In this document: piece after piece, positions 1-64,000 of the stretch | Layout of the letters: each line of letters opens with the position of its first letter | Numbering within the stretch: position 1 is the stretch's first letter | NCBI GenBank assembly: GCA_937625935.1 | Contig: OW569349.1 | Span: 1 to 64,000 of the forward strand | Origin: Tetramitus jugosus | Lineage: Eukaryota > Heterolobosea > Eutetramitea > Acrasida > Vahlkampfiidae | Reading direction: 5' to 3' | Length of the DNA: 64,000 nt | Made by a program: the position numbers and the translations under genes | Notes under the pieces: generated by a model | What the model was told of the DNA's origin: nothing | Seen by the model: only the letters and a program-made list of their open reading frames with translations | Databases searched by the model: none

Positions 1-821
1 CCAACCCAAACCCAAACCCAAACCCAAACCCAAACCCAACCCCAAACCCAAACCCAAACCCAAACCCACCAACCCAAACCCCAAACCCACCCAAACCCAA
101 ACCCAACCCCAAACCCAAACCCAAACCCAAACCCAAACCCAAACCCAAACCCAAACCCAAACCCAAACCCAAACCCAAACCCAAACCCAAACCCAAACCC
201 AAACCCAAACCCAAACCCAAACCCAAACCCAAACCCAAACCCAAACCCAAACCCAAACCCAAACCCAAACCCAAACCCAAACCCAAACCCAAACCCAAAC
301 CCAAACCCAAACCCAAACCCAAACCCAAACCCAAACCCAAACCCAAACCCAAACCCAAACCCAAACCCAAACCCAAACCCAAACCCAAACCCAAACCCAA
401 ACCCAAACCCAAACCCAAACCCAAACCCAAACCCAAACCCAAACCCAAACCCAAACCCAAACCCAAACCCAAACCCAAACCCAAACCCAAACCCAAACCC
501 AAACCCAAACCCAAACCCAAACCCAAACCCAAACCCAAACCCAAACCCAAACCCAAACCCAAACCCAAACCCAAACCCAAACCCAAACCCAAACCCAAAC
601 CCAAACCCAAACCCAAACCCAAACCCAAACCCAAACCCAAACCCAAACCCAAACCCAAACCCAAACCCAAACCCAAACCCAAACCCAAACCCAAACCCAA
701 ACCCAAACCCAAACCCAAACCCAAACCCAAACCCAAACCCAAACCCAAACCCAAACCCAAACCCAAACCCAAACCCAAACCCAAACCCAAACCCAAACCC
801 AAACCCAAACCCAAACCCAAA
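1..821. repeat. Telomere, (CCCAAA)n on + strand = (TTTGGG)n G-strand
   Basis: Seen: about 135 tandem copies of CCCAAA run from base 1 and stop abruptly at 821. From about 121 inward the array is perfectly regular. The outer 120 bp contains irregular units (CCCAACCCC, CCCACC). The C-rich strand reads 5' to 3' into the chromosome, as expected for a left telomere. The unit TTTGGG differs from the common TTAGGG by one base. Irregular outer units could be real variant additions or read errors at a contig end. Confidence 0.95.
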
Positions 822-1750
822 TGAACTTTCTTCCCAAAAATCAAAAATTTCATTCGAATTCAAAACAGAACCGATCTATCATCTAAAATCTGATCAAATA
901 AGATAAATGGAAGTTAAACCACTCGCCCCATTTCTATTTCCATCATTTGACATTCACTCCTCAGCTTTTGTCCAAAACAGAAATCTCCTCATAAAAAGCT
1001 CAACATCTGGAAAGCTTAGAGGCAATCAAGTGAGTCATATACACGTTTTACATGTAATCATTTCTATTTCTCTTCAGTAATGACAGGTTGTGTCTGGGTA
1101 TTCAACTCTGCATCCAAGGAAGTCTGAATAATAGAAATATATTTCTCTCACGAGCCAATCTCACTCCAAAATAGTATTTTCTGCAATATTTCTCAGTCAA
1201 TTACGTTCATAGGTATGAATTCTTATCAACAAGCAAGATCTACTCTTATTTTATGAAGATTGGGTCTGGACTATTACTCTGCACTCATCTTACGAACTGA
1301 GAAGTTTAAATCTCATTCTGCCTGTCAAATATGTCAAAATATTCCCTTCAAGAATGAAATCTCTCGTTCATCATCAATAATTCGGTACAAATTAGTTGAT
1401 TTCTCCAGTTCAAGAGTGTTTCATATGATTCACAAAATGAAATTCAAAAAATGAGCCTATTCGACCTAAACTATTTCATTCAACAATGAAATATCTCAAT
1501 TTTATCCGTAATATCTCTAAAACCGGTGATAATCTTCAGGTCAAGAGAATTTTAAGTCAATCAAAAGCCAGAGCACCGAAATGCAACTCAATATGTCAAA
1601 CAACAACAAAAAAGAACAGAAATAACTGAATTAATGCTTCAAATGAATACTAGAGGTCTAAAATTTCAGTCTAAAATCTGTAAAAACTGTTCTCTTATCA
1701 TACAGTCCAGTGATAATCTCAAGCTTTTCTGAAAAATCCTTTCATAGAAG

Positions 1751-1825
1751 TCTGTTGCAGTTTTTATCCTGTTGCAGAGAAAATCTGTTAGTTACAGCAG
1801 GGAGCGATCGTCTCTTCGAGATGAT
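1751..1825 (+). repeat. Subtelomeric hairpin module, copy 1
   Basis: Imperfect copy of the module at 2466-2542. Both begin with CTGTTGCAG, followed by a second CTGTTGCAG or CTGTTGCAGA, then an AAATCTGTTA box and an ACAGCA box, and end in a hairpin. Here the stem is ATCGTCTC (1807-1814) with GAGATGAT (1818-1825) around loop TTC, 8 bp with one G-T pair. No promoter is obvious, so RNA function is an inference. Confidence 0.55.
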
Positions 1826-1893
1826 AGAGTTTTAATCCTGTTAAATCCTGTTAGAGCTCGTTGAGATGAAGTATTTGTACTGAAAATTCCTTC

Positions 1894-1936
1894 GGGTTGG
1901 GTCTAGACTTATGACATGAACCCCAAACTCAAACTC
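1894..1936. repeat. Degenerate head-to-head telomeric tract
   Basis: GGGTTGGGT at 1894-1902 is followed 16 bp later by AACCCCAAACTCAAACTC at 1919-1936. A G-rich and a C-rich telomere-like tract therefore face each other across a short spacer. Confidence 0.5.
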
Positions 1937-2465
1937 AAAACTCTCCCATATTTAGACAATCCTCTTCCATAAAAGGCAATATTTTGTCGGTTCAGAAGCG
2001 AATATAAAGTCCCAAACCCAAAACCCACCCCCCCAGAAGAAGAACTTTCCCAAGATTTTCAGTCTATAACATTCGTAAAACTGAATTGGCGTTCAACAAA
2101 GCTAGTACTCTCGATTTCTGACGGGTTGAGTCTGGCGTTTCAACTATAAACTCGATTCACATTTGAAACTTGACTATTTCACTGTCTTACAGGATTTTAA
2201 ATCGAAAAGTCTCAATAATAGATAAAACATCTGATCCTACAGTGATTATTTGATAAAAACTCTCGATTTTATCCAGAAAAACACTAAATCAAGTCAGTCA
2301 AAATTTCTGAAAAATCAGGTACTCAGAAACTGAGGCAAAAAATAAAGTTGGAAGATAATTATGTTAAAAATGATCAAATACTGTCTCAATACCCTGATTC
2401 AAAACAAAGAAATCATGTTTCACTCGTACGTCTTACCCCCAGTATAGAATCAAAGTCATCTAAAA

Positions 2466-2542
2466 TCTGTTGCAGTTTTAACACTGTTGCAGATAAAAAT
2501 CTGTTAAATACAGCACAGATATATCGGCTCTACGAGCCGATA
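2466..2542 (+). repeat. Subtelomeric hairpin module, copy 2
   Basis: Second copy of the module at 1751-1825, about 715 bp further in. It ends in a perfect 9-bp stem, TATCGGCTC (2522-2530) with GAGCCGATA (2534-2542), loop TAC. Compared with copy 1, a T-A pair has become G-C and the G-T pair has become G-C, so pairing is kept while sequence changes. Confidence 0.55.
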
Positions 2543-2655
2543 AAGCTCAAATCGAGTTGAAAACCACGCTAATCTCTTCATCTCATCTATCTGAAGCTCA
2601 TAGAGCAATAAAAAATCTCAAAAAAAAATTACCATATAAGGAAATCGTTTCCTTA

Positions 2656-2700
2656 GGTTGGGGAATCCTGGATGTATCCCCAAACCCAAACCCAACCCCC
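2656..2700. repeat. Degenerate head-to-head telomeric tract
   Basis: GGTTGGGGA at 2656-2664 faces TCCCCAAACC at 2677-2686, which continues as CCC/AAA repeats to about 2700. The arrangement matches the tracts at 1894 and 3020. Confidence 0.55.
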
Positions 2701-3019
2701 AGAGTCAATGAATATGTGAAAGAGTAAGAGAGAAATCTAATTCAGTTGTTAGATCTGAAATACCATCTAAATCAACTGATCTGTTAACTCGTAGTTCTGA
2801 AAAACGATTTTACTGAGCAAATGATTTTTTTTTGACCAAAAGCCAAAAAAAAAAGCTTTTTTTTACATGAAGCAGTTTTTATACTCGAAAAAATGACTTG
2901 TTTTTATGATTGAGACAAGAGGGTATGTCGTTACATGCTCAACTCAACCTACATCTTCCGCATTTTTTGTGCTCTTTCTAACAACACCAGCAGCATGGCT
3001 TGAAACCGCCTGGAAGTCT

Positions 3020-3065
3020 GGTTTGGGTCGTAGTATAATTACCACCCAAACCCAAACCCAAACCC
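3020..3065. repeat. Head-to-head interstitial telomeric repeat
   Basis: GGTTTGGGT (3020-3028) is a perfect 9-bp inverted partner of ACCCAAACC (3044-3052) across a 15-bp spacer. The C-rich side continues as three CCCAAA units to 3065. This is the cleanest of three such tracts in the subtelomere. Confidence 0.6.
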
Positions 3066-3176
3066 TTCACACTCGCTCCCCCCTGAAAATTGTTGCAACC
3101 CCTACACCATACAAATTCAGCTCATAAAATTCGTTGGTGTCACACAAACCCAAACAAATCTTTCACCCCAATTGAG

Positions 3177-4677
3177 ATGTCATTGAAGGTAAGTGCTGAT
3201 GTTTGGCATGACATATTCACTTTCATTCCAATGCATGAACCACAGCTACACGACTTGATGCTTGTATGTAAACCCTTTTTTGATGTTTTATCAAAAATGG
3301 ATCAAGTCAAATGTTGTCAATTAGCTGCACACTTGGAACAAAGAATAGAGCATATTTATGAGCTTCCCTCATTGGACTTCTTAAAAACACCACAAGCGAG
3401 AAAGATAATGAAAGCACAAATGCGATTCTTAGGGTTTAATCAACTTTTGGATCGTGTATCATATCTGGTTCATTGAAAAGGTTGATTTTCAGTGTTTTGA
3501 AGTGGAAACATTAATATCAGATCTGAAAACATTATTTAGTAGATTGGATGATCTGACTGAAGAACAATGTCCAAATGTTGGAGAAATATGGACTTTATTA
3601 GAGAAATGCGAGAATTATTGTACGAAACGTTTCGAAAATCATGCAACACTTGTTCAGAGTTTCAAACCACAACGAGATTATATTGTTGACAGTGTTGCAG
3701 CTAAATGCTACTCGCTAATTATCGAACAGCAACTAAAAGATATCAACATAGATTATTGTATTTGAGTGCTGCAAACTATGGATTCTGGAATGATGAAGAG
3801 CCACATATTCTCGAATACATTCCAGAATCTCCAAAAACAGATGAGGAGATCGTACTGAAGTGCCTGCAGAACGATGGATATGCTTACATTTATGTTGATG
3901 AATCGTTCGCACATGACAAAATATTCAGATGACGAAGCAATGATATCATCTGCAGTAGAAGTGGATGCAGCTTTTATCGAGAACGCATCTGAGAAACTAT
4001 TGAATGACAGAGAGTTCCTTCAAAGAATAGTTACTGTTGAACCATACTGTCTGGAATACTTGCCGTTGATCGCAAGGAATGACAAAAGGATTGTGATAAA
4101 AGCGATTCGAGAGAATCCAGTCGTGGTGGAATTCGTGTCAGAGGAACTGAAAAATGATCGAGACATTGTAATGCGTTGTATGAAACATGAATTAGCATCT
4201 GTGGCTTTAAATCATCTTCCTGAATACTGGAGAGATGACTATGATGTTATTTTGACGGCTGTGACAAATTGTGGTCCAGCTTTACATTACGCCTCTGAGC
4301 CATTACGAAACAATACAACTCTTGTTGAAGCTGCAATCGAACATGGACAGTATTCTGTAATTGAATACTTGTCAGATGAGCTCAGAAATTGCAAAAGTTT
4401 AATGATGAAGCTAATTGTGGCATTTCCGGGAAGTACCTTACTGTTGGATGTGTCTGCTGATCTTAAAAATGATCTGGAGGTTGTATGGACTGGTGTTAAT
4501 ACAATGCATGAAGAAGAATATTTTTGTGAATACACTTCAGAGAATATCCAGAACAAAGTGCAAGAAATACAGAAATTGAATTCAGAAAAATCGATCAAAG
4601 CAGCAATTGAAGAACTCTGGAGACAATTCACAGATGGAAAGCAGGACATGAGCCAACCTTTCAATGAGTATAATTGA
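3177..4677 (+). pseudogene. F-box-like / DUF4116-repeat protein, frameshifted
   Basis: Seen: four overlapping open stretches in changing frames (3177-3476, 3454-3765, 3705-3932, 3874-4677) read as one protein if three frame changes are allowed. The N-terminus (ADVWHDIFTFIP, then LMLVCKPFFDVL) looks like an F-box. From about 3770 on, roughly 45-residue units with an LEYxP or Y(A/I)SEx(L/E)(R/K)ND signature and a following (I/V)V-x-AA(I/V) helix repeat at least six times, typical of DUF4116 proteins that are numerous in Naegleria and some giant viruses. No GT-AG pair explains the joins, so I call it a pseudogene; indel errors near the contig end are the alternative. If intact it would be a repeat-scaffold, perhaps a ubiquitin ligase adaptor (inference). 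Confidence 0.7.
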
Positions 4678-4873
4678 ATTGTGAGTTGTAGGCTTGAAGT
4701 CTGGAGAATTCCTTGATAGCCGTAATAAACATGTTCCTCCAACTGTTTTGGATCGGCCGGTGGCAAAAAAGTAAGCGGGTGAGGTCAATCACAACAGTCC
4801 ACAGTCCACGACCTCTTCTCCACACACAAAAGTCGCGAAAAATGGCCTTGTACCATTTCTCGTTTTTCCAAAG

Positions 4874-5653
4874 TTGTCACCAAGAATGCAAAGGAGTGGG
4901 AGTGCCGATTTAATACACAGTTACAACATTACAGAAAATTCACCAAAACCAATATCCATTTGTGTGGATGTGAGAAGGAATGAGATTATCACCACCTCTA
5001 TGTTTGAAGGTGTCTTTGTGTACAACGTCAAAGGTGAATGCCTCCGTTTCAGTCCCACAGTGATGCGTTATATTGGTCCAAGTGTTGTGAATTCTAGTGG
5101 AGATGTGTTTGCTCCAAGCAATGGAATGTATATCATGAAACTGGATTCAAAATTGGCCACAAGTGTGACTTCATTTGGTGAGAAGGGAGATAAACCTGAT
5201 CAGTTTAAATGTGCCAATATTTTAGCAGTTGACAACAATGATAACATTTATGTGGGAGATAGAGACACGGACAAGGTTCAAGTTTTTAGACCAGATTTCT
5301 CCTTACTTCATATAATTGATCCACTTGAAGAGGCAGTTAAACGGTCCAGAAAACACAGCATAAGTGATATTGCCATCTATAATAATAAGATATATGTGTG
5401 TGATTCAAATCGAGTACGAGTGTATAGTCTCGATGGCAAGTATCTGTTTCAATTCAAAGTCAAAGCACCTATCACTGATTTAGAGGCAGCTGAACTGTGC
5501 TCAACTCAAAAGCATAGAGAAGCAAGTGGAATGACCATAACCAACCAGGGTGAATTGATTATATCTGATCGGTTTCAAAACTGCATTCAAGTTTTTGATG
5601 CTTACACTGGTGGTTTTATTGCTAGATTTGGTACGAGCAATGGAGGCTGTTAA
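4874..5653 (+). CDS. NHL-repeat beta-propeller protein, C-terminally cut
   Basis: 259 residues. Repeats of the type D-x-x-x-N-x-I-Y-V-G/C-D ... V-Q-V-F/Y ... G are visible near residues 115-140 (DNNDNIYVGDRDTDKVQVF), 168-190 (NNKIYVCDSNRVRVYSLDG) and 220-250 (QGELIISDRFQNCIQVFD), as in NHL propellers. There is no enzyme domain, signal peptide or membrane segment. The last blade ends at FGTSNGGC with the stop inside an 18-bp palindrome (5653-5670), where a normal protein would continue, so the gene may be truncated at a rearrangement. The start is chosen as the first ATG of the open frame. NHL blades usually bind protein or RNA; no partner is inferable. Confidence 0.6.
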   Translation: MSPRMQRSGSADLIHSYNITENSPKPISICVDVRRNEIITTSMFEGVFVYNVKGECLRFSPTVMRYIGPSVVNSSGDVFAPSNGMYIMKLDSKLATSVTSFGEKGDKPDQFKCANILAVDNNDNIYVGDRDTDKVQVFRPDFSLLHIIDPLEEAVKRSRKHSISDIAIYNNKIYVCDSNRVRVYSLDGKYLFQFKVKAPITDLEAAELCSTQKHREASGMTITNQGELIISDRFQNCIQVFDAYTGGFIARFGTSNGGC

Positions 5654-5670
5654 TGTTGACTAGTCAACAT
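5653..5670. repeat. Perfect 18-bp palindrome at a gene junction
   Basis: ATGTTGACTAGTCAACAT equals its own reverse complement. It overlaps the stop of the NHL gene on the + strand, and an open frame on the - strand (5897 to 5664) also ends inside it. Confidence 0.8.
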
Positions 5671-6041
5671 AGGGTGCTCACAAATGGCAATGCCCTATTC
5701 ACAAATATACCTCCATACAAGTAATTGATGTTTCCAACTGAGAAGATCCTGGTAGAGCCATGCTTATCACGCCAACACACCATTTGTTGGTGGTGGGAGT
5801 TTTTAGTATCTTCCCTTGTTTTTGTTGCATAGTACTTAACCAAGTCTATCGATTCCTGCTTTTGTTGTGAGAAGGAAGAAGGTATTGTGATAGACATAAC
5901 CTGAACTCAAGAGTTTATTCAAGAACAGTCACTCTTCCTGTAACTTTTCTCTTGACTTGTCGACCATTTTTTGAGCAACTACATCATAAGGCATCATAAG
6001 GATATTGATCCAAGTAATTAGAGAAAATAGTGAGTGCTTGC

Positions 6042-7070
6042 TTATAATCCCTTCAAGTGAAAGAAAGCCCTAGAGTACTCGAACCAAGTATCATTTTCTT
6101 TTGCGACATCCTGTGACAAATCCTGGGTCCATTCATCTGTGTTTCTGGATTCTCCCAGTTCATAGATGGACAGATCATTCGATGTCTCTATAGGACGTAA
6201 GTAGAAGAAATCTTTCATGGTTTGATAAACATCGTGAGTCACCATAATTCTTGTACCCCAAGTCTCATTCAAATGACATGCAGTGTGGGATTCAGTTGCT
6301 GCTCGCCCAACCACTGTGAATATTTTGGTTGATTCAGAGCCGATGTTTCCATAGAATGATGGACCAGAACTCAATCCGATTTGAATGTCCAAAAGTGGTA
6401 AACCTTTCAATCTCCAAATCTCTTGCAAACCTAGAGCAGCTCTCTGACAGCCAAGAGCAGTTTTTACCGCTCTGATTCGGTGGTCTGATTGAGCTATTAA
6501 GGTGTTCCAAGCGATGACGGCATGGGAGTGTGTGTGAGACACCAACTGAGCATTTGATTCTCTCACTTTATCCTTGGGCCAATTGAAGTAATTTGATAGT
6601 CTCAGCCAGTGCTGACAACCTCTTCAATGGAGCCATTAAACAGAAAGATGCCACAAGAGATATTATAACTCCCAGTAGTAGCAATACAAATGTTAGGCCA
6701 ACTAGGATTCCAACATCAATTTTGAAATCTCTAAAGAAGAGATCTCTCGGTAGAGCTTGCAATATGAGCCAATCCAAACCGTACTGATCTTTTAGCTCCC
6801 CAATGTTAAGCAGAAAATATCTTTGTTGAAACTCAAATATTCCATAAGCTGTTGATCCCATCTTCTCAGTTGGTGGCAGAATTTTGACCTGGAATAGCTC
6901 AGCATTTTCTTCATGAGTTCATTTTCACCAGTGCTTCCATCCAACCTCTTAATGGTCGAACCATCATTGGTGTAAACCAAAAACTTAGGATCGCTCGTGC
7001 TAATCAAGTGGCCGGTTGAACGCTCAATAATAACAATTTCGCTCGACCATTCAATCGATTTCTGATTCAA
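6042..7070 (-). pseudogene. Receptor-type class III nucleotidyl cyclase, decayed
   Basis: Three minus-strand frames join in order: 7070-6792 (extracellular sensor-like, with a GLDWLILQALP-type dCache ending just downstream), 6861-6568 (one strong membrane segment, about VGILVGLTFVLLLLGVIISLVASFCLMAPL, then a HAMP-like start) and 6566-6042 (C-terminal half of a cyclase homology domain: IQIGLSSGPSFYGNIGS, then FTVVGRAATES). The first half of the cyclase domain, including both metal-binding Asp motifs, is missing, and the usual GDxVNxASR has become GRAATES. This is therefore not a working cyclase. Many intact relatives exist in Naegleria genomes (family knowledge). A second cyclase fragment lies at 24.0-24.9 kb on the other strand. 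Confidence 0.75.
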
Positions 7071-7284
7071 GAATAGTGAGATAGCTTCTGTTGATTATTG
7101 GGTGATGTACTGGAGAATGAGATGTCTGAGCACGAAACTATTGTCAGTAAGGTCTGTAAATTCATCGTCCAAATAGCTATTTAGTTTTATTAAGTTTCGA
7201 ATAACAACACATAAACTCAATATCATTGAAATACGGTCTCTTATATCATTGATATAGCCTATATAATGGGTATGCACCAAGTAT
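7071..7284. other. Spacer, nothing recognised
   Basis: AT-rich stretch between the cyclase remnant and the divergent kinase gene. A short minus-strand frame (7095-7280) shows no family feature. Confidence 0.5.
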
Positions 7285-8670
7285 TCAAATTATAGTATCA
7301 TAGTAGAATAAGAAATTAGATTCTTCTATTGGACAGTCTTGCTGCTCTGTTAGTGAATTCATAGCTTGTCGTAACATGTTGACATCAACACTATCATCCA
7401 CATTTGTCTGTGTGATACCTTCCAGCTCACGAGCTGCATTGGCTGCATCCTCAAATTTCGTTCTATTTCCTATATTACATGCTCTCAGAATCCATTCATA
7501 GAGGTGTTTTGATATCTTGTTACTTTCTTCAGGATGTGTCTCACAAATACAAGTAACACATTCTGCCATCACTTTTCCTAATGCAAATATATCTACTCTA
7601 AAAGATGTGCTGCGCGACCGTTTATCACGATACTTCTCAGTTTGCCACATTCCTTTATCTCCCACATGAGCTAATCCTCCCAAATCTATCAACCGTACCG
7701 ATATATTTTCTCCATTCATAGTAAAAGCAATATTATCTGGTTTTATGTCACCGTGTACTGATCTATGATATGAATGCAGATGGTGCACACACGATACTGC
7801 TCCATGTACAATAGAAACTATACTGTACAGTGACATCTGTTCTTCTCTTTTCTGAATTTTTCTCAACAAGTTTCCCAAAGTGTCACCACAATAATTGAGA
7901 ACAATAAAGAATCTGGGTTTAAATCTAAGTTCCTCATCATAGCAAATCCAATATGCATCTATAATTGCATTATAATGATTATTGGGACGATATGTAAAAT
8001 TAAAAACCTTCCATTCCTTAAAGAAATTATCAAATGGGTCCGTTTGATCAATTTTGAAAGGGTCTAAAGTATGAACTAACTCCTTTTCTACAACAAGCAG
8101 ATTGTGAACCTCTTCTAGAAAGTGTTGAAATATATCACCAACACTTCGTTCAACAGTGTCCGCTTTCTTGATATAAAATTCTTTTCTGGCATAAACCGTA
8201 TTGGGATCACCCTTCTTTTTTACTAGTTGTACTCTACCAGCACCTCCAGATGATACATTATCGTTCACAGGCCCAACACTAACATAATTATCATCACCTC
8301 TTGGTTGTATCAACTCATTATAAATATTCTGCTTGTTACATATCTTGATAACCCTATTCAGGAGATTAACTATGTCTTTTTTCATGTTTTCATTGATTTT
8401 TTGCAACATAACGAGCTCAATCACCACCTTATTCATGCTCTGATTCGAGTAGATTTTATTTCGTTCGAGTTCAATAGGAACCTTGATTGGGATTTTTCTG
8501 TCAACTATTACTTGAGTAAGATGATCAATTATCCAAAAAATAGCGCTGTTATGGGTATCATCATAGGTGATTAGTTGAAAGCCAAACCTGTTGTCCCAGA
8601 TTGTAGATGAACGATATTCGTCAATCTCTTTTAGATTGAACTTAATTTCGAGTGCGCGAATGTCGTTCAT
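7285..8670 (-). CDS. Divergent Ser/Thr-type protein kinase, paralogue of 20886-22229
   Basis: 461 residues. The open frame extends upstream to 8889, but I place the start at 8670 (MNDIRALEI) because it aligns with the start of the paralogue at 20886. The N-terminal ~130 residues are unassigned. Kinase landmarks: Gly loop VSSGGAGRV, beta-3 Lys in VYARKEF, catalytic HGDIKPDN (HRD with R to G), metal site IDLGG (DFG with F to L), a TEKYRDK segment in place of APE, then VDIFALG. The key Lys and both Asp are kept, so activity is possible. No membrane segment. Both paralogues end in an ESN(F/I)LF motif. The substrate is unknown. The promoter lacks a clean CAACGCAA box, though GGCGTTGGTTGCAAC occurs at 8775-8789. 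Confidence 0.7.
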   Translation of the reverse strand: MNDIRALEIKFNLKEIDEYRSSTIWDNRFGFQLITYDDTHNSAIFWIIDHLTQVIVDRKIPIKVPIELERNKIYSNQSMNKVVIELVMLQKINENMKKDIVNLLNRVIKICNKQNIYNELIQPRGDDNYVSVGPVNDNVSSGGAGRVQLVKKKGDPNTVYARKEFYIKKADTVERSVGDIFQHFLEEVHNLLVVEKELVHTLDPFKIDQTDPFDNFFKEWKVFNFTYRPNNHYNAIIDAYWICYDEELRFKPRFFIVLNYCGDTLGNLLRKIQKREEQMSLYSIVSIVHGAVSCVHHLHSYHRSVHGDIKPDNIAFTMNGENISVRLIDLGGLAHVGDKGMWQTEKYRDKRSRSTSFRVDIFALGKVMAECVTCICETHPEESNKISKHLYEWILRACNIGNRTKFEDAANAARELEGITQTNVDDSVDVNMLRQAMNSLTEQQDCPIEESNFLFYYDTII

Positions 8671-9026
8671 GTTGTGTTTTTTTCTGATGATTAGGATTCG
8701 AACCGAATAAAAATCAGCCAAAGGACTTTTCGGTTTCACCCCACAATCTCCGCCTCCAATTTTCATTTTTCCGTTTGGCGTTGGTTGCAACAATGTTGGA
8801 GATACGAAACGGTCGCTCTTCAACTTATCGGACATTTGGACATATCTCCGTGGTGCTGGATGCTCCACCGCTGCGAAAAACGCCGTCAAGTTTTTTTAAA
8901 CCAAGAAAGCAAAAACAAACTACTTTCAGCAATCGTTATTTCAGGACCCAAGAAGACATTTCATGACTATTGACAATGCAGAAACAGACCAATTTTAACC
9001 CAAGTGAGTGATTCAAGACTCAACTA

Positions 9027-11506
9027 TTGGAGAGAAGACTTGGATTGCACCAGAACAAGATCAAGAGGATGAAGACGATACCAACAGTGATGACAATCAT
9101 GATGAAAATAAGAATGAGTCATCATCTTCTGCGAGCTCCAACGGTTGCAAATCGTGCTAAAACCAAGGGAGAAACAAAGAATAGAACTAGCCGGAGTTTC
9201 TCAACGGGCACGACGAGTGCAGGGCGCAAATGGTTCTCCAAACAATTCGTTTCCAGTGGAGACGAGGGCAGTGAAGCATCGGACCGGTCAAGTGAAGCAT
9301 CGGACCGGTCACACATTAGTGTTGATCAGGATGATGATAGCACTGGAGCAACAGTGTCTTCTTCGACGACTCCTACCTTCAATGCTACTATTAGTTCCTT
9401 GGTCACACGGCGTCCGTCTTCTACTTCTCAAGAACCCTTAGGAAACAGTGACAACAGTGATGATGCATTCTCTGCATCCGCACCCATCAATGTCGACAAT
9501 GTAGATAAGAAGGAAGTGTTACTCCTGTTCCTTCTTCAACATGTTTGTCAACAGTTCACTCCTGATACAACCTATTTCAAGAGCATGTGCACTCAATTGT
9601 TAGAGTGTGGCTATCTGTCTGATTCTCGATCTGGATCACAATTGTCTAAAGTCTGTGTGCAAGGACTTTATGCTTGATGTTATTTCAAATTGGCCAGCCT
9701 TTTCCGAAGCGGCTCCACAAGGTGAGATTACATAAGGAGCCGCCTCGAAATCAAAGCTCCGGAGATCGGAATCTGTTGGTTCCTTCCTCTCTGGTCTCGG
9801 AAGAGACATGGAAATGTCAAGAAGTGGAAATCTACTCGTGTCATCAACAGTGCTTCCATTCTTTGATTTCATGTTTTACTTAACTTCTCGATTCAAGCAA
9901 GATTGGGGCAGCAAGGCTAAGCTAGGAAAGGGAGCCATTGGTTCTGTATTTCGGTCACGTCATCGCATCGATGGTTATGAATATGCCATCAAGAGAATCA
10001 AGTTCTGTTTCCGAAATAAGCTCGAACTTGAGCAAACATACGCAAAGGTTATTCGTGAGGTGAAGTTGTTGGCAAGCTTGGATCATCCGAATATCGTGCG
10101 ATACAATAAAGCATGGTTCGAACCTAGTTGGGAAGATACTGACTATGGCGAGCCAGAAAACAGCGATGACGATGAAGAGGATGACTTTGATTCAGAGAAA
10201 GTGGATGATTTCGAATACAACATCAACGATGGAAGCACTGTCAATAGTGGAAGCAGTGGATTTGCTAATATAGGTGTTGATGCAAATATCAAGAGGGCCA
10301 ATGACGATTGTGCGAATAATGTTCAGTTTAGTTTTGATGAAGAGGCTGACCCTGCTTCTCCCTTCACCCCGAGCATGCCGCTCAATTCAGATAACGTCAA
10401 GTTTGAATGTTCAAGTGATGACGATTCTGTAATTAGTCTTGTTCAACTCCCCGAAGAGCCACACCCATACGACAAGTATCAATCATCATTTATTGCTCCT
10501 TCCCCACAGGATATGAGCTACCTAGAATATGCCATCAAACAGAAGCAACAAGGAACAGCAACCAGACAACCAATAGTTCCTCACCGCTCCATAACTGAAA
10601 AGGTGACTAATTCCCCAGCTGTTGTTGACAATTCAGTTCAGCAAGCAGTCAAGAATCTATTGGCCGAAATGTTCAACGAGAAGAAGAACAAGTTCGAAAT
10701 GTTTTTATATATTCAATGCAACTGTGTCAACAGAATACGTTGGAGATTTACATGTGGAATCAAAATCGTGTCCAACAATGCGTTGTAGATTATGGTCAAT
10801 GCATGAACTTTTTCAAGCAAATTGCCGAGGGTGTTGCCTACATTCACAGCAAGGAGCTTATGCATCGAGATCTCAAGCCAAAAAATGTATTTATTACCAA
10901 TGATAACATTTTCAAGATTGGAGACTTTGGCTTGGCTAAATCAGTGAGAGACAACCTTGTTCACACAAAGTTCAACAAACATGGCACAGAACATGGTGAC
11001 AAACAAATTGTTCAACGGTCTCAGAGTCCAATTGGATCAGATTTATCGGAGCACACATGCTTCACCAGAACAATATGCCACATCCATGTATAATGATAAG
11101 GCGGATGTGTTCACCCAGTCTGGGTGTCATTCTTTTTGAGATGTTGCATCCATTTGCTACAAAATCTGAGAGCTCACATATTGACTGGTCTACGGTCAGG
11201 CAAGATCCCAGATTCTAAGTAAGAGAAATATCCTGAGGAGATGGAGCTTGTGAAGAGGTGTATCGATTCAGCTCCAATGTCACGTCCAACAGCGAGAGAA
11301 GTCCTCACCATAACAAAGGGCATCCTAAGCAGAAGAGAAACGTGAATGGACAAAAGTCATACGCGCATCTCGACAGCAGTGTGAACATCACTCACATTGC
11401 CCAAACGAACGACGAAGTTGTCACTACGAAACCAGTGACCAACGACTTGGATGTTCGAATGTTATTACAACAAAAGGATGATGAGATTATGCAACTTAGA
11501 GCATGA
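9027..11506 (+). pseudogene. HRI-like eIF2-alpha kinase (EIF2AK1 type), frameshifted
   Basis: Intact members phosphorylate eIF2alpha under stress. Seen in order: a Ser-rich N-terminus (9027-9470); an HRI-type helical segment (KEVLLLFLLQHVCQQF, about 9510-9630); the kinase N-lobe (LGKGAIGSVFRSRH, then YAIKRIKF, 9900-10140); a long acidic insert typical of eIF2alpha kinases (10140-10700); then a frame change near 10710 to LYIQ/MQLCQQNTL, HRDLKPKN and GDFGLAKS (10716-10960). Another frame change gives ASPEQYATSMYNDKADVF, then broken C-lobe pieces and a terminal QQKDDEIMQLRA like the HRI C-terminal coiled coil. At least four shifts (including one near 9677-9810) separate these. A 21-bp tandem repeat encoding SEASDRS twice is at 9271-9310. 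Confidence 0.75.
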
Positions 11507-11507
11507 T

Positions 11508-12197
11508 TTATTCAATACAAACATCAGTATCTTGCAACCGGTCAGTCACAACCAATGGAGGTGGTGCAATCTTTTCACACAACCTCTGGATCAACGCTCC
11601 TTCATAGCTGGTGATGGGCAGTGACGAGATACAGCTTGAGTGGCTCATGTCAAAACATACAAGTTTTTCAGTGGCCATGTAAACACCATACTGAATTCTA
11701 CCCAATCTCAGGTAGGTACTCAGCTTGCAGGATGTTTCTGGCACAATGCAAGTGAAAGAAGTGGTGCCGTGTTCTTCCAAAAACTGCTGTCCCGCACGAA
11801 TTTCCCTGATGTCCGTGCAGAGAAGACTCACAGTCTCCTGTGTCTCCACTTCCAACTGCATTTTTGCGTAAGTAACAAAGTGCACAACCCTGTGGGGATA
11901 ACGATCAAGTAGTGTGAGGAGCCTGGGACACGCGCTTCAATTGGACTTGAACAATCCATTGTTATGGGTGCACCGTTTCCTAACAACATAATAAAGAAAA
12001 GAGGTCAGATACTTCAATCGTTGTATGTCATTCAATACAACCAAACCAAATTTTAAGATGTCCACAACATCTTCAAGATTTTTCCCCGCCAGCAAGCATG
12101 ATACTCCGCTAAATTCCCTAACGGCGAGACATAGGATGGCAATCTTTCTTTCATTGAAAGACAAGGGTAAGCGAGGAGCCATTGTAATCACACCCAT
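11508..12197 (-). pseudogene. Unrecognised protein in two minus-strand frames
   Basis: Two open stretches (12197-11937, then 11885-11508 with an open but Met-less extension upstream) appear to belong together, separated by a frame break near 11937. Residues such as ERKIAILCLAVREFSGVSCLL and LRLGRIQYGVYMATEKLVCFDMSH look like a folded protein rather than shadow ORF, but I recognise no family. It is convergent with the broken HRI-like gene, meeting it at 11506/11508. Function unknown. Confidence 0.35.
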
Positions 12198-12421
12198 CGA
12201 GTCTGGAGTATCTTCCCTTTCAAATCGAAATGGCTCTCACGTCAGTTGTTGTTGAATTGGATGATGGAACGAGAAAGACATTTCAATGCATTTTGCGGAG
12301 AAATAGGTTCAATTTTTTCATTGCACTTGTTTTTTCCTCAAGTGCGAGTAGGAAAATCCCACGAATCAGCGATGTGGGAGTTTTACACAAATAAATTGTT
12401 GTATTCAAAAAAGTTTATAGC

Positions 12422-14858
12422 TTGGAAATAGAAGAATCGAGTAACCTACCTATGACAATCAACGACCAACTCCTACAGGAAGGCATTTTTGGTCCTGTCT
12501 ATTCTACAAATGGTCAAATCTACGATATTACCAGTATCATGACTCGGAGAAGCCAATTTCCTTCGGAAACTAGAGAATTTCGGCAGTATGCAAAGAGGTT
12601 CTTGCAAGAGATAGACTCTTCATGGTCAGTGACCGGTGGAAGATACTACGTTTCATTGCGGGGGTATTGAGAGTGGCCTGTAAATGTCGTTTATTCTCAC
12701 TACTGGATGGATTTGCAGATTATTTTGAATCGAGCCATACTCCTAATGTTGCCACCGTCGCTAGATACTCCTCATTAGATCCCATTGATATTAGTAACAT
12801 ATTTTCGACAATAGAGACAGTGGGGTCGAGTTCCGGTGTGGGTATCCATAACATATTGCCCAATCGCCGATCAGAAACTTCTAGATTAAATCGACTTAGA
12901 AGAAAAATTGTTGTCGCTCTTGTGGATATTTGCAAGCCCTATCAATCCCGAAACATGCAAGAATATCCTATTCAACAGGCTATTCTGGATATATTAATAA
13001 TGTTCCTCAGTGGAAATACAGCATCTATCAGATCAAATGATTTAGTGACTGGTATTATCAATGCCCTGTGTACTAATTATGAAAACAGAGTCCTATCTAT
13101 TCGTTTGAAGGAGATCGACAATCAATTGAAAACAGTGGAAAGATTCCAAAGTTCCTGTGGAAACAAAAAGTCATACGTGTCAACAGTTCGAAAAAGTAAT
13201 GCGCTTTCATGATATTATCCCAAGCATGCTATCCAATAGCTTTTCGATGAACGAGGACGGAACCATTGCCATTAAGTTGAAGAAGTATTCTTGGCTTTTC
13301 AGTTGCGATACAAAACGAACGATGCCGTTTTCATCAAAGGAATTCCGAAAGGATAAAACTTTGGCTTGCTTGTTCCCACTATTTCTTGGAAACGCAAGAC
13401 CCTCCTTTTATATGTTCACGATTATTGCATACATGGAATTAACAGAAACCCAAAATAACATGCAGTGGTTGAATCGATACTTGTTCGAAAACTACTTTGA
13501 TGCGTTCAAGAAATACTATTTGTTGGTACAACGATGTGATGGAACTCGCGAACTAGTGTTGTTCGATCTGTTCTTATGTTCAGATTACAAAGAACTGGCA
13601 GCGTTCTTTGGGGAGCTCACGAAATCATGTCTTGGGAATCGATTTGGACAATAATCTTATTGGTCGCATCAAAACTCTCAATGACTACCCTACCTCAGCA
13701 TCTAAAACGTATGGGCCTGATCGGGTAGTCTTTGACATAACACATTGTTGCTCAGCAATTGGGAAAAGCTTGCGAGATCAGATTGTACATGATGCGATAG
13801 CAACAGACAAGTACCAATTTGTTCAACGTTTAAGGGACTCTTCAGTATATCAGCAATACCTGCGAACTGGAGATGCTTATAGTTGCGAGATCGTAGATTA
13901 TCAGTCATTTTTCAGGATATGCGAGGAGTATAACTACTCGTACAGTGTGTCAAACATTTTTGAGTCGGCAAATATCTTGTGTTCATTATTGAGTGAACGT
14001 ACTTCAACTGTACTGCCAACAGTGTTTCCAACCCTCATTATGGTTCAACAACTGCTCGATAGATTAGGCATTAACTTCGATGTTTTGTCTGAAAAAACAG
14101 CGACAAAGAGAATCATGACTCCATGCTACGCTGCTTCCTTAGTTCTGTTGATATGGCCAAAAATTGAATCAATGATTAAGAGTAATGATTGTGTATCAAA
14201 ACTGGCTATGCGCAAATGGATCGAAGCAATGAAAAGTCATTGCCCAACTCAAGATCAAGTTTCAAAAGTGAAGTACTGGGCTTCAGTTGCATTTGATGAT
14301 TGGTCTTTCTTCAAAAAGAGGGCATATCGTATGTTATCCAAGCATATCACAAACACTTTCATCGATGGTGTCAATAGCGGGTTGCTGCCATGGAAAATGA
14401 ATACAGAAGGAATAGAACGTCTTAACTTTATGACGAGTAATACCAAAACAAATCGCCGCACTCTTGACGATACAACGTTAGTTCTCTTTTTGAATGGTAC
14501 AGAAGAATTTCAAGATTTAGTTTTGGATGAAGACAATGAAATATCGGATATTCATCTGGGACCACATTACCTACTCCAGGTGTTGTCTAAATTTGATGTT
14601 CGATGTGAAGCACACAAGAACTACGATAGAACTCATAGTGAGTCTCTGACAACGACAAGAGTCAAGAGGCTAAGTCAGAGATTGGAAAAGAATAATGTAT
14701 CACAGTGGTCGTTGTTTGATCAGGGTATAGTTGAACAACTAAATTCTCAAGTTTCTAATCTCCAACATGGCATTAGACCAATTCGAGATGAACAGATGGA
14801 GAATACTTATCAGGTTGAATCAGACAGAGCTGACCTTGTCGAGAATAGTTGGGCATAG
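12422..14858 (+). pseudogene. Large unrecognised gene broken into four frames
   Basis: Successive overlapping frames 12422-12670, 12622-13212, 13157-13654 and 13608-14858 together give about 800 residues of non-repetitive, protein-like sequence. The overlaps are 49-56 bp and no GT-AG intron joins them, so three frameshifts are the simplest reading. There are no membrane segments, no catalytic motif I recognise, and a mostly helical leucine-rich look in the last part (VSNLQHGIRPIRDEQMENTYQ). It could be a lineage-specific gene or a mobile-element protein, given the transposase remnant at 15.8 kb; nothing in it matches a transposase motif I know. Confidence 0.4.
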
Positions 14859-14923
14859 TTAATTTATTTTTTTTGTATTGTTTTCTCGTGTTTTTTAAGC
14901 TAACGCTTTCACCAGCCTTGATG

Positions 14924-15604
14924 TTACAGTAGTATTGGTCGTCCATGGCAATCCTTAATGAAGAGCCGAAACTTCAACCGCAATACCAAATCTCCATTCA
15001 TACCATTGTGAAAATAAATATATAGTGGAGCACGGGAAGTACAATTAGTTCCATCCTTCCAGGTGCGCAGAGGTAATTCTGTCCAAAACAAGAGCGAAAC
15101 ATTTGATAGTTGGATGACTCTCTGTCGTTCAATGTCCGATCGAACTATTTTCCTTTGTAAAATAGCTCGAGGCAAATGTCCAAACAAGTGATCAAACATT
15201 TGCTTCGTCATCGGTACAGTGCTAGTGGTGACAAAATCGTCATAGGGATGAGCTTTCCTCATTGTGGATATCATTTGAATGATCGTTGTTCGCAATTGAA
15301 ATTTGAGTTCAAAAGCCAAAAATTCATCCACCTTTGGAATAGGATTTCGTTCAATAATTAACTCCTCTTGGTGTGTTCGCAAGCGAACGATAGCATCTTC
15401 GAAACTTACTTGTACCAGGTCTCTGAAGAAACTGTCTCTTTCGTCGTTGGTGTTCAAATCATAGTTCCTTTCAGTCATCTGCTTGTATTTTTCATAAACA
15501 CTGATGACGGAGACATCGTGACTTTCCCACTGCATTTGCTGGTTTTCACAAAGAGGAAAGCGCGTCATCAACGTTCCAATACTGGGATCAAGCTCGTGTA
15601 ACAT
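14924..15604 (-). CDS. Hypothetical protein, 226 aa
   Basis: One continuous minus-strand frame, convergent with the broken gene ending at 14858. It is charged in the middle (DLNTNDERDSFFRDLVQVSFEDAIVRLRTHQEELIIERNPIPKVDE), then has a more hydrophobic C-terminal third rich in aromatic residues. There is no signal peptide, membrane span or recognised domain. It may itself be a fragment, since neighbours on both sides are broken. Not identified. Confidence 0.35.
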   Translation of the reverse strand: MLHELDPSIGTLMTRFPLCENQQMQWESHDVSVISVYEKYKQMTERNYDLNTNDERDSFFRDLVQVSFEDAIVRLRTHQEELIIERNPIPKVDEFLAFELKFQLRTTIIQMISTMRKAHPYDDFVTTSTVPMTKQMFDHLFGHLPRAILQRKIVRSDIERQRVIQLSNVSLLFWTELPLRTWKDGTNCTSRAPLYIYFHNGMNGDLVLRLKFRLFIKDCHGRPILL

Positions 15605-15839
15605 AGTTGTGTTCTTTTACAGCTCCACCTCTCCAATCAAAGCCATTCATGTTGTGTCGTTGTTTTGCTTGGATTCCTTTATTTTTGAAAGAGGGACCCT
15701 CTATTTTTCGAATGCTGCACGGACTTTCAAAATGAATTGAAGAGAAAAGCAAAATTGTCGGGTCATTCGTCGGCAAATAGAACAAAATTTTGAGTAATGG
15801 GCACAAAATTTTTTTCAAGGAAAATTTTATTGTATTGTC

Positions 15840-16708
15840 TTGATGCTAGTTGATGCTCTTTATGATCTTCTCCAGCCATCACATACAATGCAGCAATTGG
15901 AAAACATCCATGAAAAACTAACGCAATATGTGGTTGACTTTCAAGTGATTTATGGATCCAAGTATGTCACGTTAAATGTTCATTCATTAACTCAGATGCA
16001 TTGCGTCAAACTACATGGTCCACTCTTCTGTTCCAGTGCCTTTCCCTTTGAGAGTTTCAACAAGGTCATTCTCGGCTCAATCCACGGAATCAACAGGATT
16101 GAAACTGGAATCTTTGAGGCTACTCCCCTCTTTCAACATTTGCAGGAGAGACTGTACCAAGGCTACAGCAAGAATGTTGCCAAAGTTCTTGCCCAACTCA
16201 GTGTATGTACAGTTCATTCCTCTGTCCTGGAGACAATTGATGTACTAACTTACCTGCAGAAACATCGATTCAATCATCGTACGGATTCATATTTGGTTGA
16301 TGGATTCAGTTGGATTCAGTCTGTTTGGAACGGATAAGCGCAATGACCACTGCTTCAAATATGCAAAGAAGGATTGGTTTGTAGTCGAAGCGATCAATTA
16401 TGTGAAACAACGCATGAACAACAATTCTACCGTCAGACTCTCGGACAACAGGTATGATTTTATTCATTGGTTTGATTCGTTGTGACTCTACTAACAACAT
16501 CACGGATAATAGAGTAGTTCGAATAGTGAAGATCGTCAAATCTGACAACAGTGTTATAGTGCATGTCCAAGTGCTAAAGGATGTCTTTGTAGGTTTGGAG
16601 CTGTGTTCAATGCGAGAGGTCAAGACACCAGTCATGACACTATCGTGTGACAATAAGGTACTTGACTGTGTTGATGTGCTCAGCTGGCACTCCGTCCTGC
16701 TGCGATGA
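15840..16708 (+). pseudogene. CACTA/EnSpm (Tnp2-type) transposase remnant, DUF4218 region
   Basis: The frame 15840-16337 carries the DUF4218 signature of plant and protist CACTA transposases: NVHSLTQMHCVKLHGPLFCSSAFPFESFNKV followed by an IHGINR element (about residues 46-85). Downstream frames 16297-16485 and 16454-16708 continue in shifted phase; the last (VVRIVKIVKSDNSVIVHVQVLKDV) resembles the beta-rich tail that follows in these proteins. The catalytic Tnp2 domain should lie upstream but is absent, and I see no CACTA-type ends within 2 kb by eye. This is a 3'-terminal relic. Confidence 0.6.
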
Positions 16709-17584
16709 CTAACAATTCAAAGAAATAAAACATTCTTGAGTTCACACACTGCATTCTACTTTTCCTTCACGCAAGCGAACAATCCACTCTCACAACTCTG
16801 ACCTTTTCCTCAACTTGTTGACCTCCCTCTTTGTCAGGTGGTATTGCTTGTTCGACCTTGCAGTTTTCAATTTCCAAAGATCGCTCCAAAATTGACAATT
16901 TCGTGTCGCCTTGCTACGGATGAATCTGTAAGAATCGACTGTAGTTTCTGTAAAGTTAACTGACGGAGACTGAGGCAAAAAATCAAAAGTGTAACCTCAA
17001 AGGCAAGAATTTTTATTCGGGGAGGGGTGCATCGTGTGATATTACAGAAAATCGGTTACAATCGAGTGACTCAGCTTTGTGTCCATTCGCTTTTCGACTA
17101 TTGATCATGGGTAATTGCGCACTGCTTTTCCGTGTGTGTATTGGGAGAGTAGTGAGAGTATATGATGAGCTCTATAGATATGATATTAGGATTAATGCGG
17201 TTAATACAAGCTGTCATCAATGTGCGTTGATCTGTTAGGGAAACTCAGTGGTTTGTTGATAATAGATGAACTGAGATCTCAGTGTGAATTGAACAAATAG
17301 CAAAATGTAAATACCCAAGATATGATTTTGAAGAAAATGTATTGAGTGTTGATCAATAGTTTTTACCCTATATAGGACATTGTACATCGACCTCCATTCG
17401 TAGAGGTTGGAGTGTATTGCAAAATACCCCATATGCCATTACAATGTTGAAAGTTATGGACAGATAATTTCGCGGCAAATGAACACTCTTCATTCAACAT
17501 ATATAAACACTCTTTATGCGTACAGATGGTGTAATAATTATCTGGAATAAAAGATTAGCACTGTGAGAACTTGTATCATCATCA
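16709..17584. other. Intergenic stretch without a supported gene
   Basis: AT-rich. Small frames at 16790-16978 (-) and 17235-17432 (-) have no recognisable features. A TATA-like ATATATAAAC lies at 17499-17508, ahead of the short frame at 17585. Confidence 0.5.
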
Positions 17585-17821
17585 ATGATACCATTTGTCC
17601 ACGTTGATTGTCCGTATGACCGCTATGCTACTTGTCCGATCATCCTGAGGACACATAAATTAAAAGAGGATGAACAATATCGACGCACTTTCAGATGGCA
17701 CATAGAATCTGCTGGATTGCCAAGGACTTTCCGCGATACAACACGCAACGCTCCAAAAAAGAAGAGAAGTAGCACAACGCAACGCAACCTCACAACGCAA
17801 TGCTGTAATATAAATATATGA
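17585..17821 (+). CDS. Possible small Cys/His protein, 78 aa (weak)
   Basis: The short frame follows a TATA-like sequence at a plausible distance. Its first half (VDCPYDRYATCPIILRTHKL ... HIES) has Cys-x6-7-Cys and His spacing a little like a CHHC zinc finger. Its second half, however, runs through the CAACGCAA-rich promoter of the next gene, giving low-complexity KKKRSSTTQRNLTTQ. It could be a real small gene, an upstream ORF or chance. Low confidence. Confidence 0.2.
   Translation: MIPFVHVDCPYDRYATCPIILRTHKLKEDEQYRRTFRWHIESAGLPRTFRDTTRNAPKKKRSSTTQRNLTTQCCNINI
17743..17820 (+). promoter_or_regulatory. Promoter of the 17872 gene: CAACGCAA boxes plus TATA
   Basis: CAACGCAA occurs at 17775-17782, 17780-17787 (overlapping) and 17793-17800, with a partial ACGCAACG at 17743-17750. 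A TATAAATATATG lies at 17809-17820, about 50 bp before the ATG. The same 8-mer, in either orientation, is in the promoters at 20758-20775 and 22983-23062. TATA-like placement supports a real promoter; the factor is unknown. Confidence 0.6.
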
Positions 17822-17871
17822 ATTACTTGTGTCAACAAACATAAGAGAACTAAAACAAAGAACAACTAACA

Positions 17872-18381
17872 ATGGGTAGATGGGAAGCACGTGGTTCACC
17901 AGAAGTCACCTCAGAGTTCAATTATAAAGGAATGCGCATGAGACGTGATTCACAGAAAAATATTGTCACGATTGAATTACTGGATGGTTCTTACAAGTCT
18001 TACCGTCAACGTGGTAGACGTATTGTTAACAGGGGACTCTGGAAAGATGCTTGGGATGAGCACCGTCATCATGAAAAGGGTTCATTCAAGTGGAGATCTC
18101 TTGATGGCATTGTCATTCCATTCAATATCAACGATGACAATATTGTGTTTGTTTTCAAGGTTGTACTCGATGATATTTGTACTATTGCAGGCGTACATGA
18201 GTTGACTTTCCATCAAGTTATGCAATCAGTACAATACCTTGGACAGAACAATGTGATCACTGTCTCCTTCTCCAGTGGCTCTCCTTCTATCACTATAGGT
18301 GAATCAGAGTTCCAGAGAGCTATGGGCTATGCCAACAATGAAAACAGTACCAAAGAGGCATGTACAATTGGTGCTCATTGA
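17872..18381 (+). CDS. Unknown 169-aa protein, first gene of the CAACGCAA cluster
   Basis: Intact, intronless frame starting at the ATG that follows an A-rich leader (CAAAGAACAACTAACAATG). The N-terminal half is basic and aromatic (YKGMRMRRDSQKNIVTIELLDGSYKSYRQRGRRIVNRGLWKDAW), suggesting a nucleic-acid or membrane-surface contact (inference). The C-terminal half is beta-rich with Ser/Thr/Gly stretches (NVITVSFSSGSPSITIGE). No Cys pairs, membrane span or known motif. I recognise no family. The shared promoter boxes suggest co-expression with the four genes to its right. Confidence 0.6.
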   Translation: MGRWEARGSPEVTSEFNYKGMRMRRDSQKNIVTIELLDGSYKSYRQRGRRIVNRGLWKDAWDEHRHHEKGSFKWRSLDGIVIPFNINDDNIVFVFKVVLDDICTIAGVHELTFHQVMQSVQYLGQNNVITVSFSSGSPSITIGESEFQRAMGYANNENSTKEACTIGAH

Positions 18382-18656
18382 ACGAGAAGATGTTTGTATG
18401 TGATTAGTAAACGCGACTTAACGCATAACGCAGATTATATATTGTAACCATTCTACATCATTATGTCCAAAAACAAAAAGCTGACAATATCGTGTTTTTC
18501 AGGACAGTGCCTGATGACATCAGTATTATTGCCAATGCGCTCTTACTCCTCCGTTTTCATCAATAATGACAGACTGTTGGTGGAAATAGGCAACATCTTC
18601 GGGATGTTTAGAATGCTCTTCCACATACTCTTCTTCTTCTTGTTCGTCGCCTTCTC

Positions 18657-19079
18657 CTATACTATACTGGACGAAGGACCCACAAGCCTCAACAAAGCAG
18701 GCAAGAATAGCAGATCATGTGCCGCACCGAGCAACACAATGCCCAAATACATCCTAAAGTAATAGATTCTGAAAATCTCTGATTGGGCAAAGTTCAAGAC
18801 AATAACACCAACAAGCTTGGTTGCTGTGATGCCACTCACAACACTGCTACCCATGTTCACAAGAGCATCTTCTGCTCTCTCCTTGTGTGATCCAGTTGCG
18901 GACAAGAAGCTCTTGGTTATGTGGACACAGAACTCGACAGATATGCCAATACTCATCACGAGATTCACGACTGAAAGAGCATTTAGATAGATTCCCCATA
19001 TTGCCATCAATGCCATCAAATGAATGTTAATCATCATGAGACACACGAGAATATAGATTGAACTGATTGGTGATGTCAA
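18657..19079 (-). pseudogene. NPC1 C-terminal fragment (RND/sterol-sensing transporter)
   Basis: 140 residues match the end of NPC1-type sterol transporters: [49 protein letters not shown], then [20 protein letters not shown] and [10 protein letters not shown]. Only the last four or so of the 13 membrane helices remain; the upstream ~1000 residues are absent. Full-length NPC1 exports cholesterol from lysosomes. It sits alone between two intact cluster genes and is best read as a truncated duplicate. The frame itself is open, so the fragment is recent or the sequence was inserted as a piece. Confidence 0.8.
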
Positions 19080-19362
19080 TTACAGCAAGTTATGCGTACT
19101 ATCCCTTGCCCTTAATAATATAGTCACTATCTATTCGTGCTTGTTGAGAAAATGCTTCATGATAATAAATAAATGAACTTCTATGCAACAAGGATGGAGC
19201 AGAGATAGGCATGATGTGGTGAGCATCGAAGAGATGATAGAATGCTCTGCAAAGGCTCCATGCAATCTATAGAATTTATAAATGTAAGTCGTACAATTGA
19301 TTTGTAATTTGTAGGATAAGAAATGAGACTAGTGGCTGCCACGATATTACTTTAAATTCATT
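19080..19362. other. Spacer, no gene seen
   Basis: AT-rich, no open frame of note. It contains the probable 3' ends of the NPC1 remnant's lost upstream part and of the 19363 gene. Confidence 0.45.
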
Positions 19363-20688
19363 TCATAAGGCGTTCTTTGCACTTAGCTCAATCGTTACCG
19401 GTTCGCCATAAGATCTCTCAATCGTGAGTACATCTCCTATTTCGAAAGGTTGTTCTTCCTCGAGAGGTCTTCCAAGAGATTTTTCGTCTACTTGTCCCAT
19501 TTTCTTTAAATATATCCGTCCCAATGGTATATGACCTGTATTCCCTGACTTGACCGATACATTCAATCCATTTAATTTGAATATGATTGTAATGTCCTTA
19601 GATATATTCACGAAATTAAGTCCTATTATACTGTTTCCTCGTGCCATCGGGTCCTTTTTCATCTCGCATGCATATTTACACACAATAGTGTTCTTAACTA
19701 ACGGAAATGTCACAGATGAATAAACACTGATCTTTGTAGTATTCTTCGTATTGATTTGAGATGTTTCCTCAATGTTGTTCATTACTTGATCGAAAAATTC
19801 CAATAGATCGGTGTCGGTGCTATGCTGCTCGTCATTCAAAAACAAAAAAGGGCTATTGTTCCCACCTTTCATTGGTTCCTCAACCAAATCCAACAATAAA
19901 GGTGTATCGACTCTGTTCATCTCATCAAATCTCTTCTCCTTTTTATAGGTGAAGCGTGAAGTCACATTCTTAATACTGGTATTGATTTTGTCATGGACGT
20001 ACACTTCACTCATATCTTTCTTTTTCTTCTTTACTTGGTATATCTTGTATTTCATTTCCAAGAAGAATGACACTTCATGTTGTACTGTTTCTACCGGTTT
20101 TGAATACGCACCAATGTCGCAGGATGGCATACTTTGATCTTGAAACAGACTTTTTGATCCATCAGAATGATTACTCGATTCCTCCCTTGCTCTCTTGTTT
20201 TGCCTCGTAGTATGCACAATATCATCTCTTATATGAAATCCATCTATACATGTTCGGCTCTGTTGAGTATTGACCAATTCTATCTGATGAGTAGTTTGAA
20301 ATGGTAGTACAGTCGGAACCATTGCTTTGGGCTGATAATCAAGATCTGAACTTGTACTTAAATTACTCAGATTTGTGTACATATTATGGTTTGAAACTTG
20401 AATCACTGCCTGATCACCGGATGAACTTGCATGCGAACCTGTTTGCTGTAAACTAGGTGTGACGTTTGACTGTCGCTTCTTATTTTTCAACTGGGATGGC
20501 TGTCCTGACTTTCTTCTTTCTTCTTCCCTTTGGTTGATAAAGCATTTATGTGTAAAGCAACGATAGCCTTTGTGTACTGTACAGTATTGTTGATATTTTC
20601 CCTTCTCACACTCTTTGCAGTGATGGTTGTTACCATCAAAGTGGTCTGCGCGATTTGCTGAACATTCAGGATTGTTGCATCTTATCAT
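19363..20688 (-). CDS. Unknown 441-aa protein with Cys/His-rich N-terminus
   Basis: Intact minus-strand frame, no introns. Residues 4-50 hold a dense set of possible zinc ligands (RCNNPECSANRADHF, then HHCKECEKGKYQQYCTVHKG, then CFTHKCF), suggesting one or two zinc-binding folds. Residues 55-200 are low-complexity and Ser/Gln-rich. The C-terminal ~100 residues look like a compact beta-domain (MARGNSIIGLNFVNISKDIT, then PLGRIYLKK and VLTIERSYGEPVTIEL). No known domain is certain. It diverges from the kinase gene at 20886 across 197 bp containing an 18-bp palindrome built from the cluster's box. A transcription-associated or adaptor role is a guess. Confidence 0.65.
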   Translation of the reverse strand: MIRCNNPECSANRADHFDGNNHHCKECEKGKYQQYCTVHKGYRCFTHKCFINQREEERRKSGQPSQLKNKKRQSNVTPSLQQTGSHASSSGDQAVIQVSNHNMYTNLSNLSTSSDLDYQPKAMVPTVLPFQTTHQIELVNTQQSRTCIDGFHIRDDIVHTTRQNKRAREESSNHSDGSKSLFQDQSMPSCDIGAYSKPVETVQHEVSFFLEMKYKIYQVKKKKKDMSEVYVHDKINTSIKNVTSRFTYKKEKRFDEMNRVDTPLLLDLVEEPMKGGNNSPFLFLNDEQHSTDTDLLEFFDQVMNNIEETSQINTKNTTKISVYSSVTFPLVKNTIVCKYACEMKKDPMARGNSIIGLNFVNISKDITIIFKLNGLNVSVKSGNTGHIPLGRIYLKKMGQVDEKSLGRPLEEEQPFEIGDVLTIERSYGEPVTIELSAKNAL

Positions 20689-20757
20689 CTTCGTCTTGTT
20701 TCAAAGTTTTCAAGTTGGAAAAAAATGTTGTAAACTACAATGTGGGTCGGAGTTTTT

Positions 20758-20775
20758 TTGCGTTGTACAACGCAA
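20758..20775. promoter_or_regulatory. Perfect 18-bp palindrome TTGCGTTGTACAACGCAA in a divergent promoter
   Basis: Two head-to-head copies of the cluster box (TTGCGTTG and CAACGCAA) around TA, 70 bp upstream of the minus-strand gene start (20688) and 110 bp upstream of the plus-strand start (20886). A dimeric DNA-binding protein would fit this symmetry (inference). A second inverted repeat, AAAGACGAA-G-TTCGTCTTT, lies at 20811-20829 in the same 197-bp promoter. Confidence 0.65.
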
Positions 20776-20810
20776 CCTTTTTTGTCGAGTCGTCGAAAAT
20801 AAATAACGTC

Positions 20811-20829
20811 AAAGACGAAGTTCGTCTTT
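20811..20829. promoter_or_regulatory. Second inverted repeat in the divergent promoter
   Basis: AAAGACGAA (20811-20819) and TTCGTCTTT (20821-20829) are perfect inverted partners around a single G. It lies between the 18-bp palindrome and the kinase start; it may be an operator-like site for the kinase gene. Role not proven. Confidence 0.45.
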
Positions 20830-20885
20830 TGTGACATCGATTTTTTCGAAAATCAAAAAAATATTGTGATACCATCATCAGTCGA

Positions 20886-22229
20886 ATGAATTGTAACAAA
20901 CGATATGTTTGTACCAACTTGGGACTATTACAACAAGGTACAAATACATTTACACGAGATGGTCCTTCGTTTATGCAATTTCCAATAATTACATTCAATG
21001 ATGTTCATTTGCCTACTAAGGAAACGAATATTCTATCTCGTGTTATGGATGAACTGGCACAAGCTATTAAGAAAACAGATATTCCATTTGTGCAAGTTGT
21101 CAAAGAAGAACAACCAGATATAACGGTCATTCATGTTGTCTTATCTGAAAAGGTCTCTTACAAAGTACGGGACTATATCCGTATTCTGACAACTACTATC
21201 ATCAAGAAACACAATAGAGCACAGACTTATGCTAAAGTGATTCATCCGCGAAACAATGATAACTATAGTAGCATTGATTATATATCTTCTGGTGGAGCTG
21301 CGTCTGTAGAAAAAGTATACAGAAACGATGACCCGAATACTATTTACGCACGCAAAGAATTTATAAATAAGGATAAATCGAAGTATGACCCATCCAGCAA
21401 GCTATTTCGGAATTTCCTAGAAGAGACACAAAATCTGCTTGAGCACACTTTCGAAGGTCATCATGACAAAGTTCATCTGGTTCCAATAGTTGATGCATAT
21501 TGGACTTGCCGTGATGAAAACCTTGTATTCAGACCTCGTTTTTTTATTGTTCTTCAATATTACGATGAAACTCTTGGAAATTTATTGAGAAGTATTAAAC
21601 GCGGAGAGAAACGCAAATCACTTCGTGATATGGCTACTATTGTGTTATCACTGACTAGATGTGTATGGGTTCTTCACAGATCTGGTCATTCAGCACACAG
21701 TGACATAAAACCCGATAACTGTGCTGTTCGTGAAGATCTCACAGTTTGTTTGCTTGATGTCGGTGGCTTGGTTCCTCATGGAAACAGACCTAGATGGACT
21801 ACTGAAAGGTATTGTGATCCAGATATAACTATTACTGGAGCTACTTCTGACACAGACAAATTCGCGTTGGGTCTTGTGATGCGAGATTGTATTCAAGTTG
21901 TTTGTGAACAATTTCCTGATGAAAAAATCCCCAAAAGTCTATCTGAATGGACACTAAAAGCTTGTCATGTAGGTAACAGAGATAGATTTAAGAGCCCGGA
22001 TGAAATGTATTTTGCGTTGGAAAGTATATTGAAATCTTGGGACGAATTGATAGTTGATGAATCAAACATCCTTTTCATTGACAATCTACCAGAAGATACC
22101 AGTGTGTTAATATCAAATCAAGCGAATAATGAGGGAGATGAACCTATGTTGGCCTTAGGAAGAGGTGATGATTCAAGTTGGGAGAATATACATACAGACG
22201 AAATTATGTCATCATCCAACTCCCAATGA
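20886..22229 (+). CDS. Divergent protein kinase, paralogue of 7285-8670
   Basis: 447 residues, intronless. The N-terminal ~130 residues are of unknown fold but alignable with the paralogue (both have ITFND/ITYDD and a KIP or DIPF element). Kinase landmarks: ISSGGAASV loop, Lys in IYARKEF, HSDIKPDN (HRD with R to S), LDVGG in the DFG position, TERYCDP in place of APE, then DTDKFALG. Catalytic Lys and Asp residues remain, so it may be active although motifs around them differ from nearly all standard kinases. The C-terminus carries DESNILFIDNLPED and a poorly conserved tail. It shares a divergent promoter with the 441-aa gene. Confidence 0.75.
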   Translation: MNCNKRYVCTNLGLLQQGTNTFTRDGPSFMQFPIITFNDVHLPTKETNILSRVMDELAQAIKKTDIPFVQVVKEEQPDITVIHVVLSEKVSYKVRDYIRILTTTIIKKHNRAQTYAKVIHPRNNDNYSSIDYISSGGAASVEKVYRNDDPNTIYARKEFINKDKSKYDPSSKLFRNFLEETQNLLEHTFEGHHDKVHLVPIVDAYWTCRDENLVFRPRFFIVLQYYDETLGNLLRSIKRGEKRKSLRDMATIVLSLTRCVWVLHRSGHSAHSDIKPDNCAVREDLTVCLLDVGGLVPHGNRPRWTTERYCDPDITITGATSDTDKFALGLVMRDCIQVVCEQFPDEKIPKSLSEWTLKACHVGNRDRFKSPDEMYFALESILKSWDELIVDESNILFIDNLPEDTSVLISNQANNEGDEPMLALGRGDDSSWENIHTDEIMSSSNSQ

Positions 22230-22261
22230 AACTTACAAGAATAGACTATTGCATATTACAG

Positions 22262-22381
22262 GTGAACTTAGTAATTAAGAAAATGAATATTCCACTTATA
22301 CAACTTGGTATTGAAGAGCAAGAATCTATACAATATAACATGATTGTTGTTGTGTTTGTAAATGAAATTTATACTAATTAG
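22262..22381 (+). pseudogene. Short duplicate of the kinase N-terminal region
   Basis: The 40 residues from VNLVIKKMNIPLIQLGIEEQ to the stop resemble residues ~58-95 of the kinase just upstream (AIKKTDIPFVQVVKEEQPD, then IHVVLSE). The piece follows the kinase stop by 32 bp and ends before the next gene. It is most simply a leftover from a tandem duplication of the kinase gene. Confidence 0.5.
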
Positions 22382-22396
22382 TTGACAATGTTTTAT

Positions 22397-22942
22397 TCAA
22401 CGAATAGCAGGAACACCACTTGTGGCATCATACAATCTTCCTCGATTCTTGCAATTGACAGTGCTACAGTAACATATCTCGAAGAACGAGATTGATCCAT
22501 TCACGATATTAGAATTGTATTTGTGACTCATTCTTGACGAATGATACTGTGCTACTACATAATTGCTTCTTCTGTGAGACACTTTGGTTATGGAAGAGAA
22601 GTTAAAATCCACATAAGATAGAGTAATATGGTCAGTAGGATACCAGAGCATAGTTTGATGACATTCAATGCATCGAGGAGGTGAGTCAGGGCGATGTGAT
22701 TCAGGTGTCATTAGTATACTATCATTGCTTATGACCTCGTTTGCAGTAATTATATTTTCTCTTGTCAAATCATCAATTATTCCTGTCAAGTCAGGTTTGA
22801 AGAAGTAAATGCACTCTTGGACAGGGATAGTAAACTGAGAGAAAATCTTATTTCTAACACTATTCAATGTTTCGCTTCGATCTATAGTGATACCTCCAAT
22901 CGAACCATGACCCACCAATAAGACATGCACGCTTATGGACAT
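22397..22942 (-). CDS. Ubiquitin-like / CxxC zinc-motif protein, 181 aa
   Basis: Residues 1-75 look like a ubiquitin-like beta-grasp (SISVHVLLVGHG, then ITIDRSETLNSVRNKIFSQF, IPVQECIYFF). Residues 89-95 hold CIECH, and residues 157-168 hold CYCSTVNCKNRG; together these could bind zinc. There is no diglycine end: the chain ends GVPAIR, so it is unlikely to be a conjugated modifier unless processed. Intronless and intact. It is divergent from the 23115 gene across 172 bp containing four copies of the cluster box. Family unknown; the ubiquitin-like call is moderate. Confidence 0.5.
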   Translation of the reverse strand: MSISVHVLLVGHGSIGGITIDRSETLNSVRNKIFSQFTIPVQECIYFFKPDLTGIIDDLTRENIITANEVISNDSILMTPESHRPDSPPRCIECHQTMLWYPTDHITLSYVDFNFSSITKVSHRRSNYVVAQYHSSRMSHKYNSNIVNGSISFFEICYCSTVNCKNRGRLYDATSGVPAIR

Positions 22943-22982
22943 TTTAGCTTTATTTTAAATATTCAAATTAAAACCGGTGTTT

Positions 22983-23062
22983 TTGCGTTGTGCTTGTTTA
23001 TTACATTATTAGAACATTGCGTTGCGTTGTGTTACCCCATTCCATTTTGGAACGTTGCGTTA
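22983..23062. promoter_or_regulatory. Divergent promoter with four TTGCGTT(G/A) boxes
   Basis: TTGCGTTG at 22983-22990, 23017-23024 and 23022-23029 (overlapping), and TTGCGTTA at 23055-23062, all between the start of the 22942 gene (-) and the start of the 23115 gene (+). The overlapping pair has the same 5-bp offset as the pair in the 17775-17787 promoter. Confidence 0.6.
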
Positions 23063-23114
23063 CTTACAAAAATCAACTAATCCATAGCATTGAAACAAAA
23101 CAACTTAACAGTCA

Positions 23115-23696
23115 ATGGGTAAGCAAGTAGCAGTCGCTCCAGACGTTTCAGGAGCTATTAGAGAATTCGGCACTGTTGTAAATTATACAACTAGACAGGG
23201 GTCAGAAGAGCTTGTAACTGCTAAAGAACTACAAGCAGAGCTTAATAATGGTAGCAAATCATTATTTCAGGATCTCTTCACTGGTAAAGAAATGATAGAT
23301 GCACATAAGGAGGGCCAGTGTTTCTTTATCCCTAGAGTAACAAAGGTAGAAAGCCAAGTTATGTCAACAATGGACGCTTATAGTAGTGCAAAGGTTAGTG
23401 GATGGTCCTTTGGTTTGGAATGCGCTGATTTTGTCCTTGGGGTTAAAGCACATAAATCATCTGCTTCAATTGGAATTAGAGGAGTATGCAAAAAAGGAGT
23501 TCTCTTTAGTGTTAAAAGCAGATGCATGTTCTGTGGCAAAGATGAAGACTATAATATTGATGATACCCTTCTTGAGCAATTTGCCCTCACTAAAGGTCAA
23601 GTTGGAGGGAATTTGATGCAGGCAGAAACTTATGATATTGCTGCTCTCATAGCCAAGGCTAAAGATGAGATCAAAGCTGAGATGGTAACAAAGTGA
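23115..23696 (+). CDS. Unknown 193-aa protein, last gene of the CAACGCAA cluster
   Basis: Intact, intronless frame with an A-rich leader before the ATG. It is mixed alpha/beta in look. A CMFCG pair (near residue 136) with a lone Cys upstream (ECADF, CKKG) may form a small metal site or disulfide. The N-terminus has VAPDVSGAIREFGTVVNYTT; the C-terminus is charged helical (AALIAKAKDEIKAEMV). No signal peptide or membrane span. I recognise no family. Promoter boxes tie it to the other four genes. Confidence 0.6.
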   Translation: MGKQVAVAPDVSGAIREFGTVVNYTTRQGSEELVTAKELQAELNNGSKSLFQDLFTGKEMIDAHKEGQCFFIPRVTKVESQVMSTMDAYSSAKVSGWSFGLECADFVLGVKAHKSSASIGIRGVCKKGVLFSVKSRCMFCGKDEDYNIDDTLLEQFALTKGQVGGNLMQAETYDIAALIAKAKDEIKAEMVTK

Positions 23697-24025
23697 TTCT
23701 AGAAGTGTTGATTATAAATAAATGGTGTTTGGGAACTGTATTTACAATTCTGATACTTATGTCTGTAAGTTGCTCTAATCTAGTCGTTTAATTGTGACTA
23801 TTGAGGTAATAACATGTATATGGTGAGTACGAACTATGGCAATGTGACGACAAATCAGATCCTGCGAATCCTCAATTAGTCGATGCCCGAAACAGTTCTG
23901 ATTTGGTCATTCGAGACTTTCATAAGCGCAGAAAGAAGATTCCCTCCTTCTCATTCTTTGAAATTGCAGTCATGACACAATAGATCAAACAGTTAAAAAA
24001 TGGACTTCTATTTTTTGATGAGTTC
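23697..24025. other. Spacer leading into a cyclase remnant
   Basis: No independent gene. The last ~50 bp read in frame into the cyclase fragment (LLFFDEFVQSDVV), with an in-frame TAG at 23981-23983, so this may hold eroded upstream cyclase sequence. Confidence 0.4.
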
Positions 24026-24897
24026 GTGCAATCTGATGTTGTTCGAGTTCTAGTGCTTCGAAATGCCAGTGCCCAACTGGGAGTACTTAAGAGGAGGATG
24101 ACAATTATGTTTGTTAACATTCAATTCAGTTCCACAGATGATCTATCCCCAAATGTTGTTGCTAATATGTTGCAAATCATGTTCACTTCGTTGTCTCACA
24201 TTGTCACAACAGAAGGAGGTGTGATTGACAAGTATTTATCAGAAGGTTTCATGTGTTTATTCAATGCTCCATTGGATAATCATGAAGTTCGATCCATCCA
24301 AGCATCACTTCGTATGATCCAAAGAATTGAAGAATTGAATGATAACTGGACGAAAGACGGTCTTCCAACACTCTCAATCAATATTGGAGTGAATACCGAT
24401 GAATGTTATGTGGGAAATGTTGGAAGTCGAAAGAGAGTCAATTATACTGCATTAGGTGATGCAGTGAACGTTGCAAGTCGATTGGTACCTCTCAACATTC
24501 GATATGATTCATCAATCATTATTGGACCTAAAACACGAGAAACAGCACAACATTTGTTTGTCTGTAGATGGATTGCTTGCCTCCAGGTCAAGGGGAAAAC
24601 TCAACCAAGTATGTACATTGTATTTTGTTCACCACTTTCGATTAACTTCTCACACGTGTTTAAGTTGATGTGTATCAAGTAGTGATCGAGAGAGAGAAAG
24701 CTTCAGATCAACAGAAACAAATGGAAGCTCTCGCTTCGCATGTGAAGCAATCTATTGAATTAAATGATCTAGCTTCAGCTCACTCATTGGTTCTCTCTTT
24801 GTTGACAAGGTATCCGAATGACAAAGCATTGATTGAGTTGCAACAACGATTGGAATCTCCAAATTTTAGTGTTTCCTTGGAATTGAGCAGTAAATGA
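24026..24897 (+). pseudogene. Class III nucleotidyl cyclase catalytic domain, N-truncated
   Basis: The frame covers nearly a whole cyclase homology domain: MTIMFVNIQFSSTDDL, KYLSEGFMCLFNAP, INIGVNTDECYVGNVGS, YTALGDAVNVASRL, then a C-terminal coiled region. A 56-nt GT-AG intron (24609-24664) restores KGKTQP-IDVYQVV across the join. The two metal-binding Asp are replaced: the usual F(A/V)DI is FVNI, and GDG is SEG. Together with loss of the sensor and membrane regions and an in-frame stop just upstream, this argues for an inactive remnant. A short expressed pseudo-enzyme cannot be excluded. Confidence 0.65.
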
Positions 24898-25155
24898 GTT
24901 GTGGATGCTAGCGAAGAGTTTTCAATCCTCTTGTCATAAGGAGGTGGAGTAATACTTCGTACTGAGGACAACGGTTCTAATCCCTAACGGTCAATAAGAT
25001 AGATGAGTGCTGTTGGATACAACGCTTACAAATCAGCCGAGCAATGATTGTCCGTTAACGTTTCTTGGGTAAGAAACTCCGTGTCGGAAACGACATTCTC
25101 CTCTTTCGTCCAATTTATTTGTCCAACTCGGAGAAACAGAAGAAAGAGAAAAAAC

Positions 25156-26449
25156 ATGTATGCAATAATAACGTGGGCCGTGTGGCATGAAATTTTAACA
25201 TGGACTTCCATGATTGTTGGTTGGACCTATTTTGCTGCTTGGTCCCTGTCTTTTTATCCTCAGCGTAAGTTCACTCATCCTTCTTTGTTCGTTTTTATGT
25301 GAATAATCTTCTTGTTGCTCACACATGATTGATGATGCACACACAGTGATTGAAAATTGGAGACGAAAGTCTGTTGTTGGTCTCTCGTTTGACTTTTTGG
25401 TGTTGAACGTGATTGGTCACACGAGTTACTTGGTGTTCAATGCTGTCTTGTTCTGGGATCCATATGTCAAGTCTCTCTATCACAAAAAGTATCCTTCAAA
25501 GGGTAATCCAGTTGAAATTAATGATGTTGTCTTTTCGATCCGTATGTAGAAAACGTCGTCACAGTGCTCTATCGTATTGACTCTTGTTGTGTGATTATTA
25601 TTATTGTCGTGATCGATCAGTTGTCATGGTGTTTTGTGATCAACGATCATCATTTGGTCATTTATATTGTTGTTTGTTTCCATGTTGATCAAAATATCTG
25701 ACTTGCATGTTTTCATCAATTGCTATTGTTGTTGTTGTTGTTGTTCTTCTGTCAACAATGATATCATTCGAATGACACCTCACACAGATGCTGTGATATT
25801 GACCACCATTACCATTTTCCAGTGTATGATCTATGAGAGAGGAGGTCAAGTCATCTCTTGGACAGCTAGAATATTGAGCATGGTTATCATGTTGATCATC
25901 TCCATCTGCATATTTTTCACATTGTCTGATGTGTTGAGTTGGTTGGGCATGATGAACACTCTAGGTTATGTAAAATTGGCAATCTCATTCTTCAAGTATG
26001 TGCCTCAAGCCTGGTTGAACTATAGGAGAAGAATGACCATTGGTTGGTCCATTGGTCAAATCATTCTTGATCTGACAGGTGGTATCTTGTCCTTTGCTCA
26101 AATGTTTATCGATGCCATCAATAACAATAATTGGTCGAGTTTCGAAGGAGGAAATATTCCAAAGTTGGGTCTTGCGATCCTGTCGATTGTGTTTGATCTC
26201 ATTTTCATTACGCAGCACTACATTCTCTACAGTAAGAATAACGAAGAGTATCACGAGCAACAACAAGCTATCGCCAATTCGACCAAAAACTCAAGTAAAA
26301 AACAGAGTCGAGTATCTCGCGTCGAAGAGGAGGCAGATTATGACTATGAACAGGAGAAGAACTCGATGCTTCAGTACGATTCACTAAGACTGACTCGAGA
26401 AACAGTGATCAATACTCAACCTCACTTCAATGAAGAGTTGAGCGAGTGA
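25156..26449 (+). CDS. CTNS: Cystinosin-like lysosomal cystine/H+ symporter (PQ-loop)
   Basis: Exons 25156-25264, 25347-25541 and 25788-26449 (two GT-AG introns of 82 and 246 nt) give 321 residues in one frame. The first PQ loop reads [29 protein letters not shown], with the join restoring Leu, a hallmark of cystinosin; the second is KYVPQAWLNYRRRMTIGWS. Seven membrane helices are likely. Family role: export of cystine from lysosomes with protons. The usual long luminal glycosylated N-terminus is missing; an in-frame upstream ATG at 25048 adds only 36 residues. The C-terminal tail is long, polar and Glu/Arg-rich, where mammalian cystinosin has GYDQL-type sorting; no exact match is seen here. 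Confidence 0.88.
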
Positions 26450-26531
26450 GTGTATTCGTTTGGAAAGACTCTACTGCTCTTGACTCGATTATATTGATAT
26501 TTATACAATGTGATTACATAAAAAAACATCA

Positions 26532-28148
26532 TTACAAATCTTTGTCCTTGTATGAGTCAAGTATGACTGCACCAGACGAAGGGCCCGAAGAGAAGAGAAC
26601 CTCACTGCGCTTCGCATTCTTTGTCATCTCTTTGTCCTGATAATAGTACTGCCACAAGTCATCCATAAATTGATTTACACATTCGTTTCGTACAAGAGAC
26701 ACACAACATCCACCCCATCCTGCACCAGTCAATCGACTACCCAAACAACCAGCTCTTGATTGCGCGAATGAGGTAATCTGATTGAGTTCCGAGCACGAAC
26801 ACTCGAACAGATCTCTACAACTCGAATGACTATCGTTCATCAACTGTCCAAACTTCTCTGCAATATTGGCAGTGTCACTTGTGTGTGTACTACTACAAAG
26901 CTCGACAGCGTTCAAAACTCTTTCTGCCTCTGAAAATACATGAATAGCTCTTTGTCGCAATTTGAAACCCTCTTCATTAGCTAACACTATTGAACCAAAG
27001 TATCTCTGTCGTATGTCTTGTACAGAATCAAGTTGTAATAAATCTCTCACATCTTCCATACTGTACTCATCTTTCGTCAGGTGTGATTTACAGTGATCGA
27101 TCATTGCACTCAAAGGCAGGTGTAGCATATCCTCTTGGAGCCAATGCAGTGTGTGATATTCGCTCAGTACAGTGTTCACCAATGCTTTGCACAAGATGGA
27201 AGTAGCCAATCTGCATTCAACAACACGTCGATTATAATTGTGAGCTGCACTTTCATTCTTATGCGCTCCAACCAACGTATTGCTGACAACAAAGGAGACA
27301 CCTGATGGCAGACTCACAGCTTGATGATTCAACTTTGGTTCAAAAGTAATGTACTGTGCGTGGTCTTTTTCACCCAGAAAGCTAATCGCTTGATCCATTC
27401 CACCAATCTGCACATTCATTCCAAATCTCTCACTATCTGCCGCCAGCTGTCCAAAATCCTGTTTAGATATTTCTGTGTGCTTACCGAAGGCTCTACAGGT
27501 AGCCAGAGTACAAGCACATACAAGTGCACTAGAGCTCGATAGTCCACTTCCCATAGGAACATTGCCATTGATCATCAAGTAGAGATCAATCACAGAAGAA
27601 TCATCAGCAATCATCTTGGAAAGACAATCGCGCGTCACACGTGTCATAGCACCTCTCACTCCACACAGCACATAGTTACTCCAGTGATGATTCTCTCGAT
27701 CAATCGTAATGCACTGTCCAATATCACCACCATGAGACTCCTTCACTTGAAAAGTGTGAACTCTCTTGGCAAACTCTGACTCTCTTGAATTTCCAATGTG
27801 TACGTTGAGTGTGACACTTGTCTTGGATGAAAGTTCCAACTCTGTATTGCAATGATTCCTGATGTGAATCGCACATGCAACAACAGCATCGACTTCGAGG
27901 GCCATTGGCAAAACACCGTATCCACTGTAGTCAATGTGCTCTCCAATGAGATTGACTCTTCCAGGTGCACGAACAATAAATTGTGGCTCAGCACTCGACG
28001 CTTGTTGTTCGATCGATGAGGGGTGGAATTGGCTTTTGAACGATCGGATCAATTGATCATATCTCTGTTTCTCGACAGGTACTCTGTCTGGAGAATAAAT
28101 TTCACTCAGGGAGTGCACAATGGGAACATGACTGTCTGTTTGGGTCAT
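26532..28148 (-). CDS. GALK2: Galactokinase / N-acetylgalactosamine kinase (GHMP family)
   Basis: 538 residues, intronless. All three GHMP motifs are present: APGRVNLIGEHIDYSGYGVLPMALE (about residues 54-78, the galactokinase signature), PMGSGLSSSSALVCA (about 198) and LTGAGWGGCCVSLV (about 475). It transfers phosphate from ATP to C1 of galactose or GalNAc, the first step of the Leloir or GalNAc salvage route. The HIDYxGYxVLPMA form is closer to GALK2/GAL1-type enzymes than to bacterial GalK (family knowledge). A 50-residue N-terminal extension precedes the catalytic core. Convergent with cystinosin, 80 bp between stops. Confidence 0.9.
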   Translation of the reverse strand: MTQTDSHVPIVHSLSEIYSPDRVPVEKQRYDQLIRSFKSQFHPSSIEQQASSAEPQFIVRAPGRVNLIGEHIDYSGYGVLPMALEVDAVVACAIHIRNHCNTELELSSKTSVTLNVHIGNSRESEFAKRVHTFQVKESHGGDIGQCITIDRENHHWSNYVLCGVRGAMTRVTRDCLSKMIADDSSVIDLYLMINGNVPMGSGLSSSSALVCACTLATCRAFGKHTEISKQDFGQLAADSERFGMNVQIGGMDQAISFLGEKDHAQYITFEPKLNHQAVSLPSGVSFVVSNTLVGAHKNESAAHNYNRRVVECRLATSILCKALVNTVLSEYHTLHWLQEDMLHLPLSAMIDHCKSHLTKDEYSMEDVRDLLQLDSVQDIRQRYFGSIVLANEEGFKLRQRAIHVFSEAERVLNAVELCSSTHTSDTANIAEKFGQLMNDSHSSCRDLFECSCSELNQITSFAQSRAGCLGSRLTGAGWGGCCVSLVRNECVNQFMDDLWQYYYQDKEMTKNAKRSEVLFSSGPSSGAVILDSYKDKDL

Positions 28149-28231
28149 AATGGATGGTTGATCGCTTGAGAGCAGTGATGGGTGAAGGATTTTTTGTTTG
28201 TCAGGTGGATTGTTTGTTTGGTGGTGGATAT

Positions 28232-29515
28232 TTATGAATTGTTGTGGTTGGTCAGCAGGGAGAACACATGGAAATTACCTGCCATCACATCTACGACTTT
28301 TTTGTTCGTGTTGCTAGCAATCAATTCTGTGGGATAGTCCACTCTCATTTCCTTCTGCCCCAGTCCTAATTCTCCAAAGTTGCACACACCAAATGCAAAC
28401 ACACGACCAGATTCCGTCACGACAAAATTCGCAGTGGAGGTACAAGCGATGCTGACAGGTTTGTCATCACTCGAAATGAAATGATTCTTGTACAGGGTTA
28501 ATTCCTTCATCTTAGATTCATGGTGTATCACATACTTGGATGAAAGGTCCAACTTTTTGTTGATCATATCTTGCTCTGCAATGGTCAACACACGATCACC
28601 GGTGTCTGAGCTGGCAAGCTTCCTCACATATCTTGTATAACCCAGATTCTGCAAATCAAAACCAAATCCATATAGAGAGCCATCACTGGTGCGACACAGA
28701 AAGTGTTTAGAAGAAGCAGCAATCTCTTGCACCCTTCTACCACAGATGTTGCGACAAACGAACACAGGACTGCTAAAAGGACTATTCTGATCATTATCTA
28801 AAGTTGTTCTACCTCCCCATACATAGACTGACCAATCATCGGACAAGGCAATATTCACGTGTTCCTTTATAGATAATGATCGAACTTGCCAATCAACTTC
28901 TATTCTCTTGAAGAAGGTCTGATCACAGTGATCCCCATGTCCATTCTGACCATAATAACCATAGCCTGCTGAATACATAATACCTTTCGAATCGACTAGA
29001 ATGGTGTGACGAGAACCACAAGCTCCAAATGAAATGGACCTGTGTTTCAAATGGTCGACCAACATTGGCTCTAGAATCGAACAGTGCATACCGAGACCTA
29101 ACTGGTAATTGTAAGAATGTCCACACACGTAGACTAAACCCCTCTCAGTTACAAATACAGAGTGTCTATCCCCACATGATGCATGAACAATTTTCTGATG
29201 ATCAAACTTTAGAGCTGGTATAGGTTGAGGCTTTTCACAATCGTTTGTATGACCCAGCCCTAACTGTCCACTCTGATTTCGTCCAAATGTGTAAGCAATT
29301 CCTTCGTGAGTAATAATTACAGAGTGACTTCCACCTGTAGCCAAGTAACAGATATTTGGAGGAACAATAGATGAATTGTTGTCAAAACGAATGGCTATTG
29401 GTTTCTCAGTATCATCTCCTAGATCGTGTAACACCTGCAAATTATTCCAACCCCAACTGTAAACGTCAGTGTAAATCGGTTGAACTGAGACATTATTTTG
29501 ATTATCAACACTCAT
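28232..29515 (-). CDS. RCC1-repeat beta-propeller protein
   Basis: 427 residues from MSVDNQN at 29515; the frame is open to 29770 but that part overlaps the 3' end of the PRPP synthetase gene and lacks RCC1 features. Repeats of the type Y(S/T)(W/F)G-x2-x2-GQLGLGH...H(S/T)-x-(V/I/F)-(I/V/T) recur about seven times (GWGWNN, AYTFGRNQSGQLGLGH, VYVCGHSYNYQLGLG, MYSAGYGYYGQNGHG, VYVWGG, LYGFGFDL, VFAFGVCNFGELGLG), enough for a seven-bladed propeller. No GEF-specific residue can be judged. Such proteins scaffold or regulate small GTPases or ubiquitin ligases; the specific role is unknown. Confidence 0.8.
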   Translation of the reverse strand: MSVDNQNNVSVQPIYTDVYSWGWNNLQVLHDLGDDTEKPIAIRFDNNSSIVPPNICYLATGGSHSVIITHEGIAYTFGRNQSGQLGLGHTNDCEKPQPIPALKFDHQKIVHASCGDRHSVFVTERGLVYVCGHSYNYQLGLGMHCSILEPMLVDHLKHRSISFGACGSRHTILVDSKGIMYSAGYGYYGQNGHGDHCDQTFFKRIEVDWQVRSLSIKEHVNIALSDDWSVYVWGGRTTLDNDQNSPFSSPVFVCRNICGRRVQEIAASSKHFLCRTSDGSLYGFGFDLQNLGYTRYVRKLASSDTGDRVLTIAEQDMINKKLDLSSKYVIHHESKMKELTLYKNHFISSDDKPVSIACTSTANFVVTESGRVFAFGVCNFGELGLGQKEMRVDYPTELIASNTNKKVVDVMAGNFHVFSLLTNHNNS

Positions 29516-29678
29516 GTTTGATCGATGTGTTTTATTTTCGGTCCTTCCTTGAGATATATTGCTTGTGGTTTCTTCGTACTGCGGTGTTTCCTTCTGTAGC
29601 GGGCAAAAAACCGTTTCACACTTCCGATTATTTAGCTCTGCATTTTTTGTTTTGCAGAGGAATGAAATTGGCAGCGCT

Positions 29679-30847
29679 TTAATGAATGGTGACCAAGCTC
29701 TCCTCAAAGTGAATTCTTCTGATTGTCTCTGCCAAAATATTACCAACACTCTCAACAACAATCTTACCATTGCTATGTTGCAACAGAGTCACAACATCTG
29801 GATTCTGATGATGCAATGTATTTGTCACAATCAACTTCTCCAAATCTGAGGAATTGATCAACTCCTTCAATGTCTCGATATCGTTGAACAGTGCATGTGT
29901 GATGCAGGCATAAATTTTTTGAGCTCCACACCTCTTCAACTCCTTTACAGCAGCCAAGAGAGTCTTACCAGTATCGATCATATCATCCACAATAATACAG
30001 TCATAGCCTTGAACCTTACCAACGAGTTCCATGCCCAATGATTCATCATTCAACTTCCACTTGTTCATCACTGCAAACGAAGTATCGATATTCATCTGCT
30101 CACTAAAGTAGTTTTTGAATTCTTCTGCACGACTGCTACCAGCAGCATCAGGTGCCACAACAGTCACAGGATTCTTAAATGTGATTCTCTCCAATGGCTT
30201 CAACAAAACAGATCTCACAGAAATATCGTCTACAGGTATGGAGAAGAAGCCTTGAATCTGACCACTGTGCAACTCAACAGAAAGCACATGATCTACACCG
30301 GATTCTTGAATCAATCGGGCCATGAGAGAAGCAGAGATTGGCACACGAGACTTTGTCTTTCTGTCCTGTCTTCCATAGGCAAAATATGTCATGACAACCG
30401 TAATTCTCTTGGCTGATGCTCTCTTGAGAGTATCAACAATCAAACACAATTCCATCATGTTGTCATTCACAGGAGGGGAAGTTGGCTGAATCAAGAAGCA
30501 ATCACAACCTCTGACATTCTCCAAGATTTGACACCCGACTTCATTATCAGCAAACTTACTGACAGTCATCTTACCCAGAGTGACTCTGAGCGCTTTGGCT
30601 ACTGATTCGGCCAGTGGTGCATTGGCTGTTCCAGAAAAAATTTTCTATTCATCGCAACAAATATCGCCACAACAAGAGATGAAAACACGTTTCAAAGCAC
30701 AACACAAGAAGCCCGAAGAGCAAACACGTGATTCATTGTGTGTAAAAAGATCAAAATGATTTTGTTAATGTGATGTCAAGACGCAAGCCACACAATGATA
30801 AGGAGTTATCATCATCAGAGTACACATACCAACTCAAATCCCGACAT
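29679..30847 (-). CDS. PRPS: Ribose-phosphate pyrophosphokinase (PRPP synthetase)
   Basis: Catalyses ATP + ribose 5-phosphate to PRPP + AMP, feeding purine, pyrimidine, His and Trp/NAD routes. I infer a tiny first exon (30847-30830, MSGFEL), a 185-nt intron (30829-30645, GTATGT...AATAG) and exon 2 (30644-29679) that begins KIFSGTANAPLAESVAKAL exactly where the family starts; total 327 residues, in frame. Visible motifs: NDNMMELCLIVDTLKRA, YFAYGRQDRK (flexible loop region), VELHSGQIQGFF (catalytic His), and IIVDDMIDTGKTL (PRPP-binding loop). Class I type, by motifs. Without the exon the protein would lack its first beta strand. Confidence 0.9.
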
Positions 30848-31125
30848 GTTTCTTTTGTTGTTGCTGCTTCGATCTGATTCCCTTGCAAGAAATCTCTCTT
30901 TGAATTTGCTCCAGGTGAAAAAATCCGCTCCCGCTTTTCATTTCCCCGCGAGCTTCTCCGAGTGAACGACATGTCGTGTATTCTCACGTGTTGTGTGCGA
31001 TGAGTGTATTTTACATCTCATTGAAAATTGGAACACAAACATGTTTACTCATTAATATTAGTCTGAGAAGCTTGGGTGCAAATTCTTCAATTAGTGGGTC
31101 ATTCATAGTAATAAATGCTCATCTA

Positions 31126-31761
31126 TTATATGGCAGCATTCACGGCACAATGAGAGAAATTCTCGTGTATATCCAAGTCAGTCAGTGGTCGTGAATCCTC
31201 AGTCGAGTGATCAGAATTCGTTAGAACTCTCTGTGCTTCTCTAATCCAAATTTCATACGTCTTTTGCGCATTTGCTGCACATGTGTTCTCAATAACAGAA
31301 GTAACAAGCGGTACCCACTTCTTGTATTCACACTTGATGGTCACAGTCATTTGAACACCAGTTTTGACTTGCACAGCGTTCCAATCGATATGAACCACGA
31401 GATTATCCTTGAGCAAACCACTTAGCATGTTCATCACGGTCACTCCATCCATTCTCTCTGGTGAACTACCGTAGATTGTCATGGTAGCTGTCGATAATCC
31501 CTTGACAGTTTTCAAGTTTAGAAAATTTTGGACAATTGTTGGTGCTTGAACAGGAGCTTCAAACGTAATCTCTCTCTGTATCACTCTGCTCTGGGTCTTT
31601 GAACATTGATCGAGTTGACACCATGATCCAACAGAGAGATTCGTTTGTCCCATAATCTCCTGCACGTTCTTTTGGAAGCTGGGATCAATGAACATGTGCC
31701 TCAGAAATTGTGACATGGTAGAATTGGGAAAGGTAGCAGTGACTTGAATTGTTTTTGTCAT
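31126..31761 (-). CDS. Protein with a VASt/START-like domain (putative)
   Basis: 211 residues, intronless. The N-terminus TFPNSTMSQFLRHMFIDPSF followed by VSVGSW-type spacing, and the C-terminal half (VHIDWNAVQVKTGVQMTVTIKCEYKKWVPLVTSVIENTCAANAQKTYEIWIREAQRVL) resemble VASt domains of GRAM-domain sterol transfer proteins. There is no GRAM/PH domain and no membrane span, so this would be a stand-alone domain. Lipid transfer at contact sites would be the expected role if right (family knowledge plus inference). Alternative: another SRPBCC-fold protein. Confidence 0.5.
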   Translation of the reverse strand: MTKTIQVTATFPNSTMSQFLRHMFIDPSFQKNVQEIMGQTNLSVGSWCQLDQCSKTQSRVIQREITFEAPVQAPTIVQNFLNLKTVKGLSTATMTIYGSSPERMDGVTVMNMLSGLLKDNLVVHIDWNAVQVKTGVQMTVTIKCEYKKWVPLVTSVIENTCAANAQKTYEIWIREAQRVLTNSDHSTEDSRPLTDLDIHENFSHCAVNAAI

Positions 31762-32152
31762 TATTTGTTTGGATGTGTGGTGTTGTAGTGAATGAGAGAA
31801 GAGAGAATAGAAGAGAGAATTGAATTCGTTAGCAGCAGTAGTAGAGAAAGACTATTTTAAGTGGTAGTCGAAGTTGTTGGTTGGAGAGATGATCTTTGAT
31901 AGATTTGCAGTGAGTTTTACTTGCTCGAAAGGTATTTCTGTGTGTGAGTGGATGACAAAAACTTGAAGTTCGTTCGTTATACAGCCGACAACGTCCTTGT
32001 TATTTTTGCATTTCGCGAACCCATCCAAACAACTCCGCTCGCGCCCTTCATTTCACACAAGCAGCAGTTCATGGTGCAGCACCAAGAGCAAAACAACAAC
32101 AACCATTAAGAATTCTTGAGAGAGCTCAGAAGAATAACAACAAGTGAACTGA
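31762..32152. other. Divergent intergenic region
   Basis: 390 bp separate the 31761 gene (-) from the methyltransferase (+). It should contain both promoters; no clear TATA or repeat box was noticed. Confidence 0.4.
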
Positions 32153-33062
32153 ATGATGAAGAACAATAGAGAAAAGATTGGTACACCAATGATTGATTGG
32201 AAAGAAGTGGCATTTGGTGCCGGTAAAAATCGAAGAAAAACCATTGGTTTCGGCAAGTATGACAAGAAGGAGAGACAATACGAAGATGAAATCTATATTC
32301 GTGAATTGTCAATTGTAGATGGTGGAATTGGTTGTGCCGTGTGGGATGCTGCCATCATTTTGACTCGTTGGATCTATGGTGCACCACAACTCTTTCAAAA
32401 TCAAGTCTTGTTGGAGTTGGGCGCAGGTGTCGGACTTCCTGGTATTTGTGCCGCGAGATTTGCAAAAAATTGTTTCCTCACAGATTACTTGACACCTGTT
32501 GTGGACAATTTGCAGTACAATATTGATATCAATGCTTCCATTGTTTCTGATGATGTTGATGATGATGAACACAGTGGTGATAGTGATGCCAGTGATAATA
32601 GCAATGAAGACAGAGAAAACAAGTATCAATCAAAGCTCAATGTAAAGAAGAGTGCAAAGGCTGTTTTGTTGAACTGGGACAATATTGATAACTTTGATTT
32701 GATGATTCAAGATGATTCAGGCGTGTTGGACATACCAAAGAGAGGTGTTGACATAATTTTGGGCAGTGAGTTGACTTATACGGGAAATGAAAACACAATC
32801 AATCATTTGATTCGAGTGATTGACCACTTTTTGAGACCATTTGGTGTGTTTGTTGAGCGATGATCGTGATGGAGTGGCTCAGTTCTTGGTTGATGTCAAG
32901 GCCAATGGCTACAATTATGAGATTATACCTGTTCATGAGAGATACCTGGGTAACTATAACACAAAACAGAAGGCAGAGACCTACAAGTTCTATGTGTTTG
33001 TCCGGGAGAACGAAATGGAGAACAATGAACTTTTTACTGCCACTTGTCAATCGATGAAGTGA
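32153..33062 (+). pseudogene. METTL21-like protein methyltransferase, single frame break
   Basis: Class I SAM-dependent fold of the Methyltransf_16 family: LELGAGVGLPGICAAR (motif I), FLTDY (motif II), LLNWDN (motif post-I/II), DIILGSELTYT (motif IV, ILGSELTY-type as in lysine methyltransferases). The frame 32153-32863 stops at PFGVFVER, while the natural continuation (LLSDDRDGVAQFLVDVKANGYNYEIIPV) is in the other frame to 33062. No intron fits, so this is one indel: a sequencing error, polymorphism or recent inactivation. Because only the last ~65 residues are affected and core motifs are intact, a true gene with one sequence error is quite possible. Confidence 0.7.
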
Positions 33063-33272
33063 AAGAACCAGAGTGGCACCACTTCTCCAAACCGAACACA
33101 CACACTCCACACAGTTTGAATAAATCACTGTAAAACCCAAACCTTCAATGGTTGCCGTTCATTCAGCCGCTCATTTAGAACATGGCATCGCAAAAAAAAA
33201 ACAGCCGACTCTGTCGTCATTGCGAAATCAAAACGAAAACATCAAGCAAAAAAAAAACAAACAAATCATTGA

Positions 33273-34052
33273 TTGATTGATTGGATCGAAAAAACAAGAC
33301 ACTACTCTATTGTACATATTTTGTTTGGGATGCTGTTCTTTACGATTCTCACCTATGCTTCCGTATATGCCTCCATGGCATTTGCCGCACTGTGTCTCGC
33401 CACTGGACTATACTACGTAGCAGAGTTGGCAGAAGAGTACAGTGTGCTCGCAAAGAAACTTCTCGAATATTCATTGTTCACTATTGTTGGTATCCATGTG
33501 ATATTGTGGTTGTTTGATCCATTTCCACTGCGATATATTGCGATTGGAATCATTAGTCACCTCGTGTATTATCAATTGTTGAAATCATTTCCGTTTGTGT
33601 CCTTTACGTCTGTTGGATTCATTCTGTCGTGCGTGTGCTTTTTTGCATCTCATTACGCATGGTACCATTATTTCACTGATCCGTGGACACCGGCATTTGA
33701 TTTCTATCAATTGTTTGGCTTCTTTTTCACGTGTGTGTGGTTGTTGCCCGGTGCACTGTTTATCACACTCAACATTAATGATAGTTCATTGCCTGGTGGA
33801 GTCTATTTGAGTGGTCAACCACAACAGACGAGAGATATTCTATCGTCATCGTCATCACCATCAAACATGACTGTTCGAGGAGGCAAACGACACAATAATT
33901 TGATTTCGTGGATCCATGACTGGTTATCATCCTTCCTCTCCAAATCCAAACGAAGACAGAGTGGCATACCGTCTCACCTCGGAGGCACAAACAACTTTGG
34001 TGGACTGGACAATGGATTCATCATTAGTGATCGAGGTGGTAAACATTTATAG
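33273..34052 (+). CDS. SVP26: TEX261/SVP26 family ER-Golgi membrane protein
   Basis: 259 residues. Several membrane spans and family-typical segments are clear: CLATGLYYVAELAEEY (residues ~41-56), FPFVSFTSVGFILSC (~106-120), FGFFFTCVWLLPGALFITLN (~150-170) and the following NDSSLPG. Yeast Svp26 is a COPII cargo adaptor that helps retain or package Golgi glycosyltransferases (family knowledge). The C-terminal 75 residues are a polar, basic tail not usual in the family, perhaps with coat-binding signals (inference). The upstream leader is A-rich. Confidence 0.85.
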   Translation: MIDWIEKTRHYSIVHILFGMLFFTILTYASVYASMAFAALCLATGLYYVAELAEEYSVLAKKLLEYSLFTIVGIHVILWLFDPFPLRYIAIGIISHLVYYQLLKSFPFVSFTSVGFILSCVCFFASHYAWYHYFTDPWTPAFDFYQLFGFFFTCVWLLPGALFITLNINDSSLPGGVYLSGQPQQTRDILSSSSSPSNMTVRGGKRHNNLISWIHDWLSSFLSKSKRRQSGIPSHLGGTNNFGGLDNGFIISDRGGKHL

Positions 34053-34645
34053 AGGGAGAGAGTATGTGATGACAATGATCATGATCGCCTCTCATCCCAC
34101 AGTGGGAACTCACTGTGCCCAATAAGAATGAAGTAATAAGAATGAATACAAAACGACAACATTTTATCAACTTGCAGAATTTTATGACCAAAATATTTAT
34201 CTATGTACAACAGTTTATTAACAACCTGAGAGTCAAGAAAGTTGACTATGTGCATGTAGTTTGTGTGTGATGGTGGTTGAATTCTTGATCATTGGTAGGA
34301 TGAATGAGTCAATCAAATGCTCAAAACACCGAGCTCTAAAATGCTTTTTGCGTGGACACATTCTTGGTAGTAGTAGCAGCAGCGAATAAGAGTGTTACTT
34401 GGGTGTGTCCTTTCCATTTTCCTTGTTTGTTGTAGTAGACTTTAGAGTCACATAATGTTGTTCCCTTCCTATTCCCAACATTTTTCTAATTACATGTTAT
34501 ATTACAACTTAATCTTGGTGTGAGTGCTCGTTTTTCTTGTGTTCGCGCGCTTGTGTTCAACTCTCAGAAAAAGCAGAGCTTTGCTTTCCAGAGAGAAAAA
34601 CACACGTGTTGCGCGAAGCGAACATTGTTACAGAAACATGACAGC
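34053..34645. other. Intergenic region, nothing recognised
   Basis: About 590 bp between convergent genes. A palindromic CCCACAGTGGG-like word near 34097 may help 3' end formation, but no RNA gene or repeat was recognised. Confidence 0.4.
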
Positions 34646-34999
34646 TTAACCAGAGAAATCAATGATGGTGTCATATTGCTTGAACACTCTCATATTGTTG
34701 TGACGTCTGTTGGAGTGACCAGAGTTCATTCTTCCAGAGTGAGAAGCCACATGTTGATTCACATTGTGTTCCATGGAGTGTGCTCTCTGGTGCATGCTAG
34801 AGTTGGCATAGGAAGAGTTGTTTGCTTGTTGACCATTGTTGACCATGTTGGAAGAGGAGTCTGAACCATAGGAGGCACTCATATGGGATGAGGACAAGAA
34901 TGGCTTGTGAGAGCAAAAGCGTCTCAAAAGTTGTTGTTGTCCTACGAGGGACATTCTCTTGAAGGCAATGTTGGTAAGAAGTGGCAGTCGGGAATTCAT
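34646..34999 (-). CDS. Hypothetical small protein, possible mitochondrial presequence
   Basis: 117 residues from MNSRLPLLTNIAFKRMSLVGQQQLLRRFCSHK; this N-terminus lacks acidic residues, is Arg/Ser-rich and amphipathic, as in mitochondrial targeting signals. The open frame continues upstream to 35053, so the start is a choice. The rest is low-complexity Ser/Asn/His (NMVNNGQQANNSSYANSSMHQRAHSME). No domain. Could be a real lineage-specific mitochondrial protein. Confidence 0.4.
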   Translation of the reverse strand: MNSRLPLLTNIAFKRMSLVGQQQLLRRFCSHKPFLSSSHMSASYGSDSSSNMVNNGQQANNSSYANSSMHQRAHSMEHNVNQHVASHSGRMNSGHSNRRHNNMRVFKQYDTIIDFSG

Positions 35000-35053
35000 G
35001 GCTAGTTTAAGAAGATTGTCTCTTGAGTGTACACTTAGGTCTGACTTATACAA

Positions 35054-35499
35054 TTGGTTGTTGTGAATGGCAGGTGAGTCTGGCGAAGATAGGCTTTATT
35101 TTATCGTACAAGGAGAGTAAGAGAGTTCTCTTATGTGTTATGCCTTAGGTATCAAAAGTTGTGGTTTTGTTTTTTAAGTTGATGGTTGGGGGGTTTGGTC
35201 AGAAAGTTGATGTTTCGAGCTTTTTATACGCTGCTGCTCTTCCTCAAAGAGCCATACTGTTGTCTAAAAACGCTGACAGCCGCACCCGAAAGCGGCGGGT
35301 GCGCTCACAGGGGTTTTTTTGCACCACAGAAACACAGGTTCATCTGTCTGAAAATAACCGAGACACGCTTTACTGCCCATTACTACGCGCTGTGTGGCTA
35401 TGTCAGTGGCGCCATGTGCATGGTGGATATCTGGTTCTGGTCGATATTCAATATCAGGATGGAACAGTCATCTTGATGTTCGATTCGATTCTTCACTTT
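35054..35499. other. Intergenic region with a GC-rich hairpin
   Basis: About 445 bp; a GC-rich inverted repeat at 35281-35303 is the only notable feature. The open frames crossing it (35161-35538 +, 35186-35476 +) have no domain signature. Confidence 0.45.
35281..35303. repeat. GC-rich 8-bp hairpin
   Basis: CGCACCCG (35281-35288) and CGGGTGCG (35296-35303) are perfect inverted partners around a 7-nt loop. It lies about 200 bp beyond the EB1 stop and stands out in an AT-rich genome. Could be an RNA 3'-end or small RNA structure. Confidence 0.5.
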
Positions 35500-36600
35500 T
35501 CACATCGAAGCTCTGAGGATATTGTAGAGCTTTGTTGATGATGGTCCTGCAGGTCTTGTTCGAGCTAAGATGTGCTCCACTGATCTCAACGCTGCAAAGA
35601 GTTCGTCTCTGTCCTGTTGAAGAGAAATGATTTCTTCTTGCAAGTCCTGATTTGCTTCCAATTTTTGAATGAGAGAATCCGTGAGTTGTTGATTGGCTGA
35701 TTGTACCTTTGAGTGGAGATTTTCCAATGAAATCGAGTTCATATTTTCTGGTGAGTTCATTGGACGATTTGAAGGAGATGAGGAGTTAGGTGATGATGGA
35801 TGATTTGTTGATGGTTTTGTGCCCTTATGGAGCGTAGAATTGTTAAGCTGCTGTGATTGTGCAGGTATCGAGGATTGAAATGTCAAAATGTTTGTTAGAT
35901 TCCGAAGCGAGTGTCTCTTGGGTTGATATTCTTCTGGAAACATTGAAGAATGAGTGGCAGCGGTCGAGGAAACAAGAGATGAGCCGGATGATAGCAGCGA
36001 AGATCCCAGCACAGAAATTTCAGTATCACTCCCAGTCGAGTCATTTAGAGCACTATTCACATTTAACGCGATAGGAATCGTAATGGTTTTCACTGGACCG
36101 TCATTCTTCTTTCTATTGAGCTTCTGGGATCGAATGTTCATTGCTTGTTCGCGTCGTATTGATCCATGGTACTTGTCTAGAGCATTAGGGAAGTTCTTCA
36201 CTACATATGTGTAGCACCACTGTAGAAAATCGATATGATCGATGAACTATCAAATGAGTGACGTGTGAGACATCGTTTGTTTTGTTCAACACTTTGTCAA
36301 ATTTGTGTGAAGTGTCTCACTTACCATTGCCCTTGAAAGTTTGTTCACGGGCACAACTATAGGAATATTCAGTTTCCTCACAATTTTCTGCAACTTCTTC
36401 AAGTTTCTTTCGTAATCATCACAATGTTTAGCTCTAAAGTTAAATAGATGGAGAGGAACTTCGTCAGCTGGAAAGCATGCATCAAATATCTGGGCATAAG
36501 CAATCCCATCAGCCAACTCCTCAACTTTCTGATAGGAGGTTTCGAGAGCTTCATTCAACCAATTCAATAGCTCTCCCTTCCCTCTCTTGATGTTGTACAT
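35500..36600 (-). CDS. EB1: EB1 family microtubule plus-end-binding protein
   Basis: Exon 1 36600-36325 and exon 2 36246-35500 with a 78-nt intron (GTAAGT...ATAG) join NKLSRAM to FIDHIDFLQWCYTYVV; 340 residues in frame. The N-terminal CH domain (GELLNWLNEALETSYQKVEELADGIAYAQIFDACFP, then FNFRAKHCDDYERNLKKLQ) binds growing microtubule ends. A Ser/Pro/Asn-rich linker follows; the C-terminal coiled coil (LHSKVQSANQQLTDSLIQKL, then RDELFAALRSVEHIL) is the EBH-type dimer region. The usual C-terminal EEY/F is absent: the chain ends in LRASM, so CAP-Gly partners may not bind. Naegleria builds flagella and spindles de novo, where EB1 is expected to act. Confidence 0.88.
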
Positions 36601-36668
36601 GATGCGTTCACTTGGTTTTTATTGTTGACAAGGAGAAATTGGGTTTGGCGGTAATCGACTGATTCAAG

Positions 36669-37348
36669 TCAGCAGCGGCAAAAGATTGCACCCAATATTG
36701 TACCTATGAAAGCTGCCAGAATCACGCTACCCAAGACACTGCTGACTGCTATGGCAACACCTTGATGAAGCTCCATCGTTAAAGTGATACTGTGAGCACA
36801 AGTAGTGCAGTTCACTCTCTCCACCACAATGTTAATGTACTTGTTCTTAGGGTTCTTTGACGATGGTTCTATCCCTTTAATCAACTGTTCATATTTACCG
36901 TCAGGGGTAGGAAACTCATACTTGGTTGTACCATCGAACGAAAAAGGATAAAACGGTTCCCCCTCTCTGTTATCCATGTTCACACTTGTCATAAACACAT
37001 ACATATTCAATCTTCGATTATTCTCATCGAGAGAGGAAGCTTTGAGTCGCAAGTAGCTGGACACTCCACTCCATTGTTTGAAGTACCGAAATTCTCTTGG
37101 AAAGTTATCCCGAATGAACATTCTTTTCTCATACTGATAGGTTAACTTTGAATATTTTGCATAGGTTGTGTTCGAGGTATCGAACGATGGATTGCAATAC
37201 TACCAAGTGGGAAACCTTCCTTGGCGGTTGGAGAAGGATGTACAGTCAAAGTGGACATTGAACAGAATATCTCGCAGAGAATAAATAAAAGTACAACAAG
37301 GAGAAGTCGATATCTGAACCAATAGAGTCTTCCTCTCCAATCCCTCAT
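36669..37348 (-). CDS. Two-span membrane protein, frame break near 37200
   Basis: The N-terminal piece (37348-37142) has a strong signal anchor (YRLLLVVLLFILCEIF). The C-terminal piece (open from above 37190 to 36669) has an extracytoplasmic-like domain with CTTC and ends with a membrane span (GVAIAVSSVLGSVILAAFIGTILGAIF) and CRC. The pieces are in different frames and overlap, so either an indel or an undetected short intron joins them. I recognise no family. Could be a surface or endomembrane protein; the C-terminal CRC could be lipid-modified (inference). Confidence 0.45.
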
Positions 37349-37511
37349 TTGTTCTCCGTTTTCTGTAACTCTGAAAAAAAACCGCTACTCCCGGAGAAAC
37401 AGAACATAGGATTCACTTGTTGAGAAAACTGAATTTCTTGGAGACAACAAGAAGAACAAACCGATCCAAAAACATTTCCTCTCAACAAAGCTCATTTCCG
37501 TCATCGTCATC

Positions 37512-40500
37512 ATGAGTGAACAATCACTCAGTCGTTCGAGTAGCAGACGAAAAAAGAGTAGTGATCATGGGCATGAAAAGAAGAAGAAGATAAAGTCCAT
37601 TGCCAATTATACATTGGGAGATGTGTTGGGTAAGGGAGGCTTCGGTGTCGTATACAGAGGCCTCAATCAAAATGATGGTTCTCAGGTTGCTGTCAAGCAA
37701 GTGTCACTCAAAAAGTGTAGCAAGGAACAAGTGGAGGACATTCACTCTGAAATTAATTTATTGAAAAAGTTGCATCATGACCTAATTGTAAGATACATTG
37801 ATCACAAACAATCAAAAACAAAGTTGTACATTATCATAGAGTATGTATCCACAAATCATGTAGCTACATTTGTGTGTGTGAGTAGAGTCTCTCTTTGTCT
37901 CTCTTTGATGCTGACATGAATTTTTTTCATGGTCGTTGTTTGTTGTTGTTTTTCAACATTTTTCATTTGTGAAACAACAGATTTGTCGAGGGAGGATCAC
38001 TACAGGATCAAATGAAAAAGTATGGTACCTTCAAGGAATCTCTAGTTGCAAAATATATTAAGCAAGTGTTGATTGGATTGAATTACTTGCACAATGAAGG
38101 TGTTATCCATCGTGATATCAAGGGTGCTAATATTTTGACGACAAAGGACGGTGGAATCAAATTGGCTGATTTTGGTGTGGCGGCTGCTCTGAGCGAAGCT
38201 GAATCAGAGAATCCTGTCGGTACGCCGTATTGGATGGCCCCCGAAATTATTGAAATGAGTCCAGCGACGCCAAAGTCTGATATTTGGAGTGTTGGAGCCA
38301 CTGTGATTGAGCTGTTAACGGGCGAACCACCATACTTTAAATTGGATCCTATGCCAGCTCTCTATCGAATTGTGCAGGATGAATCGCCACCTATACCAGA
38401 ATGTTCTAAAATTTGTGAAGATTTTCTTTACAAGTGCTTTCAAAAGGATCCAGATTTGAGAAACTCTGCGGAAATATTGTTGAAACATCCATGGATAACG
38501 GTGAACAATGGTGATGTGTCAAAAGAAGAGGAAGAAAAGAAGAAAATGGAAGCAGAAGCAGCCGAGAAAGAGAAATTAAGACTGGAAGAAGAGAGAAAGA
38601 AACAAGAGAGCAGAATGAGCGCAGAAAAAAAATTGCAACTCTTACAATTTGCTGAAGATGAAGATGATACTGATTCGTGGGGTGATTTCGGAGACGATGA
38701 ACCAATACCAGTTAACTTGGGACTGCAGTTCGAACGCCAGGAGGACATGAACAGTCCAAGCCCATCAAATGCCAGAAAAAGTATGAACATGCAGAATTTA
38801 AAGTTTGATAAGATATTAAATGCACAGAAGCAATTGGACGATGATGATGAGGATTCTGATTATGATGACTTATTTGGAGGTGATCCATTTGCGGACGATG
38901 AAGAAGAACTCGAGGACGTCGACTTTGCTCAAAAGTTGCGTCAAAAGATGACGCTAAACAACATTGATGACGATGACGATCCATTCCAGGATGACATGGA
39001 CGAATTTGCTGATTTTAACTTTGAGTCAACGCCCAAAGATGAAGAAATTCGTATGGAAACAAAGCTCAGAGATCTGTTTGCAACATTGGACATTAACAAG
39101 CACGAAGCAGAAATTGTTGATATCTGTACAAAATTGGTACGTAATTCATTTGGTGTTTTGCAATTATGGAAGAATTTTTACTCACACAGGTATTTTGTCA
39201 ATAGTGTGAGGGATTAAATCAGTTCCCAAAGTTGAAAACAAAAATTACTCAGAGCACTGGAGCCGCCTCGCTCCGAGAGCTGATGGAGAGCGACAATTGC
39301 AATGTACTTTTGCATACACTAAAGGTGATTAACAGTATCGTAATTGTCGAGGATATTTCACAAACGATTGAGAGTAGGACATTCTGTGAAACATTGTGTC
39401 TGCTGGGTATTATTCCTCCTGTTATGCAACTGGCTAGCGAATCATATGATATGCAATTGCGCCAAGAAACTTGTGCCTTCATTTATGAAATTTGTAATGT
39501 GAGCGCACTCACTCTGCAAATGTTTATTGCATGCAGAGGGTTACCAACACTAGTCAAGTTTCTAGTTCATAACGAAACAAACTTTAGCGAAAGATCAGAC
39601 ATTATATTTTCTGCTGTAGATGCAATACTTCGTGTCTTCAACATTCCAGATCCTAATAATACGAGAAAGCCAAAGAATGATTTTTGCGCACTATTTTGTA
39701 AGGCTCAACTGATGCCTCAACTCAGCAGTGTGTTGATACAACTGGCCAAAGATTCATCGCTGAGATCAAAGCAGTATCTTGATCGTGTTATTACTATTCT
39801 ACTTCTGTTCTCAAATGCTGGTCCAATTGTTCTCTCATATATGTCGCAGGGAGATGTACTACCAAACTTACTCAAGTCGATCAAACTGCTCGAAAATAAG
39901 GACATTAGACTGAACATGGTCAAATGTGTCAAGAATCTCGCTCTTAATCCAGCAACATTTGACAACTTTGTTAAATCTGATGGTATTCCAAGACTTGTTG
40001 AATTGTTGGCAGAGAGAGACGAAGATATTAGTAATCAGGTGATTGCAGCCTTGTACAGTTTGACTCTAGTGAATCGTGAACGACAAAATATCGCAGTGCA
40101 AGCTGGTATTGTTCCAGAGCTACAGCATGCGATTGAGACCGATAGTCCTCTCAAGTATTTAGCATTGAGTCTTATTTGCATGTTGGCTCATGCCAGTAAT
40201 ATTGCAAGAGAGGAATTGTGGAAGAATGATGGTGTTCGATTCTTCATCAAGATTCTCCGTATTAATGGCTATCAAGTGAACGCTTTGGAAGCTCTCAGAG
40301 AATGGATTACTGAAGACACGAAACGGGTACAGAACGAATTATGCAGAAAGGAGAACATTGAAGAATTGGTGAGTGTATTCAGTTCAGCTAGCAGAACAGT
40401 CTTTGCATCAATGCTTGAACCTCTCCAAAACATTCTGAACGTTTCCGTCAAGGTGAACAAGGCACTCAGCAATACAACAGAGTTTGTATCAAAACTCATG

Positions 40501-40722
40501 AAGCAATCGTTGCTGCAACCGCAACCTGATGCACAGATTAGAATCCGTGTCATGCAACTGAAGATTGTTCAATCTCTGTATCGATGGTGTGATCATCCTA
40601 AGCGCATGATGGCAGATTTGTATCCAGTCATCAAGCAAATTGCTCAACAAGAGAAGGGTATTCTGGTGAACGAAATTGCTATGAATCTATTGAGTGCTTT
40701 TGAGACCAATATCAAGCTGTAA
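37512..40722 (+). CDS. Ste-type protein kinase with armadillo repeats (SepA/Cdc7/MAP3K-epsilon type)
   Basis: Exons 37512-37840, 37981-39136 and 39205-40722 join to 1000 residues in one frame (introns 140 and 68 nt). Kinase domain ~30-285: [44 protein letters not shown], all catalytic residues intact. A Glu/Asp-rich, partly coiled linker (~290-490) follows, then about 500 residues of helical armadillo/HEAT-like repeats ([76 protein letters not shown]). This kinase-ARM layout is that of S. pombe Cdc7, Aspergillus/Dictyostelium SepA and plant MAP3K-epsilon, which drive septation or cytokinesis under a Spg1-type GTPase (family knowledge). The second join (AAATTG|GTACGT...AATAG|TGTGAG) is my inference. 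Confidence 0.88.
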
Positions 40723-40915
40723 AAAGTCGGTTCAATACAATTTGTCGTCTTTTTTTTCTCTTGTTGATTTTGTAAAGTGAGAGTCAACTTCATGAATTTT
40801 TCCGACACGCAAAAAAATGCTTCTCCGTCTGTGAAAAAGAAATAGACGTCTCATTTTTGAATCATCATCGTTACTGTTTGCGCTTGCATTCTTCCACACA
40901 AACAATTCAACAATC

Positions 40916-42970
40916 ATGCAAGCAGCATTGAGACTCGCCAAAATTTCAAGCAGGCAATCAACCGCCGCACCCTCAACAACATCATTCGTACAACGTTCCT
41001 ATGTCGTTGGTAAAATTAGAGCCAAACCAAGAGACGATGAAGCAGAACCCTCACTGATGGAAGAGATTGAAGAGGAAGAAGCAGTACCATCTGAATGGAC
41101 CCGAGCTCACTTTTCTGCAGAACAACTCAATGAGCTTGCTGATGACAGAACCATGGAAATTGAAAAGAGAATGGAAGCTCTGATTCACAGAGATCAAGCA
41201 TATGGTGATGCATATGCTTCAATGAAGAGAGGCACTCACATCACACCAGAAAACATCAAAACTGACATTGCTGATCCTCATGAATTGTTTGATTCACAGT
41301 TTGGAATGGATCGTGATATTCGTCTCGTCGAACGTCATCAATTGTTCAAAATGTCACAAAAGAATGGCTTGCCAGTATTGAAGAACAAGCCACGTTTCCG
41401 CTCTGGCATTCCAACAATGATTGATCCTGTGGGTGAAACATTTGCCAAGTTTAAGAAACAAACAAACTTTTACAACAAAAATCCATACCGATACGCCAAT
41501 GCTGAAAAATTGATTGAGAATAAGGAGTCTAGAGATGAAATGTCTCGCATTATTAAGCAGCAATTGCAGAAACAATCGACAGAGGCTAGATCCAGTGCTG
41601 AACAGTGGTTGGAAGAGGACATGGATATGAGAAATTATTTGTCAAAAGCATCTGTTGCAGAAGCCGCACGTATCGAAGCAATCACCAGTGGAGCTACCGC
41701 CGAGGAAGTAGAGGCAGTAGTCAATTCGTTTACTCAGGAGCGGACCAAATCAACACTGCTCGACAATGACGACTTGGATTCATATTTGGCCTCTCAGGAG
41801 AACGCTGATGAATCAGAAGAAGGAGGAGGCTTCCAAGTCCTTGATTCTCTTACTTTTTGGAATAACAACAAACAATTCAAGGAGAGAAAGTTTGATAATT
41901 TTGATTTGAATTTGCCAGTAGCACCTGAATTGTACTCTCTCACTGCTCCAAGGAACATTACTGAGGGAGAATTAAACAAATTGTATGTCATCAATTCTGG
42001 TGACTACAATACGTTCTTTGGAGAGTTGGGTTTTGGTGGAGAATTGGACAAGGTTTTTGAGAGAGTTGCACAGAGAGCTCTCATGATCAGAGAGCCTGTA
42101 TTGCCTGCTGTTGACTTGCTCACTCGAATGAAGGCCAATAATGGTAAGCGCACAGATTTAAATCAGAGAGGATTCGTTTTTACTGGTATTAGAGGTGGAG
42201 GAAAGACTGCATGTCTCTCAATTGTTGCCCATCATGCATTCAAGAATGACTTTTTGGTGTTTTATATTCCATCTGCTCATCATTGGACTCATGGACCTCA
42301 CTATGTTGAGCCGTCCGTCTTGTTGAAGGGATACTTCGATGTGCCAACACCATCTCTCGCCTTCCTCAGACAGTTCAGCAAAGCCAATTCCAAGATTTTG
42401 AAGAAGATGAAGCTTTCCAAGTCCTTCAATTTACCAGTCGAACTTGGTGAGAAGCAACCAACCAACCTGCAGGAACTGATTCAATTTGGTGTCGTTTCGG
42501 AAGATAACGCATCCATTGCATTTAAGTTATTAATGGACGAGTTGGTTGTCAATAATGATGTCCCAATGGCATTCATTGTTGATGATTACAACTTCTTCAT
42601 GGACACAACTGGCTTCTCTTATGGTAACTTGGCAGAGTTTGACACCAAGATGCCAGAACCTGTTCATGCTACACAGCTCACAATTGTTCGTGGATTGAAT
42701 CGTCTCTTGTTACAAAACAGTCCAAACAAGGTGTTTGTGGCCGCTGCTTCCAACAAGTGGAAACAACAAAACGAAACGAGATTGGAAGACTATCCACTCG
42801 AGGTTCTCAACGTTCCTCGTTATAGTGAGGTCGAGATGGGTACTATGTTGGATTATTACTTCTCCGCATATTATATTGAGGGTGTAGCAGCTCACACGGC
42901 AGAGGATTTGCTGTATTTGACTGGTGCAGTGCCAAGTGCTTTGTTCAATGAACTATCTGTGTACCATTAA
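40916..42970 (+). CDS. DAP3: Mitochondrial ribosomal protein mS29 (DAP3)
   Basis: 684 residues, intronless. An Arg/Ser-rich N-terminus (MQAALRLAKISSRQSTAAP) suggests mitochondrial import. The P-loop is GIRGGGKT near residue 425, followed by IVAHHAF and long segments typical of DAP3: PEVLLLP-like YVEPSVLLKG, FIVDDYNFFMD (Walker B-like), and an end ALFNELSVYH where mammalian DAP3 has a similar tail. It is a GTP-binding protein of the small mitoribosomal subunit. The N-terminal ~270 residues are longer than in animals. Its TAA stop (42968-42970) is part of the TTAA at the left end of the transposon; the coding sequence is otherwise complete. Confidence 0.88.
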   Translation: MQAALRLAKISSRQSTAAPSTTSFVQRSYVVGKIRAKPRDDEAEPSLMEEIEEEEAVPSEWTRAHFSAEQLNELADDRTMEIEKRMEALIHRDQAYGDAYASMKRGTHITPENIKTDIADPHELFDSQFGMDRDIRLVERHQLFKMSQKNGLPVLKNKPRFRSGIPTMIDPVGETFAKFKKQTNFYNKNPYRYANAEKLIENKESRDEMSRIIKQQLQKQSTEARSSAEQWLEEDMDMRNYLSKASVAEAARIEAITSGATAEEVEAVVNSFTQERTKSTLLDNDDLDSYLASQENADESEEGGGFQVLDSLTFWNNNKQFKERKFDNFDLNLPVAPELYSLTAPRNITEGELNKLYVINSGDYNTFFGELGFGGELDKVFERVAQRALMIREPVLPAVDLLTRMKANNGKRTDLNQRGFVFTGIRGGGKTACLSIVAHHAFKNDFLVFYIPSAHHWTHGPHYVEPSVLLKGYFDVPTPSLAFLRQFSKANSKILKKMKLSKSFNLPVELGEKQPTNLQELIQFGVVSEDNASIAFKLLMDELVVNNDVPMAFIVDDYNFFMDTTGFSYGNLAEFDTKMPEPVHATQLTIVRGLNRLLLQNSPNKVFVAAASNKWKQQNETRLEDYPLEVLNVPRYSEVEMGTMLDYYFSAYYIEGVAAHTAEDLLYLTGAVPSALFNELSVYH

Positions 42971-42983
42971 GGTGGCGGTCTAC
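42967..42983 (+). repeat. Left terminal inverted repeat
   Basis: TTAAGGTGGCGGTCTAC; the first four bases are the TTAA target copy and contain the DAP3 stop codon. Directly inside lie two near-copies of CTCCTCGxATAAA (about 42986-42999 and 43006-43019), including an AATAAA at 42994-42999. Confidence 0.9.
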
Positions 42984-43626
42984 CAACTCCTCGAATAAAT
43001 AGGGCTCCTCGTATAAAATGATTTTTGTTTGAGAAAAAAGAAGCAAGATGTGGGTCGATCAAAAAACATCAGAATCCATACACAAGTGTTAATCAGCCAC
43101 AATACTGTGAATTCTCGGTTACAAGCAACACTTTCGTGCTTTGTGATTTCTCTGCGGCGGAGGTTCGGGCTTCTTTATTTGGGCTAGTTGACAGGAACAT
43201 TGAATCTCTCTGGAGAATACAAAAACACACTTGGATGATTAGAGTCATCCACACGTTGTCATTAAACAAGTTCTGAGTCAAAGATGCAATACTTGGTAGA
43301 GTTTCATATTGGAGTCTCCTCCAGTAGATGATTTCGGTTGTTGTGTGTATTGGTTCAGAGGATGGACGATGGACGTTTTCTTTCAAGACGCGAGATTGAA
43401 CCACCCAAGAAGAAATAAAGCATTTGCCAAACGAGTAACGTCATCTTTCTGTTGCCTAAATCTCAGTTTCCTCTAAGCTGCGGAATTGGTGCAGTTGTAA
43501 AAATTTCCGTTGAGACTGTCTTTACAACGGCAACGGCCATCTACCTCGGTTTAAAAAGCGCTGTCTTTTTCGCTGTTTGATTCAACTCACACAACAAACA
43601 CAACACACAACAAATACAATAACATT
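42984..43626. other. 5' part of the transposon upstream of the Fanzor gene
   Basis: About 640 bp with no protein I can support; short frames at 43025-43276 (+) and 43093-43404 (-) overlap and have no domain. It probably holds the Fanzor promoter (TTTAAAAA near 43550 and an ACAACAAACACAACACACAAC leader-like stretch before the ATG). Confidence 0.5.
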
Positions 43627-45430
43627 ATGCCACGAGGTGTGCCTAAGGACGGCAAGAGAAAGAGAAAGAGAGAGACTGTCAAAAAGGATGAATACTCATC
43701 ACATTACGTGGTCAAGGTCGGTCTGAAGTCTCTATTGTTGCATTGTCCAACTCTGTTACCAATCATACAAACTCAAGCTCTGGAGATTACAAGGATTGCT
43801 CTTCGACTCACAAGATTTATAAACATAATTGTTTTGAGGCACTTGGAGAACAATTGTGATATCCCTCTCTTGAATCAAGGATTTATTCAACGAATCGGTT
43901 CAGTGTTGTTTGGACGCAAGTCGAAGACAAGAGACGATAATGTCAACCTCATCAACGGATCAGTCAACATGGATGACGTAAAAATCAAGCTAAGGAAGAT
44001 TTATGAGAAGTTTTCCAAATCCATCAATTACGTTGCCAAGTCTCTCAATGTCAATATTTCTAACATGCTCAAGTTCACATTGGAACAAAGACTGAGAAAG
44101 TATTTGAGAGTGAGGATGAATCAATTGCACTATGATCAATCAATCCCAAGGTCTGAATACAGAAGAGTCATAGAATACATCATCAGAAAGTTGACATTCG
44201 TCACTCCAGTTTATGATTTTGTCAAACTGCCTCCAAAAGAGTTGATAGAGACTATTCCTGTGTTGATCCGAGAGGTTCGAACACTTGTTGGTGCTAAAAC
44301 TGACGAAGTGATTGATGAATCGTTTGTGAACAACAACACCAATAACATGCTGAAGTTTTACTGGCATGCTCAACAGTTTCTGATTGGCAATGGAACGAAA
44401 TCATTTGCATTGTTGCCCTTGTCCCACTTTAAATGTAGATGCATGGAGATTGGTACAACGGACCTGATAGACATGCTCCAACAGAAGAAGAAACCAGGAG
44501 GACAAAAGAAGGGTAATGTACAAGTTATTGAACCCATTGAATTGAAATACAATCTCAAGTGTTTGAATGTTGGAACAAAGAAGATTCAAATCGACTCTAT
44601 CAGAACTGACGGTATTCAGGCCTCTGTTGTTCTCAGACATCAACTCGTTGGCAATCACAAGAACAATAAGGCAAAGGAATCCAAGGGCCAGAAAGAAGCA
44701 AAGAAGAGAAAGAAAGAAACAAGTATGAACGAAGGTGCTGAATATTTGGTTGGGATTGACCCGGGTATTGTTACGTTGGTGAGTTGTGCAGATTCAGATG
44801 GCAAGAAGTGGGAGTTGTCTAACAAAACATATAGACATCTGTCCCACCATTCAAAAAACTCCAAGCGATTGTTGAAATACAAAGCAGAATGGAACGAAAT
44901 GAATGAGAAGAACTTGGATGAACTCCATAACTCAATCAAACAGGCCCGTGTACCAACAAGTGGTCTGTTCCTTGAACACATCAATTCTGTATTGAAAGTC
45001 GAGGATGATTTGTTGAATTTTTATTGCACCCCAAAGGTGAAGAGACTGAATTGGGATAGCTATATAATGAGAGATAAGACGATTGCCAATGTTATGAATG
45101 ACTTTCGAAAGAGAGCAAATGGAAGAAGCATGTTAATTGGGATGGGCAATGCTGGTTTCTCACATGAAGCCAGTCAAGCATAAGAGAATAGACAAGAATG
45201 GAACGTTGAATGTCTCTGTCGTCCGAGGAGTTAAACAGTGTGCAACCACTATATGTTTAGTGACTCACAACAGAGACATCAATGCGGTCAAGAACATGCT
45301 CCATCTACTGAGAACAGAAATGGATGGACAGTCACGTCCCGATGCCTTCAAGAGGAAGAAAAAGGTCGCAAAAGAATTAATCAAAATGGTGGAACACCTC
45401 CAAGGCTCACTCCATCAAGCTGCTATGTAA
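43627..45430 (+). pseudogene. Fanzor (eukaryotic TnpB/IS605 OrfB-like) nuclease, decayed
   Basis: Frame 43627-45183 (518 aa) then 45137-45430 in another frame. A basic N-terminus (KDGKRKRKRETVKKDE, a likely nuclear signal) leads to a helical REC-like part. The Fanzor1-type segment GTKSFALLPLSHFKCRCMEIGTTDLIDML is at about 257-287. RuvC-I is LVGIDPG with Asp378. RuvC-III is NRDINAVKNM (45269-45298), in the second frame. Between them, where relatives have the alternative catalytic Glu and a first CxxC of a zinc finger, this copy runs from MLIGMGNAGFSH almost straight to KHKRIDKNG and CATTIC, so about 40 residues seem deleted and the frame is broken. It is probably nuclease-dead. Fanzors are RNA-guided DNA nucleases; one from Naegleria lovaniensis has been characterised (established knowledge). 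Confidence 0.8.
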
Positions 45431-45502
45431 GTCCCGATTATGTAGGAGCGTTAAGGTGTCTTATCGGGAAACCATAATGTTTTTATTATGGCTTGATCGA
45501 CA
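45431..45502 (+). ncRNA. Candidate Fanzor guide-RNA scaffold at the right end
   Basis: Between the Fanzor stop and the right terminal repeat lie two nested foldable elements: TCCCGAT (45432-45438) with ATCGGGA (45463-45469), and CCATAAT (45472-45478) with ATTATGG (45485-45491) around GTTTTT. In TnpB and Fanzor systems the guide RNA is made from the 3' end of the element, with the guide read from the flank. If so, the guide here would be host DNA from 45520 on. Location and structure are seen; RNA function is inference. Confidence 0.45.
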
Positions 45503-45519
45503 GTAGACCGCCACCTTAA
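45503..45519 (-). repeat. Right terminal inverted repeat
   Basis: GTAGACCGCCACCTTAA, the exact reverse complement of 42967-42983, ending in the second TTAA (45516-45519). Confidence 0.9.
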
Positions 45520-45706
45520 GGGACATCGAATAAAGCGAATCGAAATCAATTTTTATTGTTCCAGGAGTCGACTCTGCTTTTAGTTTGTCACCCAGGTTTT
45601 TCTCGCTCCGGACAAAAATGTCTTGTCGTCAAAAGACACCCGTTGAAGAATATAAACCTCTTCCTTGTTGCTGAGTTGCCTACATTCGACAAAAACACAA
45701 AGAGTC

Positions 45707-45934
45707 ATGGAACAATACACTGAACATCACAGCACAGAGGAGGAATTTACTAGATACAACGTGAGCAAACTTCAATCTCAAACCTCGAATACATCGCGAG
45801 CCAAGAGCATCCCCACCAAGAGGAAGGAAAGTTTCGATCTCGAGATTGGGTCCTTGAGCGAATACTATACCAGCGTGGGAAGTAAAGCCTTATTCGACGA
45901 ACCATTCCAATCCGGTCATGCCAGAGATTGCTGA
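45707..45934 (+). CDS. Upstream open frame of the RCC1 gene (75 aa)
   Basis: MEQYTEHHSTEEEFTRY... to SGHARDC, overlapping the RCC1 start (45918) by 17 bp in another frame. Low-complexity, charged, no domain. It may be a regulatory upstream frame, or a frameshifted N-terminus of the RCC1 gene. Confidence 0.3.
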   Translation: MEQYTEHHSTEEEFTRYNVSKLQSQTSNTSRAKSIPTKRKESFDLEIGSLSEYYTSVGSKALFDEPFQSGHARDC

Positions 45935-47386
45935 CCGCGCTTTTTATGGGCAATTTATCCACCCGAGCCAGATCAGAACTCTCTCATCTCAAAATAAAGA
46001 ACTGATTTCTCTGTCACAACGACTTTTCTGCAACAAAATCATGATACTAGCAAGTGGAAGTAACTCAATGGGTCAATGTTCAGCATCAGGTCATAAGACT
46101 GGTGCGAACTCACACTTGTTTCAATATGAGATTGAATCGGAAGTGGACGTCCCTTTCCCCACCAAATCTCTGCGTTCTGTCCACTGTGGAAAACAACATT
46201 CACTGTTCTTAACGAGTAAGTAATATCGTCAATCTCTATTTTGATACTCTTGAGATTAGACATTTTCACACGGGGAGTGTTTAACTGATCCCTCTTAGAA
46301 TGTGGACAGGTTTTTGCTTGTGGGAACAACCGAAATGATCAGTTAGGTTTCGGCGAAGAGATTGACGAAGTATTTGATGCTCAGAGAGTATCAAGCTTAG
46401 AATATTTCAAAGTTTCATCCATCTCCACTTTTTCTTCCTTTTCATTGTTTGTGACAAATGAAGGACAAGTGTATGGAGTTGGTCTCAACGATTCTTTTCA
46501 GTTAGGTCTTTCGAATACGAAGAGAATAGTGAAACCTCAATTAATTCCTTTTACTGTACCATCCCCATCACCAATCTCCAATAATGAAGAAGACGATACA
46601 GTGCCTATCATCCAATGCGCAGCAGGAGAGAACCATTCCTTGTTTCTATCGAGAGATCATCGTGTGTTTGGATGTGGAGACAACGAGCTGGGTCAACTTG
46701 GAATGGGTGATAATTTTGAAGCAGGAGAGGTCATATCTCCTGTTGAACTTTTGTGGTCAACGAGTTGGAAGGAAAGAGGACTGACAGTTGCAGCAAGTTC
46801 AACAGGAGTAAAGCACATTAGTACTGGCGCCCATCACTCGGCAATCATAACGAACGATAATTCTATCCTCGTGAGCGGTAGTAATACCTATGGCCAATGC
46901 GGAGCGGCATGGGACATAAAGTGTGTCACTTCCTTCCATTTGGTCACCACAGTTGACCATGCATTCTTGAAGGGCATTAAAATCTCTTGTGGAAGGAGGC
47001 ATACCCTGGTGTTGGACGAAGATCACAGAGTGTGGGCATTTGGGGACAATTCATTCGGTCAACTAGCGATCGACGAAGAAGAGAAGGGAGTGTGTTATCC
47101 GACAGATATCACAAATAGAATGGAGCATTTAATGGACACAGATGAGATCATAACAGATATAGAAGCAGGATTTAATTACTCCATGTTTATTACATCGAAT
47201 GGTAAGGTTATTGCCTGCGGAAGCAATGCGGAGCACAAACTGGGTGTGCGTGACCAATCCACGGGAGATAACAGTACCAAGATAAGGACCCCACACTTGG
47301 TCTATTCTCTGAAAGAAACTCAAAACAGGATTCATATTGCCTGCGGATTCTTCCACTCCATGTTGTATGAGGTTTCTCCTGAATAA
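45918..47386 (+). CDS. RCC1-repeat protein, two exons
   Basis: Exons 45918-46215 and 46299-47386 (intron 83 nt, GTAAGT...CTCTTAG) give 461 residues in frame; the join restores LFLT-KCGQVFACG. Seven RCC1-type repeats can be seen (ILASGSNSMGQCSASG, VFACGNNRNDQLGFG, VYGVGLNDSFQLGLS, VFGCGDNELGQLGMG, ILVSGSNTYGQCG, VWAFGDNSFGQLAID, VIACGSNAEHKLGV) with HH/HS-x-x-(I/L/F) partners. Complete propeller, no extra domain. It lies just beyond the transposon, about 400 bp from the right end. Specific partner unknown; distinct from the RCC1 protein at 28232. Confidence 0.82.
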
Positions 47387-47492
47387 ATTTATCATCTTGA
47401 AGGATGCACAATAAATACACCGCGAACGCGCGAAACAAAAACTTCCACCAAATTTCGGAAGCCAGAAAACTTGTCAGATCAAAAAATCAAAC

Positions 47493-50400
47493 ATGGGTGT
47501 TCATGAACTGTTCAAGCTATTGGAGCCAGCAAGTGAACCAATCAAACCCAATGAACTGAATGGCAAAATATTGGCTGTTGATATCTCTGTGTGGATGCAT
47601 CAGTTCATACATGGAACTTTTTTGAGTGAGAGCGATCACCCGGATGGTGAAGATGAAGACAAGGTGGAGCACGACAATATTGCTGCCTATCTCCAAAAAT
47701 TGTTTCTTCGATTTTGTAAATTGTGGTTCTGGGGTGCAAAGATTGTCATTGTGTTTGATGGACAGACACCGTTGCTCAAGAAGAACACTGTTGCTAAGAG
47801 ATTGAAACAGAAGCGTCAAGATGAGAAAAAATTGCATCTCGTGGCCAAAAAGTTGCTCAAGAATCGGCTAGAGGGATTTGCATTGGATCGTGTCACAACA
47901 AAAACGACACCAGCGACAGCGCGAAAGCAACGGCCCAGTGGTGATTATTTGCGCGATGAAGAAGAGTTGGACGATTTTGCACTACCAGGTTATAACAAAA
48001 GGAATGAAAGTAGTGCTGCAAGTTCCTCTATAGTCGGAGAGATCAATGACAGTGTAGATGAAGCTTCCATGTCTCAATTGAGCACACCGGATAAGAAGAA
48101 GGCTTCTTCTGCACTCAGTGAATCAGACATTTATAATGATCCGAGGAATTGGGACTTTGGAGACGCAGCTGTAGACATTGAAACAGTATTTAAAACTCCA
48201 CCATCGACAAAGAGCTCCAAAACTGTGGATTCTGTGTCTCCAAATAGCCAGATCAATAACGATGCATACGACGAGGAAGAAGATCCTGTTTTTGATTACG
48301 ATATAGAGGATATTGATGAGGAAGTGTTCGCGAAGCTTCCAGCGTCCGTACAACAACAACTCTTGAAGAATATGCGTCGATTAAAGAGACGAGCACCGGC
48401 CACGAAAATCTCAACGTTACAAACGCATACACCGGACTCATTTTCCTCCACTCAATTGAGTAATTTTATTCAGGGAAGAAACGCACATCGAAAACTTCAG
48501 AAAATTATGCAGGATGCTCAGGAGGCGAGTCAATTAGAGAAACATTCAAATCTATTAACACCCAAACTCGAAGATCAGTTAGATAATATGGAGTTAATCG
48601 GTGGTCGCTTGGCAAGTGATGAGAACACTCGATTTATCCTGCTCACTACACCTGAAAAGTCTGCGGACAAGGAACAAGGTACCAGGCGCCTCACAAATCG
48701 TTCTTCTTCACAACTCCCTGCTTCTCAACAGTCCGCTTCGTACTCAGGAAATGATACTTATGACCCGCAAGATGAGATAGTTAGCGAGAGAGTAACGTCG
48801 ATAGACGATCGTGATATTCAGATCGATTTTGATACGTATACGCCTAATCCGTCACACGAAGCGAGAGATGATCAACAAATGTTGACAAATGACAATAATG
48901 GAGACGTGATTGTTGTCGAGGATGACAGTGATGATGATTTCGAATCAGTGGGTCTCAATAATGACGATATTGTTATGGAAGTGGACAATAATGATGATGA
49001 TGAATACGAGAGTGCTCTCAACACGACTATGTATGATGAGACGATCACAGTTGATCTAATAGCGAGAGAGTTGTTTCCTGCTTCAATGTTCGAAAGAGCC
49101 AATGTACAAGAGTCTGACATGTTTCCTGCTTCAATGTTTGAAAAACCATCCAACATTGACAGTAGTGAACTCAATCGGACCGAAGAAGTTGAGACAGTAG
49201 TCATAGACATTGTTGAGACAGAAGAAGAATATAGAATAACTGAAGAAGAAATTGGTAGTCAAGACACCGGAATGCAAAAGCTAAGAGTACCTGTCCAGCA
49301 ACAATTACCACTGGAATCTGATGTAAATAGTATCGTAGATAATATTGAGACGATAGCAGAAACTTCTACAATGTCTGTTTCGCGAAGTGATGTAGAGTCC
49401 GTGTCTCTTATACGCACTATTATCGAGGAGATTATTGATGTAGAGGACACAGAAGAAAAACCTGCATCATTTACGATTGAACTGGACGCTACGGAGGAAA
49501 AAATAGACAGGAAGGGTAAGGGACATGTGATTGATGTACATGAAACGGAAGACCGACTGGAGAGAGAGGTAGATATATCGGTTGCTCCTAATCAACACTC
49601 ACCTGTTCTATCTGAGGAGACAATACGTGAACGAGAAGTAATGATTGAACAAATGAGAGAGCAATTAAATAGTGAACAACAAGTGCTCCGAAAAGAACTC
49701 AATCGAGCCAAGAAATCAACTCAAGCCATATCAGAGCATCTGGTAGAGAAAACCAAGGCTCTCCTGCAGGCGCTCGGAATACCATATGTCGAATCTCCTT
49801 ATGAAGCAGATGCTCAATGCGGATATCTCAGTCAACATGGGTTGGTACATGGTGTAGTAAGTGAAGATAGTGATATGTTATTGTTTGGGTGTAGTGTGCT
49901 ATACAGAAAATTATTTGGTCGTGATGACTGCCAAGTTTATTCTTACAAGAATATAGAAGAGCGACTCGGATTGACCAGGAGAGAGTTGATACAACTAGGT
50001 ATGCTATTGGGTTGCGATTACAGTGATGGAGTCCATGGTGTTGGTATTGTGACAGGAATACAAATCTGTGATGCGTTTAACAGACTGGTAGATGCCAAGA
50101 GCTCGTCTCGCAAAAAAACGTTCACGATTACTGACATAATAGCTCCTCTGCAAAAGTTTGCTGAGTGGGTTACTAGCAAAGATGATATGTTTGATGATAC
50201 AGGTGGTTTTAAATTTAAGTTTAGGAATATTAAGCGGAATTTTGTTCTTCCACATGGGTTTCCAGATGAACGAATAGCTGATGCGTTCTTGAATCCAACT
50301 GTTGACAAATCTCAAGAAGAGTTTGCATTCGGTACGTTTGGATCTGACGAGGGAGAAGAAAACATGGTTGGTCTCGATATACAAACATTACATCGATTTG

Positions 50401-50663
50401 GTGCTGAGAATATGAACTGGAGCAAAGATACCATAGATCATCATTTGAATACCCTCGTTGGAGCTTACAAGAAGAAAACTAAACAGCAGAATTCAACTGG
50501 CCCCATGGATTATTATCTTTCGAAACCCACGAACAGAAACATCAGAAGCGAGGGCATTAAGAGAGCAGTGAAAGGGTTGACCTTCAAACGCAAACAGGAG
50601 TCACAATCGAATTCGGATTCATTGGAGTCAGAAGAGCCAACAACGAAAAAGAAGAGAAAATAA
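47493..50663 (+). CDS. ERCC5: XPG/Rad2 structure-specific DNA repair endonuclease
   Basis: 1056 residues, intronless. XPG-N (residues 1-105): MGVHELFKLLEPA, LAVDISVWMHQFI, IVIVFDGQTPLLKKNT. A long acidic, Ser-rich spacer (~125-700) separates it from XPG-I (~750-800): GIPYVESPYEADAQCGYL, then GVVSEDSDMLLFG, and the H2TH region LGCDYSDGVHGVGIVTG (~838-855). Catalytic acidic residues are present. The long spacer marks XPG/Rad2 rather than FEN1 or EXO1; it makes the 3' cut in nucleotide excision repair with TFIIH. The C-terminal QNSTGPMDYYLSK resembles a PCNA-binding box (weak), and the basic tail (KRKQ..., TTKKKRK) is a likely nuclear signal. The spacer contains the duplicated peptide FPASMFE(R/K). 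Confidence 0.92.
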   Translation: MGVHELFKLLEPASEPIKPNELNGKILAVDISVWMHQFIHGTFLSESDHPDGEDEDKVEHDNIAAYLQKLFLRFCKLWFWGAKIVIVFDGQTPLLKKNTVAKRLKQKRQDEKKLHLVAKKLLKNRLEGFALDRVTTKTTPATARKQRPSGDYLRDEEELDDFALPGYNKRNESSAASSSIVGEINDSVDEASMSQLSTPDKKKASSALSESDIYNDPRNWDFGDAAVDIETVFKTPPSTKSSKTVDSVSPNSQINNDAYDEEEDPVFDYDIEDIDEEVFAKLPASVQQQLLKNMRRLKRRAPATKISTLQTHTPDSFSSTQLSNFIQGRNAHRKLQKIMQDAQEASQLEKHSNLLTPKLEDQLDNMELIGGRLASDENTRFILLTTPEKSADKEQGTRRLTNRSSSQLPASQQSASYSGNDTYDPQDEIVSERVTSIDDRDIQIDFDTYTPNPSHEARDDQQMLTNDNNGDVIVVEDDSDDDFESVGLNNDDIVMEVDNNDDDEYESALNTTMYDETITVDLIARELFPASMFERANVQESDMFPASMFEKPSNIDSSELNRTEEVETVVIDIVETEEEYRITEEEIGSQDTGMQKLRVPVQQQLPLESDVNSIVDNIETIAETSTMSVSRSDVESVSLIRTIIEEIIDVEDTEEKPASFTIELDATEEKIDRKGKGHVIDVHETEDRLEREVDISVAPNQHSPVLSEETIREREVMIEQMREQLNSEQQVLRKELNRAKKSTQAISEHLVEKTKALLQALGIPYVESPYEADAQCGYLSQHGLVHGVVSEDSDMLLFGCSVLYRKLFGRDDCQVYSYKNIEERLGLTRRELIQLGMLLGCDYSDGVHGVGIVTGIQICDAFNRLVDAKSSSRKKTFTITDIIAPLQKFAEWVTSKDDMFDDTGGFKFKFRNIKRNFVLPHGFPDERIADAFLNPTVDKSQEEFAFGTFGSDEGEENMVGLDIQTLHRFGAENMNWSKDTIDHHLNTLVGAYKKKTKQQNSTGPMDYYLSKPTNRNIRSEGIKRAVKGLTFKRKQESQSNSDSLESEEPTTKKKRK

Positions 50664-50695
50664 AGTTGAATTTTACTCTGACTATTCTCAAGTGG

Positions 50696-51019
50696 TTAAC
50701 ACAAGTCACTGTCATCGCTCACTTCGTCGCTTGAATCCTTGCTGACCTCTGTAGAAGGATCCTGTTTTTTTTTACGCTGTCGAGTGTCTTGCAAAGATTG
50801 CTTCCGGAGCGAACTCAGAGTGCTCAGGATTGTATCAAATTGTCTCATGACTTCTCGATATTCATTCATGTACTCTGGAATCTTCTCAATCCACTCCTTT
50901 TCGAGCTTAACGAGCTCTTGAGACTCGATGTACCCGGTAGAGAATAATCCCAGAGCTCGTTGCACTTCTTTCATATAGTCTTCCGAGCTCAATGACTGTC
51001 GAGAGTTTTCATTTGACAT
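50696..51019 (-). CDS. Small coiled-coil protein, 107 aa
   Basis: Helical from residue 12 to 70 (EDYMKEVQRALGLFSTGYIESQELVKLEKEWIEKIPEYMNEYREVMRQFDTILSTLSSL), then a basic patch and an acidic Ser-rich C-terminus (STEVSKDSSDEVSDDSD) suggesting CK2-type phosphorylation (inference). The size and layout would fit a subunit of a large complex such as a small Mediator or kinetochore subunit, but I cannot assign one. Convergent with XPG (33 bp between stops). Confidence 0.55.
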   Translation of the reverse strand: MSNENSRQSLSSEDYMKEVQRALGLFSTGYIESQELVKLEKEWIEKIPEYMNEYREVMRQFDTILSTLSSLRKQSLQDTRQRKKKQDPSTEVSKDSSDEVSDDSDLC

Positions 51020-51100
51020 GTTGGCGGTGATATTTAGAGCTTTGAGAAATTTGTTTGTGATCAGTCGAGTTGTTCGGACATTTGATCGCAGCTGTCATGT

Positions 51101-54100
51101 CTATCCACCAAATCCAAGTGCTTCAGATATGGCTAGAATGGTCATCTGCAAGTAAAGAGACAAATTCTTTAGTTCTTTGGCCTTCAACCGACTACTTTGA
51201 GCATTATCGTCAGATGTGGTTGCCTGAAGTTCGCGATATCTTTTGAGCATACTACTCTGTATCTTGTGAATGACCTCGAGATCAACAGAATCATAGTTTC
51301 TCTTGACGATTTTCTGTCTCGATTTTTCAGAAGTATCGATTCTGAACACCCACTGTCTGGTTTGTGTGGCTTCCCTTTCTGTCTCGCTCAGTAAGTTTCG
51401 CTCCTCTTCTGTTGCGTCCTGCGTATATTCGTCAACAATACGCTTATTGCGAATCATGAGAGAATGTATTTTGTTTTCAATAGAATACCTGAATGGTGCA
51501 TACTCTTGGAACATTTCTCTCAATAATTGTACAAATGTAATCTGTCTCTCTCTCAAGAATAGAGTGATTCGAGCAAAGTCCTCAATGAGTGAATCTATGG
51601 ATGGATAGAAGGTTGACAGAATTGTTAGCACATTTTTGATCATATCGCCTCGCAATTGAAACTCTCCCATGGGTTGAATCTCCATCAATGAAGAGCGAAC
51701 TGCAGTTGTGTTGTTGACAGAGTTCACTCCAACATGCTGCAATAATTGTACTAAGACTTTCGGAAGTGGTGACTCTGCTTGAATCATTCCCACAAGGCAA
51801 TACAATGTTGTTACTAGATTTCCTCCTTCGAATAATATTGAAGCTTGATCAAATGCTGTACCGCATCCGTAGTAAGCGACAGTAAACTCTCTCATCTGTG
51901 CAAGATCCATCGCAAAAGGTATGGCTCGAATGTTGTCAATGTTGTAACTCACTCCTGAACGACATACAGGCCTGCTAGCAAACTGACAGCCAGGCAACAC
52001 TGGCAGTATAGTGTATTTTGCGAGAATAGAAAAGTAAAGATCACCGTGACCCTCTTCACTAATCAACTCCTTCCACTTATAGTTGGACAAATGACCACAG
52101 AGCTCAAACACAGTTTGATGTAAGGGATTGGAATCAAATGGAGAAACTTTCAATCGTTGATTCACCACTGATGATACATGAGCAGAATAGATATCGTGAT
52201 AGTGATCCAATGCAGAAGATGCGGTGGCATACCGTCTCAGATATCGATTCTGCTCTGTGTGATCCTCGGACAATGTCGTGTAGGACTGAGAGGCAATTGA
52301 CCGCTTAATGTTGCCTCCAAATCCTCGAGGGAGTGAATCTCCTCTACCTCGATAGAAAACAAATCGTAGGCGGTCACTCTCGCTCTGAATGCTCGAATTG
52401 AGCGTTTGCTCTAGTTTTCCAAGCTCGATACATGCGCGAGAGACTTGTGCATCGGAGCATAGTGCTGATCCATCACGTACAGAATCGGAGTATCCCAGCA
52501 TGACTGTAACAGTTCTATTCCGATAGTTTGTAATATATTGGAGTATGAGAGGTATTTCCAACAATTCCTTCAATATTCTCGGTGCATTTTTCAAGTCCTC
52601 AATCGTTTCATACAAGCCAGTGATATCTTGATGACAGACAAGCTCAGGTCCGCTGTCCGTTTGAGTCAGAGTAACCATTCCGCTCAATTTCAGTAGGAGC
52701 ATGACAACAAGGATATCAGATACATCTTGACACATGCTAATAATAAACTTTCCAACCATGTTTCTGTCAGTGTTTACAGCATCTGCGTAGATGAGTAGCG
52801 ATTGTAAAGTGTCTCTGGACAAGCGTGTCATTTGTGAAAGGAGACTCGGATCGAATTCTAAATCAGGTGATAAGATCAAATCCATGAGCATCCTTCTCTT
52901 CTTACTTTCATTCTCGCTCTTCAACTTGGCGCCATAGGGATGACCAATGAGATTCGCGTACTCTATTACTGTTGCTAGATTTTGGGTGCTCACTTGACGA
53001 AAATCCACCGAGCACATGTGCAATCCAAAAGTGTCCACAAGAATCTTCAAATCTTGCATCTGGGATCTCGCTTGGGACTTGCCATCATTCTTTATGAGAC
53101 TGTCGTACATTACATTAATATCTTCCATGAGCTCCTCGGACGAACTGTATCCAGAGGGACCAGTCAACGTCAGTGATAACAGTGGTTTTGTTGCCTCGCC
53201 TGTTCGATCAGCGATTTCAGAGGTACGATGGAGAGAGTTCGTCAATTTTTCGAGCACATATCTGAGCTTTGCTCGATAAGGTTCTTGGAATTTCACGGTG
53301 TCGATAAATGGAAACTTCTTTGCATCCATCTTCATGCTTTCCAAGAGTTCAGCACTCGCTCTTGAATTATTCAATGACGGTGTGATCATATCCACCATTG
53401 ATCGGACCAACTGAGTGTAGTATTGCAAGACGAACAACTTTTGTTCCACAAATGTTTGATTGGTGAAAGCAGCCGTGACAAAAGGATTACCATCTCTGTC
53501 TCCGCCTTTCCATGTAGAGAAGTGAATTACGGACTTTGAGAGCTTTGGTCTCGTAGGTAGAAGATGCTCCATTCCCAGCTGTCTAAACGTTTTCTTGATC
53601 GTAGACACCCTGTCAGCTCTTGTTGCCTTTGTGATACTCAACCAGAGTGAAGAGAATGTGTTGATCCAATTATTGTCTGATTGAGATATTATGGCTGCAT
53701 TGAACAACCAATACGCTTCCATGACCAATTGCTTACAAAACTTTTGATGCACAGGAAACGATTCAAATATGATTCTATACCGATCCATCAATCGTCTAGC
53801 CTCAGCTGTGACAGTGATCGGCTTGAGTCTCAACTGATCAGACTGCCACACAGACTCGATCTCTGCCTTAATCTTTCTTCTGAGTTGGTTGAGTTGCTCT
53901 CTTCGAATTCTATATTCTGGTGAGTCGAGTGAGATTCTTTGAATAGATACCCACTCTCTTCTCCATCGAATATAGAGATCCAGTATCCTTGTATAGTGCA
54001 GTAAATTAGTGGATCGCTCAGTTTCGTTGGGATGCACCGTACTTACGAGTCTCAGTCGACACTCATTCACAAACTGTTCAAAGGAACGAAATGTTGCCTC

Positions 54101-54724
54101 CAAATCTCTCCCATTTCTCTCATACTCATTCTCCAGATAGGCCATATAACTCTGGAGCACTAACTTTGATCGCAACTTGTTATCTTCGTCCAAACCACTC
54201 AAACTCTGTGATGAGTCATTTCTGGTCAACAACATCAATTTTCTTGGCTTCAAGAAAGCCATACTCTCTTCTTCTAGATCACTCAGATGGATCTTGATGT
54301 GAATTGCTCGAACAACACAGTGCAATATTCTGAAAGTTTTTTGCTTATTATCCAAGGATAGGATCTGATCAAAGCACGATTCTAAGCTACATGTGTCTTC
54401 TTCATCCAGAGACGAAAGAGAGGAGCAAGAGGAGAATTGATCAACAGCAGAGGCAACACTTCCAAAAGATGACGCAACAGACATGCGATGGATCATGTAC
54501 TTCGAGAGCTCCGCTACGTCCGGATCATCTTCATCCATCGACCAGATATCAATCTGCTTCTGAGACAAATTCTTCCAAATCTCCAGCAGTGAATGAATTG
54601 GCTTTGCAGTCTCAATGGTCTCTACATTCATGAACCAAAATTTATCAAAAGGAGCAGCATAGTTGGTGCGATTGAATTTTGCCCTTGTCGTGGGTGTGAA
54701 AGGTGTTGGAGATAGTTCACTCAT
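51101..54724 (-). CDS. PPC: Highly divergent phosphoenolpyruvate carboxylase
   Basis: 1207 residues from MSELSPTPF at 54724; the frame is open to 54838 but the extra 38 residues look like leader. PEPC fixes bicarbonate onto PEP to give oxaloacetate. Core blocks are recognisable: HPNETER with catalytic-type His231 (usual TAHPTE is TVHPNE), WKGGDRDGNPFVT (~405), GYSDSVRDGS (~743; usual YSDSxKDAG), FYRGRGD...RGFGGN (~788; usual FHGRGGxxGRGG) and SRP...(S/N)IRAIPFAMDLAQ (~935; usual RAIPW). The C-terminal QNTG of normal PEPC is replaced by GFGG. It is longer than bacterial enzymes (about 900). Several substrate-loop residues differ, so activity should not be assumed. Confidence 0.82.
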   Translation of the reverse strand: MSELSPTPFTPTTRAKFNRTNYAAPFDKFWFMNVETIETAKPIHSLLEIWKNLSQKQIDIWSMDEDDPDVAELSKYMIHRMSVASSFGSVASAVDQFSSCSSLSSLDEEDTCSLESCFDQILSLDNKQKTFRILHCVVRAIHIKIHLSDLEEESMAFLKPRKLMLLTRNDSSQSLSGLDEDNKLRSKLVLQSYMAYLENEYERNGRDLEATFRSFEQFVNECRLRLVSTVHPNETERSTNLLHYTRILDLYIRWRREWVSIQRISLDSPEYRIRREQLNQLRRKIKAEIESVWQSDQLRLKPITVTAEARRLMDRYRIIFESFPVHQKFCKQLVMEAYWLFNAAIISQSDNNWINTFSSLWLSITKATRADRVSTIKKTFRQLGMEHLLPTRPKLSKSVIHFSTWKGGDRDGNPFVTAAFTNQTFVEQKLFVLQYYTQLVRSMVDMITPSLNNSRASAELLESMKMDAKKFPFIDTVKFQEPYRAKLRYVLEKLTNSLHRTSEIADRTGEATKPLLSLTLTGPSGYSSSEELMEDINVMYDSLIKNDGKSQARSQMQDLKILVDTFGLHMCSVDFRQVSTQNLATVIEYANLIGHPYGAKLKSENESKKRRMLMDLILSPDLEFDPSLLSQMTRLSRDTLQSLLIYADAVNTDRNMVGKFIISMCQDVSDILVVMLLLKLSGMVTLTQTDSGPELVCHQDITGLYETIEDLKNAPRILKELLEIPLILQYITNYRNRTVTVMLGYSDSVRDGSALCSDAQVSRACIELGKLEQTLNSSIQSESDRLRFVFYRGRGDSLPRGFGGNIKRSIASQSYTTLSEDHTEQNRYLRRYATASSALDHYHDIYSAHVSSVVNQRLKVSPFDSNPLHQTVFELCGHLSNYKWKELISEEGHGDLYFSILAKYTILPVLPGCQFASRPVCRSGVSYNIDNIRAIPFAMDLAQMREFTVAYYGCGTAFDQASILFEGGNLVTTLYCLVGMIQAESPLPKVLVQLLQHVGVNSVNNTTAVRSSLMEIQPMGEFQLRGDMIKNVLTILSTFYPSIDSLIEDFARITLFLRERQITFVQLLREMFQEYAPFRYSIENKIHSLMIRNKRIVDEYTQDATEEERNLLSETEREATQTRQWVFRIDTSEKSRQKIVKRNYDSVDLEVIHKIQSSMLKRYRELQATTSDDNAQSSRLKAKELKNLSLYLQMTILAISEALGFGG

Positions 54725-54839
54725 GTTCTTAGGGTGATGCAAGTATTCCTTTTGTTGGTGTTTTGTGCACTTGAGGGAGTTGTATTTCCAACAAAAAATA
54801 AAATTCAACTTACAAAAACTATTTCCGGAGTTGGTCAAC

Positions 54840-55346
54840 TCTGATCCATCGCATGCGTGGGAGATCTCAGGAAGATTGTTCTACTTCCGCCCAAGAAGGC
54901 AAACGAAACGAGCGGATAAATAAGTTTTTGTAACTCGACGATAAATAATTCTAATTGGACGAGGAACCACCTTTGCAGGAACTCCATTTCAATTCCTCTT
55001 CAATGAAGTCGAAAAGGTTGCCATGGTTCATGCTGCAATTCGTTTCGCTGCCCTTCATATCCTCATAGCAGGATACGTACTTTTTGTACCTGTCTTCTAT
55101 GGCAATTGCACATTCCTTTTTTTCACACGTGGATCAGAATTTTTTTTGCTTCCTATCGGATCCGGTAGGAAAATTCCAGTTGCGCGCCCATTCCGTTGGG
55201 TATCGCAGCTTGCATGGTGCAGGGAGGTCTCTGCCAACGCACACGCACGAGAGTCTTCGAGTCCCTGAACACAAAAAAAAAATTGCATCGAAAAACTGTG
55301 AAAAACAAAAAATTTTCCACACCTCACACACCGCCACCCACTCATA
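54840..55346. other. Divergent promoter region between PEPC and ELO genes
   Basis: About 500 bp. Open frames 55023-55268 (+), 55084-55347 (+) and 55097-55439 (-) overlap one another and carry no domain; treated as chance. An A-rich run just before 55347 looks like a 5' leader. Confidence 0.45.
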
Positions 55347-56320
55347 ATGACAACACTCCAAGAATGGTACAACCAATATGAGGTCACCATGACTGAGCTT
55401 AGCAAGCGCAGTGGCTTCTTCATTGATGGATACCCTCATTCAGGCCCTATTGTTGCCCTTGTACTCTATGCTGCAATGCTGGTGTTTTTGCCCAAGATTT
55501 TGGCGCCAAAGAATGGCACAAAGTCATCTCCACCAGGCAAACTACTCAAGTTTATCATGGCATCATGGAACTTGTTACTGTCAGTAGTCAGTGCATTCAT
55601 GGTACTTGGTATTGCCATTCCATACAAGTCAATCTTGCAGGAGAGAGGATTCCTGGGTGGTTTGTGTGATGTGGTTCACGACTTGGACATTCACTCACCA
55701 AAGCTCTTTTGGATTCACATTATCGTCTACAGCAAGTACTTGGAGTTGGTGGATACCTTGTTGTTGATTGTGAAGAATCCATCGAGACCTGTTCCATTCC
55801 TCCACTGGTATCACCACATGACTGTGTTGGCATTCAGTTGGTACGCTGGTGTGTTCAAGTACACTCTGGGATATTGGTTTGGTACCATTAATTGCTTTGT
55901 GCACACAATCATGTACTTTTACTACTTTTTGACCGTATGTATTACGTTGTTTGTTCCTTGCTTGTTTGTTGTTATTGTTTCTGTTGAAATGAACTGTGAG
56001 GATGTATGCTAATGCAAAATGATGATCATTTTTCTCTGTGTGAAAAAAAAAACAAATGGACAAAATAGGAATTGGGATATAGACCGAGCTGGGCCATCGT
56101 CATTACCGTCATTCAAATCCTTCAAATGTTCATTGGTATTGGATTGAACATTATCTGGGCAAGGGAATGGTTGAGTGGCAAACAATGCTTCTGTCATGAC
56201 CCAATTGCAATGCTCGTTGCTGCAACGATCATGTACGGCAGCTACCTCTATTTGTTTGTCTCCTTCTTTGTTAAGAGATACTTTGGTGGATCAAGCAAGC
56301 CAAAGGCTAAACCTGAATAA
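55347..56320 (+). CDS. ELO: ELO-family very-long-chain fatty acid elongase
   Basis: Exons 55347-55934 and 56069-56320 (intron 134 nt, GTATGT...AATAG) join FYYFLT-ELGYRPSW; 279 residues in frame. The ELO signature HWYHHMTV is at about residue 153 (HxxHH), preceded by KYLELVDTLLLIVKNPSRPVPFLHW, and FVHTIMYFYYFLT follows. Six to seven membrane spans, ER. It condenses malonyl-CoA with acyl-CoA, the first step of chain elongation. The end GGSSKPKAKPE lacks a perfect KKxx but is basic. Chain-length preference cannot be told from sequence. Confidence 0.92.
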
Positions 56321-56374
56321 ACGTATCCGAGGATATACATACGTCCAATTTAATAAACAAGATTTATTATCTTG

Positions 56375-58231
56375 TTAGTGTTGAGGACCAGAACGCATCA
56401 AGTCTTGAATCGCCTTGATAGTCTTTGGTGCGATCGACAATAGTTTTGCCCCTGTGCTCGTGACCAGGATTTCGTCTTCAATCCGAACACCAGTAGCTTG
56501 AGCAGCCAAAAATTCTGTGATTCTTGTGCTGTTGATCATGGCTTGTTGATCTGATGATAAGTGAGCGAGCTGGTATTCGTTAAAGTAAATCCCTGGCTCG
56601 ATTGTGACAAACATTCCATTCTTCAGGATTGTGGTGGGGTATACTGTGGTGTCATGCACATCCAAGCCCACTAAATGACCAATGCCATGAGGTTGAAATA
56701 CTTTGTGAATATCGAGCTTTAACGCATCCTCAACACTACCCGCATTGATAACTTGCAGCTTTCTAAGTTGTTCAATTAGGAATTCACTTGCTGAATTCTT
56801 AATATCTGTGAAGTTCGCATCTGGTTTCACTAGCTTAATTGTCAGCTCTTGTATTTCTAACACCGAATTGTACAGCAATGCTTGCATAGAGTTAAATTGC
56901 CCGTCAACAGGGTATGTTCGCGTAATGTCAGATGCATAACCTAGGAACTCTGCGCCCGCATCAACAATAATCAATTGACCCTTCTCTAGAACATCTCTCT
57001 TCTCAGTGTAATGCAAGACTGCCGCATTTTTACCAGATGCAACAATCGGAGTGAATGCTTGCGTTCTCATACCACAATGCTGACAAAATAGTTCAAAATA
57101 AGCGGATGCCTGATACTCTAATGTTCCATTACTAATCTGTTTCATCGTTTGAATGTGCGCGTGACTGCTCACCTCGTGAACCTTCTTCATAATTTTGATT
57201 TCTGATTCGGTTTTGGTATCCCTCATGAATTCAATGACCGATAGGAATGATGTTGAATTATCAGCCTCATAGTCAATTTTTTGATTATCGATCAGCTTCA
57301 TCTCCAACACTTGCAAATCTGCAGTAATCTTATAGGTTTTTCTGCTGTCGTCATCTCCAATCAAAAAATCATTCATTTCTGACTGATATCGAGTAGAGTT
57401 CACTCCATACAGTGCATTGATCTCCTCCAGTGTTTCCTCTGTGTTATCTATCCATGTGGAAACATTCTTGCTAACATCTGGTACAAACAACGTTGTCTCG
57501 CCAGTTGCCAAATCGATTACCACATCGCAATTCGGACGATCTACACCAGTCAAGTACAAGAAGGGCCTACTTTGACGGAATGGCACTACTCTCACATCAA
57601 AAAGGTCTTGTTTTTGTCCCTCGAAATGCACACGAACATTGGTGTCCTTGAGACTCTTGTGATTACTCTTTGAAAGCGTGACAAATTGTTGACGAATACT
57701 GCTGTGCATATCAGATAAGAAGCTCGCATTAAAATACGGTTGTTGAGCATGAGCACCCACACTCCGACTATTTTCTGCATAGTATTGATCCAAGAGAGGA
57801 CATGAAGCAATCTGTGCAAGCTTCCATATGGGTTGTGGAACAGGAGGTGGAGGTGACGGAGAGGGAGAGGGAGATGGTGATGGAATAGGCTTGATTGCTC
57901 TCGATCTTTGAACCATCATCACAAACAAACCAATAAACACAACCAACAACAGGGCCATCAGAGTATTGGACAGAATGAGTAACTTTGATAGAAAATCTCT
58001 CTTTCGTTGAGATTTGATGGCATCTTGGTGCAAGAATTGCAAATCTTCTTGCTCTTCCAGAAACAATTGATGAGCGTCATATTCTTCATCATCAGGGTCA
58101 ATTCCCAAATCGAATGACGGTGGTGCTGCTCTGTGGTCTGCACTCAACTCAAAATTGTGCAATGGTTGATCTCTGTTTTGTTTTTTGGTGTTGCTATCCT
58201 TTTCATCGTCTGAGGCAAATGGATCAAACAT
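56375..58231 (-). CDS. Membrane-anchored Xaa-Pro peptidase (M24B)
   Basis: 618 residues. N-terminal cytosolic tail (~85 residues, acidic), one membrane span (LLILSNTLMALLLVVFIGLFVMMV, ~87-110), then a Pro/Ser stalk (PSPSPSPSPPPPVP) and a luminal/extracellular enzyme: a type II topology. It has an aminopeptidase P N-like domain (~150-330) and an M24 metallopeptidase core with the five ligand sites: VDAG (~425), DITRTYP (~437), HGIGHLVGLDVHD (~514), EPGIYF (~541) and RIEDE (~585). It removes residues before or after proline. Membrane anchoring is unusual for prolidase and more like a type II relative of aminopeptidase P. Prolidase versus aminopeptidase P is unresolved. Confidence 0.85.
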   Translation of the reverse strand: MFDPFASDDEKDSNTKKQNRDQPLHNFELSADHRAAPPSFDLGIDPDDEEYDAHQLFLEEQEDLQFLHQDAIKSQRKRDFLSKLLILSNTLMALLLVVFIGLFVMMVQRSRAIKPIPSPSPSPSPSPPPPVPQPIWKLAQIASCPLLDQYYAENSRSVGAHAQQPYFNASFLSDMHSSIRQQFVTLSKSNHKSLKDTNVRVHFEGQKQDLFDVRVVPFRQSRPFLYLTGVDRPNCDVVIDLATGETTLFVPDVSKNVSTWIDNTEETLEEINALYGVNSTRYQSEMNDFLIGDDDSRKTYKITADLQVLEMKLIDNQKIDYEADNSTSFLSVIEFMRDTKTESEIKIMKKVHEVSSHAHIQTMKQISNGTLEYQASAYFELFCQHCGMRTQAFTPIVASGKNAAVLHYTEKRDVLEKGQLIIVDAGAEFLGYASDITRTYPVDGQFNSMQALLYNSVLEIQELTIKLVKPDANFTDIKNSASEFLIEQLRKLQVINAGSVEDALKLDIHKVFQPHGIGHLVGLDVHDTTVYPTTILKNGMFVTIEPGIYFNEYQLAHLSSDQQAMINSTRITEFLAAQATGVRIEDEILVTSTGAKLLSIAPKTIKAIQDLMRSGPQH

Positions 58232-58426
58232 GTTCTCTGTGGTGGTTGTTGTTTGTTTAACTGTGTTTCAGTGAGATTCAAGTGTTTTTTGTTCAAAGGG
58301 AAGCACATGCGCGATGTGAAGGAGTTGTTCCGATCAGAGAGAACAGTGCCTTCCATTTTCGTGCTGGTAGAAATTCAAAGAAAAGAGAGAACGGTGTTGC
58401 ATGACGCACGTGGTTGGTGAATTATC

Positions 58427-59302
58427 TTATCGTTTTCTTTTATGTGCCTTGTGTTGTTGTGGTCTAGACAACAAATTCTTCTTCATCTGATGAGATGACT
58501 TCTTGACCTTTCCCTTGTGCTTGATGGCAAACAGATCATTCACTTCCTTTTTGCTCGGCTGTGCTCCCTTGGCACTCTTTGGTACTTTATAACGACCTGT
58601 TTTAGGATTAAACCACAATTCACTAAACTGCTGTGGTGGTTGTGTTGACACCTTCTTCTTGCGTTGTGCAGCACCATGTTGCTCACGAATGTGTTCCCGT
58701 GTCATTGACTTGAACTTTTCTCTCATGGACAGTTGTCGCTTGTGTTGTGAAGAAGAAGCACCTGTTCGATTGTACCACTTTCCTGATAACATCATATCAT
58801 CATCGTCATCACCATTATCAGCATAGTCATCAAAATCATCATGAGTCAAATTCATACGACGATAATGATCATTTCTATCATTCCACGTTGTAAGCTTATT
58901 CTTGTTATTGTGATCCTTCTTATGAATCCTATTATTGTTCTTGTCATGCTTCTTGCGATGAGAATATCGTTGTTCTGCTTCTGCTTCTTCATCTGATGAG
59001 TCGATAAAATCACGTTGAAATTTCTTCTTTAGCTCCTTGAAAATCTTCTTTTCTTGTTGTTGTCGTTCTTGTTGTTTCAACCGTTTGTCATTGTGCTGTT
59101 GTTGTTTATGATGATTACTATTCTTGTCGTTGTTGGTGCTGGATCGCTTCTTGTTACTGTTGTCATTTTGAATTTTTGACTTGTTTTTATAGTTACTTTG
59201 TTTGGTTGTTGTGGTGGTGGTGGAGGTACTGACACGAATTTCTAGGTTGGCAGTGCATTGAGCGAGAGCTTCTGTTGGTTCTCTTCTTCGAGTGAGAAAC
59301 AT
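58427..59302 (-). CDS. Lys/Asn/His-rich low-complexity protein, 291 aa
   Basis: Intact frame but highly biased: Thr/Lys/Asn/Gln runs up to residue 90, an Asp run (DDFDDYADNGDDDDDMM, ~155-172) and a basic end (KAHKRKR). The C-terminal 90 residues are better ordered (REKFKSMTREHIREQHG, FSELWFNPKTGRYKVPKSAKGAQPSKKEVNDLFAIKHKGKVKKSSHQMKKN). The strongly basic nature suggests a nucleolar or ribosome-biogenesis role (inference). No domain recognised. Confidence 0.5.
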   Translation of the reverse strand: MFLTRRREPTEALAQCTANLEIRVSTSTTTTTTKQSNYKNKSKIQNDNSNKKRSSTNNDKNSNHHKQQQHNDKRLKQQERQQQEKKIFKELKKKFQRDFIDSSDEEAEAEQRYSHRKKHDKNNNRIHKKDHNNKNKLTTWNDRNDHYRRMNLTHDDFDDYADNGDDDDDMMLSGKWYNRTGASSSQHKRQLSMREKFKSMTREHIREQHGAAQRKKKVSTQPPQQFSELWFNPKTGRYKVPKSAKGAQPSKKEVNDLFAIKHKGKVKKSSHQMKKNLLSRPQQHKAHKRKR

Positions 59303-59607
59303 TTCTTATTGTTGATTGTGCAAATGCAGTCTTTGTTGTTAGTTTTGCGGCAAATGAAAACGGGCTTTCCACCAAGTGCTCTCCAGGATTGAATGCAACA
59401 AAAGATCAGTACAAAATAGACTCCATGAGCTCTCTAGAGGTGATCTGACCATTTCCTTACTTCCACAATATTTGCTTTCATCTAAGTCTCCACTGCTGTG
59501 TGCATTCTCCAATCTCCACATGTAATATCTCCGCCCTCAAACAGCAAAAACACAAACTGCGGCGACAAAAAGAAAAAAAACAACAACGACAAACCCTATT
59601 CCAAAAA

Positions 59608-60975
59608 ATGAGTACATTTGTCAAGCGATCTCCCACCACAGCTCCACCCAAAAGCTCTACAACCACCACTACACCATCTCCACATCAACCACAAAAATCA
59701 TCATCGTCAACAGTACCCTCTTCACTACTGCCACTCTCTGGTACGAAGCCATCGGTTCACAATGGTCAACTTCTCATCAGTAGTGGTCTCGCAGATTTAG
59801 ACAGTCACTTGGGTGGTGGTATTCCACTCGGTTCTCTCATTTTACTGTTCGAAGACGGAGTTTCTAATTACTCCAATCATTTGTTGAATTATTATTTGAG
59901 TGAGGGGTTGAGTTGTGGTCACAAGGTGTTTTACATGGGAACACCCAGTGATTTAGAACAGAGTCTACCATTAAACTACACTCGATATCAAATGGACAAT
60001 CCATCATCATCTACTAATACTACTACTAATACTGCTAATACTACTAACAGTGGTAATAGTAATAGTCGATTAATGGAAAATAAAATGATGATTCAACAAC
60101 AACAGAGTGCCGATTTGAAAATATCGTGGAGATATGGTCAATTTGTTCAAGATCAAATTGCTCTCAAACAACAATCCATGAAGAATAGAACAGTGAGTGC
60201 CAATAGCAGTAGTAGTAGTGGAGGTAGTGGCAGTGGTAGCTCTAACAAGAAATTGATTGGATCGGTTCAGTGTCATGAATATGATTTGAGTAAGCCAGTG
60301 CAGCACGACCTCGTGGCAAAAGCGAGAGAGAGTGGAAAATTGGTGGAGCGGAGCATGTTTGAACAGGGAAAATTGACTCGATTGTTGCAATTGATTCAAT
60401 CGGAGCAGCAGAGTCAATTGTCTGATGATCAGGAAACTGGTTTTATGAGTCAGGTGAGTCGTATTGGTATTCGATCCATGCACATGTTGTTGGATGAGAC
60501 GGATGCAAAGAGTTTGAGCTCTGTGGCACAATTCTTTCACGTGTTGAAAATTTTGTGTCGCAAGAGTCTTTCGACAGCATTCATTACCATTCCAAAAAAT
60601 TATTCCAATCAGGCACTGGTCAAGACGATTCAAGGTTGTTGCGATATCGTGTTGCGCATGGATTCGTTCATTGGTGAGCACATTAATGTGTCCGAGTGGG
60701 AAATGAGTGAGTACACTGGTTTGTTCCATATTGAAAAGTTGCCCCGTATGAACACGTTGGCACCTTACTTGCCAGACACGCTCAACTATGCCTTCAAGGT
60801 CAAGAGAAGAAAGGTTTATATTGAGAAGATGAGCGCACCACCAGAGGAGACTAGAAGTGCCACAGTGAAAGACAGACCAAGATATCTGGTTGAAGGCAGT
60901 GGAACATCTTCTGCCAGCAGTAGCACTGGTTGTGGTTCCTCCTCAACAAACAAGAAGAATGATCTAGATTTCTAG
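59608..60975 (+). CDS. ELP4: Elongator complex protein 4 (PAXNEB family)
   Basis: 455 residues from the ATG at 59608; an in-frame upstream ATG at 59500 adds a basic, leader-like 36 residues. The ELP4 signature is plain: ISSGLADLDSHLGGGIPLGSLILLFED, then NYSNHLLNYYLSEGLSCGHKVFYMGTP (RecA-like fold, no intact Walker A). A Thr/Asn/Ser-rich insert (60000-60240) interrupts the fold, then SKPVQHDLVAKARESGKL..., RSMHMLLDETD and the C-terminal SEYTGLFHIEKLPRMNTLAPYLPDTLNYAFKVKRRKVYIEKMSAPP. ELP4-6 form the hexameric ring of Elongator, which modifies wobble uridines in tRNA. Confidence high. Confidence 0.9.
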   Translation: MSTFVKRSPTTAPPKSSTTTTTPSPHQPQKSSSSTVPSSLLPLSGTKPSVHNGQLLISSGLADLDSHLGGGIPLGSLILLFEDGVSNYSNHLLNYYLSEGLSCGHKVFYMGTPSDLEQSLPLNYTRYQMDNPSSSTNTTTNTANTTNSGNSNSRLMENKMMIQQQQSADLKISWRYGQFVQDQIALKQQSMKNRTVSANSSSSSGGSGSGSSNKKLIGSVQCHEYDLSKPVQHDLVAKARESGKLVERSMFEQGKLTRLLQLIQSEQQSQLSDDQETGFMSQVSRIGIRSMHMLLDETDAKSLSSVAQFFHVLKILCRKSLSTAFITIPKNYSNQALVKTIQGCCDIVLRMDSFIGEHINVSEWEMSEYTGLFHIEKLPRMNTLAPYLPDTLNYAFKVKRRKVYIEKMSAPPEETRSATVKDRPRYLVEGSGTSSASSSTGCGSSSTNKKNDLDF

Positions 60976-61030
60976 TAAAATTCAATTCAACAAACACGAA
61001 ACAAGTCACTCATGAACGAAATCTGTAGGT

Positions 61031-62245
61031 TTACTTGGTCTTTTGCTTCTTCTTTGCACCACCAACCTTGTCATTCTTCTTGAATCTCTTCTCGACACGC
61101 TTCTTCTTGTTCCTCTGTTCCTTGGTCAAATTCGTTTGAAGTTCTGCATAACGATTGGCAACATAACCAGTCTCTGCTTCATCTTTGAGCAATTCGTCGA
61201 GGAAACTCTGTTGGCGATCTCTCTTATTCATTCGATCAGAATAAAATTCATGTGCACCTTCCTGTATGGTACCAATTTGGAAGAATTGTGGCAGACTGTC
61301 CTCCGCTGATCCATCTCTCGATGGCAATCGATTGTCTCTTGTCTTTTGATTGGCAGCTCCAGATGTAGCATGCTTCAATCTCAGTGCAATCAACTCTTGT
61401 CTCATCTCCTCTGTCAGTTCTGGTGCTTCCATGTTGAACCATCCTGCACCAGCACTCTTCTTACTTGATTTCCTTGTTCTTTCACTCTGGAACTGCTCGA
61501 GCTCATACTGCTTCTCAAACTCAATTTGCTCCTGCTTCAATTTCTTTTCGTTCAATCGATCAAACTCGTCCTCGTGTCCAAATCGAACAATTTGTTGTCT
61601 TGGAGCAGTCATTCGTTTTTCAATGTGATTGAGAACACCTTCACGATCGACATAGGCAGATGCATCACTCAAAATTGGATTCACAGCCTTTTCTCTGATG
61701 AGTGATTCATTGAGTGTAATCAACAGAGCTTGATGATGATTCTTGTCCTTTTTCTTCTTTTCTGCGTCTTCTTGTTTCTCCGCCGTAGATGATTTTGGCG
61801 GTTCGGAGAAAACAAGATAACCCTCACGAAACAGAGAAGTGTCCAATTCGAGTTGTTCTCTGTTTTGATTGGCCAACTCCAATGTCGTGGCCAAATAATT
61901 TTCAGTAATGAGAGGTATCTCGATCGGTATCAATCTTCTCATTTCTCTGTGAAACAATCGACTCATTTCACCTGTAATTTGATTCATAATGTTGGTCTCC
62001 ATATCTGTCATTTCTAGTCTTTGTTTATTGTGTGTCAGTGTGTCCAACAGAGAGTCATCAATGGTTGCAGGTGATGATGATGATGATGATTGATGAGAAT
62101 GGTTGTTATTGTTTTTCTTTCCTCCAGTAGAGGGAGTGAACACTTGTCCGAATAGTTCATTCAAGTATTCGTATTGCTTTTGTGATTTCTTCTTGCTCTC
62201 GGCACGTGGTGGTGCAGATGCACTTGTTGTTGCGTTGTGGCTCAT
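61031..62245 (-). CDS. FCF2: Fcf2/TDIF2-type pre-rRNA processing protein
   Basis: 404 residues. The Fcf2 domain is in the C-terminal half: GWFNMEAPELTEEMRQELIALRLKHATSG (~265-295) and LPQFFQIGTIQEGAHEFYSDRMNKRDRQQSFLDELLKDEAETGY (~319-362), both strongly family-like, followed by a Lys-rich nucleolar-type tail. The N-terminal ~250 residues are coiled-coil or low-complexity. Yeast Fcf2 is needed for early 18S rRNA cleavages. The call rests on the domain alone; the long N-terminus is divergent. Confidence 0.88.
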   Translation of the reverse strand: MSHNATTSASAPPRAESKKKSQKQYEYLNELFGQVFTPSTGGKKNNNNHSHQSSSSSSPATIDDSLLDTLTHNKQRLEMTDMETNIMNQITGEMSRLFHREMRRLIPIEIPLITENYLATTLELANQNREQLELDTSLFREGYLVFSEPPKSSTAEKQEDAEKKKKDKNHHQALLITLNESLIREKAVNPILSDASAYVDREGVLNHIEKRMTAPRQQIVRFGHEDEFDRLNEKKLKQEQIEFEKQYELEQFQSERTRKSSKKSAGAGWFNMEAPELTEEMRQELIALRLKHATSGAANQKTRDNRLPSRDGSAEDSLPQFFQIGTIQEGAHEFYSDRMNKRDRQQSFLDELLKDEAETGYVANRYAELQTNLTKEQRNKKKRVEKRFKKNDKVGGAKKKQKTK

Positions 62246-62667
62246 TGTCGTGTGTCTTCCTTGGTTGTGTGGAATTTATTTGTGAAATTTCGGAGTAATA
62301 TTTCTGGTTCAAGAGAGTGGTTGAACTTTCATTTTTGAGCATTGGAACTCACATGCTCTTGAAGAACTTCATGCTGAAGGAGGTTTACGTTTAAGTACAA
62401 ACCACACGAGAAAGGAGACCTCCACCAAGAATATCATCGCACTTAGGCAATGATAGGACGGAGATGAAGAATGTGATGAAGAGTTCCGCTGGCGAAAGAA
62501 ACTTTGATCTCGCCTCTCTCCCGAAGGGTTTTTTCACACAGACGTTGACAAGTGTACGGATCCACTCCAGCACGGCTGGCATATTTCACCGATCTTCTAT
62601 CGAAAACGAACACATTGTGTAACAAAACACGAGACCTCCCATTCCACACAAAGCAGTAACTCGAGAT
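62246..62667. other. Intergenic region
   Basis: About 420 bp between divergent genes; no extra gene supported. Confidence 0.4.
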
Positions 62668-64000
62668 ATGAAAGTTTTATGGATGAGGATGCAAGCTTCA
62701 AAGTTAAAGAAAATGTATGGAAGGGTATACAGAAGTCTCACCTCGTGCGCGCCTAAAGGTCAAAAATCTACTACTGTTGCTCGTTCAATTCTTCTCCTGT
62801 TCTTCTTGGTGTTGTTCCTGTTTGTTATGATTCGGGTTATGGGAAGCAAGAAGAAGGTGCCCATGGTAGCTCACCAAACAATTAATCCTCCCCCAGTCAT
62901 CGAACAACAAGCGCCACTCACTGCTCCAATTTCTACTCTGACCACTACTCCTATCGCTACGTCTACCACGTCTTCTACCACGTCTGCTACCTCCACCACG
63001 TCTACTCTTACTCCTACTCCTAATCCTACTATACCGACCACTCCTACTCCTCCTACCACAACAGATAAATCAACGACACCTCCACTTTCTCCTCCTCCAG
63101 TAGCAAGTAAACCTAAACCACAACCAAAGCAGGCAATACACTATATCCTTGGTTCAGAGGTCGCAAACTATGAGAAAAATCACAAAAAGTATCTACTGTA
63201 TGCAACTAAAAACAACTTTAAACAAATTGCATCACTGTATCATGCCATCCTGCAAAGTCGGAGAGAAAAGGAAGGTATTGAGAGTCAGTTACCAATAGAG
63301 GTGTTCCTCTATGGATATAATTTGAATGTGGATCACATTTCTTGGATATCCGTGTGGAAAAACGTATCTTACATTCAAATGAAGGACTCTGAAGTCGTAT
63401 ATCAATATGAAGAAGATTTGGAAAACCAACTGACCACAAAACAAATACACGATATCGTGCTGAGTTGTGCCCAGAGTGATTTTCCTGGAGTGACATTTAC
63501 TAACCCGAGCCCAACAGTTGACTCTATATTGGATATTGAGTCAAAAGATGTGAGTCAGTTATATGAACAAACAATGGCCCAATCTAAAAATTTCCCCAAG
63601 TTCAGTTCGTTGTCTCTACCTATCCAGGAGAAGGTGTTTGCTATTGTAGTATCGATCAAACTTCAGGATCCAATTCATCGGCTGATGGAAACATTATCGC
63701 TTTGGAACAAGTATCCGCTGTGTTCCTCAAGCGCACTATCAGTACCAACAGACATCATTTTCATGTTGGCAGGCAAGGAGAGATCGAAAGATTTAGAGGA
63801 TAAGATCTTGTTGCGCATTCAAAAGTCTCTTCCATGCTTGAATGAAATCTACTTTTATTATCCTACACAGCTGGCGTCCACAGTCAAGGAGATCCTGAGT
63901 CTTCCTCATGTGTACAACAACTATCGATACATATTCCTCACGAACTATCTGGTTGAACCTATTAGGAAAAATTGGTTGCAGCGATTGATCGACTTAAGTT
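62668..64000 (+). CDS. Type II membrane protein with Thr/Pro-rich stalk, incomplete
   Basis: Starts at the ATG at 62668 and is open to the end of the window (444 complete codons, no stop). Topology: basic cytosolic N-terminus (~38 residues), one membrane span (ARSILLLFFLVLFLFVMIRVMG), a long Thr/Ser/Pro-rich stalk (~85-150) of the kind that is O-glycosylated, then a folded luminal domain (from IHYILGSEVANYEKN, with NVDHISWISVWKNVSYI and PTDIIFMLAGKE). This plan is typical of Golgi glycosyltransferases. I see no DxD-type motif yet, and the C-terminal part is outside the window, so the enzyme family is unproven. Confidence 0.55.
   Translation, partial: MKVLWMRMQASKLKKMYGRVYRSLTSCAPKGQKSTTVARSILLLFFLVLFLFVMIRVMGSKKKVPMVAHQTINPPPVIEQQAPLTAPISTLTTTPIATSTTSSTTSATSTTSTLTPTPNPTIPTTPTPPTTTDKSTTPPLSPPPVASKPKPQPKQAIHYILGSEVANYEKNHKKYLLYATKNNFKQIASLYHAILQSRREKEGIESQLPIEVFLYGYNLNVDHISWISVWKNVSYIQMKDSEVVYQYEEDLENQLTTKQIHDIVLSCAQSDFPGVTFTNPSPTVDSILDIESKDVSQLYEQTMAQSKNFPKFSSLSLPIQEKVFAIVVSIKLQDPIHRLMETLSLWNKYPLCSSSALSVPTDIIFMLAGKERSKDLEDKILLRIQKSLPCLNEIYFYYPTQLASTVKEILSLPHVYNNYRYIFLTNYLVEPIRKNWLQRLIDLS

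Follow-up and report, generated by a model that had tools for sequence, protein, structure and literature searches.

Among the known systems that come close to the element described here are Fanzor-bearing elements of Spizellomyces punctatus and Chlamydomonas. According to the parts of PMC10432273 drawn on here, no transposase was found between the repeats of the Spizellomyces element Spu-1, three other Fanzors have no clear transposase association, and Fanzors are suggested to act in trans or to have another function. The same parts report that SpuFz1 cuts after nucleotides 16-17 and 20-21 and that the TAM of GtFz1 is TTAAN. The Chlamydomonas Fanzor families are 5′-truncated and carry duplications of ~7-19 bp just after TTTT; for one related family that lacks a Fanzor, a duplication is given for 1 of 200 elements (sections of PMC3627910 used here). 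The same paper gives the Fanzor motif of Bao and Jurka as D-X(125,275)-[TS][TS]-XX-C4 zinc finger-X(5,50)-RD. Kolobok elements are defined by a TTAA target duplication and 5′-RR ... YY-3′ termini (excerpt of PMC9587614). Among the matches listed from the open-access PMC literature, as far as titles and abstract openings go, no report of a Fanzor in a TTAA element or of duplications of TTAA plus adjoining nucleotides (TTAA+N scars) was found. What a Fanzor does for its transposon in living eukaryotes is the question that such scars address.

The window copy and its DAP3 host gene

The window, the whole stretch of 64,000 nucleotides of Tetramitus jugosus DNA that was analyzed, harbors an insertion whose ends are exact over 17 bp (TTAA plus 13 bp, Table 1). 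With up to three mismatches, TTAAGGTGGCGGTCTAC is matched twice in these 64 kb, compared to a mean of 0.05 in 100 shuffled sequences. The initial annotation had described the insertion as a TTAA transposon with perfect terminal inverted repeats that sits at the DAP3 stop codon and leaves the host protein as it was. This description is borne out by the exact repeats, by the position of the stop codon within the left TTAA and by the conserved C-terminus of DAP3, which has the same final His in four of four homologs. The insertion at this gene of the mitochondrial ribosome is tolerated because the TTAA rebuilds the stop codon.

An AATAAA close to the left end is a feature of the window copy only (1 of 12 two-ended copies). 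The first 60 nt of the remaining 11 are free of the motif, and seven of these copies carry TATAAATA there instead. At the right end, AATAAA is present in 26 of 27 copies. The idea that the family is adapted by carrying poly-A signals at its two ends is rejected for the left one.

Table 1. Features of the window copy and its host gene (positions in the window).
Feature	Position	Strand	Remarks
Host DAP3/mS29 gene	40916..42970	+	684 aa, C-terminus ...SVYH stop; PF10236, E 1.5e-32
Fanzor-bearing TTAA transposon, non-autonomous, window copy	42967..45519	+	2,553 bp counting both TTAA
Left terminal repeat, TTAA + 13 bp	42967..42983	+	Exact TTAAGGTGGCGGTCTAC; TTAA bases 2-4 are the DAP3 stop codon
AATAAA inside the left end	42994..42999	+	Motif position
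Fanzor remnant, first open part	43627..45183	+	Frameshifted after ~124-bp deletion at ~45157; GIDPG aspartate kept; RuvC glutamate and first zinc-finger cysteines gone
Fanzor C-terminus remainder, out of frame	45158..45430	+	HNRDINA motif; runs to the original stop
Conserved non-coding right end, 89 nt	45431..45519	+	Putative guide-RNA scaffold; fold z -1.4, no Rfam match
Right terminal repeat	45503..45519	-	Exact inverse of the left repeat; second TTAA at 45516-45519
Host sequence directly right of the right TTAA (DAP3 3′ flank)	45520..45540	+	Candidate guide/target of the window copy, from parts of PMC10432273 and the scars
AATAAA, original DAP3 3′ flank	45529..45534	+	Now 2.5 kb away from the DAP3 stop codon

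The genomic family, its Fanzor, and its carrier

The window copy belongs to a genomic family. Genome-wide, the terminal repeat is matched 39 times with at most two mismatches, as opposed to six times for a reversed control, and 12 repeat pairs span 2.55-4.63 kb from end to end, in line with the spacing predicted in the initial annotation (both among the matches listed). Composite C47/C52 loci, which have flanks in common, were removed before counting. The terminal-repeat search yields 27 right ends including that of the window copy, and a 28th (L048) was found by similarity; L048, in which 161 bp at the start of the long left end are missing, is left out of every count. All 27 right ends terminate in the inverted repeat plus TTAA, their right flanks are all different, and the truncation points of the truncated copies differ as well. 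Within the 7.5-8.5 kb searched leftwards of each right end, 12 copies have a left repeat, in two the left end is damaged or has diverged (L013 and L023, scored as two-ended by eye), and 13 have no recognized left end. In the main family, no unpaired left end occurs among the matches listed, two 30-bp internal matches (C45 and C14) being left out. Two copies are rearranged, and their junctions were set at 169 bp (L034, with further element pieces left of the junction) and 540 bp (L022). In L018, a repeat-like stretch with four mismatches lies 2,744 bp leftwards, beyond the 118 bp of element sequence, and was not scored as a left end.

Sister copies encode an intact Fanzor of ~640 aa. The intact protein of L010 matches PF07282 as well as the SpuFz1 Fanzor (phmmer E 5.1e-14), an Fz1 and the sole Fanzor among its four PDB matches at E <= 10. 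L010 contains the full Fanzor motif with D376, T542 S543, C546 C549 C578 C583, and R589 D590, where all positions except D376 and D590 were counted by hand. The motif is absent from the window copy, in which an internal deletion of ~124 bp with its junction near 45157 causes a frameshift and takes out both the glutamate and the first pair of cysteines. The remaining ORF of 518 aa has neither the RuvC glutamate nor the zinc finger, and the window copy's own ORFs give no match to Pfam. The one Fanzor-like gene of the initial annotation is indeed Fanzor-like, as seen from the L010 matches, but broken: the gene in the window is dead, and the right end of this copy is kept. The intact Fanzors of the family are under purifying selection, with dN/dS of 0.09-0.27 across the 10 pairs compared (dS is saturated in two pairs, L027 with L010 or L031).

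The sequence TTAA|GG...CC|TTAA is found in 12 of 12 two-ended copies, all of which thus show the TTAA duplication and the 5′-RR/YY-3′ termini of Kolobok. Termini of the piggyBac type begin with 5′-CC. The 5′-GG/CC-3′ termini and the adjoining TTAA are a better match to Kolobok than to piggyBac. A piggyBac carrier is rejected in view of the 5′-GG termini and of the 12 genomic matches to PF13843 (DDE_Tnp_1_7 transposase), near none of which the family repeat occurs (<=4 mismatches, 3.2-4.0 kb around each). The element had been described as having no visible transposase, and none is recognized by eye among ORFs of at least 110 codons in the 12 two-ended copies. Three further ORFs of the longest copy give no transposase match to Pfam in a search that did not include a Kolobok model; a THAP transposase search was silent, as were its controls.

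Insertion at a stop codon had been presented as a striking case. It is real at DAP3 but not unique, as it is seen in 10 of 27 copies compared to 12 of 333 ordinary TTAA sites (p 3.5e-7); the left-flank tests cover the 18 copies whose left TTAA is known. Hosts include DAP3, prolyl-tRNA synthetase (ProRS), and GDP-mannose dehydratase, and the ProRS ORF ends naturally, at the last position of PF09180. Relative to TTAA sites outside of long open frames (12 of 86), the excess shrinks to 3.6-fold (p 0.011, or 0.025 and 0.050 when the masks are stricter). Most of the pattern is accounted for by the density of genes and by purifying selection; targeting of stop codons by the element finds no support apart from a modest excess over that density. 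A TTAA target enables such an element to reside at essential genes of a compact genome. Overall, the earlier reading of the window element was right in part.

Right-end-only copies and TTAA+N scars

The right-end-only copies with TTAA+N duplications are the most informative feature of the family and are not detectable within the window alone. At five of the 13 truncation points (L018, L024, L025, L026, and L032), the left flank contains TTAA followed by 8-12 nt that are an exact match to the right flank. In a control of 338 mismatched flank pairs, none reaches 8 nt and the maximum of 7 nt occurs once; a TTAA+N duplication within 60 nt leftwards is found in 0 of 12 two-ended copies. The duplicated sequence consists of TTAA and the 6-22 nt that follow the right-end TTAA, and it ends at the truncation point. 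When it is followed past mismatches, or when microhomology is subtracted, the duplicated part measures ~18-20 nt in L018, 20-22 nt in L032, 12 nt in L026, 8-11 nt in L025, and 6-9 nt in L024, so that two of the five scars reach ~20 nt. Most of the joins show short microhomology, and L026 has 6 nt of filler. A local comparison over a wider range also puts the two-ended L031 above its control (40 vs 26), owing to a CT-rich stretch that lies 117 bp left of the element, and places the best score of L024 away from its junction.

No duplication is found in eight of the 13 right-end-only copies or in the two right-only copies examined of a sister subfamily, B (C1 and C38). Subfamily B also includes a copy that kept its left end and lost the right one (C12), and left ends at C45 and C15 are unpaired. 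A universal polarity of left truncation is therefore rejected: it holds for the main family and fails in subfamily B.

Similarity between copies is likewise anchored on the right. Between L010 and L027, 0.78 of the synonymous sites differ in the first 540 columns and none in the last 78 codons, and identity is 0.96-1.00 across the last ~340 bp. Other copy pairs switch similarity at ~260 and ~1,100 bp. These right-anchored conversion tracts agree with copying from the right end, although the identity could partly reflect constraint at the RNA level. The fold of the right end is not significantly better than that of shuffled sequences (z -1.04 to -1.65 for four sequences), no Rfam family is matched, and the alignment is too uniform for covariation. 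An A or T adjoins the left TTAA on its left in 18 of 18 copies and the right TTAA on its right in 10 of 18 (p 0.003, for a position chosen after viewing eight), which is the pattern that a one-sided motif would give.

Proposed mechanism, alternatives, and known systems

The TTAA+N scars in some of the sister copies suggest that the Fanzor may cut empty sites and that the element is copied in as a result. We lean, with slightly better than even confidence, toward a non-autonomous Kolobok-type TTAA element with a second, Fanzor-driven and homing-like mode, whose right-end-only scars would be products of aborted repair. This reading joins features that are observed in the genome, namely the family itself, its intact Fanzors under purifying selection, the right-end-only copies, the duplications, and the right-anchored conversion tracts. 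Two-ended copies would be products of regular transposition that duplicates the 4-bp TTAA, with a putative transposase supplied in trans, for instance from a Kolobok-type gene lying between TTAAGGTGGC ends. The Fanzor nuclease, a CRISPR-like DNA-cutting enzyme encoded by the one gene of the element, would supply the homing-like mode as a candidate RNA-guided (OMEGA) homing system. Its guide RNA would be transcribed from the conserved right end as scaffold and from the host flank to the right of the element as guide, with TTAA, probably A/T-TTAA, as the target motif. With a guide from its own flank, each copy would be aimed at its own empty site. The empty allele would be cut by the Fanzor ~20 nt inside the target, and the broken right side would then use the filled chromosome as a template to copy the element toward the left. 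Should this copying break off, end joining of the new strand to the left break would yield a right-end-only copy beside a duplicated TTAA+N of up to ~21 nt. A TTAA+N scar is thus the expected outcome if a Fanzor with a right-flank guide and a TTAA motif cuts the empty site and right-started copying aborts.

It is rather unlikely that the element is an ordinary non-autonomous Kolobok- or piggyBac-like transposon with the Fanzor as passenger, in which right-only copies go back to gap repair that failed once the transposase had excised the element, or to deletions that came later, and the duplications go back to ordinary staggered breaks. Such an origin would account for the outer TTAA and inverted repeats of all 12 two-ended copies, for the eight truncated copies that have no duplication, and for the occurrence of both kinds of truncation in subfamily B. 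Excision, however, leaves TTAA ends and alone cannot duplicate 6-22 nt beyond the TTAA, whereas the duplications of the five scar copies begin at TTAA and stop at the truncation point (after the filler in L026). Purifying selection on the Fanzor and the right-anchored conversion tracts also speak against a mere passenger.

One-ended or target-primed copying from the 3′ end, in the manner of a retrotransposon or a rolling circle, would give 5′-truncated copies with target duplications, and its classic sign is a 5′ truncation that spares the 3′ end and comes with duplicated target sequence; a rolling-circle process was proposed for Chlamydomonas Fanzor elements by Bao and Jurka (portion of PMC3627910). 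We regard such copying as improbable, as none of the 27 right ends has a poly-A or other tail in place of the inverted repeat plus TTAA, TTAA flanks the two-ended copies, and the inverted ends are of the cut-and-paste type and not Helitron ends. Misjoined repeats or another artefact of assembly or annotation are very improbable: the loci are drawn from one assembly, but the 27 right flanks are distinct, the truncation points vary among copies, and the ProRS host gene has a natural ORF end.

A wider claim is put forward more tentatively, at a little short of an even chance: eukaryotic Fanzor elements in general may spread by natural RNA-guided homing, the same scar (a right-end-only copy with a duplicated motif and up to ~21 nt) would recur in unrelated carriers (the TTAA elements of this genome and the published Helitron-like elements of Chlamydomonas), "one-ended transposition" would be Fanzor-driven abortive repair, and guide, motif, and cut position would be readable from the genome. 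If the scars are read correctly, genomes record Fanzor cleavage and repair, the sequence alone would allow predictions of the TAM, of the start of the guide, and of the cut site that can be put to experiment, and the excess of 3′ ends over 5′ ends in such elements would be explained.

Several described systems share parts of this picture. Spu-1 with SpuFz1 resembles the family in its inverted ends, its size of 2 kb, its single ORF for a Fanzor, its lack of a transposase, and its many copies, but its repeats are 30-33 bp long, its duplications are putatively TA, and its TAM is CATA, where the present family has 17-bp repeats and TTAA (parts of PMC10432273 and PMC3627910). Fanzor-less ghost loci in Spizellomyces keep both repeats, whereas the remnants here are mostly right-end-only (PMC10432273, in part). 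CRe-1, CRe-2, and CRe-3 of Chlamydomonas are Fanzor-linked and 5′-truncated with intact 3′ ends and with short duplications immediately following the target tetranucleotide; they are interpreted as Helitron one-ended transposition, an explanation that a TTAA carrier of the cut-and-paste type cannot use (sections of PMC3627910). NlovFz2 of Naegleria lovaniensis is likewise a Fanzor of a heterolobosean, but it is reported as an Fz2 with TAM CCG at a locus seemingly without inverted repeats, in contrast to the Fz1-matching protein and repeat-bounded TTAA family described here (PMC10432273, in part). A bacterial plasmid drive resembles the proposed mode in its right-flank guide, empty-site cut, and recopying from the filled copy; the carrier here is a eukaryotic TTAA element, and it is known from genomic scars, not from activity (excerpt of PMC11870625). 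Kolobok, a superfamily listed from Naegleria, shares the TTAA duplication and 5′-RR/YY-3′ termini (excerpt of PMC9587614), but the family copies here have no recognized transposase. Its lineage KolobokP carries an accessory homing endonuclease of the His-Me finger type, and here the nuclease is a Fanzor (excerpt of PMC9587614).

The DAP3 element and its family

The terminal-repeat element reported in the initial annotation at the DAP3 (mS29) stop codon is real. Its 17-bp repeats (TTAA plus 13 bp) are exact and have no further match in the window at up to three mismatches (shuffle mean 0.05 matches). The DAP3 ORF (PF10236) closes with a TAA that sits within the left TTAA. As the four DAP3 homologues found (4/4) all stop at the same terminal histidine, the stop is ancestral and the protein is unaltered, which bears out the proposed cost-free insertion. 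An AATAAA in the left end falls where the insertion cost DAP3 its own signal; it is present in the DAP3 copy alone among 12 two-ended copies, seven others reading TATAAATA.

Coordinates of the features discussed
Feature	Position	Detail
Left terminal repeat	42967-42983	exact
AATAAA in left end	42994-42999	
Right terminal repeat	45503-45519	inverted, exact
RCC1-repeat gene	46445-47386	downstream of window copy
Subfamily B copy G000	C50:40805-44833	in L047, L050
VPS35-matching stretch	C22:83290-83910	in longer frame; may be donor gene

Further copies, as the initial annotation anticipated, were found in the genome (26.35 Mb, 56 contigs): 39 matches to the terminal repeat at up to two mismatches, against six for a reversed control. 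Five copies of 2.67-2.69 kb (L010, L011, L016, L017, and L020) share about 97-99% identity with the window copy; in each of them the ORF is intact and, from its first methionine, encodes 640-642 aa. The Fanzor gene assigned to the element is thus intact in sister copies; the window copy itself is dead, because a deletion of ~124 bp eliminates the glutamate and the first pair of cysteines and causes a frameshift. The intact protein contains a PF07282 domain, matches the Fanzor SpuFz1 (E 5.1e-14), and retains the motifs with the acidic residues D376, E539, and D590. Five homologues, 60-98% identical, are among the best 7,998 candidates from 5.8 billion proteins. Since dN/dS is 0.09-0.27 across 10 compared pairs of intact copies, the protein is under selection. 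A right-end AATAAA occurs in 26/27 copies, mostly 28 nt from a converging stop codon.

Part of the retromer gene VPS35 (PF03635 in L031, E 2.4e-44) is carried by the longer elements L021, L027, L028, L031, L033, and L047 and by other places in the genome, which has 26 matching stretches in all. In L015, the Fanzor gene is split by sequence reminiscent, on visual inspection, of a PP2C phosphatase. A sister TTAA subfamily, B, has the terminal repeat TTAAGGATGTAGTTCG (24 pattern matches) and a closely related Fanzor, whose 3′ end is almost identical to that of the main family except for the last ~25 bp. Two loci, L051 and L052 (C47, C52), have in common a subfamily-B-like right end, the sequence preceding it, and some 40 bp past the TTAA, which suggests a larger repeat.

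Carrier type and insertion at stop codons

The carrier is characterized by a TTAA duplication and 5′-GG ... CC-3′ termini. The termini of piggyBac begin with C, and the terminal repeat is absent from the 3.2-4.0 kb of DNA around each of the 12 piggyBac-domain matches in the genome (up to four mismatches), so that piggyBac was rejected as the carrier. The duplication and termini fit the Kolobok type, which is described by TTAA and 5′-RR/YY-3′ and listed from Naegleria in the relevant passages of PMC9587614. In agreement with the initial annotation, no transposase was recognized when ORFs of at least 110 codons from the 12 two-ended copies were read by eye and three ORFs of the longest copy were compared with Pfam. 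Two 1.93-kb stretches (L042, L043), 99.9% identical, with a DDE_Tnp_1_7 match and termini TTCGGCCAGATTTTACC / GGTAAAATCTGGCCGAA, are a separate, seemingly recent transposon.

DAP3 is not a single case, as in 10/27 copies a long host ORF terminates within the TTAA. The genes are DAP3, prolyl-tRNA synthetase (its ORF closing at the final position of PF09180), GDP-mannose dehydratase, an M16 peptidase, a BTB protein, and a RhoGEF, with further long ORFs at L013, L025, L029, and L034. The corresponding frequency is 12/333 over all TTAA sites (p 3.5e-7) and 12/86 (p 0.011), 12/75 (p 0.025), or 12/66 (p 0.050) over those outside long open frames. Most of the excess is due to tolerance rather than targeting.

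Left truncation, scars, and conversion

The 39 matches sort into 12 left and 27 right ends, and one further right end came from a similarity search. The left repeat is present for 12/27 right ends, damaged or diverged in L013 and L023, and unrecognized in 13/27, where the left truncation point lies between about 45 bp and 4 kb from the right end. No left-end-only copy of the main family was seen among the matches listed in the repeat and similarity searches; subfamily B includes one right-truncated copy, against this polarity.

At five of the 13 truncation points, the left flank has TTAA and then the bases that lie beyond the right-end TTAA, matching exactly over 12 (L026), 11 (L025), 9 (L024, L018), and 8 nt (L032). 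The duplication extends to 18-20 nt with two mismatches in L018 and to 20-22 nt with one gap in L032; those of L024 and L025 could shrink to 6 and 8 nt if element-shared bases are discounted. When every junction was compared with other copies' right flanks (338 pairs), one pair reached 7 nt, one 4 nt, and the others 0-3. The repeat is absent within 60 nt to the left of two-ended copies (0/12) and from the two right-only subfamily B copies examined. In a wider flank comparison, the two-ended L031 also exceeds its control, owing to CT-rich sequence that lies 117 bp to the left of the element. Four joins have one to three bases in common with the element, and that of L026 contains 6 nt of filler.

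Across most of the gene, 78% of synonymous sites differ between L010 and L027, and none in the last 78 codons; the two are 0.96-1.00 identical across the last ~340 bp. Identity switches at ~260 bp in L010/L031 and at ~1,100 bp in L010/L021 and L010/L047, and other patches of family copies are likewise mosaic. Since divergent lineages match at the 3′ end up to such switches, conversion looks anchored at the right end, although RNA-level constraint may contribute.

A proposed homing mechanism and the Chlamydomonas elements

In the relevant passages of PMC10432273, Fanzor and TnpB take as their guide the host sequence directly past the right end, with the target motif (TAM) located upstream of the target; each copy's empty site (TTAA plus right flank) would therefore be its own target. 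Measured Fanzors cleave 9-21 nt from the motif, varying with enzyme and strand; SpuFz1 cleaves at 16-17 and 20-21, and the TAM of GtFz1 is TTAAN (PMC10432273). A cut in the empty site would leave a left end of TTAA+N~20. As the right break end would be fully homologous to the filled chromosome, copying would begin at the right flank and run into the element via its right end. Aborted copying followed by joining to the left break would yield a right-end-only copy beside TTAA+N, as observed, and shorter duplications would reflect trimmed left ends. We infer cleavage, copying, abortion, and joining from their products, which alone are observed.

Excision by a transposase alone cannot yield the N part of TTAA+N. 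The scar is missing from 8/13 truncated copies, which, like its absence from the two subfamily B copies and the L031 result, counts against homing. The base preceding the left TTAA is A/T in 18/18 copies and that following the right TTAA in 10/18 (p 0.003; two-ended copies only, 12/12 versus 7/12, p 0.037), at a position chosen after inspecting eight; this asymmetry is not expected from a palindromic target alone. Also against homing, RNA folding of the right end was not significant in four sequences, and the right end has no Rfam match.

Among the matches listed from the open PMC literature (titles and abstract starts), no paper named Fanzor as the factor shared by such truncations and duplications across carriers. 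As described in PMC3627910, Chlamydomonas Fanzor elements are often 5′-truncated with the 3′ end intact in almost all, and frequently have ~7-19 bp duplications (some longer) directly after TTTT-like tetranucleotides; one related Fanzor-less family has a duplication in 1/200 elements. Bao and Jurka interpreted this as one-ended Helitron transposition (PMC3627910). The Tetramitus family exhibits the same truncation and duplications, with the difference being that its carrier is a TTAA element with inverted ends, and the Fanzor is therefore the common factor.
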